From NCBI GenBank assembly GCA_944324495.1, contig CALUWN010000001.1, positions 62,001-126,000 on the forward strand: a stretch of 64,000 nucleotides of DNA. Reading direction: 5' to 3'. Positions 1 through 64,000 of the stretch are shown in pieces. Source of the stretch: an uncultured Mucispirillum sp. (GTDB lineage: Bacteria; Chrysiogenota; Deferribacteres; Deferribacterales; Mucispirillaceae). The notes beneath the pieces were generated by a model. The model had not been told where the DNA came from. It saw only the letters and a program-made list of their open reading frames with translations, and did not search any database. The first letter of the stretch is position 1, and every line of letters starts with the position of its first letter. The translations under genes were made by a program, and so were the position numbers.

Positions 1-131
1 TACAGGACGTATTTTTATATAAAGAGGTTAAGGGAGCCACAGGAGGTGGTGACTTTAGTAAGCGAAAACGAATTCATTTCGTTTGAAGCGTTAATTATAA
101 AAATACAGGATGTATTTTTATATAAAGAGGT
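1..131. repeat. Structured element copy 1 with flanking direct repeats
   Basis: A 75-base core (29-103) lies between two copies of a 28-base sequence (1-28 and 104-131) that differ at one base. The right copy sits in a perfect 12-base inverted repeat (96-107 with 111-122) whose loop is GGA. The core has a small hairpin (stem 36-40 with 46-50, loop AGGAG), the string CTTTAGTAAGC at 53-63, then a second imperfect palindrome to about 91. The same layout recurs at 11824-11958 with different flanking repeats. The right copy also supplies the AAAGAGG ribosome site of the next gene. No protein coding is apparent. The window edge cuts the left side. Confidence 0.7.
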
Positions 132-136
132 ATAAT

Positions 137-1108
137 ATGTTGAATGTAGGCTTAATTGGTCTTGGTAAAATGGGTAAATATCACTTAAATTTATATGGTG
201 ATATAAAAGATGTAAAATTAGTGGGAATTTGCGATGCAAATGCTGAAGTTGTAAATGAATTAGCAGAAAAAACAGGTGTTAAAGGCTACACTGATTATAA
301 AGAAATGTTTCCATATGTGGATGCTATAACAATTGCCGCACCTACTCGTTTCCATTATGAAATTGCAAAAGAATGTTTACTTGCAGGTAAACATTTACTT
401 GTGGAAAAACCTATTACTACAAATTACGACCAAGCAAAAGAGCTTTTTGACATAGCTATATCTAAAAACCTTGTACTACACATAGGGCATGTTGAAAGAT
501 TTAATGGTGCAGTGCAGGAAATTAGAAAAATAACAGAAAACCCAAGGTTTGTAGAATCTAAAAGGGTGGCTCAGTTTAACCCGAATTTTAGAGCAGACAG
601 CATTGTTCTTGATTTAATGATTCATGATATAGATATTATATTAAACCTTGTTGGAAGCCCTGTAAAATCTATTCAGGCTATGGGCTCAAAAGTATATACA
701 GAGCTTGCTGATTTTGCTTCAGTAAATATAGCTTTTGAAAATGATACGGTTGCTAATCTTTTTGTCAGCCGTATGAGCCAGATAAAAGAAAGATACATGA
801 CAGTATATGAAAAAGACGCCTTATATAAACTAGATTTCACTACTCAGGATATAAACATATACCGCCAAGGGCAGACTCAGCAAACAATTAGCGATAAAGA
901 ATTAAGATATAAAAATGAGTTTATTCAAGAACGACTTTTTGTATACAAAGAAAATCCATTAAAAAGCGAAATAACTCACTTTATTAACTGCGTAACAGGA
1001 AAAACAAAAAGAACTGTTACTGTAGAGCATGATTTAGCATCATTAAATGTTGCTTTAAAAACAGATGAACTGTTACGAAAAGGCACTTTTGGCTATATTG
1101 ATTTATAA
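137..1108 (+). CDS. Gfo/Idh/MocA oxidoreductase, GnnA-like
   Basis: NAD(P)-dependent sugar oxidoreductase of the Gfo/Idh/MocA family, 323 residues. The N-terminal Rossmann fold shows GLIGLGKMG at residues 5-13, and the family EKP motif is at 90-92. The ATG at 137 was chosen because AAAGAGG lies 7 bases upstream; an upstream in-frame ATG at 110 falls inside the repeat. The next gene is a relic of LpxI, and in many Gram-negative genomes such an oxidoreductase sits with lpxA, lpxI and lpxB. This makes a GnnA-type role likely: oxidising UDP-GlcNAc at C3 for amide-linked lipid A. The substrate is inferred from context only. Confidence 0.75.
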   Translation: MLNVGLIGLGKMGKYHLNLYGDIKDVKLVGICDANAEVVNELAEKTGVKGYTDYKEMFPYVDAITIAAPTRFHYEIAKECLLAGKHLLVEKPITTNYDQAKELFDIAISKNLVLHIGHVERFNGAVQEIRKITENPRFVESKRVAQFNPNFRADSIVLDLMIHDIDIILNLVGSPVKSIQAMGSKVYTELADFASVNIAFENDTVANLFVSRMSQIKERYMTVYEKDALYKLDFTTQDINIYRQGQTQQTISDKELRYKNEFIQERLFVYKENPLKSEITHFINCVTGKTKRTVTVEHDLASLNVALKTDELLRKGTFGYIDL

Positions 1109-1122
1109 TATTTAGGTGGTAG

Positions 1123-1581
1123 ATGCCAGAAGAGTATCTTTTTAAAATAGATAAAAATTTTCGTTCAGGTAAAAAAGCAGGTAAGAAAATCATTATTGAT
1201 ATTTCTTATGGAGCTCATATTTCTTATGCTTTAGAACGAAATGATGCAGGGCAGACTGTTGTTGTAAAAAATAAAACTATTATGGCTGTAGAATCTTTTG
1301 AAGGAAAGTATGAAACCATTAAAAGGGGCAGCAGCTTATCAAACGGTAAGTCATGCGTTGTTATAATGAATAAACTATCCGTAAGTGATAAAGATAGGGT
1401 TGTAGTTAATGCAGAACTATTAAATCTGCTTGCTGATAATAAAGTTGAAGCTCTTGCTTTGGAAGAAAATATTTTTATAGAAAACATAGAAGATTTTAAA
1501 AAGCAGGCAGCAAAACAGAAAATTATATTATTATCTTTTAGTAAAGATGATGTTTTAAATCTTATGGGTAAAGGAAATTGA
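1123..1581 (+). CDS. LpxI C-terminal domain only (DUF1009-like), degenerate
   Basis: 152 residues that resemble only the C-terminal half of LpxI, the UDP-2,3-diacylglucosamine pyrophosphatase of lipid A synthesis, normally about 270-280 residues. The family pattern is visible as GQTVVVKNKTIMAVESFEG near residues 43-61, followed by an RRG-like segment (IKRGSSL) and an ALALEENI strand. The acidic stretch normally read as KPxQDxRxDxPxxG is altered here to a KLSVSDKDRVVV-type sequence, so catalysis is doubtful. It lies 14 bases after the oxidoreductase and touches the prepilin peptidase start, so it is translated in an operon. It could be a remnant or a repurposed domain. Confidence 0.55.
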   Translation: MPEEYLFKIDKNFRSGKKAGKKIIIDISYGAHISYALERNDAGQTVVVKNKTIMAVESFEGKYETIKRGSSLSNGKSCVVIMNKLSVSDKDRVVVNAELLNLLADNKVEALALEENIFIENIEDFKKQAAKQKIILLSFSKDDVLNLMGKGN

Positions 1582-2369
1582 TGGATATAATTATCTTAAT
1601 ATTTATAGGTTTAATTGGGCTTTCTTTTGGCAGCTTTATGAATGTATTAATTGTACGTGTTCCAAAAGATTTAAGTATAGTTAAGCCTTCCTCATACTGC
1701 CCACAATGTATGGAAGATTTAACTTGGAAAGATAATATACCATTATTAAGTTATATTTTATTAAAGGGCAGGTGCAGATACTGTGGTAAAAGAATACCTT
1801 TAATGTATCCTGTTACAGAATTAATTACTGGTCTGCTTTTTATAATGGTTTATTTAAAGTTTGGTTTAGAGCTGGACTTTTTTAAATATATTATTTTTGT
1901 TTTTTTGGTACTTACTGTATCATTTACAGATATTTATACATCTACTGATGAGTTTGATACAGGTATGATACCAACAGTTTATATTGCTTTGGGAATACTT
2001 TCAGGGCTTATTTTTGCTTTTATAGAAGGTTATTTATCTTACTATTTAGCAGGAATAGCTGCTGGATATTTAGTGCTTTTTTTCCCTGCCTACTTTTACT
2101 CTAAAATACGTAAAAAAGAGGGGATGGGTGAGGGCGATTTTATGTTTTTCGGTATGATAGGTGCTTTTTTAGGGCTTGGCTCAATACCTGCCATACTAAC
2201 AATGGCTGCTTTTTTTGGTATAGTTTCAGGTATATTGGTTATAATTTTTACAAAAGATAAAAATTACCCAATACCTTTTGCACCAATGCTTGGGGCAGCA
2301 GCTATTATATATATGTTTTTTGAAGAACTGCTTAATAGTTATAAATGGAGCAGTTTATTTATAAATTAA
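1581..2369 (+). CDS. pilD: Prepilin peptidase (A24, PilD type)
   Basis: Membrane aspartic peptidase that cleaves and N-methylates type IV prepilins or type II pseudopilins at the cytoplasmic face of the inner membrane. The N-terminal domain carries the zinc cysteines as CPQC (40-43) and CRYC (65-68). About seven hydrophobic segments follow. Catalytic aspartates are in the FTDIYTSTDEFDTGMIP region and in the GEGDFMFFG motif. The first of these is longer than usual, and the common lysine of GxGDxK is Met here. The start ATG overlaps the previous stop (TGATG). An in-frame TTG one codon earlier is less likely. No pilin genes are visible nearby. Confidence 0.85.
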   Translation: MDIIILIFIGLIGLSFGSFMNVLIVRVPKDLSIVKPSSYCPQCMEDLTWKDNIPLLSYILLKGRCRYCGKRIPLMYPVTELITGLLFIMVYLKFGLELDFFKYIIFVFLVLTVSFTDIYTSTDEFDTGMIPTVYIALGILSGLIFAFIEGYLSYYLAGIAAGYLVLFFPAYFYSKIRKKEGMGEGDFMFFGMIGAFLGLGSIPAILTMAAFFGIVSGILVIIFTKDKNYPIPFAPMLGAAAIIYMFFEELLNSYKWSSLFIN

Positions 2370-2386
2370 TGTATTGAGGTATATCG

Positions 2387-3565
2387 GTGGAAGATATAAA
2401 CACGCAGCTTGAATTAATCAAACGCGGTACAGCGGAGATTATTTCAGATGAAGATTTAATTGCAAAATTAAAAGAAAACAGACCATTAAATGTAAAAGCA
2501 GGGTTTGACCCAACTGCACCAGATTTACATTTAGGGCATACTGTAGTATTGCAGAAAATGAAGCATTTTCAAGAACTTGGGCATAATGTCACATTTTTAA
2601 TAGGTGATTTTACTGGCATGATAGGTGACCCAACTGGTAAATCAGAAACTAGAAAACCACTTACTAAAGAGCAGGTTATTGCAAATGCAGAAACATATAA
2701 AGAGCAGGTTTTTAAAATATTAGACCCAGAAAAAACAAAAATTTGCTTTAATTCAAGCTGGCTTGAGCCAATGACTATGAAAGAAACTCTTACATTAATG
2801 GCAAAATTTACAGTTGCTAGAATTATTGAAAGAGATGATTTCCAAAAAAGATATACATCAGGGCAGCCAATAGGTATGCATGAATTTATGTACCCTATTA
2901 TGCAGGGTTATGACTCTGTATGTATGAATGCAGATATAGAGCTTGGTGGTACAGACCAAAAATTTAACTTACTTGTAGGCAGAGACCTTTTAAGGCAATA
3001 TGGTAAACAAGCTCAAGTTGCAATCACTATGCCTATTATTGAAGGTATTGATGGCGTTCAGAAAATGAGTAAATCCCTTGGCAATTATGTAGGTATTTCT
3101 GAAAGCCCAAAAGATATGTTTGGAAAATTAATGTCTATTACTGATGACCTTATGTATAGATATTATACATTACTTAGTGATAAAAGCTTATCTGAAATTG
3201 AAAAAATGAAAAAAGAAATAGAAGAAGGCTCATATCATCCTATGCAGGCTAAAAAAGATTTGGCTAGAGAAATAGTTGCAAGATACCATGGCGCAAAAGC
3301 AGGAGTTGAAGCTGAAGAAGAATTTGTACGTATATTCTCAAATAGAAATACTCCTACAGATATTCAAGAGTATAAAATATCTGGCAGCTTTTTAGATATT
3401 ATTTTAGCTTTAAATTTTGCTTCATCAAAATCAGAAGCAAGAAGGCTTGCTGAGCAGGGTGGCGTACATTTTGAAAACGAAAAAGTCTACGATTTAAACA
3501 TCAGCCCAGCTCATGAGGGTATTTTAAAAGTTGGTAAAAGAAAATTTGCCAAACTTGTTAAATAA
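2387..3565 (+). CDS. tyrS: Tyrosyl-tRNA synthetase
   Basis: Class I tyrosyl-tRNA synthetase, charging tRNA-Tyr in the cytoplasm. HIGH is present as HLGH at residues 48-51 and KMSKS at 226-230. The C-terminal 60 or so residues form an S4 RNA-binding domain ([19 protein letters not shown]). At 392 residues it matches the TyrZ-like bacterial form. The start is GTG at 2387, 9 bases after a TGAGGT ribosome site. It lies 17 bases after the prepilin peptidase, so cotranscription is plausible. I see no T-box-like leader in the short gap. Confidence 0.95.
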
Positions 3566-3686
3566 AATAATCTAAATTAGTTTATTTTTATATTGTAATT
3601 TTTTATAATACATATAAAATACTGATTTAGTTAATATAGAAAGAAATAATTTTTATTTTAAGCTTTAAAGCAGGAGGCATATTACC

Positions 3687-4946
3687 GTGTCTATTGTTAG
3701 GCCTTTTAGAGGTGTTAGGTATAATACTGAACAAGTATTATTAAAAAATGTTATTACTCCACCTTATGATGTAATCTCTCCAGAAATGAGAGAAAACTAC
3801 CTTGCAAAATCACCATATAACGTGGTACAGATTGATTTACCTGTTGGCGGTGATGATAGATATACTGTTGCAGGCAACTTATATCGTAAGTGGAAAGAAG
3901 ATGGAATTTTACAAAAGGATAAGGATAAGTCTTTTTATCTTTATGAACAAGTTTATGAATATGGTGGTAAAACTTACGTTCGTTCAGGTTTTGTAGGGGT
4001 ACTTAAATTATCAGAATTTGGTAAAGGGCAGGTTTTCCCTCATGAAAAAACATTATCTGGTCCTAAAGTTGATAGATATGAACTTATGAAAGCATCAAAA
4101 GCTAATTTTTCACAAATCTTTGGTTTATATCAAGATAGTGAAAACAGGCTTGCAGGCCTATTTAATGATGTGAAAAAAACAATGCCTGCAGCTTCTGCCA
4201 TAGATGAAGCAGGTGTTAAACACTCTGTTTGGGCAATCAGCGATGAAGAAAGTATTGTTAAAATTGAAAGCTTTATGAGAGATAAAGCTATCTATATTGC
4301 TGATGGTCACCACAGATATGAAACAGCATTAAAATATAGGGATGATATGCGTGCAGAAGAAGGGCTCACAGAAGGCGAAGAACGCAATTATGACTATGTT
4401 ATGATGATGTTTGTAAACTTTATGGATGAAGGTTTAAAAGTATTCCCAACTCACAGGGTTATTGATGTGGCTGATGATTTTGATGATAAAGCATTTTTAG
4501 ATTATGCTTCAACTCTTTTTGAAGTAACTCCACTTGAAAATCAGCAGGCAGCAGATGAATACCTTAAAAATAATGTAGAAAATGCTGGTGCATGGGTATA
4601 TTATGGAAAACAAGGTATATATGGAATGAACCTGCTTGCAGAATCATATGAAAACCTGCACGCAGTATATAGAAAAGTAAGCACTTATTTGCTTGAAGAC
4701 GTAGTTCTTAAAGGCTACTTTAAATACAGTGATGAAAGGCTGCTTGCAAAAGCTGGTATCCATTTTATACAAACTTGGGATGAAATAAATGAATACAGAA
4801 AAGACCATTCTTCCGTTGCATTTATTTTAAATGGTGAGCATATGCAGTCTATTAGGGATGTGTCTGAAAGTGGGCTTGTTATGCCTCAAAAATCAACATA
4901 TTTCTATCCAAAACTTGCCACAGGGCTTTTATTTAACGATTTATAA
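3687..4946 (+). CDS. DUF1015 family protein
   Basis: Conserved cytoplasmic protein of the DUF1015 family, 419 residues, near the usual length. Family hallmarks are visible: the N-terminal PFRGVRYN, the TPPYDVI motif around residues 25-31, FPHEKT in the first third, and IADGHHRYETAL around residue 205. The biochemical role is not settled; the His-rich ADGHHRYETA motif suggests a nucleotide or metal site. The start is GTG at 3687, 6 bases after CAGGAGG. It has its own upstream gap of 120 bases and is followed by a strong hairpin terminator, so it is probably a single-gene unit. Confidence 0.85.
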   Translation: MSIVRPFRGVRYNTEQVLLKNVITPPYDVISPEMRENYLAKSPYNVVQIDLPVGGDDRYTVAGNLYRKWKEDGILQKDKDKSFYLYEQVYEYGGKTYVRSGFVGVLKLSEFGKGQVFPHEKTLSGPKVDRYELMKASKANFSQIFGLYQDSENRLAGLFNDVKKTMPAASAIDEAGVKHSVWAISDEESIVKIESFMRDKAIYIADGHHRYETALKYRDDMRAEEGLTEGEERNYDYVMMMFVNFMDEGLKVFPTHRVIDVADDFDDKAFLDYASTLFEVTPLENQQAADEYLKNNVENAGAWVYYGKQGIYGMNLLAESYENLHAVYRKVSTYLLEDVVLKGYFKYSDERLLAKAGIHFIQTWDEINEYRKDHSSVAFILNGEHMQSIRDVSESGLVMPQKSTYFYPKLATGLLFNDL

Positions 4947-4955
4947 AGAATATAT

Positions 4956-4989
4956 GCCCCCTGCTTATATTTATAAGCAGGGGGCTTTT
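4956..4989 (+). terminator. Rho-independent terminator
   Basis: A GC-rich inverted repeat pairs 4956-4969 with 4972-4985 (outermost GCCCCC with GGGGGC) and is followed by TTTT. It begins 10 bases after the DUF1015 stop and so ends that transcript. Confidence 0.9.
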
Positions 4990-5013
4990 GTATTTTCATA
5001 CAGGGGAAACTAT

Positions 5014-5310
5014 ATGAAAAAATATTTATTTGTAGTGTTATTTGTATTATTTAGCTTTAATCTATATGCATCAGAAAATGAATATACTATTAGCGAAAGC
5101 GAATATGGTGTTTTTTCAAGAGATTTCTTAAATGTAATAAATACAAAAAGTGGCAGCAGCTGTAATGTAAAGCTAAATAATAAGTTACTTTTTGCTGAAA
5201 ACTGTAACAGTGAAAATGAAATTAAATTAATATATTTTTCTAATCTTTCAGTAATAAATAATCAGTTTTATTTTATATTTAATATTAATAATAAAAAATT
5301 GCTGGTTTAA
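5014..5310 (+). CDS. Small exported protein, unknown
   Basis: 98-residue protein I do not recognise. The first 20 residues are a clear Sec signal peptide (MKKYLFVVLFVLFSFNLYAS, cleavage expected after LYA), so the mature product of about 79 residues should be periplasmic. It contains two cysteines (in SSCNVKL and AENCNSE) that could form a disulfide. The ATG at 5014 follows a CAGGGGAAA ribosome site. It lies just beyond a terminator, in a short gap before convergent panD, so its expression source is unclear. Confidence 0.6.
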   Translation: MKKYLFVVLFVLFSFNLYASENEYTISESEYGVFSRDFLNVINTKSGSSCNVKLNNKLLFAENCNSENEIKLIYFSNLSVINNQFYFIFNINNKKLLV

Positions 5311-5367
5311 TATCTTTATGCTTTAAAATTGTGATTATATAAGTTTAAATGTATTAATAAAGTCTAT

Positions 5368-5796
5368 TTAATATATTTTATTAATTTTAAACTGCCAGTC
5401 ATCATCACTAGATGATATAAAATCATATTCTAAAATTTCATCAATGGTGTTTACTTTACTGTCATGGTTAAAAGTAAGCACTTTTGCTTTACGGCTTGCC
5501 ATTTCATCATTAGTAACGTATTTAGAAAGGGAAATAATAACTTCATCACCAACTTGGCAGCTTCTAGCAGCAGCACCATTTAAGCAGACAACTCCACTTC
5601 CTTTTTCACCGGGTAATACGTAAGTACTTATTCTTGCACCGCTTGCTTTATTCCAAATATATACAAACTCCATTGGCCTAATGCCTGCTTTTTTTATAAT
5701 ATCTTCATCAATAGTAACACTGCCGTGGTAATGCAGGGCACTTTCTGTTATTTTTATACCATGCAGCTTAGCTGCTATTACTTCTATTAATTCCAT
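5368..5796 (-). CDS. panD: Aspartate 1-decarboxylase
   Basis: Pyruvoyl-dependent decarboxylase making beta-alanine for pantothenate and coenzyme A. The self-cleavage site Gly-Ser is at residues 25-26 in YHGSVTID, where Ser26 would become the pyruvoyl group. The segment LNGAAAR, typical of the family, follows near residue 73. At 142 residues it is slightly longer than the usual 115-130, with extra C-terminal sequence rich in acidic residues. It is divergent from the TSUP permease across a gap of about 100 bases, and no other pantothenate genes are nearby. Confidence 0.95.
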   Translation of the reverse strand: MELIEVIAAKLHGIKITESALHYHGSVTIDEDIIKKAGIRPMEFVYIWNKASGARISTYVLPGEKGSGVVCLNGAAARSCQVGDEVIISLSKYVTNDEMASRKAKVLTFNHDSKVNTIDEILEYDFISSSDDDWQFKINKIY

Positions 5797-5904
5797 TTAA
5801 TTTTAGCTCCATAAATAAAATTATTTATAAGATATATATTAAATATGAAAAGAAAGCAATTGAAATAATTATAAATTTGTATTATAGCATATGTGGGGGA
5901 AGAT

Positions 5905-6681
5905 ATGGAATATATTTCAGATTCATATGCTATATTAGCAATATTAGTATTTGCTTCATTTTGTGCTGGATTTATTGATAGTATTGCAGGTGGCGGTGGT
6001 TTTATATTAGTGCCTGCCTTAATGCTTGCAGGTCTGCCTCCTCAGGCTGCTATTGCTACAAATAAAGTACCCGCTGTTTTTGGAACAGCTACTGCTGCTT
6101 ATAACTTTATACGCAGTAAGAAAGTAATTTGGCCTATTGCTATTATTGGGCTTATTTTTGCTTTACTTGGTGGTGCTGTTGGCTCTAGATTAAACCAAGG
6201 AATATCAGTTGATGTATTAAATAAAATAGTACTTATGATACTTCCTATTGCTGCTATTGTTACATTTATACCTAAAAAGAATATGAAACAAAATGTAAGC
6301 AGTTTTTCTAAAAAAGAATTATATATAGCTGCACCATTTATTACATTTATATTAGGCATATATGATGGGTTTATAGGACCGGGAATGGGTACATTTTTAA
6401 TTATAGCCTTTTATTCTATATTAGGTATGGATATGGTTAATTCTTCAGCTGTTGCAAAAATAGTAAATTTTGCTTCAGGGCTTGGCTCTTTAGTAATGTA
6501 TTTAAAAGCAGGAGCTGTCATTATGGCAATAGGGCTGCCATTACTTGTAGCAAATGTATTAGGAAGCTATATTGGAAGTAAACTTGCCATTAAAAAAGGG
6601 CAGTCATTTGTGAAAATGATATTGATTGTTGTGTTTATCATTATGTTTGTATCTTTAACTATTAAAATAATTAATGGATAA
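5905..6681 (+). CDS. TSUP (TauE/SafE) family membrane permease
   Basis: Inner-membrane permease of the TSUP family, whose members move sulfite, sulfonates or related organic anions. Eight or so hydrophobic segments are visible. The repeated family signature appears as FIDSIAGGGGFILVPA near the N-terminus and as YDGFIGPGMGTFL in the second half. The start ATG at 5905 follows GGGGGAAG; a GTG four codons upstream overlaps that ribosome site. The substrate cannot be told from sequence, and the neighbours give no clear hint. Two hairpin terminators lie downstream. Confidence 0.85.
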   Translation: MEYISDSYAILAILVFASFCAGFIDSIAGGGGFILVPALMLAGLPPQAAIATNKVPAVFGTATAAYNFIRSKKVIWPIAIIGLIFALLGGAVGSRLNQGISVDVLNKIVLMILPIAAIVTFIPKKNMKQNVSSFSKKELYIAAPFITFILGIYDGFIGPGMGTFLIIAFYSILGMDMVNSSAVAKIVNFASGLGSLVMYLKAGAVIMAIGLPLLVANVLGSYIGSKLAIKKGQSFVKMILIVVFIIMFVSLTIKIING

Positions 6682-6705
6682 TAAACTATTTTCTATATAA
6701 TATTT

Positions 6706-6732
6706 AAGTAGGGTATTCATCCTGCTTTTTTC
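6706..6732 (+). terminator. Rho-independent terminator
   Basis: AAGTAGG pairs with CCTGCTT (one G-T pair) across a short loop and is followed by a run of six T. It lies 25 bases after the TSUP permease stop. Confidence 0.6.
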
Positions 6733-6846
6733 TTATCATACTATATTCTTTACAGTCAAATATGCTGATAATTTAAAATGATTATTGTATATAATAATGC
6801 ATTATATATTGTATTTTATAAGAATAATATATTGAACTTAGATAAT

Positions 6847-6890
6847 AAAAAAACCTTATCTCCTGCATAAGCAGGAAGATAAGGTTTATA
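6847..6890 (-). terminator. Strong hairpin terminator of the flavocytochrome gene
   Basis: A 16-17 base near-perfect inverted repeat (6851-6866 with 6871-6887, loop ATAA, one bulge) has a run of A on its left side. That reads as a U tract for the minus-strand transcript. It ends 19 bases beyond the flavocytochrome stop. Confidence 0.85.
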
Positions 6891-6908
6891 TGTGTAAAAT
6901 TTGATTAA

Positions 6909-8876
6909 TTATTTAGTAGCTAAAGCTTGAGTAGCAGCTTGTGTACCTGCTATTCTACCAAATGTAACAGTTTCAGAAATAGAGTTACCACCAAGTCTGT
7001 TACCACCGTGAACTCCACCAGTTACTTCACCAGCAGCATAGAAGTTAGGAATAACTTTGCCGTTATTATCTATAACTTGTGCATTAGTGTTGATTTTAAC
7101 ACCACCCATAGTGTAGTGGATACCCGGAGCAATTTCTATTGCAACATAAGGTCCTTTAGTAAGTTTTTTCTCTAAAGTATCAGCTTTTTTGCCGTATTTA
7201 TCTTGTTTAGTATCAACTGCTTTATTATATTCTTCAACAGTTGCTTTTAAGTTTTCAGCAGGCACATTGATGATTTTTGCAAGTTCATCTAAAGTATCAG
7301 CAGATTTAGCTAAATTAAGGTGGAAATAACCTTCAATTTGTTTTAAATCTTTACGGATATTATCATCAAGTACAAGGTAAGCAGTTTGACCTTTTTGAGC
7401 TAAAATAGCAGCAGAAACTTTATCACGAGTAGAAAGTTCATCAAAAAATCTGTTACCTTCATGGTTTACCATAATAGCACCAACACCACGTACCGCTTCA
7501 GTAATAAGTGTGCTGCTGCCTACAGCAATAGAAGGGTGAATTTGGATTTGTTCCATATCAACAAATGCAGCATTTGCTTCTTTAGCTAAATCAAGACCGT
7601 CACCAGTAGCACCCGGTTGGTTAGATGTAGTCATACCTTTGTAATCTGGTTTGTAAGAAACAACTCTATCAGCATTAGCTGAAAAACCACCAGAAGTTAA
7701 AATAACTGCTTTTGCGTGGATTTCATACATTCCTTTATGTTTACCGTCAATTACAGCACCATAAACAGCACCTTTATCATCAACTAAAAGTTTTACAGCA
7801 GGAGAGTTCACTCTAACATCAAGTTTTGATTTAACTGCATTATCTTTATAAACATTTACAAGGTAGCTGCCAACTGCTGCACCACCTTCTGGAGCATGAA
7901 ATCTTTTATTAGTTGCACCACCACCAAAGTTTACAGCACTTAATTTAGCACCGATAGAAGTAAGCCATGCCATAGAATCTGCTGAGTTATTTGCAAGAAC
8001 ATGTACTAAATCAGGGTTAGAAAGGTTTTTACCGCCTTTCATAGTATCTTGAAACATTGTTTCTGCATCATCTTCAATGCCTGCCGCTTTTTGGTAAGTA
8101 GTACCAGCTGCGTTCATACCACCTGCAGCAAGTTGAGAGTTACCACCTGTAATAGGCATTTTTTCAACTAATATAACATTAGCACCTTTTTCTTGAGCAG
8201 TTAAAGCTGAAATAAAACCAGAACCACCTGCACCGATAACTAATACATCAGTTTTTTCAACAATATCAGATTTTGCATTAGTAAAAGAAGCAATATCTAA
8301 TTTTTTAGGAAGAGGTTTAGCTCCTGCAAAACTGATTTTATTATCAAATGAGTGACAGTTGTTGCAGTACATACTAGATGGTTCATGACCACCGTGGCAA
8401 GCAGTACAGTTAATAGTACCTAAGTGGGAAGAGTGTGGGTCGATTTCTAAGTCTTTTGTGTATTCGTTAGAAACTTGTGCTAAATCACCATGGCAAGATA
8501 CGCAGTATGCATTAACAATGCTTTCAGCATCATCTAAAGTGCCAGCTTCACCGTGGCATTGTGTACATGTGATGCCAAATTGTTTCATATGGTCGCCTGC
8601 CATAAACTGAGCTTTATCTCCAGTATTATAAGCTGCATCTTTTTCTTTTTCTAATACATTAACAGTAATAAGTGGGTTTACATTAGGAAGTACCACATCC
8701 TGTTGTTCAACTGTAGTAGATTGTGTAGAAGTATTTTCTACTGGTGTAGCATTATCGCTAACTGCTTGATTTACAACTGCTGTTTGATTTTCAGTTGTTT
8801 CCGCAGGCTGCTGTTTTTTACAAGCAGCAAATGCAAGCAGTAAAATGCTTAGTAAAATTAAGAACTTTTTACTCAT
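6909..8876 (-). CDS. Tetraheme flavocytochrome c, fumarate reductase-like lipoprotein
   Basis: Periplasmic terminal reductase, 655 residues. A lipoprotein signal ends at Cys19 (LAFAAC). Four CxxCH heme sites follow at 104-108, 125-129, 157-161 and 171-175, then a FAD-binding domain from about 210 (VLVIGAGGSG). Residues that I recall as catalytic in Shewanella FccA (His365, Thr377, Arg402, His504, Arg544) have counterparts at His447, Thr459, Arg484, His587 and Arg627, with almost the same spacing. That favours fumarate or a close analogue over urocanate. The mature Cys suggests membrane anchoring, unlike soluble FccA. It is a single-gene unit with its own terminator. Confidence 0.88.
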   Translation of the reverse strand: MSKKFLILLSILLLAFAACKKQQPAETTENQTAVVNQAVSDNATPVENTSTQSTTVEQQDVVLPNVNPLITVNVLEKEKDAAYNTGDKAQFMAGDHMKQFGITCTQCHGEAGTLDDAESIVNAYCVSCHGDLAQVSNEYTKDLEIDPHSSHLGTINCTACHGGHEPSSMYCNNCHSFDNKISFAGAKPLPKKLDIASFTNAKSDIVEKTDVLVIGAGGSGFISALTAQEKGANVILVEKMPITGGNSQLAAGGMNAAGTTYQKAAGIEDDAETMFQDTMKGGKNLSNPDLVHVLANNSADSMAWLTSIGAKLSAVNFGGGATNKRFHAPEGGAAVGSYLVNVYKDNAVKSKLDVRVNSPAVKLLVDDKGAVYGAVIDGKHKGMYEIHAKAVILTSGGFSANADRVVSYKPDYKGMTTSNQPGATGDGLDLAKEANAAFVDMEQIQIHPSIAVGSSTLITEAVRGVGAIMVNHEGNRFFDELSTRDKVSAAILAQKGQTAYLVLDDNIRKDLKQIEGYFHLNLAKSADTLDELAKIINVPAENLKATVEEYNKAVDTKQDKYGKKADTLEKKLTKGPYVAIEIAPGIHYTMGGVKINTNAQVIDNNGKVIPNFYAAGEVTGGVHGGNRLGGNSISETVTFGRIAGTQAATQALATK

Positions 8877-8991
8877 ATGTCCCTTTCCTCCAATATATCT
8901 TTGACATATGTTATACTTATTTTATACAAAAATCAATAGCATATTTTTAAATTTTAAAGAAATTTTCTAGATATATAACAGTGTTTTATGG

Positions 8992-9474
8992 CTATTTTGT
9001 GCCAACTTCAACAAGTTCAGAATCAAGGATATTTGGCAGTACTTTAGGGTCTATTTCCACAAGCATTCCTTTTCTGCCACCATTAATATAGATTTTATCA
9101 AGGTCTAGTATAGATTTTTCAATATAGACTTTCATTTTGATGCGAGTTCCAAAAGGAGAAGTGCCACCTACAAGGTAACCAGAGTGTCTGTTTGCAACTT
9201 CTGGGGTACATGGTTTTACTGTTTTTGTATTCATATATCTTGCTAAATTTTTAACAGATACTTCCATATCACCATGCATTAAAACAATAAAGTATTCTTT
9301 TCTATCATTTTCCATAATTAGAGTTTTTATAACTTTATGCTCATCAACTCCTAATTCTTTTGATGAAACTTTTGTGCCTCCATGTTCTACATATTTATAA
9401 AACATTGGGGTATAGGGTACTTTTTTTTCATTTAGGTATCTAATAGCATTTGTGGAAGGTACTTTATCTTTCAT
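8992..9474 (-). CDS. ybaK: YbaK/EbsC-type aminoacyl-tRNA deacylase
   Basis: Trans-editing enzyme of the YbaK/ProX superfamily that hydrolyses mischarged Cys-tRNA-Pro. At 160 residues it matches YbaK. Conserved features include the early KVIKTLIM segment with its lysine, and GYLVGGTSPFGT around residues 99-110, the family's GGxSPxG loop. It starts 2 bases after the amino acid importer ATPase and is probably the last gene of that operon, though the function is unrelated. Cys-tRNA-Pro is the likely substrate by family; other deacylases share the fold. Confidence 0.88.
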   Translation of the reverse strand: MKDKVPSTNAIRYLNEKKVPYTPMFYKYVEHGGTKVSSKELGVDEHKVIKTLIMENDRKEYFIVLMHGDMEVSVKNLARYMNTKTVKPCTPEVANRHSGYLVGGTSPFGTRIKMKVYIEKSILDLDKIYINGGRKGMLVEIDPKVLPNILDSELVEVGTK

Positions 9475-9476
9475 AA

Positions 9477-10220
9477 TTAATAACTGTTATTTAGAAATAG
9501 TTTCGTACGTTCATTTTTTGGGTTATTAAATATTTCATCTGGTGTGCCACTTTCTAAGATTTCACCGTCAGACATAAACAATATTTTGGCAGCAACTTCT
9601 TTTGCAAAGCCTATTTCATGGGTGACAATAAGCATTGTCATTTTTTCTTCTGCTAATTGCTTCATAGTATATAGCACTTCTTTAGTAATTTCAGGGTCTA
9701 ATGATGATGTAGGCTCATCAAAAAGCATAATTTCAGGGTTCATCATTAATGCTCTAACTATTGCAACACGCTGTTTTTGACCGCCTGAAAGGCTATCAGG
9801 ATAAACTTCAGCTTTATCAGCAAGCCCAACTTTTGCAAGCAGTGCCATACTTTTTTCACGAAGATTTATATTGATATCTTTTTTAACAAGTTTTACTGGT
9901 TTTTCAAGGTTTTTAATAACTGACATATGAGGGAAAAGATTAAAATGCTGAAATACCATACCCATTTTTAATGTAGCATTTTTAACAACAGAAGCAGGCA
10001 TATATTTGCCATTTTCAACAAATTTTTCACCATCAATAGCTATTGTGCCGTCATCTATTTTTTCTAAATCAATCAAGCATCTTAAAAGCGTACTTTTACC
10101 ACTGCCAGAAGAACCAAGTATGGCTATTACATCACCTTTTTCCACATTAAAAGATACATCTTTTAATACCTGCAAATTTCCAAAAGACTTTTTTAAATGG
10201 CTTACCTGTATTATGCTCAT
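9477..10220 (-). CDS. Polar amino acid ABC importer, ATPase
   Basis: ATPase of a polar amino acid uptake transporter (GlnQ/HisP class), 247 residues. Walker A is GSSGSGKST near residue 36, the signature is [11 protein letters not shown] near 144, and Walker B with the catalytic Glu is [14 protein letters not shown]. The start overlaps the end of the permease by four bases (ATGA), so the two are translationally coupled. It works with the permease and binding protein upstream. Which amino acid is imported cannot be read from the sequence. Confidence 0.93.
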
Positions 10221-10879
10221 AATGATTTACTCGTATATCTGAATTTTTTTTCAATTAATCTTAGTACAACAGTAAGTATTAATATTAATAATAGATATAA
10301 AATACCTGCCATAACAAAAGGCATAATTGAAACGTGTTTAGAAACGGCAGTTTTTGCAACATAGCTGATTTCTGCAACACCTATAACATAAACAAGTGAT
10401 GTATCTTTCACTAATGTTATTGCTTCATTACTTAAAGAGGGCAGGCTTACTCTAATCATCTGAGGAATGATTATGTGTATATAAGTTTGCAGTTTATTAA
10501 GCCCTAATACTTTTGCTGCTTCAGACTGCCCTTTATCTATAGCTAAAAGACCGCCTCTAAATATTTCAGCAAAGTATGCAGCATAGTTTAATATAAATGC
10601 TACTAATGCTGCATTAATTCTATCAAAAGTGATATATGGTGGGATGTGTGGAACTACGAAATATACAAAAAATATTTGTAATATAAGTGGTGTGCCACGC
10701 ATTACTGTAATATATATATTTATAAGCCAAGTAACAGGCTTGTATGGAGTTTTACCAAGCAGGGTGACAATAAAGCCCAAAGGGATAGATACAGTTATAA
10801 CCACAACAAATATTAATACCGTAATTTTAGCCCCATCAAGCATAGCTTGGGCTGTTTGTATTAAATAACTGCTATCCAC
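10217..10879 (-). CDS. Polar amino acid ABC importer, permease
   Basis: Inner-membrane permease of the His/Glu/Gln class, 220 residues with about five hydrophobic segments. The typical N-terminal region [17 protein letters not shown] and the coupling-helix motif [20 protein letters not shown] (EAA loop) are clear. It lies 39 bases after the binding-protein gene and overlaps the ATPase start. As a single permease gene it would form a homodimer. Confidence 0.92.
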
Positions 10880-10918
10880 TTTATTTCACCCCGAAATGAA
10901 TAAATATTTAGTAATTTA

Positions 10919-11701
10919 TTAGTATTTTTTAATTATATCTTCGCCAAACCATTTAACAGAGATTTTAGAAGCTGTACCGTCATCAATAAGTTCATCAATT
11001 GCTTTTTCAACTTTGCTTTTTAATTCATCGTTTCCTTTTTTAAATGCAATTGCATAAAATTCTTCATTAAAGTAATCGTTAGATACTTTATATGCACCAG
11101 CTTTTTTAGAAAGCATATATCTTGCAACTACTTCGTCCATAATAACAGCATCTATTCTGCCTATATCTAAATCTTGTAATGCTAAAACGTTATTATCGTA
11201 AGTAGATTTATTAACTTTTTCATTAACAGGGTCTTTTTCTAAAGCCTGCACAGCTGTAGAGCCTGTTTGAAGCCCAACATTTTTGCCTTCTAAATCAGCT
11301 TTTGTATTGATTGTAGAATCAGCTTTTGTGATAATTACCATTTTATTTGCAAGGTATGGTTTAGATAAAGCCATAGCTTCCTGCCTTTCAGGGCTAACAC
11401 TTAAACCGTTCCAAATGCATGTAATTTTACCAGAATTTAATTCTAATTCTTTTGTGCCCCAGTCAATAGGCTGTAATACAAGTTCCATATTAAGTTTTTT
11501 AGTAACTTCTTTTGCTAAATCTATATCAAAACCTATGATTTCGTTGTTATCACCACGGAAACCCATAGGTGGAAAGCTGTCATCTAATCCCATAACAAAT
11601 TGTGCTTTACCTGTTTCAGAAGCATTATCTGTTTGATTTTTTTTGCACCCAAAAGAAAGGGCAGAAAGTAATACAGTTAAAATGATAAATAGTTTTTTCA
11701 T
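10919..11701 (-). CDS. Polar amino acid ABC importer, binding lipoprotein
   Basis: Solute-binding protein of family 3, 260 residues, anchored as a lipoprotein: signal peptide ending LSFGC with Cys19. The mature part begins a family 3 fold (MGLDDSFPPMGFR), contains IIGFDIDLAKEV with the ligand-binding Asp region, and later RIDAVIMDEVVARYML. It is the first gene of a four-gene minus-strand unit with permease, ATPase and ybaK. A possible promoter lies upstream on the minus strand (TTGCAT, 16 bases, TAAAGT), a weak match. Confidence 0.92.
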   Translation of the reverse strand: MKKLFIILTVLLSALSFGCKKNQTDNASETGKAQFVMGLDDSFPPMGFRGDNNEIIGFDIDLAKEVTKKLNMELVLQPIDWGTKELELNSGKITCIWNGLSVSPERQEAMALSKPYLANKMVIITKADSTINTKADLEGKNVGLQTGSTAVQALEKDPVNEKVNKSTYDNNVLALQDLDIGRIDAVIMDEVVARYMLSKKAGAYKVSNDYFNEEFYAIAFKKGNDELKSKVEKAIDELIDDGTASKISVKWFGEDIIKKY

Positions 11702-11823
11702 CTCTCACCTTTTTAAATTTTCTTTTTTGCATACTTTATCATAATATTAAAAAAATGCAATGAATAATTTATATAAAGACAATATAGAATAATATATCAC
11801 AACTTTAATGTACTTTTTATTTT

Positions 11824-11958
11824 AAGGAGGGAATAAAAAATAAAAGTTAAAATTAAGCCATATGGATATGGCGTCTTTAGTAAGCAAGCGAGCATTTATT
11901 GCGAGCTTAGCGTATTTTTTTTATTCCAAGGAAGGAATAAAAAATAAAAGTTTAAATT
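11824..11958. repeat. Structured element copy 2 with flanking direct repeats
   Basis: A 73-base core (11855-11927) lies between two 31-base near copies (11824-11854 and 11928-11958; 29 of 31 identical). The core begins with a perfect hairpin (11857-11862 with 11867-11872, loop TGGA), then CTTTAGTAAGC at 11875-11885, then a GC-richer stretch ending AGCGT, as in copy 1 at the window start. The right junction forms an 11-base stem (11917-11927 with 11934-11944) with loop AAGGAA. The flanking repeats differ in sequence from those of copy 1, so only the core is shared. It fills most of a 308-base gap between divergent genes; I see no gene in the rest of that gap. Confidence 0.7.
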
Positions 11959-12009
11959 GTAATATATAAATAATTTTGCTATATTTAAAAAAATCTTTTA
12001 GGTGAATAT

Positions 12010-12630
12010 ATGATAGATATGCAAAGTATAAAATTATTAATGGCAGGTAGAGCAGGGGTTTATGGTTTGCTTGCAGATATTTTTACTGCTCCAACAGATA
12101 ATGATAATATATATAACTTATGCAAATATTTATATGACTTAACAGAATCTGTGGAAGTTATTGATGAGCAGGAAGAAATATTGCAGGGCTTCAAAGGGCT
12201 TGCCACTTGGCATAAAAATGCTTCTCAGGTACAGGCTTCATGGATAGAAGCAAAATTGCAGGAAGAATTTAATTTTATTTTTAAAAATCCAGCAGGCTCA
12301 ATAGGCATTATTTTTCCTAAAACTGATAATATTGATGAGTTTTATTCTAAATACGGTTACACACCAGAATTTAAAAGTGGTGGCATAAATGAAATGCTTT
12401 CTTTTATGAGCTATATGTCAATAGAAACAGCAAAACAGGAAAATCTAGAGCAAGTTTCAGAATATGCAATAGCTCAGCTTTTATTTTTAGATACTTTTAT
12501 AATGCCTTATGTTTCAGGCTTTTGTGAAGCCTTATATGAAGTAAGCCCAAATTATGGTATATTTCAATATATTGCAGTAATTCTCCATGGCTATTTAATG
12601 CTTGATGAGCCAACGCTTAAATATTTTTAA
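12010..12630 (+). CDS. TorD-family chaperone (molybdoenzyme maturation)
   Basis: All-helical cytoplasmic protein of 206 residues resembling TorD/DmsD chaperones, which bind the Tat signal of molybdoenzymes and hold the apoprotein during cofactor insertion. Features are a leucine-rich N-terminal helix, the mid-protein segment INEMLSFMSYMS, and the C-terminal QLLFLDTFIMPYVSGFCEAL, equivalent to the family's final helix pair. The ATG at 12010 is preceded by TTAGGTG. A likely client is the molybdopterin enzyme at 22-24.6 kb, but two further TorD-like genes in the window compete for that role. Confidence 0.65.
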   Translation: MIDMQSIKLLMAGRAGVYGLLADIFTAPTDNDNIYNLCKYLYDLTESVEVIDEQEEILQGFKGLATWHKNASQVQASWIEAKLQEEFNFIFKNPAGSIGIIFPKTDNIDEFYSKYGYTPEFKSGGINEMLSFMSYMSIETAKQENLEQVSEYAIAQLLFLDTFIMPYVSGFCEALYEVSPNYGIFQYIAVILHGYLMLDEPTLKYF

Positions 12631-13592
12631 TTGAGTAATCCTTTATCCATATAATATCGCATGGCCCCAGGGTGTATTGGGGCTGTGTTATATTGCAGCA
12701 TTTCTTTAATATCTAAGTTTTTAAAAGCAGGGTGCAGCCTTTTTAAAACATTAATATTTTCTACAATCTCTTTTGCCATAATATATGCAGCGTAATTTGA
12801 TGTTTTGCTTGATGTTACAAGGCAAGTCATAACGCTAACAGTCTTTGTGTTATTTGGATTATAAGCTTTTGGATAAACTGATTTATCCTGCACTGTAATT
12901 TTATATTTTGGGTATTGTAGAAATAGTTTGTTTACTCCTGTAATATCAACTAAGCGAATAGGTGTTGTTTCTGATAAAAGCTTTATAACAGGTAAAGGCA
13001 CAATTGATGTAATAAAAAAACCGTCAAGCCTGCCATCCTGCATTTTTACAACTATTTCTTGAAGTGAAGTGCTTGTATTATCATAATTTACAGTATAATT
13101 ATCAAGCCCGTAGGAGCTTAATATAAGCTGACTGTTTAAATATGTGCCTTCACCAATAAAACCAATATTAATATTTTTATCTTTTAAATCCATAATTGTT
13201 TTGATTTTGGAAGCTTCCCGTACTATTAACTGCATATATGCTGGGCTTATACTTATTATAGAGCGTAAATCATACTGTGGAGCACCAGCCCATTCACCAA
13301 GCCCTTTATAAGCACGGTATTCCACATCAGCAGAAACCACACCAAACATTAGTTCGCCATTAATAACACTGTCTATATTATAAATATCGCCTTCTGTGGT
13401 AATAACATTTGGAGTTAATTTATGAACTTTTGAATTTATGTTTAAGATTTTACCAATAGATGTGCCAATAGGGTACAAACCACTTTTATTATCACCTGTG
13501 CCTATATTTACAGGGATTACTTTATTTTGAGCAAAACAAGTAAATGCAGATAAAAGTATTAGCAAAAAGGTTATATATATTAATTTTTTCAT
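12627..13592 (-). CDS. TAXI-family TRAP solute-binding protein
   Basis: Exported solute receptor of the TAXI class, 321 residues. The signal peptide ends CFAQ near residue 22. Family features are the early IGTGDNKSGLYPIGTSIGKI, a central region on intrinsic LKDKNINIGFIGEGT, and LDGFFITSIVPLPVI. TAXI receptors normally feed a fused DctQM-type TRAP permease with sodium or proton symport. No TRAP membrane gene is in the window, so this one is an orphan here. Its stop overlaps the stop of the convergent TorD-like gene by a few bases. Confidence 0.82.
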   Translation of the reverse strand: MKKLIYITFLLILLSAFTCFAQNKVIPVNIGTGDNKSGLYPIGTSIGKILNINSKVHKLTPNVITTEGDIYNIDSVINGELMFGVVSADVEYRAYKGLGEWAGAPQYDLRSIISISPAYMQLIVREASKIKTIMDLKDKNINIGFIGEGTYLNSQLILSSYGLDNYTVNYDNTSTSLQEIVVKMQDGRLDGFFITSIVPLPVIKLLSETTPIRLVDITGVNKLFLQYPKYKITVQDKSVYPKAYNPNNTKTVSVMTCLVTSSKTSNYAAYIMAKEIVENINVLKRLHPAFKNLDIKEMLQYNTAPIHPGAMRYYMDKGLLN

Positions 13593-13652
13593 ACTATCTC
13601 CGCATATATTATATGAAATATATTTCTTAAAATCAAGAATTATTAATTTTAC

Positions 13653-13680
13653 TTGAGATTTTAATTAAATTTTATATAAT
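13653..13680 (+). promoter_or_regulatory. Sigma70-like promoter before mtnA
   Basis: TTGAGA at 13653 and TATAAT at 13675 are separated by 16 bases. They lie 28 bases before the ATG of mtnA, leaving a very short leader with the AAGGGTG ribosome site. Confidence 0.55.
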
Positions 13681-13707
13681 ATTATCAAATCATTATAAGG
13701 GTGTACT

Positions 13708-14763
13708 ATGTCGGCAGATAAACTTCCAAAAGCAGTAAAATATGAAAATGGTGAATTAATATTTTTAGACCAGACAAAGCTTCCATTAGAGCTTGTATAT
13801 GAAAAGCAGGAAACTTTAGAGCAGGTATATATTTCTATAAAACAACTAAAAGTTCGCGGTGCTCCTGCAATAGGTATTGCTGGTGCTTTTGGGCTTTTAA
13901 TATCTATGAAAAACTATTTAGAGAAATCTGTTGATGAATTTTTTAAAACTTTAAAATCTAACGGTGAATATTTAATATCTTCACGCCCAACAGCAGTTAA
14001 TCTTTCATGGGCCATAAAAAGAGTTATAAAAAAAGCAGAAAATTCTTTAAATCATACTGTGGAAGATATATTTAAAATTATAGAGCAGGAAGCAATAGAT
14101 ATTTATAATGAAGATAAAAATATTTGCCACAACATAGGAAATTATGGTGAAAAATTAATTTTTGATGGTATGGGGATTTTAACTCATTGTAATGCAGGAG
14201 CGTTGGCAGTATCAGAACTAGGCACAGCTTTAGCCCCAATTTATAAAGCATTAGATAATGGCAAAAAATTTAGAGTATATGCTGATGAAACAAGGCCATT
14301 ATTACAAGGGGCAAGGCTTACAAGTTATGAGCTTTATTCTGCTGGAGTGGATGTTACATTAATATGTGATAATATGGCAGCTTATGCTATGAGTAAAGGG
14401 CTTATTAATATGGTAATAGTTGGCTGTGACAGGGTTGCTGCTAATGGAGATACTGCAAATAAAATAGGCACAATGAATGTGGCAATACTTGCAAAGCATT
14501 TCAATATTCCTTTTTATGTTGCATGCCCTTCATCTACTTTTGATAATATGACGCTAACTGGAAAAGATATTGTAATAGAAGAGAGAGATAAAAAAGAAGT
14601 AACGCACTTTTCTTCATGCCAGACAGCACCTGATGATGTAAAAGTACTAAACCCAGCATTTGATGTTACACCAAATGAATTAATCACAGGCTTTATTACA
14701 GAATATGGTATTATAAAACCACCATTTGTGATTAATTTAGAAAAAACATTACATAAAAGGTAA
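13708..14763 (+). CDS. mtnA: Methylthioribose-1-phosphate isomerase
   Basis: Isomerase converting 5-methylthioribose 1-phosphate (or 5-deoxyribose 1-phosphate) to the ribulose form in salvage of SAM by-products. 351 residues, the normal length. The family signature KVRGAPAIGIAGAFGL is near residue 50. The C-terminal half has the catalytic Cys region GILTHCNAGALA and the catalytic Asp segment VGCDRVAANGDTANKIGT. It forms a pair with the class II aldolase gene 5 bases downstream. The classic mtnB, mtnC and mtnD genes are absent here. Confidence 0.95.
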   Translation: MSADKLPKAVKYENGELIFLDQTKLPLELVYEKQETLEQVYISIKQLKVRGAPAIGIAGAFGLLISMKNYLEKSVDEFFKTLKSNGEYLISSRPTAVNLSWAIKRVIKKAENSLNHTVEDIFKIIEQEAIDIYNEDKNICHNIGNYGEKLIFDGMGILTHCNAGALAVSELGTALAPIYKALDNGKKFRVYADETRPLLQGARLTSYELYSAGVDVTLICDNMAAYAMSKGLINMVIVGCDRVAANGDTANKIGTMNVAILAKHFNIPFYVACPSSTFDNMTLTGKDIVIEERDKKEVTHFSSCQTAPDDVKVLNPAFDVTPNELITGFITEYGIIKPPFVINLEKTLHKR

Positions 14764-14768
14764 GTAAT

Positions 14769-15356
14769 ATGATAGAAAAATATAAGCAGGATATATGTGA
14801 AATAGGCAGAAGAATGTATGCAAGGGAGCTTGTTGCTGCAAATGACGGCAATATTTCTATAAAAGTGGAAGAAAATAAACTGCTTATTACACCAACTATG
14901 ATGAGTAAAGGCTATATGGTGGAAGATGATATAATCTTAATAGATTATGAAGGAAATGTTTTAATGGGCAGTAAAAAGCCATCATCAGAATACCTGCTTC
15001 ACACTACAGTATATAAAAGCAGGCAGGATATAAATGCAATAGTCCATGCTCACCCTGTAACAGTTTCTGCTTTTGCCATATGCAGCCGCCCTGTAGATAT
15101 GCGTTATATGCCTGAAGCAATTATGAGTCTTGGTGTTTTTCCTGTGGCAGAATATGCCCGCCCTGGTACAAAAGAATTGGCACAATCTATTATGCCATAT
15201 ATTAATGACCATAATGGCTGTATTTTAGCAAACCATGGAGCTGTTAGCTGGGCAAAGGATATATACTCTGCTTATTACATAATGGAGCAGCTTGAGTTTT
15301 ACTGCAAAACATCATTAATAGCAGAGCATATGGGTAACCCTAAAATTATCCCTTAA
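14769..15356 (+). CDS. Class II aldolase, probable methylthioribulose-1-P aldolase
   Basis: Zinc-dependent class II aldolase/adducin family protein, 195 residues. The metal site is visible as HAHP around residues 93-96 and a third His in ILANHGAVSW near 155; the catalytic Glu is in PSSEYLLHTTVY. Pairing with mtnA supports the DHAP shunt: cleavage of 5-methylthio- or 5-deoxyribulose 1-phosphate to dihydroxyacetone phosphate plus an aldehyde. The alternative is an MtnB-type dehydratase of the same fold. The missing mtnC/mtnD neighbours favour the aldolase, but the rest of the genome is not visible. Confidence 0.78.
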   Translation: MIEKYKQDICEIGRRMYARELVAANDGNISIKVEENKLLITPTMMSKGYMVEDDIILIDYEGNVLMGSKKPSSEYLLHTTVYKSRQDINAIVHAHPVTVSAFAICSRPVDMRYMPEAIMSLGVFPVAEYARPGTKELAQSIMPYINDHNGCILANHGAVSWAKDIYSAYYIMEQLEFYCKTSLIAEHMGNPKIIP

Positions 15357-16065
15357 CTGATTTTAAAAATTCTTCTGTTAAAGTTTTATCATATTTTACA
15401 AACTCATTCATAATGCCTGCAACAGCATAATAAAGGTTATTATCAACCTGCGTAATCTGTTCTTTTAAGTGCATTGTAAATTCATTTATCCAAGTAAGAA
15501 TATGAGCTTGTAAAAAATTATACTGTTCTTGCAAAAGATTTGCTACTTTATCATAATTTTCTTCTTCTAAAAATTTTATAAGCAGAGCATTAAGCTGTTG
15601 CAGATAAAGCATTTCAATACTAACATGGTCAGCAGGCAGCGTATTATCTTCAGGTGGAGTAAAATTATTTACTTCATAAATATTTATAATTTTATCTTTT
15701 TCGCGTATCTGCATATTATTACTCAAAAAATATTCTGAAGCAGTGCAAGGAATAGCATAAGTTGTATCAAGAAAAAGCTCTGTAAAAATATCCTGCTGAA
15801 GTTCTAAAAAATCTTCTAAAGCATCTTCATCTTGATTTTGTTCGCAGGTATTGTAATTTTTTAAAATATTAATACATAAGCTGTAATCATTTATTAATAT
15901 ATGTTTTTTAAGTTCTTCAAAATAAGGGATTAATTTTGCGGTAGTACCTATAAAATTCATATCGGGAAATGTATAAAATACTTTGAAAAAATAATTATAA
16001 AAATTTGTTTTTATAACACCAGCAGAATGCATATTATCTTTTAAAGTATTACTTATGTTGCTCAT
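15346..16065 (-). CDS. TorD-like chaperone, paralogue A
   Basis: 239-residue helical cytoplasmic protein, clearly paralogous to the gene at 26629-27345. Shared signatures are DHVSIEMLYLQQLN in the middle and FLQAHILTWINEF near the C-terminus, the family pattern in which an aromatic-rich helix precedes the signal-peptide groove. It overlaps the stop of the convergent aldolase by 11 bases. The probable role is redox-enzyme maturation for a periplasmic molybdoenzyme. The client is unknown; it is about 6 kb from the molybdopterin operon. Confidence 0.65.
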   Translation of the reverse strand: MSNISNTLKDNMHSAGVIKTNFYNYFFKVFYTFPDMNFIGTTAKLIPYFEELKKHILINDYSLCINILKNYNTCEQNQDEDALEDFLELQQDIFTELFLDTTYAIPCTASEYFLSNNMQIREKDKIINIYEVNNFTPPEDNTLPADHVSIEMLYLQQLNALLIKFLEEENYDKVANLLQEQYNFLQAHILTWINEFTMHLKEQITQVDNNLYYAVAGIMNEFVKYDKTLTEEFLKSVKG

Positions 16066-16181
16066 TCTTCACCTCTAAAAAACTAATACTTATACTATTA
16101 TAGCAAAATATTTATAATTATCTAGCTTTTTTTATTGAGTTGTTTTATTCTATTATTATATTAATAGAATTGGTGAAGTTT

Positions 16182-16982
16182 ATGTTAAAAATTGGGTTTA
16201 TGGATTACGCAAACGTATATCCTATATTTTACTATTTATTACAGGATAAAAATATTGAATATATAAAGGGAGTGCCTTCAGAATTAAACAAGGCTATGAG
16301 GCAGGGGCTTATAGATGTATCGCCTGCTTCAAGTATTGAATTTGCAAGAAATCATGACCTTTATAATGTGCATAATAAAATATGTGTTTCTTCTATTGGA
16401 GCAGTGAAAAGTGTAAATTTATACAGCAATTATAAGGCAGAAGAATTAAATGGTAAAAAAATATATTTTACAAAAGATTCAAATACTTCAACAGTATTAT
16501 GCCGTATTGTGCTTGAAAAATTTTATAATGTGAAGCCTATTTATGTAGATGATGAAAACAATGCAGATGCTTCACTTTTAATAGGTGATAAAGCACTTTT
16601 TGCTTACTATAATTCTTCAGCTCCTTATATAATTGATTTAGGAAAAGAATGGTATAATTTCACAAAACTTCCCTTTGTTTTTGCATTATGGATTATTAAA
16701 AAATCAGCAGAAAAAGATGAATATTATCACACATTAATAGAAAATATTACAAAATATGGTATGCTTTTTCCAAAAGATATTGAAAACCTTGCTCCAAAAT
16801 ATTTAGAAAGGGGCTATACTTTAGAGCAAATAGAAGACTACTGGAATACAATAGTATATGAAATGACTGATGAACATAAAAAAGGGCTGTCACTTTTTTA
16901 TAACCTTGCCTATGAGCTTGGCGAAACAAAAGATAATGGGGCAGATTATATTGACAACGCTTTTATAAAACAAATATTATGA
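16182..16982 (+). CDS. mqnA: Chorismate dehydratase (futalosine menaquinone route)
   Basis: MqnA/MqnD-family protein of 266 residues. It converts chorismate to 3-enolpyruvylbenzoate, the first step of the futalosine pathway to menaquinone. The fold begins LKIGFMDYANVYPI, followed by the family's GVPSELNKAMRQGLIDVSPAS near residues 30-50. The beta strand KIYFTKDSNTSTVL and the segment LGKEWYNFTKLPFVFALWII (domain closure) agree with MqnA more than MqnD. The ATG at 16182 follows GGTGAAG. A menaquinone route fits the bc complex and quinone-linked enzymes nearby. Confidence 0.85.
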   Translation: MLKIGFMDYANVYPIFYYLLQDKNIEYIKGVPSELNKAMRQGLIDVSPASSIEFARNHDLYNVHNKICVSSIGAVKSVNLYSNYKAEELNGKKIYFTKDSNTSTVLCRIVLEKFYNVKPIYVDDENNADASLLIGDKALFAYYNSSAPYIIDLGKEWYNFTKLPFVFALWIIKKSAEKDEYYHTLIENITKYGMLFPKDIENLAPKYLERGYTLEQIEDYWNTIVYEMTDEHKKGLSLFYNLAYELGETKDNGADYIDNAFIKQIL

Positions 16983-17405
16983 TTTACTTTTTTTGGTAAA
17001 ATCAGCCCTGACTATAACAGCCTGAGTTTTTTCTTTAGGTTTATTTGGCATGGCAGGGTATTTATTTATTTTAAGAACATTTTCTTCATTGCTTTCATAA
17101 TAAGGAAAATTAAAAATACATAAAGGCTTATGCAGGTCATTTAAAACAGCATCAACTGCTTCATAAGGAATAAACACATCTTCCCATACGCCATTAAAGC
17201 GAAGTTTTGCAAAAATATATTCATCCTCCATTCTAAATTCAGAGCAAGAAGCAGAGCCAATAGCAAGCACAATACCATTATTTTTTTCGCTGTTAATAAG
17301 CCCACGTTCTCCAACAACAAGCTTTGGGTGTGGCAGTGAGTGAATATATATTTTTCCAAATTCTTCCATAGCAGCATTAATAGTAGTTTTTTTAAGTTTA
17401 TTCAT
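16977..17405 (-). CDS. SspB-like ClpXP adaptor
   Basis: 142-residue protein resembling SspB, the adaptor that delivers ssrA-tagged peptides to ClpXP. The most telling region is GIVLAIGSASCSEFRMEDEY followed by a RFNG strand and VFIPYEAVDAVL, matching the SspB fold pattern of an RF-G strand then a P-AV turn. The C-terminal tail is charged and proline-rich (MPNKPKEKTQA) and may be the flexible ClpX-binding tail. It follows the orphan OppD-like gene by 10 bases and overlaps the end of mqnA. Family assignment is by pattern only. Confidence 0.6.
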   Translation of the reverse strand: MNKLKKTTINAAMEEFGKIYIHSLPHPKLVVGERGLINSEKNNGIVLAIGSASCSEFRMEDEYIFAKLRFNGVWEDVFIPYEAVDAVLNDLHKPLCIFNFPYYESNEENVLKINKYPAMPNKPKEKTQAVIVRADFTKKSKS

Positions 17406-17415
17406 GGGCTAATCC

Positions 17416-18357
17416 TTAACGTACTGGATTGTGGCATTTATATCCATTACTAAATACTGGTTTTTTCTGGCAGCATACTTCAATACCATTACTACATCTA
17501 TCGGCAAAAATACATTTTTCATTAAATAAAAAATTATTTTTTTCAATAAAACCTTTTATAGTAGTTAATTCATCTTTACTGCCAATTTGTGCTATACAGT
17601 TTTTTAAAGCGTGCGTATATGGATGTTTTTCATATCCTGAAGCTAAATCATTAGCAGAAACTATCTCCATAAGTTCTCCAGAATAAAGCACAGCAATATT
17701 ATTACAAATGGAAGCAAGTAAAGCTAAATCATGAGAGATAAAAAGAGTAGTAAGATTTTTTTCTTTATTAAGCTTTTGTATTAATTTTATTATTTGAGCC
17801 TGTATGGTAACATCTAAAGCTGTAGTTGGTTCATCTGCTATTAATAAATCAGGGTTTGTGGCAAGTGCCATAGCTATCATTACACGCTGATTCATCCCAC
17901 CTGAGAGCTGATGAGGGTAGCTTTGAAGCCTTTCTTCTGGCATATCTATTTCCACATCTTTTAAAAGTGAAACTGCCATATTGTAAGCATCTTTTTTACT
18001 TATTTTTTTATTATGAAGTTTTATAGTTTCTATTAACTGCCTGCCAATAGTCATCACAGGGTTTAGGGCACTTTGTGGGTTTTGAAATATCATTGATACT
18101 TTTTTGCCTCTAATAAGGCTTAAGCTTTCTTTACTATCTACACAAATATTATCAACAATAATCTCACCAGCAGTTTTATAAATTGGTGCTTTATTTAAGC
18201 CTAAAATACATTTTGCAAAAACACTTTTACCAGAGCCAGATTCGCCAGCTAAGCCAAATATCTCACCTTTATTAATATGAATAGAAAAATCTCTTAATAT
18301 ATAAAAATATTCTTTATTAGATTTTAATTCAACTGTTAAATTATTAACTTGTAACAT
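17416..18357 (-). CDS. OppD-like peptide ABC ATPase, orphan
   Basis: ATPase of the oligopeptide/dipeptide/nickel importer class, 313 residues. Walker A is GESGSGKSV near residue 40, the signature is LSGGMNQRVMIA, and Walker B is LLIADEPTTALDVT. The C-terminal extension carries the cysteine pattern of the oligo_HPY domain (CIFADRCSNG, VCCQKKP, KCHNP). No permease or binding protein lies beside it; the only matching system in the window is the Yej cluster at 59-64 kb. It appears cotranscribed with the SspB-like gene. Confidence 0.85.
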   Translation of the reverse strand: MLQVNNLTVELKSNKEYFYILRDFSIHINKGEIFGLAGESGSGKSVFAKCILGLNKAPIYKTAGEIIVDNICVDSKESLSLIRGKKVSMIFQNPQSALNPVMTIGRQLIETIKLHNKKISKKDAYNMAVSLLKDVEIDMPEERLQSYPHQLSGGMNQRVMIAMALATNPDLLIADEPTTALDVTIQAQIIKLIQKLNKEKNLTTLFISHDLALLASICNNIAVLYSGELMEIVSANDLASGYEKHPYTHALKNCIAQIGSKDELTTIKGFIEKNNFLFNEKCIFADRCSNGIEVCCQKKPVFSNGYKCHNPVR

Positions 18358-18417
18358 TATTTAGTCCTGTAAATTTATACCATATATTATATTTTGATTT
18401 TAAAAAATGCAATAAAT

Positions 18418-19179
18418 TTAATTAATAAGTAAATCAATAATTTTTTTACTTTCTTCTTCTGTCAGCTCAATTTTAGGCATGGTGGCGTTTTTTTTCAAAC
18501 TTCTTGGGTTTAAAAGCCACTGTTTTAAATTATCTTTATTCCAGCTTTTTCCATTTAAGTATTCAGGATATGTACTTTTTAAACTGCTTAAATTTGGGGC
18601 ACTATCAAAATAGCCTAATGCACCAATACTTGTTAATGCTTTATGGCAGCTGCCACATTTATTATTAAATAAATCAGATGAATTTTCGTTGTTATTAAGG
18701 CGTACAATTTGAGTAATAGATTTTACTTCTGTATTAATAGTATAATGATACAGCCCTGTTATTAAATACCTGTAATCTTCATCGCTGAACTTAAATTTTG
18801 GCATATTTACAACTGGTTCTTTTATAGCTTTTATAATTTCATCTGTTGATAATCTTTTTACAGCAGAGTTTAAATCAGTTGCATAAGCTGCCCCAGTATT
18901 TCCAATTTTATGGCACCTTGTGCAGTTTGCTTCATTTATTAATTTTATACCTTTTTGGGTTATAGTGCTTTTTTCATTATTAAATTCTGCATATTCGCCT
19001 TTAATAAGTTTATAATGGGCAATATCTTGACGTGTTGTTGTATCATTTCCCCTGTGGCAGATTATGCAGTTGTTACCTTTTTCCACACATATATTTTCAT
19101 GGCAGGAAATACATCTGTTTTCCCCATAAGAATATGTGTATGAAAAAATAATAAGTAAAATTAAAAACCTAATAACCAA
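18418..19179 (-). CDS. Exported tetraheme c-type cytochrome
   Basis: 253-residue periplasmic cytochrome with an N-terminal signal peptide (VIRFLILLIIFSYTYSYG). Four CxxCH sites are visible: CISCH and CIICH close to the N-terminus, CTRCH in the middle and CGSCH in the last third. The two later sites sit in mono-heme cytochrome c-like domains, each with a following Met that could be an axial ligand (VNMPKF, ATMPKI). It is the last gene of a seven-gene operon and overlaps the cytochrome b subunit IV gene by 19 bases, which supports a role as electron acceptor of the bc complex. Confidence 0.82.
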   Translation of the reverse strand: MVIRFLILLIIFSYTYSYGENRCISCHENICVEKGNNCIICHRGNDTTTRQDIAHYKLIKGEYAEFNNEKSTITQKGIKLINEANCTRCHKIGNTGAAYATDLNSAVKRLSTDEIIKAIKEPVVNMPKFKFSDEDYRYLITGLYHYTINTEVKSITQIVRLNNNENSSDLFNNKCGSCHKALTSIGALGYFDSAPNLSSLKSTYPEYLNGKSWNKDNLKQWLLNPRSLKKNATMPKIELTEEESKKIIDLLIN

Positions 19180-19580
19180 TATTCTTTCCTAAAAAAATAT
19201 GCAATAATAGTTAATGTTATAATAATAAATAAGATTATAGTAGTTAAAATATTTATAACTTTATAACTTTTATGAAACCATATGGCATTTTCTGGCACTT
19301 TTTTTATAAAAAAGGGCATAACCATATAGATTATAAAAAATAAAATTATTAAATAAATATAATAACTTCCATAGGAAGCAAGCTCTTGAGTCCATAATAA
19401 AAACCATGCAGATTTAGATGGGTTAGGGGCGTTATATGGCTCTGCTTTTTCCTCCAGTGGTGCATCAAAAAAATATGCTCCAATAAGTATAAAAATAATC
19501 ATTATAATAGATGATATTTTTATAATCTTAAAAAAGTAGGGGTCTGATTTTATATATTTATCTTTATTATTTTCTATCAT
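19161..19580 (-). CDS. Cytochrome b C-terminal part (subunit IV-like)
   Basis: 139-residue membrane protein with three hydrophobic helices. It corresponds to the C-terminal half of mitochondrial cytochrome b or to b6f subunit IV. The marker is APNPSKSAWFLLWTQELASY near residues 50-70, the conserved segment before the quinol site. It overlaps the cytochrome b6-like gene by 4 bases. Together the two form a split cytochrome b, as in b6f-type and many delta/epsilon-type bc complexes. Confidence 0.8.
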   Translation of the reverse strand: MIENNKDKYIKSDPYFFKIIKISSIIMIIFILIGAYFFDAPLEEKAEPYNAPNPSKSAWFLLWTQELASYGSYYIYLIILFFIIYMVMPFFIKKVPENAIWFHKSYKVINILTTIILFIIITLTIIAYFFRKEYWLLGF

Positions 19581-20194
19581 AAATAAGGTAAAACCCCCTT
19601 ATCACGCCGTACTCTAAAAAAATGTATAAAAGAAAGTATAATAATACTTACAGGCAAAATTATAATATGCAGTGCATAAAACCTAATTAAAGTAAGCCTG
19701 CCGCCTACACCGTCAGGGATTAATATATTATATATATAATCACCAAAAGGGAGTATTTTAATTAATTCTGCCCCTGTTTGTGTTGCCCAAAAAGCAAGCT
19801 GGTCCATTGGTAAAAGATAGCCAGTGTAACCTGTAAAAATACTAAAAAAAAGTAGAAAAAGCCCTATAACCCAGTTGTATTTTCTGCTTAAAAAAGCACC
19901 TGTATATATAACCCTTAAAATATGTAAAAAAATTAAAACTAAAAATGTGTTGCTTGCAAACCTGTGCAGGTTTCTTATATATTTTCCACCTGATACATTT
20001 TCTTCTATAAATATTATTGAATTATAAGCATTATTTGGCTCTGGAGTGTAATATAAGGCCAGTAAAATTCCAGAAATAATTAAGATTAAAAATGCAGTAA
20101 AAGAAAGACCACCAAGGCATAAAGTATATGTAAATTTAAGATTTTTTTTAATTGTAACCCTTGGGAATAAGTGTTTTATAAATTCTTTAAACAT
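19577..20194 (-). CDS. Cytochrome b N-terminal part (b6-like)
   Basis: 205-residue membrane protein with four hydrophobic helices, the heme-bearing half of cytochrome b. The two pairs of heme ligands are visible: His in RNLHRF and LIFLHILRV on helix II, and YALHIIILP and LSFIHFFRV on helix IV, with 13 residues between the members of each pair. A GYTGYLLPMDQLAFWA segment matches the conserved loop after helix III. It is the central quinol-oxidising subunit and partners the Rieske protein encoded just upstream. Confidence 0.88.
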   Translation of the reverse strand: MFKEFIKHLFPRVTIKKNLKFTYTLCLGGLSFTAFLILIISGILLALYYTPEPNNAYNSIIFIEENVSGGKYIRNLHRFASNTFLVLIFLHILRVIYTGAFLSRKYNWVIGLFLLFFSIFTGYTGYLLPMDQLAFWATQTGAELIKILPFGDYIYNILIPDGVGGRLTLIRFYALHIIILPVSIIILSFIHFFRVRRDKGVLPYL

Positions 20195-20196
20195 AG

Positions 20197-20586
20197 CTAT
20201 AAATGTATTATAATATTATTATTTTGTATAGTATAGTCTATATGTTTTAAAGGTTTTAATGCAGGGCCTTTTAAAACATTTCCTTGTAAATCAAAGGTAC
20301 TGCCATGGCATGGGCATATAAATTTATCATTTTCCACATTTAATACGCAGCCTAAATGGGTGCAGGCAATACTTAAAACTGTAATACCTTCTTTACCGTT
20401 TAATATACCTATTTGTTTATCTTTAATTAAATAGGCACTATTAAGGGGCAGTTTATCTACAGGTATAGTTATAACCTTATCTTTTTTTACTTTTGGTGTC
20501 AAGTATTTATAAAGTAATACAAAAGGCGTGAGCCATAAAAGCTTAAGCAAATCACGCCTTTTGATATTTTTTTTAAGAAAATTCAT
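20197..20586 (-). CDS. Rieske iron-sulfur protein
   Basis: 129-residue Rieske subunit of the bc-type complex. Cluster ligands are Cys75 and His77 in CTHLGC and Cys91 and His94 in CPCHGS; Cys80 and Cys93 would form the stabilising disulfide. The N-terminus, KRRDLLKLL followed by a hydrophobic helix, looks like a Tat signal anchor, the usual export route for this protein. It lies 2 bases before the cytochrome b gene and 21 bases after the cytochrome b561-like subunit of the molybdoenzyme. Confidence 0.92.
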   Translation of the reverse strand: MNFLKKNIKRRDLLKLLWLTPFVLLYKYLTPKVKKDKVITIPVDKLPLNSAYLIKDKQIGILNGKEGITVLSIACTHLGCVLNVENDKFICPCHGSTFDLQGNVLKGPALKPLKHIDYTIQNNNIIIHL

Positions 20587-20607
20587 TCTTTTACTAAATT
20601 TGACACA

Positions 20608-21297
20608 CTATTTTACAAACATACCGGGATGTTTTTTCTTAGCGTGTTCTAAATCATCTTTACCATCTCTAAACATAGCATTGTAACCTGCTTTATTAAC
20701 AGGGTGGATAGCTAAGTAGATATGTATAATCAAGAAGATTACAAATACTGTAAAGCCAATATCATGAAGTAGACGCATAATGCTTACAGTTGTAGAATCA
20801 AGAGATACCCTAAACCATAAGAATAAGCCACTGATAATCATAATTAAGCCAAATACGATTACAGCAAGCCCTGCAGCAATCTGCCCAAAGTTATATTTGC
20901 CTGCTCGTTTTGGATATGAAAAATCAATATACATAGTTTTCATATCAGCAAGCTCTTCAGTTACGTATGTTTTCCATGATTCATCTTTTCTTTTTCTAAA
21001 GGCTAAATGCCATTTTTTGAAAATCATAGAAAAAGTAAAAGGTATGCTTAAAGCTATCCATAACATAGCTGTTATTCTATGAAGTGCTCTGCATATTTCA
21101 ATACCAACATAAGTTGGTTCTGCTGTAGAATAAAATACAGATATAGGCACACCAATAAGATAAGCTATCCATGAAAATGAGTGGGAAAGTATTGGAAGCC
21201 CTGTAAAAATAAATATCATCATAAAATGGATAACATGCTTATGGTACCACATTTGCATATTTGAAAATAATGTAATTTTTTCATTTGAGTTACTCAT
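20608..21297 (-). CDS. Cytochrome b membrane subunit of the molybdoenzyme (FdnI-like)
   Basis: 229-residue di-heme cytochrome b561 type subunit, similar to formate dehydrogenase gamma. About four to five hydrophobic helices are present. Candidate heme ligands are His in WYHKHVIHF, CRALHRIT, RLLHDIG and IHIYLAIHP. The minus-strand ATG at 21297 was chosen because AAGGAG lies 7 bases upstream; an ATG two codons earlier is too close to that site. It exchanges electrons between the quinone pool and the Fe-S subunit. Confidence 0.82.
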   Translation of the reverse strand: MSNSNEKITLFSNMQMWYHKHVIHFMMIFIFTGLPILSHSFSWIAYLIGVPISVFYSTAEPTYVGIEICRALHRITAMLWIALSIPFTFSMIFKKWHLAFRKRKDESWKTYVTEELADMKTMYIDFSYPKRAGKYNFGQIAAGLAVIVFGLIMIISGLFLWFRVSLDSTTVSIMRLLHDIGFTVFVIFLIIHIYLAIHPVNKAGYNAMFRDGKDDLEHAKKKHPGMFVK

Positions 21298-22105
21298 TTT
21301 CATTCTCCTTATGTTCATCTTTGCCAGATAATTTCACAGCTGAATAAACAGCATGCCCTGCTACAGCAGCAGCGGTACCAATAATAGCAGCAGTGCCTAT
21401 TACTTTTGTGATTTCTCTACCACCTGCAACACCACTGGATGGGTCTGCAGGAAGCAGATAATCATCCCTGTTTTCAACAGGTGCAATAGTCATATATGAA
21501 AGAGTGCCTACTGTATCATTAACTTTATCAGCCCCATATACAAAGTATTCTTTATTAAATACTTTTGAGTAATGCTCAGCTCTTTTTCTAGCTTCAGATA
21601 TAACTTCTTCTTGTTTGCCAGAAAAGATTGCAACAGAAGGGCAGGCAACAGCACAAGCTGTCTGCATACCAGCAGTCAACCTGTCGTGGCACATAGTACA
21701 TTTATATGTTTTGCCTGTATCTTTAGAAAATACTGGTACATCGTAAGGGCATACGTCTTTACAAGCCTGACAGCCAACGCATCTTTCTTGATTAATTACA
21801 ACAGCACCAGTTTCTTTTTTAGAAATAGCAAGGGCAGGGCATATTTCCATACATTTTGGGTTATCACAATGCTGGCAGTGTTTAAAAGCTGCTATTTGTG
21901 ATACATTAGGAAATTTACCTTTTTCATTAACTTCCACTCTTAAATAATTTAAATGTGGCTGTTCTTCTACCATAGATTTTTCTACAGTATAATTATAGTC
22001 CCTTTGAAGTCTCATTCTATTTTCAGTGGAACAGCTTATAACACAGGCAAAGCATTTTATACATGATTGAGTATCATAGCAAACTGCCATTTTATCGTAA
22101 CTCAT
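21290..22105 (-). CDS. 4Fe-4S ferredoxin subunit of the molybdoenzyme
   Basis: 271-residue electron-transfer subunit of the PsrB/PhsB/DmsB class. Four cysteine groups for 4Fe-4S clusters are visible: CIKCFACVISC, CQHCDNPKCMEIC, CVGCQACKDVC and CTMCHDR with a later CAVAC. The C-terminus has a hydrophobic segment (VIGTAAIIGTAAAVAGHAVY) that probably crosses the membrane, an addition seen in formate dehydrogenase beta subunits. It overlaps the catalytic subunit by 4 bases and the cytochrome subunit by 8 bases. Confidence 0.9.
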   Translation of the reverse strand: MSYDKMAVCYDTQSCIKCFACVISCSTENRMRLQRDYNYTVEKSMVEEQPHLNYLRVEVNEKGKFPNVSQIAAFKHCQHCDNPKCMEICPALAISKKETGAVVINQERCVGCQACKDVCPYDVPVFSKDTGKTYKCTMCHDRLTAGMQTACAVACPSVAIFSGKQEEVISEARKRAEHYSKVFNKEYFVYGADKVNDTVGTLSYMTIAPVENRDDYLLPADPSSGVAGGREITKVIGTAAIIGTAAAVAGHAVYSAVKLSGKDEHKENENE

Positions 22106-24627
22106 TTTGCCCTCCTTATTTTAACAATAAAATCTTGTGATGGTGCAGAAGCTTCAACAGGCATAAAGTTTAAGTTACCAATATGGTTAGGGTTAAAGCC
22201 AATAGGGGAAGCAACACTTAATTTATCAGCAAGTTTTCTGTAAAGCCCGTTACCAACGCCGTAAAATGAAAAAAGAGTGTGAGGTTCAACAGTTTCAGAT
22301 AACTGAACTTCTGCTTTAACCACTAAAGACGGCTCTTCAATATTAAATATTTCTATTAAATCGCCACTTTTTAAGCCTAAAGCATTACCTCTATCAGTAT
22401 TAATAAATACAGCAGAGTAGTTTAATTTTGCACCCACATTCCTTAAAAGAATATTGTTTCTTGTTTGAGCTCCAGTAAAAGAACTAAGTGGTGAAAAGCC
22501 TGTTATAGGTACAAACTCATCATTATCAAGTTTTTCTTTTAATGTTTGATAATATGTAGGAGGGCAGCTAAAGAGCGGGTCAAAGTATTTAGCATCATTT
22601 TCTCTGCCTTGGTTTAAAAGTTCCTCATGCCATTTTGCCATAAAAAGTGAATAAACTTCTAATTTTCCAGAAGGAGTTGGTTTATTCATAGGCTTAACTG
22701 GGGCAGGAACACCGCACCATACGCCGTCTTCAATTAATTTTCTTCTTGAGAAAATAGCAGCATCTGCTTCATCAAGCTCAAGGTTTTCAAGCTGATAATC
22801 AACTATATATTTTACACCGCCTGCTTCAAAGTCACCAAAATATGAATAGTATTCATCATCAGAAAAGATTCTTTTAGCAATAGCAAGCATAATCCAGTAA
22901 CCATTGCGTGTTTCAAACATAGGGTCTATCACTTGGTCATGCACGGTAATCACAGGAAATGTGGCTTTATATTGACCAAATAATGGTTCAGATCTTTCTA
23001 AAAATGTGGTATCTGGTAATATAACATCAGCATAAAGAAGCGATTCATTCCAAAATGGTGAAATAGCTGCAACCATTTCCATTTTCTCTAATGCTTTTGC
23101 CATTTTATGACCACCAACGCTGCCACCAACTGGGTTTTGACCATTTAAAAATGCCATACGCAGTTTATATGGTTCTTCTGTTTCCACAGCTAATGGGAAA
23201 GTTCTTCTCATATTATATGGGTCGCAGAGCTCAAAACCTTCTACATTTTCTTTATACCACATATTAACAGAGATTTCGTTGCTGTCAGAATAATCAAAAG
23301 GGGAATATAAATAAGCATATCTGCCATATATTAAGCCACCTTTTCTACCATAAACACCTAAAAGGCCATTAATAACAGATATTAATTGTTTTTCATGGAG
23401 TGAGTTGTAATACCTTGTAGCACGGTATCCTCTTTCTAAAAAGCAGGCAGGTCTAGTATCGTTTAAATCTTTTGCCAGTTTTTGAATCTGCTCAACAGAA
23501 ATACCACTTTTTTCAGCAGCTTTTTCAATAGGGAAAGCATTACAGGAATCTATAAGCATTTGAAGTGCAGTTTTAGCTTTTACGCCATCCACATTATATT
23601 CACCATAAAGGGCAGGGCTTTCAGCTTCAGACTTCATCACTGCTGAATTTGTAGCAGTATCATATACTTGATAATCTGGGTCATTTTCATCATCACCCTC
23701 TTGCAGATATACAGGCTGTAGAGTTTCTGCATTTATAAGCATATCAGCATTTGTATATTCTTTTAAAAATTCTTCATCGTAATATTTATTTTTAAAAAGT
23801 TCTCCAGCAAGTCCAACTAAAAATGCCACATCACCACCGGGAATAACTGGCAGCCATTCTGTATCTGTTTCACCAACCCCTAATGATTTTTTAGGGTCAA
23901 CAAGTACAGTTTTCATACCATTTTTTCTACCCCTGCCAAACATACCGCCCCAAGGGAATGCAACTAAGCCACCAACAGGGTTTCTTCCTATTAATACAGC
24001 AAGTTTAGCGTTTTCATAATCACCCATAACAGATGAGTTACCTTGACGTGGTTCTTCACCACCGCCACCAAATACACTACCTAAACCTAACTGGTTTGTA
24101 GAGCCAAAGCAGGTATCACCATATGAAAAAAGGTTATCAGTTCCATAAAGGTTAAAAATAGTATCATCAAGTAAAGATGCACTATTAAACCTAGGAAAAT
24201 ATGCAACGGAATGTGGTTCACCTTCTTCCCTTAATTGCAGCATTTTATTGCCAATTAAATCAAGTGCTTCATTCCAAGATGCACTTCTAAATTCGCCGCT
24301 TCCACGTTTACCTGTTCTAATAAGTGGAGTTTTAATTCTTTGTGGGTCATATAATGCAGCAGTAGCTGCTCTACCTCTACCACATATTGATGGGTATGGT
24401 GTGTTTGGGTTAGCATCTAACCTTACAAGCCTGCCATCTCTAGTATAAGCCACCATTGGACAATTTTGAGCACACATACGGCATGTAAGGTAAGTTTTAT
24501 TTTCAACACCAAAATCAGCCGAAGTGATTTCCCTTGCTTCAGTTTTTAATGGACTACCAGTAAATACTGCAGCCCCTGCAAGACCAGCTACTGAAGTTTT
24601 CATAAAATTTCTTCGAGTAAGCTTCAT
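22102..24627 (-). CDS. Tat-exported molybdopterin oxidoreductase, catalytic subunit
   Basis: 841-residue molybdo-bis(MGD) enzyme of the DMSO reductase family. The Tat signal is LTRRNFMK at residues 3-10. The N-terminal 4Fe-4S ligands are Cys49, Cys52, Cys56 and Cys82. The likely Mo ligand is Cys173 in YGDTCFGST, as in polysulfide/thiosulfate reductases, tetrathionate reductase and some formate dehydrogenases. A C-terminal molybdopterin dinucleotide-binding domain begins near residue 715. The ATG at 24627 follows GAGGAGG. Substrate is unresolved: the divergent rhodanese lipoprotein suggests sulfur or polysulfide, while the FdnI-like subunit would also suit a dehydrogenase. Confidence 0.88.
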   Translation of the reverse strand: MKLTRRNFMKTSVAGLAGAAVFTGSPLKTEAREITSADFGVENKTYLTCRMCAQNCPMVAYTRDGRLVRLDANPNTPYPSICGRGRAATAALYDPQRIKTPLIRTGKRGSGEFRSASWNEALDLIGNKMLQLREEGEPHSVAYFPRFNSASLLDDTIFNLYGTDNLFSYGDTCFGSTNQLGLGSVFGGGGEEPRQGNSSVMGDYENAKLAVLIGRNPVGGLVAFPWGGMFGRGRKNGMKTVLVDPKKSLGVGETDTEWLPVIPGGDVAFLVGLAGELFKNKYYDEEFLKEYTNADMLINAETLQPVYLQEGDDENDPDYQVYDTATNSAVMKSEAESPALYGEYNVDGVKAKTALQMLIDSCNAFPIEKAAEKSGISVEQIQKLAKDLNDTRPACFLERGYRATRYYNSLHEKQLISVINGLLGVYGRKGGLIYGRYAYLYSPFDYSDSNEISVNMWYKENVEGFELCDPYNMRRTFPLAVETEEPYKLRMAFLNGQNPVGGSVGGHKMAKALEKMEMVAAISPFWNESLLYADVILPDTTFLERSEPLFGQYKATFPVITVHDQVIDPMFETRNGYWIMLAIAKRIFSDDEYYSYFGDFEAGGVKYIVDYQLENLELDEADAAIFSRRKLIEDGVWCGVPAPVKPMNKPTPSGKLEVYSLFMAKWHEELLNQGRENDAKYFDPLFSCPPTYYQTLKEKLDNDEFVPITGFSPLSSFTGAQTRNNILLRNVGAKLNYSAVFINTDRGNALGLKSGDLIEIFNIEEPSLVVKAEVQLSETVEPHTLFSFYGVGNGLYRKLADKLSVASPIGFNPNHIGNLNFMPVEASAPSQDFIVKIRRAK

Positions 24628-24665
24628 CTTAGCCCTCCTCATTTTGCTTCTTTAGATGTTATTTT

Positions 24666-24678
24666 TGTTAATATAACA
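24666..24678. promoter_or_regulatory. TGTTA-N3-TAACA palindrome, possible operator
   Basis: A perfect inverted repeat of 5 bases each side of ATA lies 39 bases upstream of the molybdopterin oxidoreductase start. Its size and place suit a dimeric regulator, perhaps of the CRP/FNR superfamily, but it does not match the classic FNR half sites. In DNA this AT-rich a match of this size can arise by chance. Confidence 0.3.
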
Positions 24679-24913
24679 TCCATATTTCTTTATGTACTAC
24701 ATATATATTTTTTTTGCAAGTAAAAAATTAATAGTGTTTTATTTTTTTAAATATTTAAAAATTTATAGTATAAAATATAGGAAAATAAATTTATTCTCAT
24801 AGTAAAAAGGTAGTAATACGATTATTATAAATTCAAGTAAAATTATAATTTTAAGCACTTATATATATTTTATAATACTGTTTTAAATTATAAGATAAAA
24901 TAAAAAATAATTC

Positions 24914-24942
24914 TTGCAATTTTTTTAAAAAAATAGTAATAT
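24914..24942 (+). promoter_or_regulatory. Candidate sigma70 promoter of the rhodanese gene
   Basis: TTGCAA at 24914 and TAATAT at 24937 with a 17-base spacer, about 60 bases before the rhodanese ATG. The surrounding A/T tracts are typical of promoters in this genome. Confidence 0.45.
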
Positions 24943-25002
24943 ACTTTTTATAATACTGGAATATACAGATGTAAGGTATTATGCATATAAACAGGAGGAG
25001 AT

Positions 25003-26556
25003 ATGTTTACAAAAATCTATACTAAATCATTAGTATTATTAAAGCTTGTTTTAGTAACTGCTTTAGTAACATTGGCATTTGCTGCTTGTAAAAAACAATC
25101 ACCAGATGCTGCCCAAAATAATACAGCTGTTATTCAGGCTGAAAAGCCGGGCTCTGCACTTATTGAAGCAGATGTTTTAAAAAAGTATATTGATAATGGC
25201 TATAAAACAGATGACGGTAAAAAAGTACTTATTCTTCATGTAACACTTCAAAATGGTACAGTGCCAGAAACTACTATAAAAGGTGCTTATCCTTTTAGTC
25301 AGGAAGAATATTTAATGGAAAAAAGAAGTGATGGTGTTGCACCAAACGGTGCTATGGTTGCAAGTGGTGCTAAGGTTGATAAGTTTTTATCTAAATACGG
25401 CGTTGATAAAGATACTGTAATAGTACTTACAAGCCACGACTTAACTAACCAAATGATATATAGAACTTTCTGGGCTTTAAAATACTGGGGCTTTACAAAC
25501 GATAATTTAAAAGTATTAAACGGTGCTAACTATTATTTCTTTAATCAGTTTGCAAAAGATAATAATATTGCAAATATTGATACTTATAAAGCAGCTCCAG
25601 CAGATATTGCTTCTATTAAGCCGACAACATTTTCTGTAAAAGATTTACCTGCTAATAATATTGATTTATTACGTGCTCCATTTGGTGAAGTATTAGAATA
25701 TGTAAAAGCTGGTAAATTAAAATCAGATGCTTCTGGTGAAGTGGCAGTATTTTCTACAATTGATGCAAAAATCCCTGTAAAATCAAATGGTGAAGTTGTT
25801 ACATATACTATATATAATAATAATGCAGTAGATGGCAGAATAAAAGGTGCTACTCAGTTTGCATTTGAACCAATAGAGCAGGGTGGCTATGCTACACACT
25901 GGGCAATGTATCTTGATGCAGAACTTTCAAAAGACGGTAAATATACAATCACTGGTGGCAAAGGTACATTTAAAACTCCAGAACAGATTAAAGGTTTTGT
26001 AAAAGGTTTCACTGAAAATGACGGTAAAACTACTAACCCATCATCATTTTTTGCAAACCTTGATAAAGACCCAAATAAAAGACTTATGTTTCACTGCTAC
26101 ACAGGCAGAACTACTGCTCCACACTGGTTTATATTCAGGGAAATATTAGGCTATAAAAATGCTGCTATTTATGACGGTTCTTGGCAGGAATGGAGCTCAT
26201 ATTCAGTTTACTATCCACAGGATGCAGCAAATGCACCATATGCAAGAGTGTTAGTTGGTGAAGATGACCCAAATACATACGATAACCAAAATACAGACTA
26301 CATTTATTATAATGGTGAAAAATTTGTATTATCTGACGGAAAAACAGAACCATCACTTGAAAGGGAAGAAATTAAAAACTTCTTAGATAAATGGGATGTT
26401 ACAAAATATACTGATTTTGCTACATTAGGTGTAGAATCATACTATGAAGATGAAGAAGTAACATTTTACCCATTAAGTAATGGTAATATAGATACTTTAT
26501 ATATTGGTGACGGTAAAGAAATCAATAAAGAAGATAAAGAATATAAAGGTATGTAA
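25003..26556 (+). CDS. Rhodanese-domain lipoprotein
   Basis: 517-residue exported lipoprotein; the signal ends LAFAAC with Cys29. Two rhodanese-like modules are suggested. The N-terminal one (about 45-190) has no active cysteine at the expected loop. The C-terminal one has the catalytic loop MFHCYTGRT with Cys365, followed by the family's YDGSWQEWS. A periplasmic sulfurtransferase of this sort could carry polysulfide sulfur to a reductase, as Sud does for Psr in Wolinella, and the divergent molybdoenzyme operon fits that. The GGAGGAG ribosome site is strong. The substrate and partner are inferred. Confidence 0.8.
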   Translation: MFTKIYTKSLVLLKLVLVTALVTLAFAACKKQSPDAAQNNTAVIQAEKPGSALIEADVLKKYIDNGYKTDDGKKVLILHVTLQNGTVPETTIKGAYPFSQEEYLMEKRSDGVAPNGAMVASGAKVDKFLSKYGVDKDTVIVLTSHDLTNQMIYRTFWALKYWGFTNDNLKVLNGANYYFFNQFAKDNNIANIDTYKAAPADIASIKPTTFSVKDLPANNIDLLRAPFGEVLEYVKAGKLKSDASGEVAVFSTIDAKIPVKSNGEVVTYTIYNNNAVDGRIKGATQFAFEPIEQGGYATHWAMYLDAELSKDGKYTITGGKGTFKTPEQIKGFVKGFTENDGKTTNPSSFFANLDKDPNKRLMFHCYTGRTTAPHWFIFREILGYKNAAIYDGSWQEWSSYSVYYPQDAANAPYARVLVGEDDPNTYDNQNTDYIYYNGEKFVLSDGKTEPSLEREEIKNFLDKWDVTKYTDFATLGVESYYEDEEVTFYPLSNGNIDTLYIGDGKEINKEDKEYKGM

Positions 26557-26561
26557 AACAA

Positions 26562-26630
26562 AAGGGGAGTAAAATGAGCAGAACCCTATTTATTTGTCAA
26601 TAAATGGGGTTCGCCTCAAAAGCTCCCCTT
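26562..26630. terminator. Nested inverted repeat between convergent genes
   Basis: An outer 8-base stem (26562-26569 with 26623-26630) encloses a second hairpin (GAACCC at 26581-26586 with GGGTTC at 26607-26612, extended by ATTTA/TAAAT). It starts 6 bases after the rhodanese stop and covers the stop codon of the convergent TorD-like gene. A T-rich tract follows on the right. It probably ends the plus-strand transcript; the nested form is unusual for a plain terminator. Confidence 0.6.
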
Positions 26631-27345
26631 ATGTATTTTTTAATTCATCATAAAATTCTTTCATTAGTTCTGTATCATATTTTACATAGTGTTTCATTAT
26701 TATTGCAACAGAAGCATAAAGGCTTGAATTTAAAGTGGATGCCTTTTCATATACTGCATTTGAAAATAAATCTATCCAAACTAAAATATGTTTTTCTGCA
26801 AACTCTATTTGGTCTTCTACGGTAGCTAATGTAAGGTTATAGTCTTTATCATCAACAAGTTTGCCAGTTAAATCACTTAATTTTTGCATATAAAGCATTT
26901 CTACACTAATATAATCTTCTGGTGATTTAATGTTTTCTGGCATTTGAAAATCTCTTGTTTTATATATGGCTTTTACTTTTTGCCATTCTTCCCCTTTTAA
27001 TAAACCATCGCTTGATAAATATGATGAGGCAGAAGCAGGTACATTTCCCATACCACTTAAAAAAAGTGCAGTAAATTCAATATTTAACCTTTGAAGAAAA
27101 TCTTCTTTATTTGTAAGATTTTTTTCGTTTTCAACATATTTTTCAAATAAATCGCAGGCATTATTATATTCTTCATCTTCAATATATTCTTTTAAATCTT
27201 TAAAGTATGAAAGATATTTTGAAGATACTCCTAAAAATTCTTCTGTTTGAATACCATTGAATATTCTATAAAAATAATTAAAAAAAGCACTTCGTAATAT
27301 GGAAGCATTTGTTAAATCAACTTGTAATTCTTCGCTAAATGACAT
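26629..27345 (-). CDS. TorD-like chaperone, paralogue B
   Basis: 238-residue helical cytoplasmic protein, paralogous to the one at 15346-16065. They share SVEMLYMQKL / SIEMLYLQQL in the middle and EKHILVWIDLF / QAHILTWINEF near the end, with the same length. The family assists assembly of Tat-exported molybdoenzymes. It is convergent with the rhodanese gene and close to the molybdopterin operon, so it is the best-placed candidate chaperone for that enzyme. Confidence 0.68.
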   Translation of the reverse strand: MSFSEELQVDLTNASILRSAFFNYFYRIFNGIQTEEFLGVSSKYLSYFKDLKEYIEDEEYNNACDLFEKYVENEKNLTNKEDFLQRLNIEFTALFLSGMGNVPASASSYLSSDGLLKGEEWQKVKAIYKTRDFQMPENIKSPEDYISVEMLYMQKLSDLTGKLVDDKDYNLTLATVEDQIEFAEKHILVWIDLFSNAVYEKASTLNSSLYASVAIIMKHYVKYDTELMKEFYDELKNT

Positions 27346-27438
27346 AGTAAACTCCCTAAAATTTTTTATAATATACTATTATTTTACTTATTTTACAATA
27401 TCATTATTTTAATAATAAAAATGTTACAAAAGAAAATA

Positions 27439-27467
27439 TTGACATATTGTATCTGCTTGTATAATAA
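27439..27467 (+). promoter_or_regulatory. Promoter of the toxin locus
   Basis: A perfect TTGACA at 27439 is followed by TATAAT at 27460 (15-base spacer) or TAATAA at 27462 (17-base spacer). It lies about 25 bases before the ATG of the 1507-residue gene. Confidence 0.55.
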
Positions 27468-27491
27468 TAAATCATTACCTATAGGTGTTTT

Positions 27492-30400
27492 ATGAAAAAT
27501 AAAATAACAAATTATGTAATAAGTTTATATGGAATTATTGCTGATAAAATATATATTTGGCATCCTGAAAGTATTGATGAAAGTTTTATTAGTCAATATG
27601 CTAAAAGTGGGTATTTAAAGTATAATGAAGAAGGATATAATAATTATGGGAAAGATAAAATCTTTGTAAAGTTAAATAAAGATAAAGATAATTCCCTAAT
27701 AAATTTAGATAACAATATCCAATATATGAAGTGGAAATATACCAAATCTAGTAAATTTATTGTCTTTAAAGAAACGGCTTCTACAGATATTATAAATGAC
27801 TTTATTTTTGATATGTTTATATTTTATGCAAACAAATTATATAATATTATTTTAACGGATAAAAATAAATTAATAAAAGAAAGGCAAGATAAATTATATA
27901 AATATATAGAGAATAGCAGGCCTAAGGATAAAGATACGGATAGAAATAAGTCTAAAAATGATGATAATACTGAAGAGTTAACATCTGAACAAGCTTATTT
28001 AAATACAATAAACCTTTCATTTGAATATTTACGCTTTATGGAAACCGTTTTAAAACGTTTTTTAAATAGGGTAAATCATAGCAATGATAATGAATATTAT
28101 CCAATAAATGATACATATGATAATGTACTTGATTTAGATAAGCTTGCCATTATGCTTGTATCACTTTTTTATCGTGAACCTAAAATTTTTACTACGCATA
28201 AAGATTATCGTACTGCTCTTAGCAGTTTTATTACTAAATATAAAAAATATGATTATAGAAAACAAAATGATTTACTAACTGATAGATATAATTTAATTCT
28301 TTTCAGCTTTTTTCATGTATACATTGCAACTGCAAGTGTTAAACCTAAAAATGAGTTTGATAAATTATTTTATTTTTTTAGTATATTAGATATAGATATT
28401 CTTCTTGAAAATGAGTATTACAATAGCTTTATGCAAGAATGTATCAAATTATTTTCTTTATTAAATATACATAAATTTATTATTAACCATAAAGAAGATA
28501 CATTATATGATATTATTAAGGATTTAGAAAATAAAATTACAAAGAATGGACTAACACATCATAATAAGTTGAATTTATATGATTATTACGAAAAAATATT
28601 TAATAAGTTTTTAAATAGTTATTCTGATTATGTAGAAGAAATTAATGCAACTATGCATGCTTTTGGTGTACAACGGGAATCAGGAAAATATTTTAATGTT
28701 TCTATAAAAAATGTGTTTACAATACCGAATATTAATATTGCATTTTTTCGTGATAAAATAATATATTCTCCAATAAAGGGAAAAGATAATAGAATTGTTA
28801 TTATACTGCAAGTTTATGATAGTATACAGCAGTCTATAAAAAATATACTGCCAGAGCAAAAAGATGTAGAAATCATAATAATCTTATATAGTTATGAGCA
28901 GAAGCAGACAGATTTTGTAATTAATTTAGATGGTTTAGAAAGTGGTCAAAATGATAGATGTACTTTTTTTTGGTATGATGTAAATGATGAAAGTTTAATT
29001 AAATTATCCTGCAAATATACTGTAAAAGAATCAATATCCAAATATGGTTTAGCTTATAAATGTGGCACCCCTAGAAATGAACATGATGAAGTATTATATT
29101 ATCCAGAATACAGCCGTATACATGTAAGCTATAAAAATAAAACAATAATTTTCCTTAATTATAATAAATATCTAAAGTCTGATAATGATTTTAATGCAGA
29201 TTTAACTCCTGGTAAAATTGTTTTAGCTAATAGGTATACTACTGCATTGTATTCTAAAGGTGGTATTTGCTTATATGGTGGTGCAATGAATGCAAAAGAA
29301 GGGCTAAGCACTATTACAAATGGTAAGTTTGAATTAACAATCAATGCTAAGGTTGATGACAAGATATTGTTTGATAAAAATGATATTAATAGTTTAATTT
29401 CATATTTACATATCCCAGTAACAGGTGAAATTATAGCTGGTAGTGTTACTTATAAACAAATGAAGGAGATAGTAGATAATAAAGAACAGATAGTAGAATA
29501 TTTAATATATAAGTTTAATTTTACACCATATGATAAAACATTATCGCTTGTTGGTAAAATATCACTATCTAATAAATATTTTCATAAGATCAAACAACAA
29601 GAATCTAAAGATTCTAGTGATAATGATGAAGTTGTCCATAATTACACAAAAGGTATAATTATTAACCATAAAGAAAAAATACAAGGTAAAACAACTAGGA
29701 ATATTGTTATAAATAATGGTGATTTGCCATTACATTATAATTTTGAATCAACAGTATTAATTGATCATAAAATAGATAAAAATAAAGATAAAGATAAACA
29801 ACCACAAAATAGTATTACAACATTATCATTAAAAACTACAGCAAAAGATGAAGGGCTTAATGTGGTAGAAGGTATAAAAGAAAACGAGTATATTTTATGG
29901 TTATATATGGATAATAATAAGAAAATTTACCCACTTTATAATCCAAACGGTATGCCTGCAATGGGAGATGAAGTATCAATACAAGTTCCTAAAGCGTGGA
30001 AAAGAAGTGAGATAATAAACAAACAAATGGAAGTAAAAATATTTCCTTACTCACTTTTTTATAAAGATGCATTAAAAATAAAAGAGCTTTACAGTGTTGA
30101 AGCTAATAAAGATAGTAATGAAGAAGATAAATCATATAGAGAACAATATATTAATAACATTATCAAGAAAATAAAAAATTCTAGTTTTGATAATGAAGGT
30201 AACCCTCTTTTTAATAAGAGTGCCATATTAAACTTTCCTGAAGATAGTATAGGACTAACAATTAACTCTATAGAAGTATTACAACAAAATTATAATAGTG
30301 TTAAAATGTATGCAAAATTTAATAACCCTTATCACATTGACTGTAATGAAATAGAATGGGTTATAATATATCATAAAAAGCAAGATTATGATAAAATAAT

Positions 30401-32015
30401 TAATGCAATACTAAATGACCAAAAAAATAATAAAATACTAACCTTCCTAAAAATTAATAGAAAACTGACCAACCTAAAAATTAGTGCAATTCCAATCGAC
30501 CAAAATAATAATACAAATAATAGTCCAAATAATACAAAATCAGCAGAAGATATATTAAAGGAGTTTGGAGTTTACTATCAAGCTATAAAAACCATAAAAG
30601 GGGAAGTTTTAGAATATAATTTTGATAAAACATATATATTACATTCTGTATTAATTTGTGCCTTTTACAAAGGGCATTTTTATGGTCAACCTAAGTTGTT
30701 TGAAATACAGCAGCCAGTATCATTATTTTTTAACGGAAAGAAATTATACATTGAAGATAATATTGATAATAAAATAGCCTATGAATTTGTGGCAAGAAGT
30801 GGCCATTCAAAAAGCAGCTTATGGGCAGAAAATAGTAAAAATCAAATATTTGCTGTTGATGACCCATTGTACTCTATATTTAATCCTATGGTTTATCCTA
30901 TGCTAAATTCTATATTTAAGCCTAAATTTTATTATGATGAACTTTCTTTATGTGTGGAGGAAGGTGAATATTACATAAGTATTCCAGAAACATATATTAA
31001 GCAAAATGCTAATAATAAAAATAGTAAAGGCAGCAAAGAAAATAATGATAAATCAAATGAAAATAACTATGTAGATAACGCAAAAGATAACAGCATGGGT
31101 AATATAAATGATAAATATATTGCTTTCAAACCCATTTATAGTAATGAAAATGATTATATAAAAGATTATAAAATACATGGTGGTAAAAATTATGAAAGCA
31201 CATATGGTATAAATTTATATAATAAATATAATGAATTTATAAATTCATTTTATAAGTTGATAAACCAAAAAAATGATGATATTTATATAAAAGATTATGT
31301 TGCTCCTATAAAATTGCAAGTATCATATTTTCTTGATATAGATTTAAGAGCAAACCCTTCAAACCCTAATGGAGTTAAATGGCAGTCGCAAAAAAGTAGT
31401 ACCGGTTGTAAAGATGCTTGTGATAAAATATTAAATAGTGCGGGTATAGAAAGAAGTGGACTAAGATTACTTAACTATGAAAATATCAAGATTAATGAGG
31501 GTGATAAAGATACTGTATCTGTATTTATTTTAGCAGTGGAAAAACACCGTGAGTTTAAGTTCAAGCCCGGAACATCAGAAGTAGATAAATCTGGTCCAAA
31601 AATTATTGATGATATTAAAGCAAAAGATAGTTCATTTGATGAAACGAAACAAGAAATTTATCTAGAACCAATACCAGAAAACTTACAGTATGCTTTAGAG
31701 TATATAGATAGTGAGCTTGAAAAAGGTTATCCAGTGCTTATAGGTGTTGATGAGCGCTTTGATAAGAGAATAAAAGATGACGAAGAACGTTATAATGAGC
31801 CAGCCTTTACTACAGACCATTTTGTAGTGATAGTTGGTAGAAAATATGATTCTAAAAGAGTTCCAAAGTATATATTCTATGATGTTAGAACTGCACACGA
31901 GAACAAAGGAGCATCAGATGAGAATACCTTACGGGTAGAAGGTAATTTTTTGAAAGGAACATATAATAATTATTTAAGTTATGTTGTAACAGAAGTTAGG
32001 CGTAATGTTCGTTAG
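27492..32015 (+). CDS. Large multidomain toxin-like protein with C-terminal papain-like domain
   Basis: 1507 residues, no signal peptide and no transmembrane segment seen. Residues 1 to about 400 are mainly helical. The middle is beta-rich, with repeated Ig-like patterns. Residues about 1076-1250 resemble the L,D-transpeptidase-like domain of T6SS effectors (FNGKKLYIED, VARSGHSKSS, EEGEYYISIPE, then IHGG at 1228-1231), but the catalytic Cys position reads STYGINL, so it is probably inactive. The C-terminus has a papain-like triad: Cys1306 (STGCKDAC), His1443 (TTDHFVVIVGR), Asp1464 (IFYD). Two exported proteins follow, as expected for immunity to a cell wall-acting effector. A peptidoglycan amidase effector is an inference; no secretion genes are in view. 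Confidence 0.6.
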   Translation: MKNKITNYVISLYGIIADKIYIWHPESIDESFISQYAKSGYLKYNEEGYNNYGKDKIFVKLNKDKDNSLINLDNNIQYMKWKYTKSSKFIVFKETASTDIINDFIFDMFIFYANKLYNIILTDKNKLIKERQDKLYKYIENSRPKDKDTDRNKSKNDDNTEELTSEQAYLNTINLSFEYLRFMETVLKRFLNRVNHSNDNEYYPINDTYDNVLDLDKLAIMLVSLFYREPKIFTTHKDYRTALSSFITKYKKYDYRKQNDLLTDRYNLILFSFFHVYIATASVKPKNEFDKLFYFFSILDIDILLENEYYNSFMQECIKLFSLLNIHKFIINHKEDTLYDIIKDLENKITKNGLTHHNKLNLYDYYEKIFNKFLNSYSDYVEEINATMHAFGVQRESGKYFNVSIKNVFTIPNINIAFFRDKIIYSPIKGKDNRIVIILQVYDSIQQSIKNILPEQKDVEIIIILYSYEQKQTDFVINLDGLESGQNDRCTFFWYDVNDESLIKLSCKYTVKESISKYGLAYKCGTPRNEHDEVLYYPEYSRIHVSYKNKTIIFLNYNKYLKSDNDFNADLTPGKIVLANRYTTALYSKGGICLYGGAMNAKEGLSTITNGKFELTINAKVDDKILFDKNDINSLISYLHIPVTGEIIAGSVTYKQMKEIVDNKEQIVEYLIYKFNFTPYDKTLSLVGKISLSNKYFHKIKQQESKDSSDNDEVVHNYTKGIIINHKEKIQGKTTRNIVINNGDLPLHYNFESTVLIDHKIDKNKDKDKQPQNSITTLSLKTTAKDEGLNVVEGIKENEYILWLYMDNNKKIYPLYNPNGMPAMGDEVSIQVPKAWKRSEIINKQMEVKIFPYSLFYKDALKIKELYSVEANKDSNEEDKSYREQYINNIIKKIKNSSFDNEGNPLFNKSAILNFPEDSIGLTINSIEVLQQNYNSVKMYAKFNNPYHIDCNEIEWVIIYHKKQDYDKIINAILNDQKNNKILTFLKINRKLTNLKISAIPIDQNNNTNNSPNNTKSAEDILKEFGVYYQAIKTIKGEVLEYNFDKTYILHSVLICAFYKGHFYGQPKLFEIQQPVSLFFNGKKLYIEDNIDNKIAYEFVARSGHSKSSLWAENSKNQIFAVDDPLYSIFNPMVYPMLNSIFKPKFYYDELSLCVEEGEYYISIPETYIKQNANNKNSKGSKENNDKSNENNYVDNAKDNSMGNINDKYIAFKPIYSNENDYIKDYKIHGGKNYESTYGINLYNKYNEFINSFYKLINQKNDDIYIKDYVAPIKLQVSYFLDIDLRANPSNPNGVKWQSQKSSTGCKDACDKILNSAGIERSGLRLLNYENIKINEGDKDTVSVFILAVEKHREFKFKPGTSEVDKSGPKIIDDIKAKDSSFDETKQEIYLEPIPENLQYALEYIDSELEKGYPVLIGVDERFDKRIKDDEERYNEPAFTTDHFVVIVGRKYDSKRVPKYIFYDVRTAHENKGASDENTLRVEGNFLKGTYNNYLSYVVTEVRRNVR

Positions 32016-32042
32016 AAATAATATAACTAGGAGGAATTTATA

Positions 32043-32801
32043 ATGCGAGCAATTTTTTTATCAATATTATTTTTGTTGTTACCACTATTTTATCCAGTAG
32101 GCTATAGTGCCTTATGTAAGGATAAGCCACAAGACTTTCCAGATAACCTAACAGGTAAATGGATAAGGTTAGATAATATGATAGTTCCTCATATGGAGAT
32201 TAGGTATAACCCAGAACATGAATGTAAAGATATGGTTTATAACAATGGATCATCTAAAAAATGCTATACAGCATATAAATTTGCAACAAGTTCAGGTTCA
32301 ATGGAATTTGATTATGTAGAAATAGATAAAAAGAATAATCAATTTTCATTAAGATATACAGGAACAGAAATGCAACCCGAAGAAGTGGTGCAAGTTTTAA
32401 AAAATGGCAAGTATGTCCCATATGATAAGAATGATACCGAGTTATTTCAAGCTTCATATGCAGGTAAATTATCAGGCTATAAATATAAACTGGTTTATGA
32501 GAAAGATTTATTAAAAAGAGTAATAATGCGTCCCACATATATCCCTAAGGTAGATGGTTATGAAATTGATGATTATCAGTTAATTTGGTATAATTATTAT
32601 TACATAGAATTTATTAATCAAATGAATAATACTGATTTCATATCAGTTGCCCCATATTTTCAAGAATATGGTGAAAATGTTAGATATGATGGTCCAGTGT
32701 TAGTATTTATAAGGGCAGATAAGTTAAAAGAATATGGTATACCAGTATATGATTATAAATCAGGTAACAAATCATACTTTTACTACAAAAAACCATATTA
32801 A
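32043..32801 (+). CDS. Exported putative immunity protein, copy 1
   Basis: 252-residue protein of no family I recognise. A Sec signal peptide covers about residues 1-23 (FLLLPLFYPVGYSA), so the mature form is periplasmic. Three cysteines occur early in the mature part (ALCKDK, HECKDM, KKCYTA). The rest is beta-rich with many Tyr and Asp. It starts 27 bases after the toxin-like gene behind a strong AGGAGG site. A periplasmic partner directly after a protein with a papain-like domain fits an immunity role. Function is inferred from position only. Confidence 0.6.
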   Translation: MRAIFLSILFLLLPLFYPVGYSALCKDKPQDFPDNLTGKWIRLDNMIVPHMEIRYNPEHECKDMVYNNGSSKKCYTAYKFATSSGSMEFDYVEIDKKNNQFSLRYTGTEMQPEEVVQVLKNGKYVPYDKNDTELFQASYAGKLSGYKYKLVYEKDLLKRVIMRPTYIPKVDGYEIDDYQLIWYNYYYIEFINQMNNTDFISVAPYFQEYGENVRYDGPVLVFIRADKLKEYGIPVYDYKSGNKSYFYYKKPY

Positions 32802-32833
32802 TTTTTTATAAATACATAAACGAGGGGCTTATA

Positions 32834-33592
32834 ATGCGAGCAATTTTTTTATTAATATTATTTTTGTTGTTACCACTATTTTATCCAGTAAGCTATAGTG
32901 CTTTATGTAAGGATAAGCCACAAGACTTTCCAGATAACCTAACAGGTAAATGGATAAGGTTAGATAATATGATAGTTCCTCATATGGAGATTAGGTATAA
33001 CCCAGAACATGAATGTAAAGATATGGTTTATAACAATGGATCATCTAAAAAATGCTATACAGCATATAAATTTGCAACAAGTTCAGGTTCAATGGAATTT
33101 GATTATGTAGAAATAGATAAAAAGAATAATCAATTTTCATTAAGATATACAGGAACAGAAATGCAACCCGAAGAAGTGGTGCAAGTTTTAAAAAATGGTA
33201 AGTATGTCCCATATGATAAGAATGATACTGAGTTATTTCAAGCTTCATATGCAGGTAAATTATCAGGCTATAAATATAAACTGGTTTATGAGAAAGACTG
33301 GTTAGAAAGAGTAATAATGCGTCCCACATATATTCCTAAGGTAGATGGTTATGAAATTGATGATTATCAGTTAATTTGGTATAATCATTATTACATAGAA
33401 TTTATTACCCCAGAGAATAATACTGATTTCATAGCAGTTAAACCATTTTTTCAAGAATATGGTGAAAATGCGGAAAATGATAGTCCTACTTTAGTATTTA
33501 TAAGGGCAGATAAGTTAAAAGACTATGGTATACCAGTATATGATTATAAAGCAGGTAACAAATCATACTTTTACTACAAAAAACCATATTAA
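32834..33592 (+). CDS. Exported putative immunity protein, copy 2
   Basis: 252 residues, near-identical to the preceding gene. Changes include Leu-Leu-Lys to Trp-Leu-Glu near residue 156 and a cluster between about 195 and 220 (INQMNN versus ITPENN; VRYDGPVL versus AENDSPTL). The signal peptide and three cysteines are kept. The ribosome site is GAGGGG. The cluster of changes in one segment suggests altered partner specificity while the core is retained, as often seen in arrays of immunity genes. No toxin gene separates the two copies. Confidence 0.6.
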   Translation: MRAIFLLILFLLLPLFYPVSYSALCKDKPQDFPDNLTGKWIRLDNMIVPHMEIRYNPEHECKDMVYNNGSSKKCYTAYKFATSSGSMEFDYVEIDKKNNQFSLRYTGTEMQPEEVVQVLKNGKYVPYDKNDTELFQASYAGKLSGYKYKLVYEKDWLERVIMRPTYIPKVDGYEIDDYQLIWYNHYYIEFITPENNTDFIAVKPFFQEYGENAENDSPTLVFIRADKLKDYGIPVYDYKAGNKSYFYYKKPY

Positions 33593-33656
33593 TGATTAAT
33601 ATTTTTTATGAAAAATTTTTAGATTTTATAAAAATAAATTTTTTTAAAAAAAGTGC

Positions 33657-33687
33657 TTGACAAATTAAAAAAAATTTGAGATAAAAT
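33657..33687 (+). promoter_or_regulatory. Promoter of the CAU tRNA gene
   Basis: A perfect TTGACA at 33657 is followed by TAAAAT at 33682 (19 bases) or the less similar GATAAA at 33680 (17 bases), about 20 bases before the tRNA. Confidence 0.5.
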
Positions 33688-33705
33688 ACTTCCTGTTAAT
33701 AATAA

Positions 33706-33780
33706 GGGCCAATAGCTCAGTTTGGTTAGAGCCACCGGCTCATAACCGGTAGGTCCTAGGTTCAAGTCCTAGTTGGCCCA
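33706..33780 (+). tRNA. tRNA with CAU anticodon (Met or lysidine Ile)
   Basis: Full cloverleaf: acceptor GGGCCAA with TTGGCCC, D arm GCTC/GAGC, anticodon stem ACCGG/CCGGT with loop CTCATAA (anticodon 33741-33743), and T arm CCTAGGTTCAAGTCCTAGT. The discriminator is A and CCA is not encoded. It is not an initiator tRNA by acceptor pairing. Elongator Met and Ile2 cannot be separated surely by eye; the T loop TTCAAGT is like that of E. coli Ile2. Confidence 0.93.
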
Positions 33781-33783
33781 TTT

Positions 33784-33814
33784 AGGGGAGTTTTTACTCC
33801 CCTTTTATTTTTTT
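33784..33814 (+). terminator. Terminator after the tRNA
   Basis: AGGGGAGT (33784-33791) pairs with ACTCCCCT (33796-33803), followed by TTTATTTTTTT. It begins 4 bases after the tRNA and stops its transcript before the Nif3 gene. Confidence 0.85.
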
Positions 33815-33842
33815 AGTATAAGAAGGTATTTAGACTTATTTT

Positions 33843-34955
33843 ATGGCAACTACTAACGAAATAATTCATTTTTTAGAGAATGGTTTTGCTGATATCAGTA
33901 AACAGTCCAAGTGGGATTTTTCTGGTAAACAGGTTTTCACAGGTGATAAAGAGATTACTAAAATAGCCTTAAGTTTAGATGCAAAATATAATATCATTGA
34001 AAAAGCAATTGAAAAGGGGTGTGAGTTATTGATTACTCATCACCCCCTTTTTTTTCACGAGTGCAAAGGTATTGATGTTACTAACCTAAACTATAAGAAA
34101 GCTGTTACTGCCATAAAAGGTAATCTAGATATTTTAAGCTATCATACAAATATAGATATTGCAGATAACGGCACAAATGACTATATATGCAGCCTTTTAA
34201 ATGCTGAAATGGAAAATGGTTATCTAAGTATAGAAGGCGTTGAAGAAGTATATAAATTTGCTGTTTTTACCCCATATGATTATAAAGACCAAGTTTTTAA
34301 TGCTATTACAAATGCAGGGGCTGGCTCATTATATGGCAATTATTCTTCCTGCGGTTTTATTGCAGAAGGAGCAGGGCTTTTTACTCCTTTAGAAAATGCA
34401 AAACCTTTTGTGGGGGAAGTTTTAGAGCCTCAAGTTGTTGATGAAGTAAAAATTGAAACCATAGTACTTAAAAAAGACATTAATAATGTTATAAAAGCTA
34501 TGAAAGAAGTTCACCCATATGAAGAAGCAGCTTATGATATTATAAAGCTTGAAAACAATCTTCCTTATGGTTTTGGAAGAATTGCCAACCTTAATAAAAC
34601 ATATTCTTTAAAAGAATTTATATCATTTGTAAAAGAAAAGTTAAATATAACTAATATTAATACTAATATGGAAGATACTGCACCATTTAATAAGATAGCA
34701 GTATGCACTGGCTCTGCTGCGTCACTTTGGAAAGATGCCTTAAAAAAAGGCGTAAATGTACTTTTAACTGGTGATATGAAATACCATGACGCACTTGATG
34801 CTTATGAAAATGGTATATGTATAATAGATGCAGGGCATCAAGGTACAGAAGAAATATATATGAACCATTTATCAGAAATATTAAAAAAACAATTTAATAT
34901 AGAAGTTATAGTGCTAAAACAAGAAACTCAAATAATTAACTGGGGAGGTAAATAA
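33843..34955 (+). CDS. Nif3-like dinuclear metal protein (DUF34)
   Basis: 370-residue Nif3/YqfO family protein. Metal-site motifs are ITHHPLFF (His-His) near residue 65, SYHTNID near 97, and AGHQGTEE near the C-terminus. A YqfO-type insert domain in the middle (about 130-235, ending VHPYEEAAYDI) explains the length beyond 250 residues. The function is not firmly known; proposals include GTP cyclohydrolase-like activity and metal handling. It lies 3 bases before the zinc-ribbon gene, a gene pair found in many bacteria. Confidence 0.9.
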   Translation: MATTNEIIHFLENGFADISKQSKWDFSGKQVFTGDKEITKIALSLDAKYNIIEKAIEKGCELLITHHPLFFHECKGIDVTNLNYKKAVTAIKGNLDILSYHTNIDIADNGTNDYICSLLNAEMENGYLSIEGVEEVYKFAVFTPYDYKDQVFNAITNAGAGSLYGNYSSCGFIAEGAGLFTPLENAKPFVGEVLEPQVVDEVKIETIVLKKDINNVIKAMKEVHPYEEAAYDIIKLENNLPYGFGRIANLNKTYSLKEFISFVKEKLNITNINTNMEDTAPFNKIAVCTGSAASLWKDALKKGVNVLLTGDMKYHDALDAYENGICIIDAGHQGTEEIYMNHLSEILKKQFNIEVIVLKQETQIINWGGK

Positions 34956-34958
34956 TCA

Positions 34959-35678
34959 ATGCAGGAAACACTAGAACAACTTATTGAACTTCAAAAAATT
35001 GACTCAAAAATCGCATCAATTGAGGGGGTAATAAAAAATACTCCGTCACAAATCAAGGCAGTAAAAGAAAAATATGAAAAGGCAACTTCTGGTTATAACA
35101 GCATAAAAGAAGCTCTTGATGAAAATAAAAAAAATTACCTTGCTTTAGAAGCAGCATTAAACGAGAAAAAAAACAGCTTAATGAAATCTCAAAACAAACT
35201 TTCTTCTGTTCAAAATACTAAAGAATACGAATCTGTTGTTAGAGAACTTGATGTTTTAAAGAAAACTATCACAGATGATGAAAACAAATTAAAAGATATG
35301 ATGAATGATGATTTCAAATATGAATCAGAGCTTAGCAAAATAGTAGAATTAAAAGAAAGTTTAGAAAAAGAATTAGCAGAAGTTTCATCATCTAAAGCAG
35401 ATGAAGATAAAGAACTTCATGAAGAACTTGAAAAATTAATTGAAGAAAGGCAGGCACAAGCTTCTAAAATTAAAAAAAGCACATTAATGAAATATGATAG
35501 AGTGAGAGCTCACCGTCATAACATAGGTATTGCTTCTGTAAAAGATGAAGTATGTAATGGCTGCTATATGCATATTCCACCACAACTTTATGTGGAAGTA
35601 AAAAAGGATACTGATATACATACTTGCCCACACTGCCAAAGGATACTTTACTATATACCTCCAAAACCTGTAGAGTAA
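34959..35678 (+). CDS. Coiled-coil zinc-ribbon protein (DUF164)
   Basis: 239 residues. Residues 1 to about 170 form a long antiparallel coiled coil rich in Lys and Glu. The C-terminus has a four-cysteine zinc ribbon (CNGCYMHIPPQ and CPHCQRILYY). This is the DUF164 family of C4-type zinc-ribbon proteins, with a nucleic acid-binding or chaperone-like role proposed. The start is 3 bases after Nif3 with a GGGAGG site. A hairpin terminator follows. Confidence 0.88.
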   Translation: MQETLEQLIELQKIDSKIASIEGVIKNTPSQIKAVKEKYEKATSGYNSIKEALDENKKNYLALEAALNEKKNSLMKSQNKLSSVQNTKEYESVVRELDVLKKTITDDENKLKDMMNDDFKYESELSKIVELKESLEKELAEVSSSKADEDKELHEELEKLIEERQAQASKIKKSTLMKYDRVRAHRHNIGIASVKDEVCNGCYMHIPPQLYVEVKKDTDIHTCPHCQRILYYIPPKPVE

Positions 35679-35714
35679 AAATTGGGATATTTTATAATAA
35701 TATAAAAAATTTAT

Positions 35715-35767
35715 AAAGCATACTTGATTTATGACGAATATAATATCATAATAGAGTATGCTTTTTT
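35715..35767 (+). terminator. Terminator after the zinc-ribbon gene
   Basis: AAAGCATACT (35715-35724) pairs with AGTATGCTTT (35755-35764), followed by more T. The loop is about 30 bases and can form a smaller AT hairpin. Confidence 0.7.
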
Positions 35768-35807
35768 GTAACAGCATATTATTTTAGCAATTAAATAGAG
35801 GTATGGT

Positions 35808-38552
35808 TTGTTAAAAAGATTACTTTTAGTATCGGCTGTGCTTATCTTTACATTTGGTTGTAGTGAAAAAAGAACAATTGTTAATGATAATGTTACTGCT
35901 AATCTTAATATTTCTTCTGTTGCCCAGTCTGAAAATACTGATATTTTAGAAGGTAACGAAAAGTTTTCATCTGGGGATTTTCAAGCAGCTATTAAATCAT
36001 ATGAAAAAGCAGCTACTGAAAATAAAGCAACTGCTCTTTATAATATCGGTGTAAGCTATTATCTTTTAAATAATACGCCAATGGCAGAGTTAAATTTTAG
36101 GGAGGCTGTGAAGGCTGACCCTGATTTTACTGAAGCCTTAATGAATTTGATTGCAGTTTTAGCAGAGCAGGGTGGCGATAAAGCCATGGAAGCTGGTTCG
36201 TATGTGGAAGAGTATATTAAGAAATCAAACCATTCAGCTTCGGCTTACAGCGGTATTGCAAATGTATATTTAAGTATTAATGATACAGCAAAAGCTATGT
36301 ATTATTATAGAAAAGCTATGGAGCAGGACGCTTCATCTCCTTTAGTTTTAGAAAACTATGCCAACCTTTTAATTAGTATGGGAGAATATCAAGACGGTAT
36401 TGATTTATTAGAATCATTACCAACACGTAATTTTTTCATTCATTATAATCTTGCTAATGCTTACCTTGCATTAGGTAATAAAGAAAGTGCATACTCAAAT
36501 GCTCAGGAAGCACTTTATTCTAACGGTGCTACAGAAACAGGTTATGATAAGCTGGCTGCCATATTTAATACACTGAAAAAATATTCTGATGAGGCTCAAA
36601 CTCTGCGTATTTTAATCAGCGGAAACGATGAAAGAAGCTATAGAGTACGTTTAATTAAAGCATACCTTTCACTTTCTCAAAATGATAAAGCTTTAGATGA
36701 AGTTGATTTATTATTAAAAGAATTTCCAAAGGATGAAGAATTAAGTCTTTTAAAATATAATATTTTAGTTTTTATGGATACTGCTAAAGCAGGGGATTAT
36801 ATTAGAGATTTATATAAAGATTTAAAAACTGATAAAGTGCTTTCATATTATGCAAAACACGTATGTTATTTCAATAAAACACAAAATGAAATACGCCCAT
36901 ATTTACAGGAAAATAAAAATAACGGGTGGTATGCTTTAGCAAGGGCAGTATATGCTTTAAAGCAGGGCAGATATAATGATGCTGAAAATTATTTAAAATC
37001 AGCAGGCAGTGAAAATGGTCACGATTATTTTGCATATAATACATTTTTAAATATTAAAAAAAGAGATTTTGCCCGTGCAGCAGAATATGCAGCAAATTTA
37101 GATTTATTACAATATGATACTTTTTGGTATAAATTAGTTACTGCGTGGAATTTAAAAGAGCCACAAACAGTGCTTGCAATAGGCGAGGAATATAGAAACA
37201 GTTCTTTAATATCTATTCGTCCACCGTCATTTGAGTTTAATATTCGCCCTGTGCTTGATGATATGAGCTTTACATACAGGTTTGATGATAAAAGTATTGA
37301 TGCAGCTTCTATGCTTGCATACCCTGTATTTATGAAAGTTGATGAAACAGCACAGTTTTTAATAGCAGGCAGAACAACTTTAAAAGAAAGGGATAAAGAC
37401 AGCGTAACAGGAAAATTAGAAGGCATTAAATTAAATAATGCTGCCATAGATGATTTTGCTGCCTTTAATTTTGATTCGGCACGTGTTAAATTTGAAAAAG
37501 CAGCAGATGAGCTTACAAATAATATTATTGTATTATATAACCTTGCACTAACTTATTTTAATTTAGGTGAAAATGATAAGGCAAAAGCCACAATAGATAA
37601 AGCCTTTGCTATTGATAAAAATAATGGGTATATACACCTGATTTCTGGTCTTTTAAATTATAGAAAAGGTAATTATCCTGATGCAAAACTTAATTTTGAT
37701 CAGGCAAAACTTTTTGCTTCAAAAGTAATAGGGGAGCAGCAAAACCCAAAAGATGAAGAAATAATGCTTTTATATCTAGCAGTATTAGCAGGGGACAGAG
37801 GCTCTAGGAAAAATGAGGCAGAAAGTATATTTAAAGCTGAAAATAACGGATTTGCAGTTTCTACAGCTCTTTTAATGGATTATTTTGATGATTATGATAT
37901 TTCAAAATTATCAAACTTAGAAAATTCACCAATATTCCGCGTAAGCCGAGTTAGAAACTTACTATCATTACGCCATACTCCTGTAGAGCAGTATAAGGAT
38001 GTGGATGATGTTGACAGGTATTATACTTTAGCTTATAAATTTGCAATGCTTCAGCGTGGGGCAGCAAATGCTATACAGTTTAACCAGCGGTTTGCAAAAG
38101 ATAAAGTTTATTTAAAAGATATGGTTTATTTTTCAATTTTTAAAAATGACAAAAATAATGGCTTGAAATATTTGCAGACTTTATCTAATATGGATTTTAG
38201 ATATTCTGAGCTTTATAAAGTATCCTTATATTATTTTACATGGCTTAGGGATTTTGTCAACGCAGAGGCATCTTATGGCTCTCTTGATAGGCTTGGTTAT
38301 ATAGACCAGACATCTTTTTATTATGTACTTTTATACTTCCTTGTAAATTTTAATGAAACAAGGTTAAATAATTACTTAAAAATATATAATGATACTTATG
38401 GTGCTGATTACAGGTATGATTTAATTACTGCTTTAATGAATTTATACACAAAAAACATTAGCACATTTGATAATATTATAAGAAGGCTCTTAACTCAAGA
38501 CCCTTATTTATTTGATAAAATGTTTATAGAGGTTAATTTTGAAAAATTTTAG
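35808..38552 (+). CDS. TPR-repeat lipoprotein
   Basis: 914-residue exported protein. The signal peptide ends FTFGC (Cys18), a lipobox. Several TPR-like helical pairs are visible, e.g. around residues 45-150 (ALYNIGVSYYLLNNTPMAEL) and again around 560-640 (IIVLYNLALTYFNLGENDKA). It is likely a periplasmic scaffold attached to the inner or outer membrane; the partner is unknown. The start is TTG at 35808, 8 bases after GAGGT; no better in-frame ATG precedes the signal peptide. It overlaps the next gene by 14 bases. Confidence 0.75.
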   Translation: MLKRLLLVSAVLIFTFGCSEKRTIVNDNVTANLNISSVAQSENTDILEGNEKFSSGDFQAAIKSYEKAATENKATALYNIGVSYYLLNNTPMAELNFREAVKADPDFTEALMNLIAVLAEQGGDKAMEAGSYVEEYIKKSNHSASAYSGIANVYLSINDTAKAMYYYRKAMEQDASSPLVLENYANLLISMGEYQDGIDLLESLPTRNFFIHYNLANAYLALGNKESAYSNAQEALYSNGATETGYDKLAAIFNTLKKYSDEAQTLRILISGNDERSYRVRLIKAYLSLSQNDKALDEVDLLLKEFPKDEELSLLKYNILVFMDTAKAGDYIRDLYKDLKTDKVLSYYAKHVCYFNKTQNEIRPYLQENKNNGWYALARAVYALKQGRYNDAENYLKSAGSENGHDYFAYNTFLNIKKRDFARAAEYAANLDLLQYDTFWYKLVTAWNLKEPQTVLAIGEEYRNSSLISIRPPSFEFNIRPVLDDMSFTYRFDDKSIDAASMLAYPVFMKVDETAQFLIAGRTTLKERDKDSVTGKLEGIKLNNAAIDDFAAFNFDSARVKFEKAADELTNNIIVLYNLALTYFNLGENDKAKATIDKAFAIDKNNGYIHLISGLLNYRKGNYPDAKLNFDQAKLFASKVIGEQQNPKDEEIMLLYLAVLAGDRGSRKNEAESIFKAENNGFAVSTALLMDYFDDYDISKLSNLENSPIFRVSRVRNLLSLRHTPVEQYKDVDDVDRYYTLAYKFAMLQRGAANAIQFNQRFAKDKVYLKDMVYFSIFKNDKNNGLKYLQTLSNMDFRYSELYKVSLYYFTWLRDFVNAEASYGSLDRLGYIDQTSFYYVLLYFLVNFNETRLNNYLKIYNDTYGADYRYDLITALMNLYTKNISTFDNIIRRLLTQDPYLFDKMFIEVNFEKF

Positions 38553-39051
38553 AACAAATATTAATTTTATTATTTTGCATTTTATAATTTTTATACTGCT
38601 TATAGTTTATACTATTAATGTTGAAAATAGGCAGACTCAAATGCACGTTATACTTTTATCTGTTGCTATAGTTATATCATTTTTTATGCTTATTTCTTCT
38701 TTAATTAAGAAAATTACTGTAACAGATGATAAAATTATTATTAAAACTCTATTAAAAACAACAGTTATAGATATTGATAGTATTAGTTATGGCTATTCTC
38801 TTTCTGCTATGGGCAGGTTTGTTTTAATTATTAATGACGGTAACCATACTGCTATGATTTCTTCTTTAATGAATGGGTTTAATGAGCTGGTACAGCTTGT
38901 ATCAAATAAAATTGATGAAGAAGAAAAGAAAGCCTTTGATATTATTACAGAAGGTTCATTAAAAAGAAAATATACTATTTATATGTTTATAATGGTATTC
39001 ATTGTTGCTTTATTAATCTATGGCGTTTTAACAAGCTATCACTTATTATAA
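38539..39051 (+). CDS. Small membrane protein, bacterial PH-like domain
   Basis: 170 residues. Two hydrophobic helices lie at about 8-26 and 36-56. A soluble segment (57-140) follows, beginning KKITVTDDKIIIKTLLKTTVIDIDSI, the strand pattern of bacterial PH/DUF304 domains. A final helix lies near 148-168. The TTG start overlaps the TPR lipoprotein gene by 14 bases, with AGAGG upstream, so translation is coupled. Function unknown; it may work with the TPR protein at the inner membrane. Confidence 0.55.
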   Translation: MKNFRTNINFIILHFIIFILLIVYTINVENRQTQMHVILLSVAIVISFFMLISSLIKKITVTDDKIIIKTLLKTTVIDIDSISYGYSLSAMGRFVLIINDGNHTAMISSLMNGFNELVQLVSNKIDEEEKKAFDIITEGSLKRKYTIYMFIMVFIVALLIYGVLTSYHLL

Positions 39052-39055
39052 TATA

Positions 39056-39871
39056 TTATTTATTTTGCAGTTGATTTATAAGCTCGTAAGCTTCGTTGCG
39101 TTTAAGCCCAAGAGCTTTCATCATTTTTAGTATATCTTTTGATGAAACATTATCACTTAAAAGTTCTGCTATTATCTTATTATAATTTATGTCTATATTA
39201 TTAGTATTTTCTTCCTGTTCTACAGCGTTATTTGCAACTATTACAAATTCACCTTTTATGGTAATATTTTCAACTTCTTCTTTATTAGTTACAAAAACAG
39301 TTTCTTCATACATTTTAGTAGCTTCTCTTATAACAGCAATTGGGGCAGGGAAGTATTCAAGCAGCATAAGAACGGTTTCTTTTACCCTGTATGGTGATTC
39401 ATAAAAGATTATTGGTGCATTTATTTTTATAAGTTTTTGTATTTCTTTTTCTTTATCACTTTTTTTGTGGGGCAAAAAACCATGAAAATAAAAAGATGAA
39501 CCGCTAAACCCTGAGGCAATCAAACCATGTATTAACGCAGTAGGTCCTTGAATAATTTCATATTTAATATTATTTTTTATAACTTCCTGCATAATATATG
39601 CCCCCGGGTCAGAAATACAGGGCATACCAGCTTCACTTATTAATGCAACATTATCACCATTTAAAAGGCATTCCATTAATGATTTTGAAGCCTGTTTTTC
39701 ATTATCTTTATAGTATGATTTACAAGGTTTTTTTATATTTAATGAATTAAGAAGGTTAAGGGCAGTTCTAGTATCTTCAGCAAATACCACATCCACTGAA
39801 GACAGCGTATCTACTGCCCGTTTTGATAAATCAGATAAGTTTCCAATAGGTGTGCCTATTATATATAACAT
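39056..39871 (-). CDS. rsmI: 16S rRNA 2'-O-ribose methyltransferase
   Basis: Methylates the ribose of C1402 in 16S rRNA using SAM. 271 residues. Family motifs: the N-terminal TPIGNLSDLSKRAVDTL, FAEDTRTALNLL near residue 30, the SAM-binding SEAGMPCISDPGA near 79, and FYESPYRVKETV in the second half. It is followed on the same strand by no close gene and overlaps trxB by one base. An internal run, GFLPHKKSDKEKEIQKL, matches the family's flexible loop. Confidence 0.94.
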   Translation of the reverse strand: MLYIIGTPIGNLSDLSKRAVDTLSSVDVVFAEDTRTALNLLNSLNIKKPCKSYYKDNEKQASKSLMECLLNGDNVALISEAGMPCISDPGAYIMQEVIKNNIKYEIIQGPTALIHGLIASGFSGSSFYFHGFLPHKKSDKEKEIQKLIKINAPIIFYESPYRVKETVLMLLEYFPAPIAVIREATKMYEETVFVTNKEEVENITIKGEFVIVANNAVEQEENTNNIDINYNKIIAELLSDNVSSKDILKMMKALGLKRNEAYELINQLQNK

Positions 39872-40827
39872 TAAGCTTTTAACTCTTCATTAATATATTT
39901 TTCAGCCATTTTAGCAGCAACAGCACCGTCTGATGCAGCAGTTACTACCTGCATAAGCCCTTTTTTACGCACATCACCAGCTGCAAAAATACCTGCTACA
40001 TTTGTTTTTGTATCTTCGCCTGCCATTATAAAGCCACCATTTGTAAGCTCTAAAAGGTCAGTAAAAATGTCAGTATTAGCATCCCAGCCTATAAATTCAA
40101 ATATACCGTCACATTTATATTCTATGATTTCACCAGTTTCTTTATTTTCTAATTTTACACCTGTTACAGTATTTTCTCCAAGAACTTCATTTACTACATA
40201 TGGAGTCATAAAATGAATTTTATCGTTTTCCTTTGCACGCTGTTGTATGATTTTTGCTGCACGAAATTCATTTCTTCTATGAACTATTGTAACTTTTGAA
40301 GCAAATTTTGTTAAATATATTCCTTCTTCTAAAGCAGAATCACCACCACCAATAACTATAACTTCCTTATTTCTAAAAAAGCCACCATCACAAGTAGCAC
40401 AAAAAGAAATACCCCTGCCAATGAAGTTTTGTTCATTTTTTGCTTCTGTTTTTTTAGGTTTTGAACCAGTTGCAATAATTAATGCTTTACATTTTATTTT
40501 TCTGCCGTCTTCTAAAATAATAGTTTTCCATACACCTTCATCTATAACTTCTACGCAGTTTCCCTGCCTTAATATTGCACCAAATTTTTGGGCGTGTTTC
40601 ACAAACATATCAGTTATTTCATGACCTAATACAGGCTCAGTAAAACCCGGATAATTTTCAATATGCTCAGTAATAGCCATATTACCGCCGGGGAAGTTTT
40701 TCTCTAAAATAAGTACAGAAAGGGCATCCCTTGCAGCATACATTCCAGCAGAGCACCCTGCAGGTCCACCGCCTAATATGATTACATCATAGCTTTCTGC
40801 CAAGTCCTTGTTAAAAAAGTTTTCCAT
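39871..40827 (-). CDS. trxB: Thioredoxin reductase
   Basis: FAD/NADPH flavoenzyme that keeps thioredoxin reduced. 318 residues. The FAD motif GGGPAGCSAGMYAARDAL is near residue 20, the redox pair is CATC followed by DGGFF near residue 138, the NADPH motif is VIGGGDSALEE, and the C-terminal FAD segment is GIFAAGDVRKKGLMQVVTAA. The start at 40827 uses the GGAGGG site; an ATG four codons upstream would lie within that site. It overlaps the stop of the upstream thioredoxin-fold gene (TAATG). Confidence 0.95.
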   Translation of the reverse strand: MENFFNKDLAESYDVIILGGGPAGCSAGMYAARDALSVLILEKNFPGGNMAITEHIENYPGFTEPVLGHEITDMFVKHAQKFGAILRQGNCVEVIDEGVWKTIILEDGRKIKCKALIIATGSKPKKTEAKNEQNFIGRGISFCATCDGGFFRNKEVIVIGGGDSALEEGIYLTKFASKVTIVHRRNEFRAAKIIQQRAKENDKIHFMTPYVVNEVLGENTVTGVKLENKETGEIIEYKCDGIFEFIGWDANTDIFTDLLELTNGGFIMAGEDTKTNVAGIFAAGDVRKKGLMQVVTAASDGAVAAKMAEKYINEELKA

Positions 40828-41381
40828 TAATCCCTCCATAGTATCTGCTGTACTTTATCAGCACTGCCTATTTTTGTTTCGTAAATCACTCTATTATCAG
40901 AGCTAATTACATACAAATGAGGCCAGCTTCTTATCCCATAATCTTTACCAGCTTTTTTAGTATCAGCAGCAAACATTATATTTTTGTAATTTTTATAATC
41001 TTCTTCCCCTAAAAGATTATTTAATTCCTCAACTGTATCATAACCCTGTGTAATAACTATCACTTGAGCAAGCCCTTTATCCTGCAATATTTTAAAGGCA
41101 GAAAGAGCACGCCTGTATGTAGTATTAATCACATAGTTAGAAAAAAAAGTGTGTTTTTTATAAAAAATCACTACTTTTGGGCTTAATATTTCATTCATTG
41201 TAAAACTTTCCCCATTATAAGCATAAAGTGTAAGCTCTGGAGCATCCATACCAGTTTCTAGTGGATTATTAAGCCTGTATATATTTAATGCAGCAAAAGC
41301 TATTGCCACAAGGGCAAAAATATAAATATTTTTGCCCGCAAAAATTCTTTTAAAATAAGGCTGTCTGTTTTCAAAAGCCAT
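40827..41381 (-). CDS. Membrane-anchored thioredoxin-fold protein lacking active cysteines
   Basis: 184 residues. One transmembrane helix near residues 18-36 anchors a domain with the AhpC/TSA-thioredoxin layout: GMDAPELTLYAYNGESFTM, then strand VVIFYKKHTFFSNY, helix, strand, and the cis-Pro region RSWPHLYVI with a WP motif. The loop that should hold CxxC or the peroxidatic Cys reads KKHTFF; I see no cysteine in the whole protein. It sits in an operon with trxB and valS (one-base overlap with valS). It may be a non-redox scaffold or have another role. Confidence 0.6.
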   Translation of the reverse strand: MAFENRQPYFKRIFAGKNIYIFALVAIAFAALNIYRLNNPLETGMDAPELTLYAYNGESFTMNEILSPKVVIFYKKHTFFSNYVINTTYRRALSAFKILQDKGLAQVIVITQGYDTVEELNNLLGEEDYKNYKNIMFAADTKKAGKDYGIRSWPHLYVISSDNRVIYETKIGSADKVQQILWRD

Positions 41382-44008
41382 TATTTTTGAAGTCCTTTTA
41401 AGGCTTCATTAATTTTTTCAAGCCTTGCCGTTGCTTCTTCATATGTTTTCTTATCTTTTTCTATAACATTAGCTGGTGCTTTTGCAAGGTAGCCTTGGTT
41501 TTGCAGTTTTCCACCATATAATTTAACATCTTTTTCTACAGCTTTCTTTTCTTTCTCAAGCCTTGCAATCTCTTCTGCCACATTAATAGCTCCATCTAAA
41601 GAAACCATTACTTCAAAACCGTTACCAACGCTTTTTGCACAGTCTTTTGGTGCATCTTCATTATAAAACACAGCTTCTGCTTTACCCATTTTCATAATTA
41701 AAGCATTTTCAGATTTAAAAAGTGATAAAGCATCATTATCCTGCGTTGTAATGTAGATTTTTAAAAGAGCAGCAGGCGTTACGTTATATTCACCTCTAAT
41801 ATTTCTTATAAGGCTTATTGCTTCAATAACTTTATCAATACCTTTTTCTTCTTTTTCAAATTTATAGTTTAAATTATCAGGGTATGCTTCATACATTATT
41901 GTTTCTTTTCCTGTTAATGTCTGGAAAATATGCTCAGTTACAAACGGAATGTATGGGTGCATAGCAATTAATGATTTTTCTAAAACAAAGGCAGCAGTAG
42001 CAAGAGCCAGTTCTTTTTCTTCATCACTTTCTTTAAACATTCTGTCTTTTATTAATTCTAAATACCAGTCGCAGAAAGTCATCCAAAAAAATTGGTAAAG
42101 CTCATTAGCTGCTTCGTTTACGCTGTATGTATTAATAGCGTTTGATGCTTTTTTACAGGCATTTTGAAGCTTCATCAATACCCATTTATCAACACTTGTA
42201 AGTTTGCTTTCATTAATAGCAGGTATATTATCCCCAAGGTTCATTAATATAAATCTTGAAGCGTTCCATATTTTATTGATAAAGTTACGGTATCCTTCCA
42301 CTCTATCCACATTCATTTTAATATCTCTGCCTTGGGCAGCAAATATGGCAAGGGTAAAACGAAAAGCATCAGCACCATATTTATCAATTAATATAAGTGG
42401 GTCAATAACATTACCTTTAGATTTAGACATTTTTTGCCCCTTTTCATCACGTACAAGAGCATGAAGGTAAACATCTTTAAATGGAACTTCACCCATAAAT
42501 TTAATTCCCATCATCATCATTCTTGCAACCCAGAAAAAGAGTATGTCAAAGCCTGTAACAAGCGTGGAAGTAGGGTAGAACTTTTTAAGTAAGTCAGTTT
42601 TTTCAGGGTATCCCATTGTGGAAAACGGCCATAATGATGAAGAAAACCATGTATCTAATACATCTTCATCTTGATAAATATTAGTTGAGCCACATTTTTC
42701 GCATTTATCCACATCGTTTTTAGCAACAGTAATATGGTAACAGTCGTGGCAGTGCCAAGCAGGTATTCTATGACCCCACCAAATCTGGCGAGAAATACAC
42801 CAGTCGCGGATATTATTCATCCATTCAAAAAATGTATTTTCCCATTGTTTTGGAATAAGTTTTATTTTACCAGTCTGCACAGCTTCCACTGCTTTTTCAG
42901 CCAGTGGTTTAGTTTTTACAAACCACTGCATAGAAACCCTAGGCTCTACAGTAGAAGAGCATCTGTAACAGCAGCCAACATTATGTTTTAATGGTTCAAT
43001 TTTTTCTACTAACCCTAATTCTTTAAATTTTTCTACTACTTTTTTGCGGGCATCTAATATATCAAGCCCTTCAAATTCTTCATAGAAATTACCGCATATT
43101 TTATTATTTTCATCAATACAAACTATTTCTTCTAAATTGTGGCGTTTACCTGCTGCAAAGTCGTTTTGGTCGTGTGCTGGGGTTATTTTAACACAGCCTG
43201 TACCAAACTCTCTCTCTACAAATTCATCAGCAATAATAGGTATTTTTCTATTTATAAGTGGAAGCACAACATTTTTGCCAACTAAATGTTTATACCTTTC
43301 ATCATCAGGATGTACTGCAATAGCAGTATCACCAAGGTATGTTTCAGGGCGAGTTGTAGCAATTTCTAAAAACTCATTACTGTTTTCTATAGGATATTTT
43401 AAATGGTATAAAAAGTCGTCTTTTTCAGCAAATTCAACTTCAATATCACTTAAAGCAGTATGGCATCTTGCACACCAGTTTACCATATAGTTTGACCTGT
43501 ATATTAAGCCCTCTTTATAAAGAGTATAAAATACTTCTCTAACAGCTTGAGATAAACCTTCATCCATAGTAAATCGTTCTCTATCCCAGTCGCAGCTTGA
43601 GCCTAAGGCTTTTAACTGGCTTATGATTGTGCCGCCAGATTCTTTTTTTTGCTGCCAAACTCTTTCAATAAAAGCTTCTCTGCCAAGGTCGTATCTTGTT
43701 TTGCCTTCTTTTGCAATTATTTTTTCAACTACGTTTTGTGTTGCAATACCAGCATGGTCAGTGCCCGGCATCCATAATACTTCAAAGCCTTTCATTCTTT
43801 TATATCTTGCTAATATATCTTGTATAGTTTCATCAAGAGCGTGTCCCATATGGAGCGAACCTGTAACGTTTGGTGGTGGAATAACTATTGAATAAGGTTC
43901 TTTTTTTGAATATTCATCTGCATGAAAAAGTTTTTTCTCTAACCAAAATTCATAAATACTTTTTTCATATTCTGCAGGGTTAATTCTGCTAGACAACTCT
44001 TTTGCCAT
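41381..44008 (-). CDS. valS: Valyl-tRNA synthetase
   Basis: Class I synthetase for valine, 875 residues. HIGH is present as PPPNVTGSLHMGHA near residue 41, KMSKS as QKMSKSKGNV near 521, and the editing domain contains TTRPETYLGDTAI. Two CxxC pairs in the catalytic insert (CHDC and CEKC) likely bind zinc. The C-terminal 70 residues form the ValRS coiled-coil arm (IARLEKEKKAVEKDVKLYGG). The ATG at 44008 was chosen because GGAG lies 6 bases upstream; an ATG four codons earlier lies inside that ribosome site. Confidence 0.96.
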   Translation of the reverse strand: MAKELSSRINPAEYEKSIYEFWLEKKLFHADEYSKKEPYSIVIPPPNVTGSLHMGHALDETIQDILARYKRMKGFEVLWMPGTDHAGIATQNVVEKIIAKEGKTRYDLGREAFIERVWQQKKESGGTIISQLKALGSSCDWDRERFTMDEGLSQAVREVFYTLYKEGLIYRSNYMVNWCARCHTALSDIEVEFAEKDDFLYHLKYPIENSNEFLEIATTRPETYLGDTAIAVHPDDERYKHLVGKNVVLPLINRKIPIIADEFVEREFGTGCVKITPAHDQNDFAAGKRHNLEEIVCIDENNKICGNFYEEFEGLDILDARKKVVEKFKELGLVEKIEPLKHNVGCCYRCSSTVEPRVSMQWFVKTKPLAEKAVEAVQTGKIKLIPKQWENTFFEWMNNIRDWCISRQIWWGHRIPAWHCHDCYHITVAKNDVDKCEKCGSTNIYQDEDVLDTWFSSSLWPFSTMGYPEKTDLLKKFYPTSTLVTGFDILFFWVARMMMMGIKFMGEVPFKDVYLHALVRDEKGQKMSKSKGNVIDPLILIDKYGADAFRFTLAIFAAQGRDIKMNVDRVEGYRNFINKIWNASRFILMNLGDNIPAINESKLTSVDKWVLMKLQNACKKASNAINTYSVNEAANELYQFFWMTFCDWYLELIKDRMFKESDEEKELALATAAFVLEKSLIAMHPYIPFVTEHIFQTLTGKETIMYEAYPDNLNYKFEKEEKGIDKVIEAISLIRNIRGEYNVTPAALLKIYITTQDNDALSLFKSENALIMKMGKAEAVFYNEDAPKDCAKSVGNGFEVMVSLDGAINVAEEIARLEKEKKAVEKDVKLYGGKLQNQGYLAKAPANVIEKDKKTYEEATARLEKINEALKGLQK

Positions 44009-44029
44009 TTTTATCTCCATTAAAAAATA

Positions 44030-44446
44030 TTATTTTACAGTAATTATTCTTGAATTATCATCTGCTACTTTGAAGTTTACTATTTTATAGTTTTTTATAT
44101 ATTTTTCAATATTAAATTTATCTGCCCATTCGATTAAAATAGTTGCATCTTCATTTAATGTATCATAAAACCCTATCATATCAAGTTCCACTTCTTCCTG
44201 CATTCTGTATAAATCAAAATGGATAATCAGCCCTTTTTCTGTTTCATACCTGTTTTCTATGGAGAAAGTAGGGCTGTAAACTTCATCATAAAGCCCACAG
44301 GCTTGTACAAAATAATTTGTAAATGTAGTTTTTCCTGCCCCTATTTCACCGATTAAAAAAACAATATTGTTTCTTAAAACATCAGTCAATTTTTCAGCAA
44401 CTTTTTTTGTTTCTTCCACATTTTTTACTATAAACTCACTACTCAT
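44030..44446 (-). CDS. tsaE: tRNA threonylcarbamoyladenosine ATPase TsaE
   Basis: 138-residue ATPase needed with TsaB and TsaD for t6A modification of ANN-decoding tRNAs. Walker A is GEIGAGKTTF near residue 33, followed by the family's VYSPTFSIENRYE and HFDLYRM motifs and ILIEWADKF, typical of TsaE. It overlaps the nnr gene by 8 bases, an arrangement found in many bacteria. It ends 21 bases before valS. Confidence 0.93.
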   Translation of the reverse strand: MSSEFIVKNVEETKKVAEKLTDVLRNNIVFLIGEIGAGKTTFTNYFVQACGLYDEVYSPTFSIENRYETEKGLIIHFDLYRMQEEVELDMIGFYDTLNEDATILIEWADKFNIEKYIKNYKIVNFKVADDNSRIITVK

Positions 44447-45920
44447 TAAACACCTTTTTGTAATACTTAATTATATCTGTTATTAAAAGGGAAGATGGAT
44501 GGCTTTTTTTAACGGCATATTTTGCAGATTTGCCAATGGTATAACAGGCTAATATGCAGGCATCTTTATTGCTGTATCCTTGAGCAATAAATGAAGCTAT
44601 AAGTCCAGTTAAAGCATCACCACTGCCGCCTTTTGAAAGGGCAGTATTTCCTTCATTAATAATATATACTTGTTCATTAGGTATGGCAATTACAGTATCA
44701 GCTGATTTTAATACCAGTATTACCTTATACTTATTACAAAATTCTTTTGCAATATCTATTTTATTTTTAATTATTTCTTCAACACTTTTATTTATAAGGC
44801 GGGAAAATTCTTTTAGATGTGGAGTTATAATAATTTGATTTTTAGTTTCTAAAATAACATCTAAACGAATAGCATTAATACCATCAGCATCTATAACAAG
44901 TGGTTTATTAATATTTAATACCAATATTCTAATAAATTCTTGTGTATCTGCTTTTTGCCCCATACCGTTGCCAAGTGTTACAGAGGAAGCAGCACTATTA
45001 ACATATTCATAAACTGCTTCAGGGTTTTCATAATCAAAAGATTTTGTCATAACTTCTGGAATATCTGATATAAAGTTTCTATCTAAATCATTAGGATGTA
45101 GTAATGTTACAAGCCCACAGCCAGATTTTAAAGCAGAAAAAGCTGTAATTTTAACAGCACCTGCCATATCAATAGAACCACCAATAGATACTACTCTCCC
45201 AAATGTTCCTTTATGAGCATCTTTTTCCCGTTTTTTAAAGACTGGTATATTCTTTTTATTTATAAATATACTATGTTCATATTTTTCAATATGCTTTTTA
45301 GGTATTGTAATATCTGCCACCTTAATTTTACCTGCATATTTTTTAGCAGGGTATAAACATAGGCAGTATTTTAAACATGAGAAAGTAATGGTGTAATCTG
45401 CTTTAATTGTGGTATTTTCCACAAAAGGCGTATCAGCATAAAGCCCTGAAGGAATATCAATAGATATAACAATAGCTTTTGAACTATTTACTAAATTTAT
45501 AATATTTTCATATACTCCAGAGATTTTTCTTTTAAGCCCAACACCAAACAAAGCATCAACTATAATATCATAGTCACTAAATGTATCTACTGATGTAAAA
45601 GGATATAAGTTTGCACCAAATTTCTTTATAATATTAAGATTGGTTTTAGCAGCATTTTGATATTTATCTTCTTCACCAGTATAAAATATATCAACACTAA
45701 AACCATGAGATATAAGATGCCTTGCTGTAACAAACCCATCTCCACCGTTATTTCCCGGCCCAGACAGCACAGCTATTCTATTATTATTTTTAGCTGTTTT
45801 TAATACTTTTTTAAAAACAGCCACACCAGCATTTTCCATAAGTATTTCATCAGTTAAGCCAAATATTTCTTTAGCAGATGACTCCATATTATATATGTTG
45901 CTGGATTTTAGAATATACAT
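44439..45920 (-). CDS. nnr: Bifunctional NAD(P)H-hydrate epimerase/dehydratase
   Basis: Repairs hydrated NADH and NADPH. 493 residues. The N-terminal epimerase domain (about 1-210) has AVLSGPGNNGGDGFVTARHL near residue 50 and VDALFGVGLKR. The C-terminal ADP/ATP-dependent dehydratase domain (about 230-490) has KGTFGRVVSIGGS, VIDADGINAI and the phosphate loop LSKGGSGDALTGLIAS. It precedes tsaE with an 8-base overlap and follows the Trm112-like gene by 3 bases. Confidence 0.94.
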   Translation of the reverse strand: MYILKSSNIYNMESSAKEIFGLTDEILMENAGVAVFKKVLKTAKNNNRIAVLSGPGNNGGDGFVTARHLISHGFSVDIFYTGEEDKYQNAAKTNLNIIKKFGANLYPFTSVDTFSDYDIIVDALFGVGLKRKISGVYENIINLVNSSKAIVISIDIPSGLYADTPFVENTTIKADYTITFSCLKYCLCLYPAKKYAGKIKVADITIPKKHIEKYEHSIFINKKNIPVFKKREKDAHKGTFGRVVSIGGSIDMAGAVKITAFSALKSGCGLVTLLHPNDLDRNFISDIPEVMTKSFDYENPEAVYEYVNSAASSVTLGNGMGQKADTQEFIRILVLNINKPLVIDADGINAIRLDVILETKNQIIITPHLKEFSRLINKSVEEIIKNKIDIAKEFCNKYKVILVLKSADTVIAIPNEQVYIINEGNTALSKGGSGDALTGLIASFIAQGYSNKDACILACYTIGKSAKYAVKKSHPSSLLITDIIKYYKKVFNE

Positions 45921-45923
45921 TTC

Positions 45924-46106
45924 TTAATCCTTTTCTATTTCTTTAGAATTAACAGCATTATCAATAAGCATGATTGGCATATCATTATCAAGTTTATATG
46001 CAAGGCTGCATTTATCACATATTATATAATCATTATTTGATGAAAGCCTTATTTCACCTTTGCATTTAGGACAAATCAGTATATCTAATAAGTCTTGATT
46101 AAGCAT
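45924..46106 (-). CDS. Trm112-like zinc protein (UPF0434)
   Basis: 60-residue protein of the Trm112/YcaR family. Four cysteines form a zinc ribbon (CPKCKGEI and CDKCSLAY), followed by the conserved YKLDNDMPIML. In eukaryotes and archaea Trm112 activates methyltransferases; bacterial relatives are less well understood. The ATG at 46106 follows CAGGAGTA at good spacing; an upstream in-frame ATG eight codons earlier has no such site. It is the first gene of the nnr-tsaE-valS-trxB unit. Confidence 0.85.
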   Translation of the reverse strand: MLNQDLLDILICPKCKGEIRLSSNNDYIICDKCSLAYKLDNDMPIMLIDNAVNSKEIEKD

Positions 46107-46218
46107 AAAATACTCCTGATATATTAACAAGCAATATACAATATATAAGCATAATAAAATTTTTCAATGGCATATATTTCCATAGAATAATAAAGTGGAA
46201 GGGATGGTATAAAAAAGA

Positions 46219-46291
46219 AGCGGGCAGCGGGACTCGAACCCGTGACCTAAAGCTTGGGAAGCTTCCACTCTACCAACTGAGCTATGCCCGC
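46219..46291 (-). tRNA. tRNA-Gly (anticodon CCC)
   Basis: On the minus strand the acceptor is GCGGGCA with TGCCCGC and the discriminator is U, the usual base for glycine. The anticodon loop reads TTCCCAA between stems GAAGC and GCTTT, giving CCC (plus-strand 46256-46258). The T arm is CGGGTTCGAGTCCCG. CCA is not encoded. Confidence 0.93.
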
Positions 46292-46603
46292 AACTACAAA
46301 AATACAGTGTATAGTTCTATATAATATTTTTTTTAAAATTACAATAGAAAAGTTAATTAATTTAATAAATATATATTTTATTTCATAATATTATTGTGCT
46401 GTTATAAAGGATTGATTTAGTCATACCTAAAAAATATAATTATTCCATAAAATTATTTATATTTATATTGATAGCATTATAATGTATTATAATATAATAT
46501 ATTGATAAATAAGCATAATATTTATTAAAAAAATTTATTGACAAATCAAGTAAAAAATACTATTGATAAGCTATATCAATAAAAAATGTTTTAGGAGTAA
46601 AAT
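46292..46603. other. AT-rich intergenic region before the uptake locus
   Basis: 312 bases of extremely AT-rich sequence with no coding signal. It holds the promoter described separately and a TTAGGAG ribosome site just before the ATG at 46604. I see no Fur-box-like palindrome or riboswitch that I can defend. Confidence 0.5.
46538..46566 (+). promoter_or_regulatory. Promoter of the large lipoprotein gene
   Basis: A perfect TTGACA at 46538 is followed after exactly 17 bases by TATTGA at 46561, about 38 bases before the ATG. The -35 is strong and the -10 is a moderate match. Confidence 0.55.
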
Positions 46604-49600
46604 ATGAGGAAAATTTCAGCATTGGTAATATCCATGGCAGTTATTGCTGCTGGCTGCACCAGTAATGACTATTACAGGAAAAGTTAGTGACCCTGCTGTT
46701 GAAGGGGCAAAAGTAGAGTTACTTGATAGTAGTAAAAATATATATGGTAAATGTGGGGTTAATGGTAATTCATTATGTAATGTATGGAGCAAAAGTGATG
46801 GCTCTTTTGTAATCACACTACCATTAGGCACAGATGTAAGTAATTTTTCATTAAAATCAACAGGGGGAACAGATACATCCTATGGCACTGAAATAACTGT
46901 TTCTTATACTGCTGATATTAATAATTATGCAGGAAATTACAGCAATATAATTCTTTCGCCAGTTTCATCTTTATATACTAATCTTTTATTATCAAATACG
47001 CATGATAATGCAATAACCACATTATCCAGCTACTTTGGTATTGAGAAAAATGTAGTGCTTCTTGACCCAGAAAGTGATGGTGAGTTACTAAAAATATCTT
47101 ATATTATTAATCAAATAGCTTCAAATATTGACACAGATGCTTTTAATAAAATAGCTTCTACAATATCTTCATCAGATAAATTTTCAAAAGATATTGATAA
47201 TATGCTTGCTTCTTTATTTACAAGTAATCCTCAATTACAGGCATCATTAAAAGAAATGTATAAAAATGTATCCAATATACAGAGTAAAGATGTATATACA
47301 GTGCTTTCTTCCATTCAAAATCTTGAAAAAGTGCGTATGTTTAAAAATGCATATGTAAATATTTTTGACGGCGTAAGTGGGCAGGCATCAGCTCAAGCAT
47401 TAGCAAATATTGAGTCATTATATAATCAGTTAAACAATAAAGTAGTAATACCTACAAGCCAGTTCCAAATAGAGCAAATAGTTCGCTTTATTGCTTCCCA
47501 AACTGTTTTAACAGATAAAAAATTAAATGATTATGCAAATTTTAATGTAGATGCTACTGCTTTTCAAACTACATTAGATGCAGTTATTGGTGATACTGCA
47601 TTAATTGCAGATGTTAAAACACTAGCTTCAGAAACAGTTTATGCTGTAACTGTGCCACTTGACAGCCCACTTGGTTTAAGTGATAACCAAAAAAGGGTAG
47701 ATTATTACTTTAATTCCACACAGGATGTAGGTTATCAGGCAAGGCTTATTACTAAAAGAGTAACAAGTGATACTATAATTGATGAGATATATAAAAATAT
47801 AACATCAACTTATGCTCAGTATGGGTTGGCTGAAAAAGCAAAAAAATTAGCAGATGTAAATATTGCTGACAATATGGCAAGAATAAATGCTGTTATTTCT
47901 ATTGCAAGATATGCATCAGGCTATAATTTAGATTTAGCAAAAACATATATTGCAGAAGCAAAACAGTTACTAGATACTTTAGAAAGCAGTGGCTGGTCTG
48001 AAATTAGTAATGATGTGGTAGATACTTATGTAAGCCTTGTGGGAGCTTACAGATATGCAGGTATGGTAAGTGAAGCAAATGCTTTAAAAGATGAGATTAT
48101 TAATTTGATTAAAACTTCATCATCTTTAAATGATAACAATAAGCAAATAAGATATTTAAGAATTGTATCTGCTTTTGGTAATGCAACAAATACATCAATG
48201 ATACCATCGTTAATTTCCCAAGGCAATTTAGAATTAGCTTACAACATGCTTCAAGAGTATAAATTACTAATAGATAATACTCCATGGAATACAGCAAATG
48301 AAACATATAAAAATAGTCAGGGAATGTATTATGTTTTTTATTTAAAATTTGCTTCAGATATTGTAGCAAAAGACAGTTCTTATAAAGCAAAATTACAGGC
48401 AAGTTTCACAGAAGTTTATAATGCTGTGAAAACTTTAATAGAAAGCAATAGTTCCATAAGCTATTTAAAAGGAACTAGTGTAGCAGGTGATGCTATAGTT
48501 GCAGCGTATAAGTTTAGTGGTGAAACAACAGCTAATGAAATACTTGCTTTAATTACTGAAACAGATAAGGCTTATCCTTATGCAATAGGTGGTTTAGTTT
48601 TAGAAAAGGCTAAAAGTAATGGTTTTAATACTGCAAAAGCTTATTATGATGATAAATACCCAATGGATAGTGAATATGCAAGATTAACAGAAACAAATGG
48701 ATATGTGGATACTGTAAAAAATATTGTAGAATATGCTCAAGATAATAGTAATACTGTTCTTGCAAAAGAAGCTGTTGATTATTTAGCTAATCAAACAAAT
48801 AAGGCAGTAGATTATCTTGTTACAAATAATAAAACTTTATCAAGATTAATATATATATCCATTGTAAGCTCAAACCCTCAGGGTAAATTTGTAAGTTTTT
48901 ATGGCTTTAATGCAGTTGCAGATATGTATATTGCTTTAGGTTATAATAATGAAGCATTAAGCATATTAGATAAAGCTAACACATATATTGAAAGCCTTAA
49001 TCCTTCAATAGATAAATATACTGGTTATATATTAATGTCTTATATGGCTCAAAGGGCAGGCAGTGCAGATAAAGCTTTAGGATACTATAATAATGCAGTT
49101 GCTGTAGAATTAACTTCTGGAACAGCTCAAAATATTAGTGATTTAAATATTCATAAAGCATCTGATACTTTATCGTTAAATATTGCAAATAAAGAAACAT
49201 TATACCAAAATTACCTTACAAAAGCTGAAGAACAAGTGTCTTTAATGGACAGTTCCAGTGATACAAATAAAAATAAGCAGGTTAGCCAGTATACATATAT
49301 AGCAAATGTTTATTATGATATTGCAAATATTACTGGTATAAAAAATATATTAGTAAAAGCAGAAAACCATGCAAAAACCATAGGTGCAGCTGCAACTAAA
49401 TTAACGGCTATGAAAAATATTGCAAAAACATATGCCAGCTTTGAGATGGTTGATGAAGGGTTTAGTCTTGCAGAAAGAAACTACACATCATCTGCTGATA
49501 TTTTTGCAATAGCACAGGAAATGGCAGCATCTGTTTTAGATTCAACAAGTATAGATTCAGATATTGCATTTGTTGATACAGACAGGGACGGTAAACCAGA

Positions 49601-49724
49601 CTTCTTCCTGCCAAATGCAACACCTGAACAGATTGCAGCATCAGGGTTAACTCTTGATGATGATATTGATGGCGATGGTATCAAAGATGATACTGATTTA
49701 CTGCCATATGTTGCAAATAATTAA
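46604..49724 (+). pseudogene. Large helical-repeat lipoprotein, frameshifted after its signal peptide
   Basis: An ATG at 46604 behind TTAGGAG encodes a perfect lipoprotein signal (ALVISMAVIAAGC, Cys at codon 18), but that frame stops at 46685. The body, some 1020 residues, continues in the +1 frame from around 46660. One surplus base between 46657 and 46667 would explain this. The body starts with a carboxypeptidase-regulatory-like beta domain (TITGKVSDPAVEGAKVELLD). A long run of TPR-like helices follows. The end has Ca-binding Asp repeats (DTDRDGKPDFF, DDDIDGDGIKDDTD). It would be a surface or periplasmic protein of the adjacent TonB locus. A TTG start inside the body frame at 46644 would lack a signal and a ribosome site. 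Confidence 0.65.
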
Positions 49725-49735
49725 TTTAAAATTTA

Positions 49736-49763
49736 ACCTGTGCCTTTTGGCACAGGTGTTTTT
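49736..49763 (+). terminator. Terminator between lipoprotein and TonB receptor genes
   Basis: ACCTGTGCC (49736-49744) pairs with GGCACAGGT (49749-49757), loop TTTT, followed by GTTTTT. The stem is perfect. It lies 11 bases after the lipoprotein stop and 12 before the receptor start, so it probably sets the ratio of the two transcripts. Confidence 0.88.
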
Positions 49764-49774
49764 AGGCTTCATTA

Positions 49775-52303
49775 ATGAATAATTCTAATAAACATATAAA
49801 GATTAAATTAATACTAATACTTATACCTTGTTTAATATTTTTAACAGCTGCTTATGTATTAGCTGATGAAAATATGGAACATGATAATATAGATAATGAA
49901 ACATATATAGAAGATACATTTATTATGGAAGATATGGACGTAATTGAAACTATTGGCGAAGGAGCAGATTCTGGGGTAACAGAAATACCTAGAGATATGA
50001 TAGAGCTTATTCCCAGTGGTAATCAAGGTGTTACAGATATTTTAAAAATTGCCCCGGGAGTTCAGTTTAGCGAAGAATACAGGGGAGCATCTTCTGCTGG
50101 TGAGATTTCACCAGGGCAGGTATCCATATCAGGTGCAGCTCCCTATGATAATTTATTTTTACTTGATGGAATGTCAAACTCCAGCTTATTAGACCCGGCA
50201 TCAAATAACCCTAATTTAGCAAGCGATGTGGCAGGAGATCCACAGAAGTTTTTTATAAGCCAGTGGTTAATTGATGATGTTACATTATATGACAGCGATA
50301 TTTCAGCTAAATATGATGGATTTCAAGGTGGTGTTGTTGATGTTAAAACTAGAAAACCAGGTACAAAGCTTGGTGGTAATATATCTTATAGAGGAACAAA
50401 TAATTACTTAACTAATTTTTTTCTTAATGATGATGCTTATAATAACTTTATAAATAGTGACCAGTCTAATCAGCTTTATTTTGAAAAACATTTTTTAAGT
50501 GCAGCATTAGATATTCCAATAAATAATAAGGGTGGCATATTATTAAGTTATAATAGAAACTGGTCTAAAATACCATTAATGAACTTTAAAAACTGGAAAA
50601 ATCAAGAGAGAGTATCAGAAAGTTATTATGCAAAAGGTTTGTATAATATTAACAGTGCAAGCTATATAGAATCATCTTTTTCTTATTCGCCACATAATAA
50701 CAAGTATTTTATAAAAAATACATTAAACAGCGATTTTAATATAAAAGGTGGTGGGTATTTTGGTGCTGTAAACTATGTTAATGAAACAGGCGGACACAAA
50801 ATAAAACTTCATGCTGATTATTCTTATTCAGAAAATAAAAAAATATCACCAGATGATTATAAATCATGGGCTGCAACTTCATTTAAGCCATGGGGCTATG
50901 ATTCATCTTCAACTTCTGAACAGCCTTTAAGTATGGAAGGTGGTTTTGGCAGTATTGATAAATATGAACACCAGGCAAAATTAAATTTTGACCACAATGT
51001 AAAACCATTAGATTTTTTTGGGGAACATAATATAAGTTATGGGGTAGCATATTCTTTTGGTTACGGCAGGTATTTAAGAAAAAATGATGCTCACACATAT
51101 AAAGATGCTATTTTAAGCACAGGTGTTATATGCGGCGGAGATTTTGGAACATGTGTTGATGGCGACCAATATTTTTCATCAAGATATACAACACCATCAA
51201 GTGATGTTAGTGCCATAATAAATGAAGTTAGTGGATATATAGAAGAAGATTACCAAATTGAAAGGGTAAATTTAAGGGCAGGTTTAAGAGTAAGTTATGA
51301 TGATTATATGACTAATGTTAATTTTTCACCACGTATACGTTTATCTATTGATTTATTAAATAATAAAAACACGATTATAACAGGTGGATATGGTAGATAT
51401 TATGCAGCATCTATGATGACTTATAAACTTAGGGAAGGCAGAGCACCCAGTTTTTACGAAGAAAGATGGACTACAAAAAATGAACTTCAAGACTGGCAGT
51501 TAAGCAGTGATAATGTTCGTTCTGCTTATAAGTTTGATAATTTAAAAACACCATATAATGATGAATATACTGCAAGTATTAACCAAAAAATATTTGATAG
51601 CTATATTAACCTAAAATATGTGGAAAGGCATGGTAAAGACGGCATAGCCACTTCAAGAAGTGTAAGCAGCAGCGATGGTATATCTTATTATACATTTAAC
51701 AATAATGGAACAAGTTTATACAGGTCTGTTCAATTAAAATGGAGCAAGTCATGGGTAAACCATAAATTACTTGCAAATTTAACATGGTCCATGTCTGAAA
51801 CATCGCATGATTCTTATGATGATACTTTTGATATAGAAGAAATGGAAGATATTATATATTACAATGGTAAGCAAATACACCTTTATGAACTTCCAAAAAG
51901 CAACTATGCAAGGCCCGTTATTTTAAATGTGGCTTATGTGGGCAGGTATTTTGACCATTTAAAAGTATCAGTAGCCTTAAATTATAAATCTCCGTATGTA
52001 GCAATAGAACAAGTGGAAGATAAAAGCTATGGTTATCAGGAGGTGGACCCTGTTACAGGTGGAGTAGTGTCTAAAACTACATCAGCTTATGAAGATGTGC
52101 AATATGGTCATAATTTTACAGTAGATTTAGGGATTTATTGGGAACAGCCACTGTGGAAAAATAATAAGCTTACTATATTTTGTGAAGTATATAATCTTTT
52201 TAATACTAAAAATGTTATAGGCAAAAGAATATATTCTTCCACATCTGCCAATGATTATGAATTAGGAACTCAGTTATGGTTGGGAGCAAATTATGAATTC
52301 TAA
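49775..52303 (+). CDS. TonB-dependent outer-membrane receptor
   Basis: 842 residues. A signal peptide covers about residues 1-31 (LILILIPCLIFLTAAYVLA). An acidic stretch with the possible TonB box MDVIETIG near 55 follows. The plug domain runs about 65-200 (LLDGMSNSSLL, FQGGVVDVKTRKPG), and then the beta-barrel to the C-terminal aromatic residue (LGANYEF). The start ATG at 49775 has only a weak AGGCTT site and comes just after a terminator. The gene order receptor, ABC, ExbB/D, TonB, M16 protease suggests uptake of a peptide or protein-bound ligand rather than a simple siderophore. The ligand is unknown. Confidence 0.85.
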   Translation: MNNSNKHIKIKLILILIPCLIFLTAAYVLADENMEHDNIDNETYIEDTFIMEDMDVIETIGEGADSGVTEIPRDMIELIPSGNQGVTDILKIAPGVQFSEEYRGASSAGEISPGQVSISGAAPYDNLFLLDGMSNSSLLDPASNNPNLASDVAGDPQKFFISQWLIDDVTLYDSDISAKYDGFQGGVVDVKTRKPGTKLGGNISYRGTNNYLTNFFLNDDAYNNFINSDQSNQLYFEKHFLSAALDIPINNKGGILLSYNRNWSKIPLMNFKNWKNQERVSESYYAKGLYNINSASYIESSFSYSPHNNKYFIKNTLNSDFNIKGGGYFGAVNYVNETGGHKIKLHADYSYSENKKISPDDYKSWAATSFKPWGYDSSSTSEQPLSMEGGFGSIDKYEHQAKLNFDHNVKPLDFFGEHNISYGVAYSFGYGRYLRKNDAHTYKDAILSTGVICGGDFGTCVDGDQYFSSRYTTPSSDVSAIINEVSGYIEEDYQIERVNLRAGLRVSYDDYMTNVNFSPRIRLSIDLLNNKNTIITGGYGRYYAASMMTYKLREGRAPSFYEERWTTKNELQDWQLSSDNVRSAYKFDNLKTPYNDEYTASINQKIFDSYINLKYVERHGKDGIATSRSVSSSDGISYYTFNNNGTSLYRSVQLKWSKSWVNHKLLANLTWSMSETSHDSYDDTFDIEEMEDIIYYNGKQIHLYELPKSNYARPVILNVAYVGRYFDHLKVSVALNYKSPYVAIEQVEDKSYGYQEVDPVTGGVVSKTTSAYEDVQYGHNFTVDLGIYWEQPLWKNNKLTIFCEVYNLFNTKNVIGKRIYSSTSANDYELGTQLWLGANYEF

Positions 52304-53186
52304 TAATGTTGTTATTTCAGTTGCAAATTTAGAGCATAGTTATGGTTCTACAAAAGTATTAAATGGGCTAAATTTCACCATAGAAAAAGGAAAAATATTC
52401 GGGCTTTTTGGCAAAAATGGAGCTGGTAAAACTACTACTATAAATATTTTAATGGGTTTTTTAACTCCAGAAAAAGGAGAATGTATTATATATGGTGAAA
52501 AAGCAGCCAGTTTAAGTAATGAAAATAAAAGACGCATAGGACTTTTACATGAAGGCCATATTAGCTATGATTTTATGACTTTAGAGCAGACAGAAAAGTT
52601 TTATAAAGATTTTTTTCCAAACTGGGAAAGTAAAACATTTGCATATTTTATGGAAAAACTAGGGCTTCCAAAAAATAGAAAAATAAAACATATGTCCTGC
52701 GGGCAGCGTTCTCAGGTAGCATTAGCTGTTTTAATGGCTCAAGGGGCAGAAACCTTAATTTTAGATGATTTTTCTATGGGGCTTGATGCAGGGTATAGAA
52801 GGTTATTTTTAGACCATCTAAATCAGTTTGTAAAAGATAACAATAAAACCATATTAATTACATCCCATATTGTGCAGGATTTAGAAAGATTTGTTGATGA
52901 AGCTGTTATAATAAATAAAGGTCATGTTTTGCTTTCAGCACCTCTTTCTAATATAAAAGATGGAATATATGGATATAAACTTCCACTAAATATAGATATA
53001 GAAAAGTTTAGAAACCATAAAGATATTTTAGATATATCTATAACAAAAGAGCATTATGAAATTATTACAAAACTAGCAATGGAAGAAGGCTGTAATCTAT
53101 TTAAAGGTGTAATAAAAAAAGAACAGATTATACCTTATACCCTGTCTTTTGAAGATGCTTTTATTGCACTAACAGGCAAATATTAA
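52293..53186 (+). CDS. ABC ATPase of the TonB locus
   Basis: 297-residue ATPase of the ABC-2 class. Walker A is GKNGAGKTTT near residue 38. The signature motif departs from LSGGQ and reads MSCGQRSQ. The Walker B end is LILDDFSMGLD, with Asp where the catalytic Glu usually stands. It overlaps the receptor gene by 11 bases. It would energise the membrane protein encoded next. ABC-2 types usually export or act on the membrane, so its part in an uptake locus is unclear. Confidence 0.82.
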   Translation: MNSNNVVISVANLEHSYGSTKVLNGLNFTIEKGKIFGLFGKNGAGKTTTINILMGFLTPEKGECIIYGEKAASLSNENKRRIGLLHEGHISYDFMTLEQTEKFYKDFFPNWESKTFAYFMEKLGLPKNRKIKHMSCGQRSQVALAVLMAQGAETLILDDFSMGLDAGYRRLFLDHLNQFVKDNNKTILITSHIVQDLERFVDEAVIINKGHVLLSAPLSNIKDGIYGYKLPLNIDIEKFRNHKDILDISITKEHYEIITKLAMEEGCNLFKGVIKKEQIIPYTLSFEDAFIALTGKY

Positions 53187-53198
53187 ACGGGGAGATAT

Positions 53199-53858
53199 AT
53201 GAAAAGCATATTTTATAAAGAATTTATTAAATTAAATCGTATTCTACTTACTGTTTTTATTATTAATACAGCTGTACTTATATATACTTTTTTTAGGGTA
53301 AGGCTTGGAATAATGATGAATGAACCAAGTGGTATCTGGCTTGATATAATATTAAAAAATGGTATTTTTTACAGTAAAGTAGAAACTGCATTCTATATAT
53401 CAGCCTTACTACTTGGTGTTATGCAGTTTTATCCAGAATTTGAGAGAAAAAGATTTCGTCTTGCATGCCACTTGCCAATAAATGAATATAAAATGATATT
53501 TTATACATCATTTTTCGGTTTTGTAGTGATAACAGGCATATGGATTTATAATACATTAGGTGTAATTTTATTAGCTGCCCAGTTTTTCCCTGTAGATATA
53601 TATAAAGAAATACCACTTATTATTTTTTACTGGTTTATAAATTCATTAATTATTTATTCATTTGCTTCCTCTATCACACTTGAAGCATCATGGAATGTAA
53701 AGCTAAGGCTTGTATTATTAATGGCAGGCTCTATTGGTGCTTTTAAAATGGCAGTATATAACAGTAATCCACTATACGCATTTACGGCATTTGTTTTTGC
53801 TGTAATTTACTTTTTTGCCATATATTTTCCAGCATTAAGGTTTAGGAAGGGGTTGTAA
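53199..53858 (+). CDS. ABC-2-like membrane protein
   Basis: 219-residue membrane protein with about six hydrophobic helices, beginning MKSIFYKEFIKLNRILLTVF, the cytoplasmic entry helix pattern of ABC-2 permeases. The loop LACHLPINEYKMIFY resembles the conserved inter-helix stretch of such permeases. It starts 12 bases after the ATPase gene and ends one base before the next gene, so it is probably the ATPase's membrane partner. Substrate unknown. Confidence 0.7.
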   Translation: MKSIFYKEFIKLNRILLTVFIINTAVLIYTFFRVRLGIMMNEPSGIWLDIILKNGIFYSKVETAFYISALLLGVMQFYPEFERKRFRLACHLPINEYKMIFYTSFFGFVVITGIWIYNTLGVILLAAQFFPVDIYKEIPLIIFYWFINSLIIYSFASSITLEASWNVKLRLVLLMAGSIGAFKMAVYNSNPLYAFTAFVFAVIYFFAIYFPALRFRKGL

Positions 53859-53859
53859 T

Positions 53860-55116
53860 ATGAAGCTTTATTCAAAATATCTTATTGTATGTATTGCTGT
53901 TTTTTCTTTTAGTATATTGATGCCTTATTTTTATGCCTTAATTTTTGTAAAAAATACAGATAAAGATTTTATTTATTACAGTGAAATAATAGATGATTTT
54001 GCCATAAGAACATATACTGCAGATAGAAATAATATATATAAAGATAAAGCAGGTAATATTTACTCAGAACAAGAGTTTAAACAGTTATTGCCACAAATAT
54101 ATGCACGAGATTTATCATTAAACAATAAATATACTGAAATTATTAACAATAAAATAGTAAGTGCAGAAGATATGATAAAATATAATTTTTATTTATCAAC
54201 TGAACCAGATAAAATTAATGAAGAAAATATTAGAATAAAATTAACTCCAGTATTTGAATCTCAAAGTGGCTCTGCAAGCCTTAGTATGCCTGTGGATTTA
54301 GCAAGAATTGGTGAAAATATTACTTTTATTAATGCAAGAACTAATAAAGTTGATACTGAAAAATCAAAGATGTTTACCAGTGAACTTTTAAATAATGGTT
54401 TTGTATTTCCTGTAAAAATATTTGGTGCTAATCCTGATGTTAGAAAATCTTTTGATGCAGGGGTATTTTTACTTGACAGTAATAACCAGTTATTCAACCT
54501 TAAAATGGTGGAAAATAAACCTGTTGTTGAAAAATATAAAGCTGATTTTAATAATGAAGAAATCGCTTTAATATTCATAAAAGAAAACCAATATGCCACT
54601 TTTTATGGTTTTGTGATTTCAAAAGCAGGAAATATTTATTTAATCAATAGGAATAGCACAGTAAACAAGTTCCTTATTGAAGATTATAACCCTTATAAAG
54701 ATGGTCTAAGAATTAATATAAATCCATTACACACTTTAATAAATGTAACAAAAGAAACAGAACAAACTAGTTATCTTTTTTATAATAACCAGTTAATAAA
54801 AAGCTATACTTTAGAAATAATACCAACATTAAGCGGGGCAAGGTTATCTTTATATAATATATTATTTCCATTTAGCATATTTGGAAATATTTATACAGCT
54901 GCAGAATATTTAAAAGTAGAAATCACCACAAATATACCAGCATCATTAATTTTTATCATAATTTTAATTATTATATACTTTATAATATGCAGATATTTTA
55001 AAAGCATATCAAAAACAACAATTATAGATATGGTAGTAATTGCATTAACAGGAATATATGGTTTTACTGCATTATTATTACTACAAAATTATAAGAAGGA
55101 TACGTTATGGGAATGA
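53860..55116 (+). CDS. DUF4857-like membrane protein with large periplasmic domain
   Basis: 418 residues. One helix lies at about 8-30, a periplasmic domain at about 31-360, and two C-terminal helices (PASLIFIIILIIIYFIICRY, then MVVIALTGIYGFTALLLL). The N-terminal pattern, with LPYFYALIFVKN-type entry, the GNIYSEQEFKQLLPQIYARDL segment and FESQSGSASLSMP, recalls DUF4857, a family I associate with ABC genes beside TonB systems. I am not certain of that. No enzymatic motif is visible. It overlaps exbB by 10 bases. The periplasmic domain could link substrate in the periplasm to the ABC unit. Confidence 0.55.
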   Translation: MKLYSKYLIVCIAVFSFSILMPYFYALIFVKNTDKDFIYYSEIIDDFAIRTYTADRNNIYKDKAGNIYSEQEFKQLLPQIYARDLSLNNKYTEIINNKIVSAEDMIKYNFYLSTEPDKINEENIRIKLTPVFESQSGSASLSMPVDLARIGENITFINARTNKVDTEKSKMFTSELLNNGFVFPVKIFGANPDVRKSFDAGVFLLDSNNQLFNLKMVENKPVVEKYKADFNNEEIALIFIKENQYATFYGFVISKAGNIYLINRNSTVNKFLIEDYNPYKDGLRININPLHTLINVTKETEQTSYLFYNNQLIKSYTLEIIPTLSGARLSLYNILFPFSIFGNIYTAAEYLKVEITTNIPASLIFIIILIIIYFIICRYFKSISKTTIIDMVVIALTGIYGFTALLLLQNYKKDTLWE

Positions 55117-55538
55117 AACATTTAGTTGATTACGGTGTTATAGCAATACTTACTGCAATGAGTGTTATTGCAGTAGCAGTAGCGATTGAACGGTTTAGGT
55201 TTTTTAAAAAAGTAGATATTGATAACTACAAAACACTGGAACTTTTGGAGCTGGAACTTACAAAACATATGCATATTATTGCAACTATAGGTTCAAATGC
55301 ACCTTATGTAGGGCTTTTAGGCACAGTGCTTGGTATTATGTTTACATTTTCTGTTATGGGAACAGGAGCAGGTGCTAATGTTAATGATATTATGACAGGG
55401 CTTGCTCTTGCTCTTAAAGCTACAGCAGCTGGGCTTTTAACTGCTATCCCTGCAATTATTTTATACAACATACTTCATAGAAAAGCTAATGAGCTACTGC
55501 TTTTAAAGGAGGATAGAATTGAGAGAGAAAAGCTTTGA
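55107..55538 (+). CDS. exbB: ExbB/TolQ-type proton channel subunit
   Basis: 143-residue three-helix motor subunit. The conserved region is IGSNAPYVGLLGTVLGIMFTF near residues 60-82, followed by the LALALKATAAGLLTAIPAI segment that forms the proton path with ExbD. It is short compared with E. coli ExbB (244 residues), as is common for this type. The start overlaps the preceding gene by 10 bases with an AAGGAT site; the end overlaps exbD by 20 bases. It drives the TonB protein of this locus. Confidence 0.9.
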   Translation: MGMKHLVDYGVIAILTAMSVIAVAVAIERFRFFKKVDIDNYKTLELLELELTKHMHIIATIGSNAPYVGLLGTVLGIMFTFSVMGTGAGANVNDIMTGLALALKATAAGLLTAIPAIILYNILHRKANELLLLKEDRIEREKL

Positions 55539-55902
55539 TTCAATTAATGTAGTCCCTTTTATTGATATAATGCTTGTACTTTTAACAATTGTGCTTGCAA
55601 CAGCTACATTTATACAAACTGGTGCAATACCTGTTAAGCTGCCTGAAACATCATCATCAACAGCTCAGCAGGTAGAAGGCGTGGTGGTTACTATTTCAAA
55701 AGATAGTAAAATATATGTAAATAATAAGCAGGTAAATATCAATGAAATAGCAGCTATCCTTAAAGAGCATGACCCTAAAAATACTTTTATAACCATATGG
55801 GCAGATAAACAGGCAGCCATACAGCCACTGGCAGAACTAATGGGTTATTTAAAAGAACATAAGTTTGAAAAAGTAAACTTACAAATAGAGGTAAAAAAAT
55901 AA
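55519..55902 (+). CDS. exbD: ExbD/TolR-type subunit
   Basis: 127-residue protein with one N-terminal helix. The essential Asp is in VVPFIDIMLVLLTIVLATAT. The periplasmic part begins near residue 38 and has the ExbD layout (VTISKDSKIYVNNKQVN, then AELMGYLKEHKFEKVNLQIE). It uses a TTG start with a strong AAAGGAGG site inside exbB, so the two are translationally coupled. It completes the ExbB-ExbD-TonB motor. Confidence 0.9.
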   Translation: MREKSFDSINVVPFIDIMLVLLTIVLATATFIQTGAIPVKLPETSSSTAQQVEGVVVTISKDSKIYVNNKQVNINEIAAILKEHDPKNTFITIWADKQAAIQPLAELMGYLKEHKFEKVNLQIEVKK

Positions 55903-55903
55903 T

Positions 55904-56650
55904 ATGAAGCAGGCATTTACATACTCTTTTATAATACATTTTTCGTTTGCTGTATTAATAATATTTTTATCATCAATATCATTTCAAGTGGAAAAACCAC
56001 AGCATATACAGCTTTCTATGGAAATATTTAATAATAACGAAGGAAGTGGGGCAGTGGCAAAAGGTATAGAAACATCTACTTCAAATGTAAATGTAAAAAG
56101 CAATGCAAATGCAGTTAAAAATGCTCAAAATAATATGGTAGAGCAAAAAGAAATTAAAAAGATAGAAGATACTGCCTTAAAAACTGCAGCTGTTAAAAAA
56201 GAAGAAATTATTAAAGAAAAACAAAAAAAACAGGTTAATAAACAGGCATCTAAAGGTGCAGTTATGGCAGCTAAAGGAAAGGCTGCAGGAACTGGTGCAG
56301 GAAAGAAAAGCATATCAGATGGTGCTCCTAAATCTGTAGGTGGAGTAGATGGAGTATATTCACTAAAAGAAGTGGATAATGTGCCAAAATCATTAAAAAG
56401 TGTACGCCCTGTATATCCAGAATATGCTAGAAATATGAGAATAGAAGGATTTGTACAGGTTAGATTTATTTTAGATGATAAAGGAAAAATTGTTAACCCT
56501 AAAGTTGTTAAAGCAGAACCTGTTGATGTATTTGAAAATGCAGCATTAAATGCTGTTAATCAATGGAAATTTCAACCAGCTAAAAAAGATGGTAAAAATG
56601 TTAATGTGGCTATGGTTGTAAAATTAAATTTTAAATTAGATGAACAATAA
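55904..56650 (+). CDS. tonB: TonB energy transducer
   Basis: 248 residues. An N-terminal helix (FTYSFIIHFSFAVLIIFL) carries the conserved SxxxH-like His. A long Lys/Ala/Gly-rich linker (about 60-155) follows, where classic TonB is proline-rich. The C-terminal TonB domain has VRPVYPEYARNMRIEGFV and ALNAVNQWKFQPAKKDGKNV. It starts 1 base after exbD and overlaps the M16 gene leader. It should contact the TonB box of the receptor encoded upstream. The linker's lack of Pro repeats is the only odd point. Confidence 0.9.
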   Translation: MKQAFTYSFIIHFSFAVLIIFLSSISFQVEKPQHIQLSMEIFNNNEGSGAVAKGIETSTSNVNVKSNANAVKNAQNNMVEQKEIKKIEDTALKTAAVKKEEIIKEKQKKQVNKQASKGAVMAAKGKAAGTGAGKKSISDGAPKSVGGVDGVYSLKEVDNVPKSLKSVRPVYPEYARNMRIEGFVQVRFILDDKGKIVNPKVVKAEPVDVFENAALNAVNQWKFQPAKKDGKNVNVAMVVKLNFKLDEQ

Positions 56651-56666
56651 TTTTGGAGAAATATAT

Positions 56667-59489
56667 ATGAAGTTGATATTAAAAAAATCATTTTTCTTAA
56701 TTTTAATACTACAATTACTTTTTATTATAGGCTGTAAGAAAAATAACGAACAAAATATAAAGGAGGAGCTGCTTCCATTTAGTGATAAAGTGGTAACAGG
56801 CGTGCTAGATAATGGCTTAAAGTTTTATATTAAACAAAACGATTTTCCTTCTGATAAAATAGAGTTAAGGCTAAATGTTAGAAGCGGCTCATTAAACGAA
56901 ACAGAAGAGGAAAGAGGGCTTGCTCACTTTGTAGAACATATGGCATTTAATGGTACAAAGAATTTTAAAGGAAATGATGTAATAAACTTTATGGAAGAAG
57001 CAGGCCTTGTATTTGGTAAAGATACAAATGCATCAACTTCCACAGAATATACAAATTACCAGTTAACAGTTCCATATGATAATGACAGGCTCATAAATAC
57101 AGCCTTTTTAATACTAAAAGACTGGGCAGTAAATATTACATTTGATAAGGAAGAAATAGAAAAAGAAAAAGGTGTAATTATAGAAGAATGGCGGGCAAGA
57201 AATGATGCAAGATACAGGCTTGGGGTAGAAAGTAGAAAACATACTCTTGCAGGTTCCTTATACCCAGAACGCGACCCTATCGGAATAATGGACATTGTAA
57301 AGAGTGCTAATAAAGAATTATTAGAAGGATACTATAAAAAATGGTATCGTCCTGATAATATGGCAGTAATCGTTGTTGGCAATATAGATATAGAAAGAGC
57401 TAAAAAGTTAATTTTAGATAATTTTGCAGATATACCTGCATCACAAGTATATAAACCAGCCAGCAAAAATATTAATTATCCTAAAGGTATTAGAACAGCT
57501 GTAGTTAAAGATAAGGAAGCAAAAGGGATTTTTGCTACCCTTTATATATACCATAAAGGTAAAGAAACAACTACATATAATGAATTTAAAGAAGATGTTC
57601 TTGAAATGGGCGCAATGAATATGTTTGCAAGAAGAATGATGCTTGATATTCAAGAAAAAAAATTAAACCTGCTTGCTTTAAGGGGAAATGTTAATATTTC
57701 AGGTGATAATACAAAAATTGTAACAATTTCTGGCTCTTTTTTGCCTAACACTTTCAATGTTTCTCTTAAAAGTATGCTTCAAGAAATAGAAAGGGTGAAA
57801 AGATACGGGTTTACTAAAGATGAATTAAATTATTTTAAAACTACTCAAATGGCATTTTTAGATAAAGCTTCTAAAGAAGATTATAATTTTCCATCAAGCA
57901 AATATGCTGACCAATTAAGTGATTTTGATACAAAGGGTGGTTATTTTACAGAGTTTCATCAAGATAAAAAACTCTTTGAAAAAGTATTTAATGAAACTAA
58001 TATTACAAGCTTTAATAGAGCATTTCAAAATATGATTGAATCAAATGATATGCTTTTAATAGTATCAGCTCCAGAAAATCAGTCATCAGATATAAATATA
58101 TCAAAGGATATTTTTAATAAAGTTTATGCAGAAGTTGAAAAAGAACCTTTAAACCCTGTGGAAGAAACAGCATATACCACTACATTAATTAATGATGATA
58201 TTATAGAAGGTAAAATTATATCTAGAAAAGATAATACTGCATTAGGTATTACAGAAGTGGTATATGAAAATGGTGTTAAGTTATATATAAAACAAAATAA
58301 GGAAGAGCATAATAAATTTGAATTATCTGGTAAAAAATTAGGCGGTTTATCAATTTTATCTGATGATGAATATATTTATGCAGATACCATGACAAAAGTA
58401 ATATCAAAAAGTGGCTTTGAAAATATATCAAAAAGAAATCTTGATGAATTACTGGCTGGTAAAAATATATCTATATCGCCTGCTGTATCAGAATATACTT
58501 TTGATTTTACAGGTGGTGGATTTAGCGATGATATTGAAAGTGGATTTCAGCTTATATATAAATATTTTACTGCACCTGTAATAGATAAAAACTTTTTAAG
58601 TGCATATATAAATTCTATGGCTGCAAAAATTGAACTTGATAAAAATGATGCTAAAATCCAGTTTGGTAGAAAAGCAACAGAAAAAATGTATAATAAAAAT
58701 TACAGAAAAAATTATTTAATAGAAGATGATTTAAAAGAAATAAATGCAGAAAAATTGCTTAGTATATATAAAAATAATTATTTAGATATTAATAACTATA
58801 TTTTTGCCATATCAGGTGATGTAGATGTAGAACAGGTTATAAAATTGGGCGCAAAATATCTTGGTTCTTTGAAAAAAATAGATAAAAAATCATATTTTAA
58901 AGATAGAAATGTATATTTACAAAGCAGTTATGCAGAATATGAAGCAAATGGAGATAGTGAACCAAGAACAACTTTAAATATTATTAAAATGACAAAGCCA
59001 CAGGACAATATACAAGGTCGATTTATAGCAGGGCTTGCAAGAAATATTTTAAGCATTAGAATGAGAGAAGCAATTAGAGAACAAGAAAGCGGTGCTTATT
59101 CTGTCTCTACCTTTATCAGATATATAGAAGCCCCAAAAACAGAAGTTTTTACTAAAATTGCTTTCCCATGTGAACCATCAAGAAAAGATGAAGTTAGAGC
59201 AAAAACATTAAATGTATATGATAATTTTATAACAAAAGGTATTACAAATGAAGAATTACAGGCTTCAAAATTAGTGCTAAAAAATAATTACAGCACTGCC
59301 TTTAAAGAAAATAAATACTGGATAAATACATTAACATATAATAATTTAATGGGATTAAAAGTTTATTCACTGGAAGAAATAAATAATATATATGACAAGC
59401 TGACAGTGGAAGAAGTCAATAAGTTTATCCATGATAATCTGCTTGGAGCAGATACTTTCATTAGTATTTTAAATCCGGAGCAGAAATAA
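56667..59489 (+). CDS. M16 metalloprotease lipoprotein (PqqL/FusC-like)
   Basis: 940 residues with two M16 halves. A lipoprotein signal ends at Cys23 (LLFIIGC). The zinc motif HFVEH is at residues 87-91 and the third ligand Glu at about 167 (EKEKGVIIEEW). The second half (about 490-940) is the inactive-type repeat with a catalytic-chamber role. E. coli PqqL and Pectobacterium FusC are similar single-chain M16 proteases next to a TonB receptor. The ATG at 56667 follows TTGGAGAA. A membrane-anchored periplasmic protease here would degrade a polypeptide imported through the receptor. Confidence 0.85.
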   Translation: MKLILKKSFFLILILQLLFIIGCKKNNEQNIKEELLPFSDKVVTGVLDNGLKFYIKQNDFPSDKIELRLNVRSGSLNETEEERGLAHFVEHMAFNGTKNFKGNDVINFMEEAGLVFGKDTNASTSTEYTNYQLTVPYDNDRLINTAFLILKDWAVNITFDKEEIEKEKGVIIEEWRARNDARYRLGVESRKHTLAGSLYPERDPIGIMDIVKSANKELLEGYYKKWYRPDNMAVIVVGNIDIERAKKLILDNFADIPASQVYKPASKNINYPKGIRTAVVKDKEAKGIFATLYIYHKGKETTTYNEFKEDVLEMGAMNMFARRMMLDIQEKKLNLLALRGNVNISGDNTKIVTISGSFLPNTFNVSLKSMLQEIERVKRYGFTKDELNYFKTTQMAFLDKASKEDYNFPSSKYADQLSDFDTKGGYFTEFHQDKKLFEKVFNETNITSFNRAFQNMIESNDMLLIVSAPENQSSDINISKDIFNKVYAEVEKEPLNPVEETAYTTTLINDDIIEGKIISRKDNTALGITEVVYENGVKLYIKQNKEEHNKFELSGKKLGGLSILSDDEYIYADTMTKVISKSGFENISKRNLDELLAGKNISISPAVSEYTFDFTGGGFSDDIESGFQLIYKYFTAPVIDKNFLSAYINSMAAKIELDKNDAKIQFGRKATEKMYNKNYRKNYLIEDDLKEINAEKLLSIYKNNYLDINNYIFAISGDVDVEQVIKLGAKYLGSLKKIDKKSYFKDRNVYLQSSYAEYEANGDSEPRTTLNIIKMTKPQDNIQGRFIAGLARNILSIRMREAIREQESGAYSVSTFIRYIEAPKTEVFTKIAFPCEPSRKDEVRAKTLNVYDNFITKGITNEELQASKLVLKNNYSTAFKENKYWINTLTYNNLMGLKVYSLEEINNIYDKLTVEEVNKFIHDNLLGADTFISILNPEQK

Positions 59490-61303
59490 TGGTAAAATTT
59501 TTAAGTGTATTTTTTATAATAATTACTTTTAATACAGCATTTTCTCAAAATATTATTAAAACCCATGCCATATCTTTAACAGACAGCATAAAATATGGTG
59601 CAGATTTTAAACACTATGACTATGTTAACCCAAACGCACCTAAAGGTGGAACTTTTCGCAGAGCTTTATATGGCACATATGACAGTTTTAATATGTTTGC
59701 CTTAAAAGGTGTATCCATGAATGGTTTGGGATATATCTATGATACTTTATTAACAAGCTCATCAGATGAGGCAGGAACATATTATGGGCTTTTAGCAGAA
59801 AGTATTGAATATCCGGATGATTATTCATGGGTTATATTTAATTTAAGAAAAAATGCATACTGGCATGATGGCAAACCTATTACCAGTGAAGATGTTGTTT
59901 TTAGTTTCAATGAAATTACAAAAGTAAGTCCTTATTACAGAAATTATTATGCTTTAATAGAAAAAGCTGAAGCAGTTAATAAATATAGAGTAAAATTTAT
60001 ATTTAAAAAAGGTGAAAAAAGCAGGGAACTGCCTCTTATTGCAGGCCAGCTTACAATTATCCCAAAACATTACTGGCAGACAAGAGATTTATCAAAAGCA
60101 ACCCTTGAAATACCCTTAGGCAGCGGAGCATATAAAATTGCAGACTACACAGCAGGCAAGTCTGTAACATTAAAACGCGTTCCTAACTACTGGGGTAAAG
60201 ATATACCAGTAAATAAAGGTATGGACAATTTTGATACCATAATTTTTGAATATTTTCGAGACCAGACAGTTGCTTTTGAAGCCTTTAAAGCAGGGCAGTT
60301 TGATTTAATATCAGAAGGTTCTGGTAAAAGGTGGTATAGAGGTTATACTGGTAAATATTTTGATTTAGGATATATTAAAAAAGAAGAAATACCATTTCGT
60401 AATGGGCAGGGCATGCGTGGTATTTTTATGAATACTGCTAAATACCCACTAAATAATATAAATGTAAGAAAAGCTTTAAACTATGCTTATGATTATGAAT
60501 GGATAAATAAAAATCTATATTTCGGCAACAATAAAAGATGTGACAGCTTTTTTTCAAACTCGCCTTTATCTAGTGGTGTTGTGCCATCTAGTGAAGTTCA
60601 GAAGATTATAAAATAAGTGAAACCAAATGCAGATAAAGAACTACTATCATCACCTTTTTATTTTCCTAAAAATCAGGGCGATGCCACAAACAGAGCAAAT
60701 TTAATCGAAGCAGTTAAATTATTACAGCAGGCAGGTTATAAAAATATTAATGGCAAAATGGTTGATAAAAATGGAAAACCACTTGTTTTAGAAATTGGCC
60801 TTACATCAAAATCATTAGAAAATGAACTTGTTATTTTTCAAAAAGCATTGGAACGAATTGGTGTAGAGTTAAAAATTTTATTTTTAGATAACAGCCAGTA
60901 TGCACAAAAAGTAAGAAATAAAGACTTTATGCTAATATATGCTGGTATGAAACAGTCAGAATCACCAGGCAATGAACAGCGTTCCATGTGGGGAAGTTAT
61001 GCAGCACTTGAAAATGGCACTAGAAACTATGCTTCAGTTAGAGATGAATCTGTTGATAAACTTATAGATATGATAATACAAGCACCAAACCGTAAAGATT
61101 TAGTGTTATATACGCAAGCACTAGATAGGATACTGCTTTTTGGCTGGTATGTAATTCCTTCTGGTTTTTCTGATAAATACAGGCTTGCTTACTGGGATAA
61201 ATTTGAAAAACCAGGCATAACCCCATATTACAGCCTTAGTATATCAAGCTGGTGGATAAATACTGAAAAAGAAGAAAAAATTAATAAAATGGTTATAAAA
61301 TAA
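59489..61303 (+). pseudogene. yejA: YejA-like peptide-binding protein with in-frame TAA
   Basis: Family 5 solute-binding protein of the YejA type, about 605 codons in one frame, broken by a TAA at 60614-60616. The first part (375 residues) has a signal peptide ending AFSQ, GADFKHYDYVNPNAPKGGTF, WVIFNLRKNAYWHDGKPITS and RGIFMNTAKYPLNNINVRKA. The second part continues in the same frame (SPFYFPKNQGDATNRANLIE, then ISSWWINTE) with no base lost. The residue lost is one codon. A GTG immediately follows the stop, but no ribosome site precedes it. If the stop is real, binding would fail unless both parts assemble; a single-base error or readthrough are alternatives. Next to yejBEF. Confidence 0.75.
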
Positions 61304-61304
61304 T

Positions 61305-62405
61305 ATGAATGCATATATATTAAAAAGATTATTTTTAATAATTCCTACACTGCTTGGTATATTTACCATAAACTTTTTTCTAATACAGGCAGCTCCCGGT
61401 GGCCCTGTAGATACTATGATTGCAAAAATTACAGGACAATCAGTAAGTATTGAAGATAGAGCACTAGGGAATGATTCATCAAATGAAAGGCTGGAATTAT
61501 CAGAAGAAACAAATGACCTAGCATCTAAATATGCTGGAGGGCAGTATCTTTCACCAGAATTAATAAAAGAAATAGAAAAATTATATGGCTTTGATAAGCC
61601 AATTATAGAACGTTTTTTCTTAACTTTAAAAAATTATTTATTGTTTGATTTTGGTGATAGTTTTTTTACAGATAAAAGTGTATTGCAAATGATAAAAGAA
61701 CGGCTGCCAGTATCAATTTCTCTTGGTGTATGGAGCACAGTGTTAATTTATTTAATCAGCATACCACTTGGTATTAAAAAGGCAGTAAAACATGGCTCAA
61801 AGTTTGATGTTTGGAGCTCATTTTTTATAATATTAGGCTCTGCCATTCCTGTATTTTTATTTGCAGTGATTTTAATTATATTTTTTGCAGGTGGTAATTA
61901 TTTTGCATGGTTTCCTCTTCGTGGGCTTACATCAGAAGATTTTGAAAATATGTCGTTAATAGGTAAAGTAATGGATTATTTATGGCATATATTTCTACCA
62001 ATATTTAGCATGGTTATAGGTGGTTTTGCAGGTCTTACTATGCTTACAAAAAATTCATTTCTTGATGAACTTCATAAGCAGTATGTTATTACAGCAAGAG
62101 CAAAAGGAATATCAGAAAAAAGAGTACTTTATGGGCATATTTTTAGAAATGCTATGCTTATTGTTATATCTGGGCTTCCTGCAACTTTTATTTCCATGTT
62201 TTTTTCAGGTTCATTACTTATTGAAGTAATTTTTTCATTAAATGGTATGGGGCTTATGGGTTTTGAAGCTGCTATTAACAGGGATTATCCTGTAATGTTT
62301 AGCACTTTATATATTTTTACCTTAATTGGACTTTTGCTTAATCTAATAAGCGATATTACATATACACTTGTAGACCCTAGAATATCTTTTAAAGCCGTAA
62401 AGTGA
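61305..62405 (+). CDS. yejB: Oligopeptide ABC permease YejB
   Basis: 366-residue permease of the oligopeptide class, about six helices. The N-terminus [20 protein letters not shown] with [11 protein letters not shown] is typical of YejB, and the EAA loop reads [20 protein letters not shown]. It has a periplasmic insert rich in Ser and Glu near residues 45-75, a hallmark of the longer YejB-type. It starts 1 base after the yejA stop. It pairs with YejE to take up oligopeptides, including microcin C-like peptides in E. coli. Confidence 0.9.
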
Positions 62406-62412
62406 GAGAAAT

Positions 62413-63426
62413 ATGAGCCCAATACTAAAAAGAAGATTAAAAAGATTTAAAAATAATAAAAGAGCATTTATTTCACTTATAATATTTATGTGTTTATTTA
62501 TTACAAGTCTTTTTGCAGAATTTATTGCCAATGATAAACCAATCATTATGAAATATAAAGGTGAATTTTATTTTCCTGTTTTTTTTACATACAGCGATAA
62601 AGAATTTAATGGTTTTTTTGATACAGAAGCTAACTATAAAGATGAATTTACCATAAATGAAATAACTAATAACGGTTGGATTATATGGCCTATTATTAAA
62701 TACAGCTATGACACAATAGAATACAACATGTCATCACCACCACCACTGCCACCAACTTTAAATAACCCATTAGGTATAGATGCACAGGGCAGAGATGTTT
62801 TTGCAAGATTAATATACGGCTTTAGGCTTTCTGTTATTTTTGGTATATTACTTACTATTACAACATCAATTATAGGCATTATTGCAGGAGCATTACAGGG
62901 GTATTATGGTGGTAAGGTTGATATTGCAGGGCAAAGATTTATGGAAATATGGGCAGGTATACCAATGCTTTATTTGCTTATTATGATAAACAGTATCCTG
63001 CGGCCTGGTTTTTGGTGGCTGTTATTTTTAATGACGTTATTTGGCTGGATGAAACTTGTTGGTGTTGTCCGTGCCGAATTTTTAAAGGCTAGAAGTTTAG
63101 AATACGTTCAAGCAGCAAAAGCTATGGGAGTAAAAGACAGCGTAATAATTTTTAGGCATATTCTACCTAATGCACTTGTAGCAACTATCACATTTCTACC
63201 ATTTATTTTAAGTGGTTCAATTACATCTCTTACTTCCCTTGATTTTTTGGGGTTTGGTATGCCTGCAGGTTCACCATCTTTGGGCGAATTGCTATCATCT
63301 GGTAAAGCTAATATTCATGCCCCATGGCTTGGTATTTCTGCTTTTGTATTACTTTCATTGCTTTTAAGCCTGCTGGTTTTCATTGGAGAAGGGCTGCGAG
63401 ATGCTTTTGATCCTAATAAAATATAG
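62413..63426 (+). CDS. yejE: Oligopeptide ABC permease YejE
   Basis: 337-residue permease partner of YejB. The N-terminus LKRRLKRFKNNKRAFISLII and the early FIANDKPIIMKYKGEFYFPV are characteristic of YejE. The periplasmic NPLGIDAQGRDVFARLIYGF and the EAA loop EYVQAAKAMGVKDSVIIFRH follow. It lies 7 bases after yejB and 8 bases before the ATPase gene. With yejB and the partial ATPase it makes a complete importer, apart from the damaged yejA. Confidence 0.92.
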   Translation: MSPILKRRLKRFKNNKRAFISLIIFMCLFITSLFAEFIANDKPIIMKYKGEFYFPVFFTYSDKEFNGFFDTEANYKDEFTINEITNNGWIIWPIIKYSYDTIEYNMSSPPPLPPTLNNPLGIDAQGRDVFARLIYGFRLSVIFGILLTITTSIIGIIAGALQGYYGGKVDIAGQRFMEIWAGIPMLYLLIMINSILRPGFWWLLFLMTLFGWMKLVGVVRAEFLKARSLEYVQAAKAMGVKDSVIIFRHILPNALVATITFLPFILSGSITSLTSLDFLGFGMPAGSPSLGELLSSGKANIHAPWLGISAFVLLSLLLSLLVFIGEGLRDAFDPNKI

Positions 63427-63434
63427 GTGTATAT

Positions 63435-64000
63435 ATGTTAAAAGTTGAAAATATAGAAATTATATTTAATACAGAATTAGGACAAACAGTCGCTGTTAAA
63501 GATTTCTCTTTTCATGTGAAAAAAGGGGAAATTATGGCTGTTGTTGGAGAAAGTGGTTCTGGTAAATCAGTTTGTGCATTGTCTATTACAGCATTGTTAA
63601 AAGAACAAGGTGCAGTTCTAACGAAGGGAAAAATTATTTTTAATAATCAAATAATAGATTATAACGATGAAAAAAAACTACGGGAAATTCGTGGTGGTGA
63701 AATAGCTTATATATTTCAAGAACCTATGGTTTCATTAAACCCACTTCATACAATTGGCAGGCAAATTACAGAAAGGCTTATTTATGTTGAGGGTGTTTCA
63801 AAAACAGAAGCTTTAGAAAAAGCTGTGGAGCTTTTATCTTTATGTGGCATTAAAAATTCAAAATCAAGACTTAATGATTATCCACATAATTTTTCTGGTG
63901 GTGAAAGGCAAAGGATTATGATTGCTACTGCTCTTGCATGCAACCCAAAACTACTAATAGCAGATGAACCAACCACAGCATTAGATGTAACCGTTCAAAA
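63435..64000 (+). CDS. yejF: Oligopeptide ABC ATPase YejF, partial
   Basis: First 188 or so codons of the ATPase, cut by the window end. Walker A is GESGSGKSV near residue 36, the signature is FSGGERQRIMIA and Walker B is LLIADEPTTALDVT. YejF has two nucleotide-binding halves, so about two thirds of the gene should lie beyond. The start ATG at 63435 follows TAGGTG. It energises YejB-YejE. Confidence 0.9.
   Translation, partial: MLKVENIEIIFNTELGQTVAVKDFSFHVKKGEIMAVVGESGSGKSVCALSITALLKEQGAVLTKGKIIFNNQIIDYNDEKKLREIRGGEIAYIFQEPMVSLNPLHTIGRQITERLIYVEGVSKTEALEKAVELLSLCGIKNSKSRLNDYPHNFSGGERQRIMIATALACNPKLLIADEPTTALDVTVQ

Follow-up and report, generated by a model that had tools for sequence, protein, structure and literature searches.

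Gene content and layout

The window analysed here, a stretch of 64,000 nucleotides from an uncultured Mucispirillum sp., carries seven genes between positions 18418 and 24627, all on the minus strand, which together encode a molybdoenzyme complex and a cytochrome bc complex (Table 1). The original prediction took these overlapping or nearly touching genes for a single operon, and this is borne out, since a check of the open reading frames of the window recovered all seven where they had been placed and since all 48 junctions (six in each of the eight genomes in which both halves are linked) measure between -19 and +21 nt, the two gaps for which the start codon is missing at the expected place being approximate. 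Furthermore, start and stop codons overlap at most junctions in the eight genomes. At the junction 20586/20608 the gap is +21 nt here, and across the eight genomes it is -1 nt in four, -4 nt in one and +21 nt in three. A promoter and terminator scan lists no terminator-like site in this gap, the scan as such being uninformative with totals near the shuffled means (49 promoter-like sites vs 55.3 and 8 terminator-like sites vs 5.5). It is thus close to certain that the seven genes form one operon of the composition given.

Table 1. Features of the locus, with positions in the window, strand and main evidence
Feature	Position	Strand	Evidence
Second TorD-type chaperone	15346..16065	-	PF02613 7.3e-14; 32% identical to the first
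ExtS, tetrahaem c-type cytochrome	18418..19179	-	four CXXCH; NF040971 220 bits (cut-off 100)
ExtQ, subunit IV-like C-terminal half	19161..19580	-	NF040970 1.1e-40, 138.9 bits (cut-off 150)
ExtP, cytochrome b N-terminal half	19577..20194	-	PF00033 9.3e-37; NF040969 227 bits (cut-off 290)
Rieske protein, ExtO equivalent	20197..20586	-	PF00355 2.5e-11; motifs CTHLGC / CPCHGS
b561 membrane anchor, FdnI-like	20608..21300	-	PF01292 3.7e-13; alignment with E. coli FdnI
FeS subunit, multi-cluster ferredoxin, FdnH-like, C-terminal TM helix	21290..22105	-	Fer4_11 1.3e-22; alignment with E. coli FdnH
MoA, catalytic molybdopterin subunit, 841 aa	22102..24627	-	PF00384 5.5e-34; Tat signal (TRRNF)
Intergenic region	24628..25002		between two divergent units; no promoter site established by scan
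ExtH, rhodanese-like	25003..26556	+	NF040901 157.5 bits (cut-off 200); PF00581; divergent to operon
First TorD-type chaperone	26629..27345	-	PF02613 2.1e-20

The intergenic region is predicted to hold the promoters of both divergent units, and probably does so. ExtH has a lipobox-like N-terminus, and the cysteine of its active loop (Cys365, in CYTGRTT) is kept in all 37 ExtH rows. Of the two TorD-type chaperones, which like ExtH were overlooked in the original prediction, we infer that the first likely serves MoA, while the assignment of the second to MoA is uncertain.

The two complexes

The bc half of the operon is the complex known from the ext (selenite/tellurite) cluster of Geobacter, ExtO-P-Q-S. 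What had been called a complete bc complex does comprise a Rieske protein, a split cytochrome b and a tetrahaem cytochrome, the call needing only to be sharpened by naming it ExtOPQS, and the gene order Rieske-ExtP-ExtQ-ExtS is identical in relatives. The hallmarks of bc and b6f complexes are found in the two Rieske motifs and in four haem-ligand histidines of ExtP (His 77, 91, 176 and 191), which are invariant in 9/9 alignment rows, as is Cys26. ExtS scores above its NCBIfam cut-off and ExtP, ExtQ and ExtH score below theirs, that of ExtP being passed by none of 50 genomes of the phylum. ExtQ has no Pfam match, and in a 52-row alignment the motif P-N-P-x-[KR]-[SA]-A-W-[FY] ... W-x-Q-E stands where PEWY is expected, PEWY itself being absent with A-W-[FY] and Q-E in its stead in every row, so that a normal Q-cycle is not certain. 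ExtP is furthermore the sole PF00033 match detected in the genome, and the bc complex can therefore not simply be an accessory to one enzyme.

In MoA the cysteines of the [4Fe-4S] cluster (C49/C52/C56/C82) are invariant, and the alignment provides a cysteine ligand to Mo as in PsrABC and PhsABC, namely Cys173, which is spaced from a conserved G as in ArrA and is aligned one column off the PsrA/ArrA cysteine. The partners are by alignment those of formate dehydrogenase N: four histidines and the GKYN..GQ motif of the anchor align with E. coli FdnI, and the best NCBIfam matches are FDH-beta for the FeS subunit (119.8 bits) and FDH-gamma for the anchor, both under cut-off. The anchor, being FdnI-like, is not of the NrfD type of PsrABC.

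The phylogeny called for by the original prediction places MoA in none of the clades that were covered, since it falls outside FdnG, ArrA and PsrA/PhsA in the trees, whose members do not include tetrathionate and arsenite enzymes. In the first tree MoA is sister to PsrA/PhsA at 81, and in the second, a quick LG+G4 tree, 57 PsrA/PhsA rows form a clade at 95 that excludes MoA. The second tree dropped the rows L056_Mo11, L136_Mo, L154_DmsAlike and L050_Mo13 of the first (L050_Mo13 re-entering as L206), omits the PsrA adjoining ExtI in G013 and labels as unlinked the PsrA of G003, which lies 3.6 kb off on the opposite strand. MoA thus belongs to a deep lineage near but outside PsrA/PhsA, lacking a characterised member in these trees, and it is predicted to face the periplasm and to be related to polysulfide, thiosulfate and arsenate enzymes. 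A formate dehydrogenase is ruled out by the tree and by the Phe that follows the ligand Cys in place of Sec/Cys-His, and a plain PhsA/PsrA by the clade placement and by a PhsA score of 271 against a cut-off of 694 bits; two genomes of the phylum do contain genuine PhsA proteins (1037 and 1029 bits), located elsewhere. AlphaFold yields only a weak model of MoA (mean pLDDT 65.1, below 50 in the active-site loop), and a Foldseek search with it gave comparable scores for many members of the DMSO reductase family, led by perchlorate, arsenate and polysulfide reductases, so that the modelled structure does not place MoA. A plasmid search with MoA gave only about 22-26% identity among the matches listed (30 of 84 records).

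Recurrence in relatives

A PF00033 cytochrome b is found in 26 of the 50 genomes of the phylum (Deferribacterota). Of these 26, G048 and G049, whose contigs break off 1.4 and 3.2 kb upstream, are not counted among the 24 informative genomes. In 23 of the 24 the bc cluster has a molybdopterin subunit on the same strand, of MoA/FdnI type in eight and of PsrA/NrfD type in 15, and this subunit lies upstream of ExtP in all but G013, where it is found 10.6 kb downstream, past ExtH-ExtI. A molybdoenzyme beside this bc complex is therefore the rule in the phylum, and two unrelated molybdoenzyme complexes share one operon slot. The original prediction had held that bc complexes usually have their own operon; for this one joint placement is the norm, and of the earlier reading as a whole the single operon and the functional link between molybdoenzyme and bc complex stand, but not the view that their joint placement is unusual. 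Nor are the orthologues unlinked in relatives, as the MoA/FdnI-type halves are linked in all eight family genomes where both were found and the other molybdoenzyme type occupies the cluster in the 15 others.

Outside the phylum, of 47 loci whose upstream flank spans 8.3 kb or more, 14 have a same-strand PsrA-type subunit, and clusters of molybdoenzyme and ext bc complex recur in Geobacterales, Acidobacteriota and Eisenbacteria loci; the contig scan covered the best 80 of 136 confirmed relatives. On the tree of molybdopterin subunits the label 'linked' requires at least four changes, and the association has hence been gained or lost more than once. In relatives this bc complex adjoins the multihaem and porin genes ExtM/N/I; the window locus and the six other linked Mucispirillum loci lack ExtI and ExtM/ExtN, which are present in the sister genus (G038). 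In what was covered of the literature about Deferribacterota molybdoenzymes, the ext cluster and Psr combined with Rieske genes, we found no description of a molybdoenzyme adjoining the ext bc complex.

Probable coupling, direction and known systems

The shared operon, together with the sharing of its slot in relatives, suggests a cooperation of the two machines via menaquinone, and we consider coupling through the quinone pool to be probable. Each of the two molybdoenzyme types has kept a membrane anchor of its own from a quinone-reactive family, which fits contact via the quinone pool and not a direct transfer. The circuit we propose would place two quinone-reactive machines in series: MoA with its FeS subunit and FdnI-type anchor would oxidise a substrate and reduce menaquinone, and the Rieske-ExtP-ExtQ-ExtS complex would oxidise menaquinol and pass electrons via the tetrahaem cytochrome to periplasmic acceptors, from where they may leave through c-type acceptors such as a cbb3-type oxidase. 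Cofactors, topology and use of menaquinone are here those expected of the protein families. The substrate, which would most likely be handled together with the rhodanese ExtH, is by a guess we mildly favour a sulfur or selenium species. As the original prediction rightly stated, direction is not readable from sequence, and the oxidative direction is likewise a guess, evenly poised with a slight lean towards a reduced sulfur or selenium species being oxidised to feed the bc complex. With FdnHI-type partners, as known from FdnGHI and PhsABC, energy is conserved in the dehydrogenase direction and spent in the reductase direction, which counts for oxidation, and a rhodanese with an invariant cysteine beside the operon, the sole PF00033 cytochrome b and the presence of a cbb3-type oxidase count for the circuit. 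Against it count the uncertain Q-cycle, the position of ExtH in a divergent unit outside the operon, and the facts that most of the enzymes characterised in the PsrA/PhsA/SrrA and ArrA groups are reductases (PMC7331816) and that the one ext phenotype found on record, that of a Geobacter extI mutant, is likewise reductive (selenite/tellurite; PMC5877670), although extI is absent from the window locus. Taken whole, the series circuit is therefore put forward tentatively, at somewhat less than an even chance.

The same reductase relatives and the tie of the Geobacter ext cluster to selenite and tellurite reduction would also fit a single pathway of acceptor respiration with two outlets. MoABC would draw on menaquinol to reduce one sulfur or selenium acceptor, and the bc complex with its tetrahaem cytochrome would supply electrons to a further reductive step or to a periplasmic reductase, for instance one acting on the next intermediate. 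The adjoining multihaem and porin genes of relatives are in agreement with this, and bc complexes feeding periplasmic Mo reductases have precedents in Campylobacter Qcr-Nap/Tor (PMC6195509) and in haloarchaeal NarBC-NarGH (PMC2483277; PMC4683180). However, with its own quinone-type anchor MoABC would be a competitor of the bc complex for menaquinol, an anchor of FdnI type would, to judge from PhsABC, spend proton-motive force, and the conduit genes are missing from the Mucispirillum locus; we regard such a pathway as a serious but rather doubtful possibility.

The bc complex might instead be a general menaquinol:cytochrome c reductase, co-expressed with the molybdoenzyme for a shared condition such as inflamed, micro-oxic mucus and lacking a dedicated circuit. 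Since the genome has a single PF00033 cytochrome b and a single COX1 accompanied by a FixO-type partner, i.e. one cbb3-type oxidase, the complex must indeed serve all cytochrome c needs, but co-regulation leaves unexplained both the two unrelated molybdoenzymes in one cluster and the recurrence outside the phylum, and relatives retain oxidases where no bc complex is detected; it is improbable. Across the 50 genomes COX1 is present or absent in 23/3 with the bc complex and in 19/5 without it (Fisher p 0.46), by which we reject the bc complex as an oxidase partner, and this missing tie to the oxidase also counts against the proposed circuit. That the genes are mere neighbours held by short-range synteny is most improbable: the eight linked genomes all belong to one family, so that linkage of MoA may be a single event, but start and stop codons overlap, the other enzyme type fills the slot in relatives, and the rough chance expectation for a same-strand Mo gene at 10 kb or less from a given gene is about 0.02 per genome.

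Extending the series circuit, the ext bc complex could be the constant part, and the molybdoenzyme the exchangeable front end, of a dedicated respiratory unit of Deferribacterota that recurs in the lineages named above. In Mucispirillum an FdnI-anchored enzyme from a lineage not yet described would have taken the place of the Psr/NrfD front end. The pathway would thereby have become one that oxidises reduced sulfur (or selenium) species in gut mucus and conserves energy, the only bc complex of the organism being encoded in the same operon. We hold this broad view to be unlikely in its entirety. The ext bc complex is widespread in metal-reducing bacteria, and the present loci set it beside two unrelated molybdoenzyme types, with the bc core constant and the outer-membrane conduit and enzyme type varying; the operon moreover draws attention to a molybdoenzyme lineage that is uncharacterised. 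Mucispirillum schaedleri, a cultured inhabitant of mouse gut mucus, makes the circuit testable in a colitis-related species in whose relatives no further bc complex is detected. The reductase genes AYGZv1_260003/4 are reported to be induced in inflammation (PMC5285517); the present locus is a candidate for these, and a DmsA-like cluster elsewhere in the genome is an equal one.

Among known systems, the Geobacter extHIJKLMNOPQS cluster (Jahan et al. 2018, PMC5877670) shares the Rieske-ExtP-ExtQ-ExtS order and a nearby rhodanese ExtH, but the window locus lacks the porin ExtI, ExtJ and the multihaem ExtM/N and has a molybdoenzyme complex immediately 5' of the Rieske gene; the main text of that paper does not contain the term 'molybd'. 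The Psr-type ext operons of Deferribacterota, mapped here as ExtH-I-J / PsrA-PsrB-NrfD / ExtO-P-Q-S, use the same slot upstream of the bc complex, but have PsrA and an 8-TM NrfD-type anchor where MoA (about 25% identical) and an FdnI-type anchor are found here. FdnGHI has in common with MoABC the FeS subunit with its C-terminal helix and the anchor, but not the catalytic subunit, which differs in tree position and in the residue after the ligand Cys. Salmonella PhsABC, Wolinella PsrABC and Bacillus SrrABC are likewise Cys-ligated periplasmic molybdoenzymes with an FeS subunit, but MoA is set apart from them by clade and PhsA score. In haloarchaeal narBC-narGH, finally, a Rieske protein and cytochrome b are encoded with a molybdoenzyme, but NarGH is catalytic there, with the bc part regarded as its electron donor (PMC2483277; PMC4683180), whereas a separate quinone-type anchor is present here. 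Operons joining a molybdoenzyme to a bc complex are thus already known, and that of Mucispirillum is a further variant.

A molybdoenzyme and an ext-type bc complex in one operon

The window comes from the phylum Deferribacterota, and the six junctions of its operon measure -4, -14, +21, +2, -4 and -19 nt, the range across 8 genomes being -19 to +21 nt. Three genes of the bc half are named after the Geobacter selenite/tellurite ext cluster, with NCBIfam scores of 227 bits for ExtP (cut-off 290), 138.9 for ExtQ (150) and 220 for ExtS (100), and the ExtO position is filled by the Rieske gene. The alignment of ExtP retains four His in 9/9 rows and an invariant Cys26, whose position suggests the cysteine that carries haem c_i in b6f-type complexes, while ExtQ lacks the PEWY motif and instead keeps A-W-[FY] and Q-E in 52/52 rows. 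In families f4 and f6 the ExtP frame continues into ExtQ (about 340 aa; L056-L059, L175-L182), and the split cytochrome b appears from the sequence to be fused there. The loop Cys of ExtH is kept in 37/37 rows.

Features of the window (positions in nt)
Feature	Positions	Strand	Remarks
Operon	24627 -> 18418	minus	Mo subunit, FeS subunit, b561-type anchor, Rieske, ExtP, ExtQ, ExtS
Mo catalytic subunit (MoA)	22102-24627	minus	
Rieske	20197-20586	minus	
ExtH, rhodanese	25003-26556	divergent from operon	NCBIfam 157.5 bits, cut-off 200
MqnA-like gene	16140-16982		putative menaquinone synthesis gene, read from the window sequence
Tandem gene pair	32043-33592		252 aa each, almost identical, behind 1507-aa ORF
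Flavocytochrome c	6909-8876		FAD_binding_2 and Cytochrom_c3_2 domains, fumarate-reductase-like

Jahan et al. describe the products of extHIJKLMNOPQS as including a Rieske protein (ExtO), a cytochrome b (ExtP), a membrane protein (ExtQ) and a tetrahaem lipoprotein (ExtS), and report impaired selenite and tellurite reduction in an extI mutant (PMC5877670). The published ExtO is a 14 kDa Rieske protein, whereas the model NF040968 (FeS_ExtO) matches a multihaem ExtN-like cytochrome (L065:1923-3059, 416 bits) and gives no match to the window Rieske, so that its name seems wrong and the model looks mislabelled.

MoA carries a Tat motif as well as four [4Fe-4S] cysteines, with Cys173 where the Mo ligand is expected; its FeS subunit aligns with E. 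coli FdnH, C-terminal helix included, and its anchor with E. coli FdnI, four His and a GKYN..GQ motif being present. In a tree of 43 rows under a mixture model, 13 MoA rows form one clade (support 100) on a long branch, adjoining a clade with Thermus PsrA (81). A second tree of 78 rows, including true PhsA members and 28 unlinked PsrA rows from the phylum, has a 57-row PsrA/PhsA clade (95) which excludes MoA, and does not fix the branching order of MoA, ArrA, DmsA and PsrA. From both placements MoA is related to the PsrA/PhsA group, without a characterised member in the set used.

Linkage across the phylum and beyond

MoA was found in 17/50 phylum genomes (E up to 1e-100) and PF00033 cytochrome b in 26/50, in single copy except in G049, whose strong second match contains seven in-frame TGA (L047, contig C144, 2154-2717) and is probably mitochondrial contamination of the genome bin. 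The MoA and ExtP genes are linked in 8/8 genomes of the window's family where both were found (G000, G038-G044); in G013 and G024, of other families, both are present far apart, and the G046 contig ends inside MoA, with ExtH and TorD adjacent, and is uninformative on linkage.

In other families of the phylum the same bc complex is neighboured by another molybdoenzyme, made up of PsrA, PsrB and an 8-TM NrfD-type anchor. The PsrA type occurs in 24/50 phylum genomes (E up to 1e-90) and in none of the window's family, which has the MoA type instead; according to the Deferribacter genome paper, psrABC clusters exist in all sequenced Deferribacteres except M. schaedleri (PMC6896113). A same-strand Mo subunit lies upstream of ExtP in 22 of the 26 bc-bearing genomes (8 MoA, 14 PsrA), its gene ending 1.9 to 2.3 kb from ExtP in 20/22. 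G013 has a same-strand PsrA 10.6 kb past ExtP, behind ExtH-ExtI, and G003 a Mo subunit on the opposite strand. With G048 and G049 left out because contig ends cut their loci, 23/24 informative genomes have the Mo subunit in the same-strand cluster, though these are kin and not 23 independent events; linkage changes at least four times on the 78-row tree, gains and losses both counted.

A scan of named genomes matched 166 stretches, of which 136 encode relatives, and among the best 80 of these 136 a same-strand Mo subunit is found in 21 of the 54 loci whose upstream flank reaches 8.3 kb or more. Removing the 7 Deferribacterota loci from this best-80 set leaves 14/47, comprising 11 Geobacterales-type, 2 Acidobacteria and 1 Eisenbacteria, and in these 47 ExtI is present in 1/14 loci with a molybdoenzyme versus 19/33 without, a distribution suggestive of alternative modules.

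Origin of the locus

The linked MoA rows form a clade (support 97 with 43 rows, 86 with 78), and the simplest account is therefore that the FdnI-anchored enzyme was added to the bc genes in an ancestor shared by Mucispirillum and the G038 genus, and that unlinked MoA relatives remain in genus g2, as second copies in G041/G043 and in other families. In the sister genus (G038), ExtM, ExtN, ExtI and two ExtH genes are divergent from the MoA-bc operon; in Mucispirillum loci ExtI, ExtM and ExtN are missing, and ExtH, MoA-FeS-anchor and ExtOPQS have been retained. A second, unlinked MoA-FeS-anchor copy of about 55% identity is present in two Mucispirillum genomes (L063:8553-12613, L019). Within the Geobacter-like class around G050, one genome out of 195 also has a MoA (46% identity), to which TorD, an FeS subunit and a sensor kinase are adjacent; neither FdnI-like nor bc genes were found in the 16.8-kb stretch covered (L171, G199). 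Between ExtS and an ABC ATPase gene, G041 has a gene pair of 474 and 203 aa with no Pfam match, which is found twice in tandem in G043 (L068:5322-7378, L071).

Proposed electron flow and precedents

Since both halves have, by family, their own quinone site, their most likely meeting point is the menaquinone pool, much as the original prediction of a circuit through quinone had it. The bc complex would draw electrons from menaquinol, and a molybdoenzyme feeding electrons into menaquinone would form a series circuit with it. FdnI-type anchoring conserves energy in the dehydrogenase direction and would spend it in the opposite (FdnGHI, PhsABC), which favours oxidation by the MoA half. Reduction is however favoured by the characterised relatives of MoA, mostly reductases (PMC7331816), and by the reductive ext phenotype (PMC5877670), and the two directions are therefore nearly equal, with a slight preference for oxidation. 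The rhodanese suggests sulfane sulfur or a selenium species as substrate.

ExtP is the sole PF00033 match in the window's genome, which has one COX1 with a FixO-type partner and, as other molybdopterin proteins, NapA-like, FdnG, NuoG and DmsA-like ones; Nap, Nrf, a cbb3 oxidase and H2-supported growth have been reported for M. schaedleri (PMC5285517). Across the phylum genomes we found no tie between bc complex and oxidase.

A joint Mo/bc operon is not without precedent, since in haloarchaeal nitrate reduction a Rieske protein and cytochrome b are likewise encoded with a molybdoenzyme (PMC2483277), a link supported by antimycin A inhibition (PMC4683180), and in Campylobacter Nap and Tor receive electrons through Qcr (PMC6195509).
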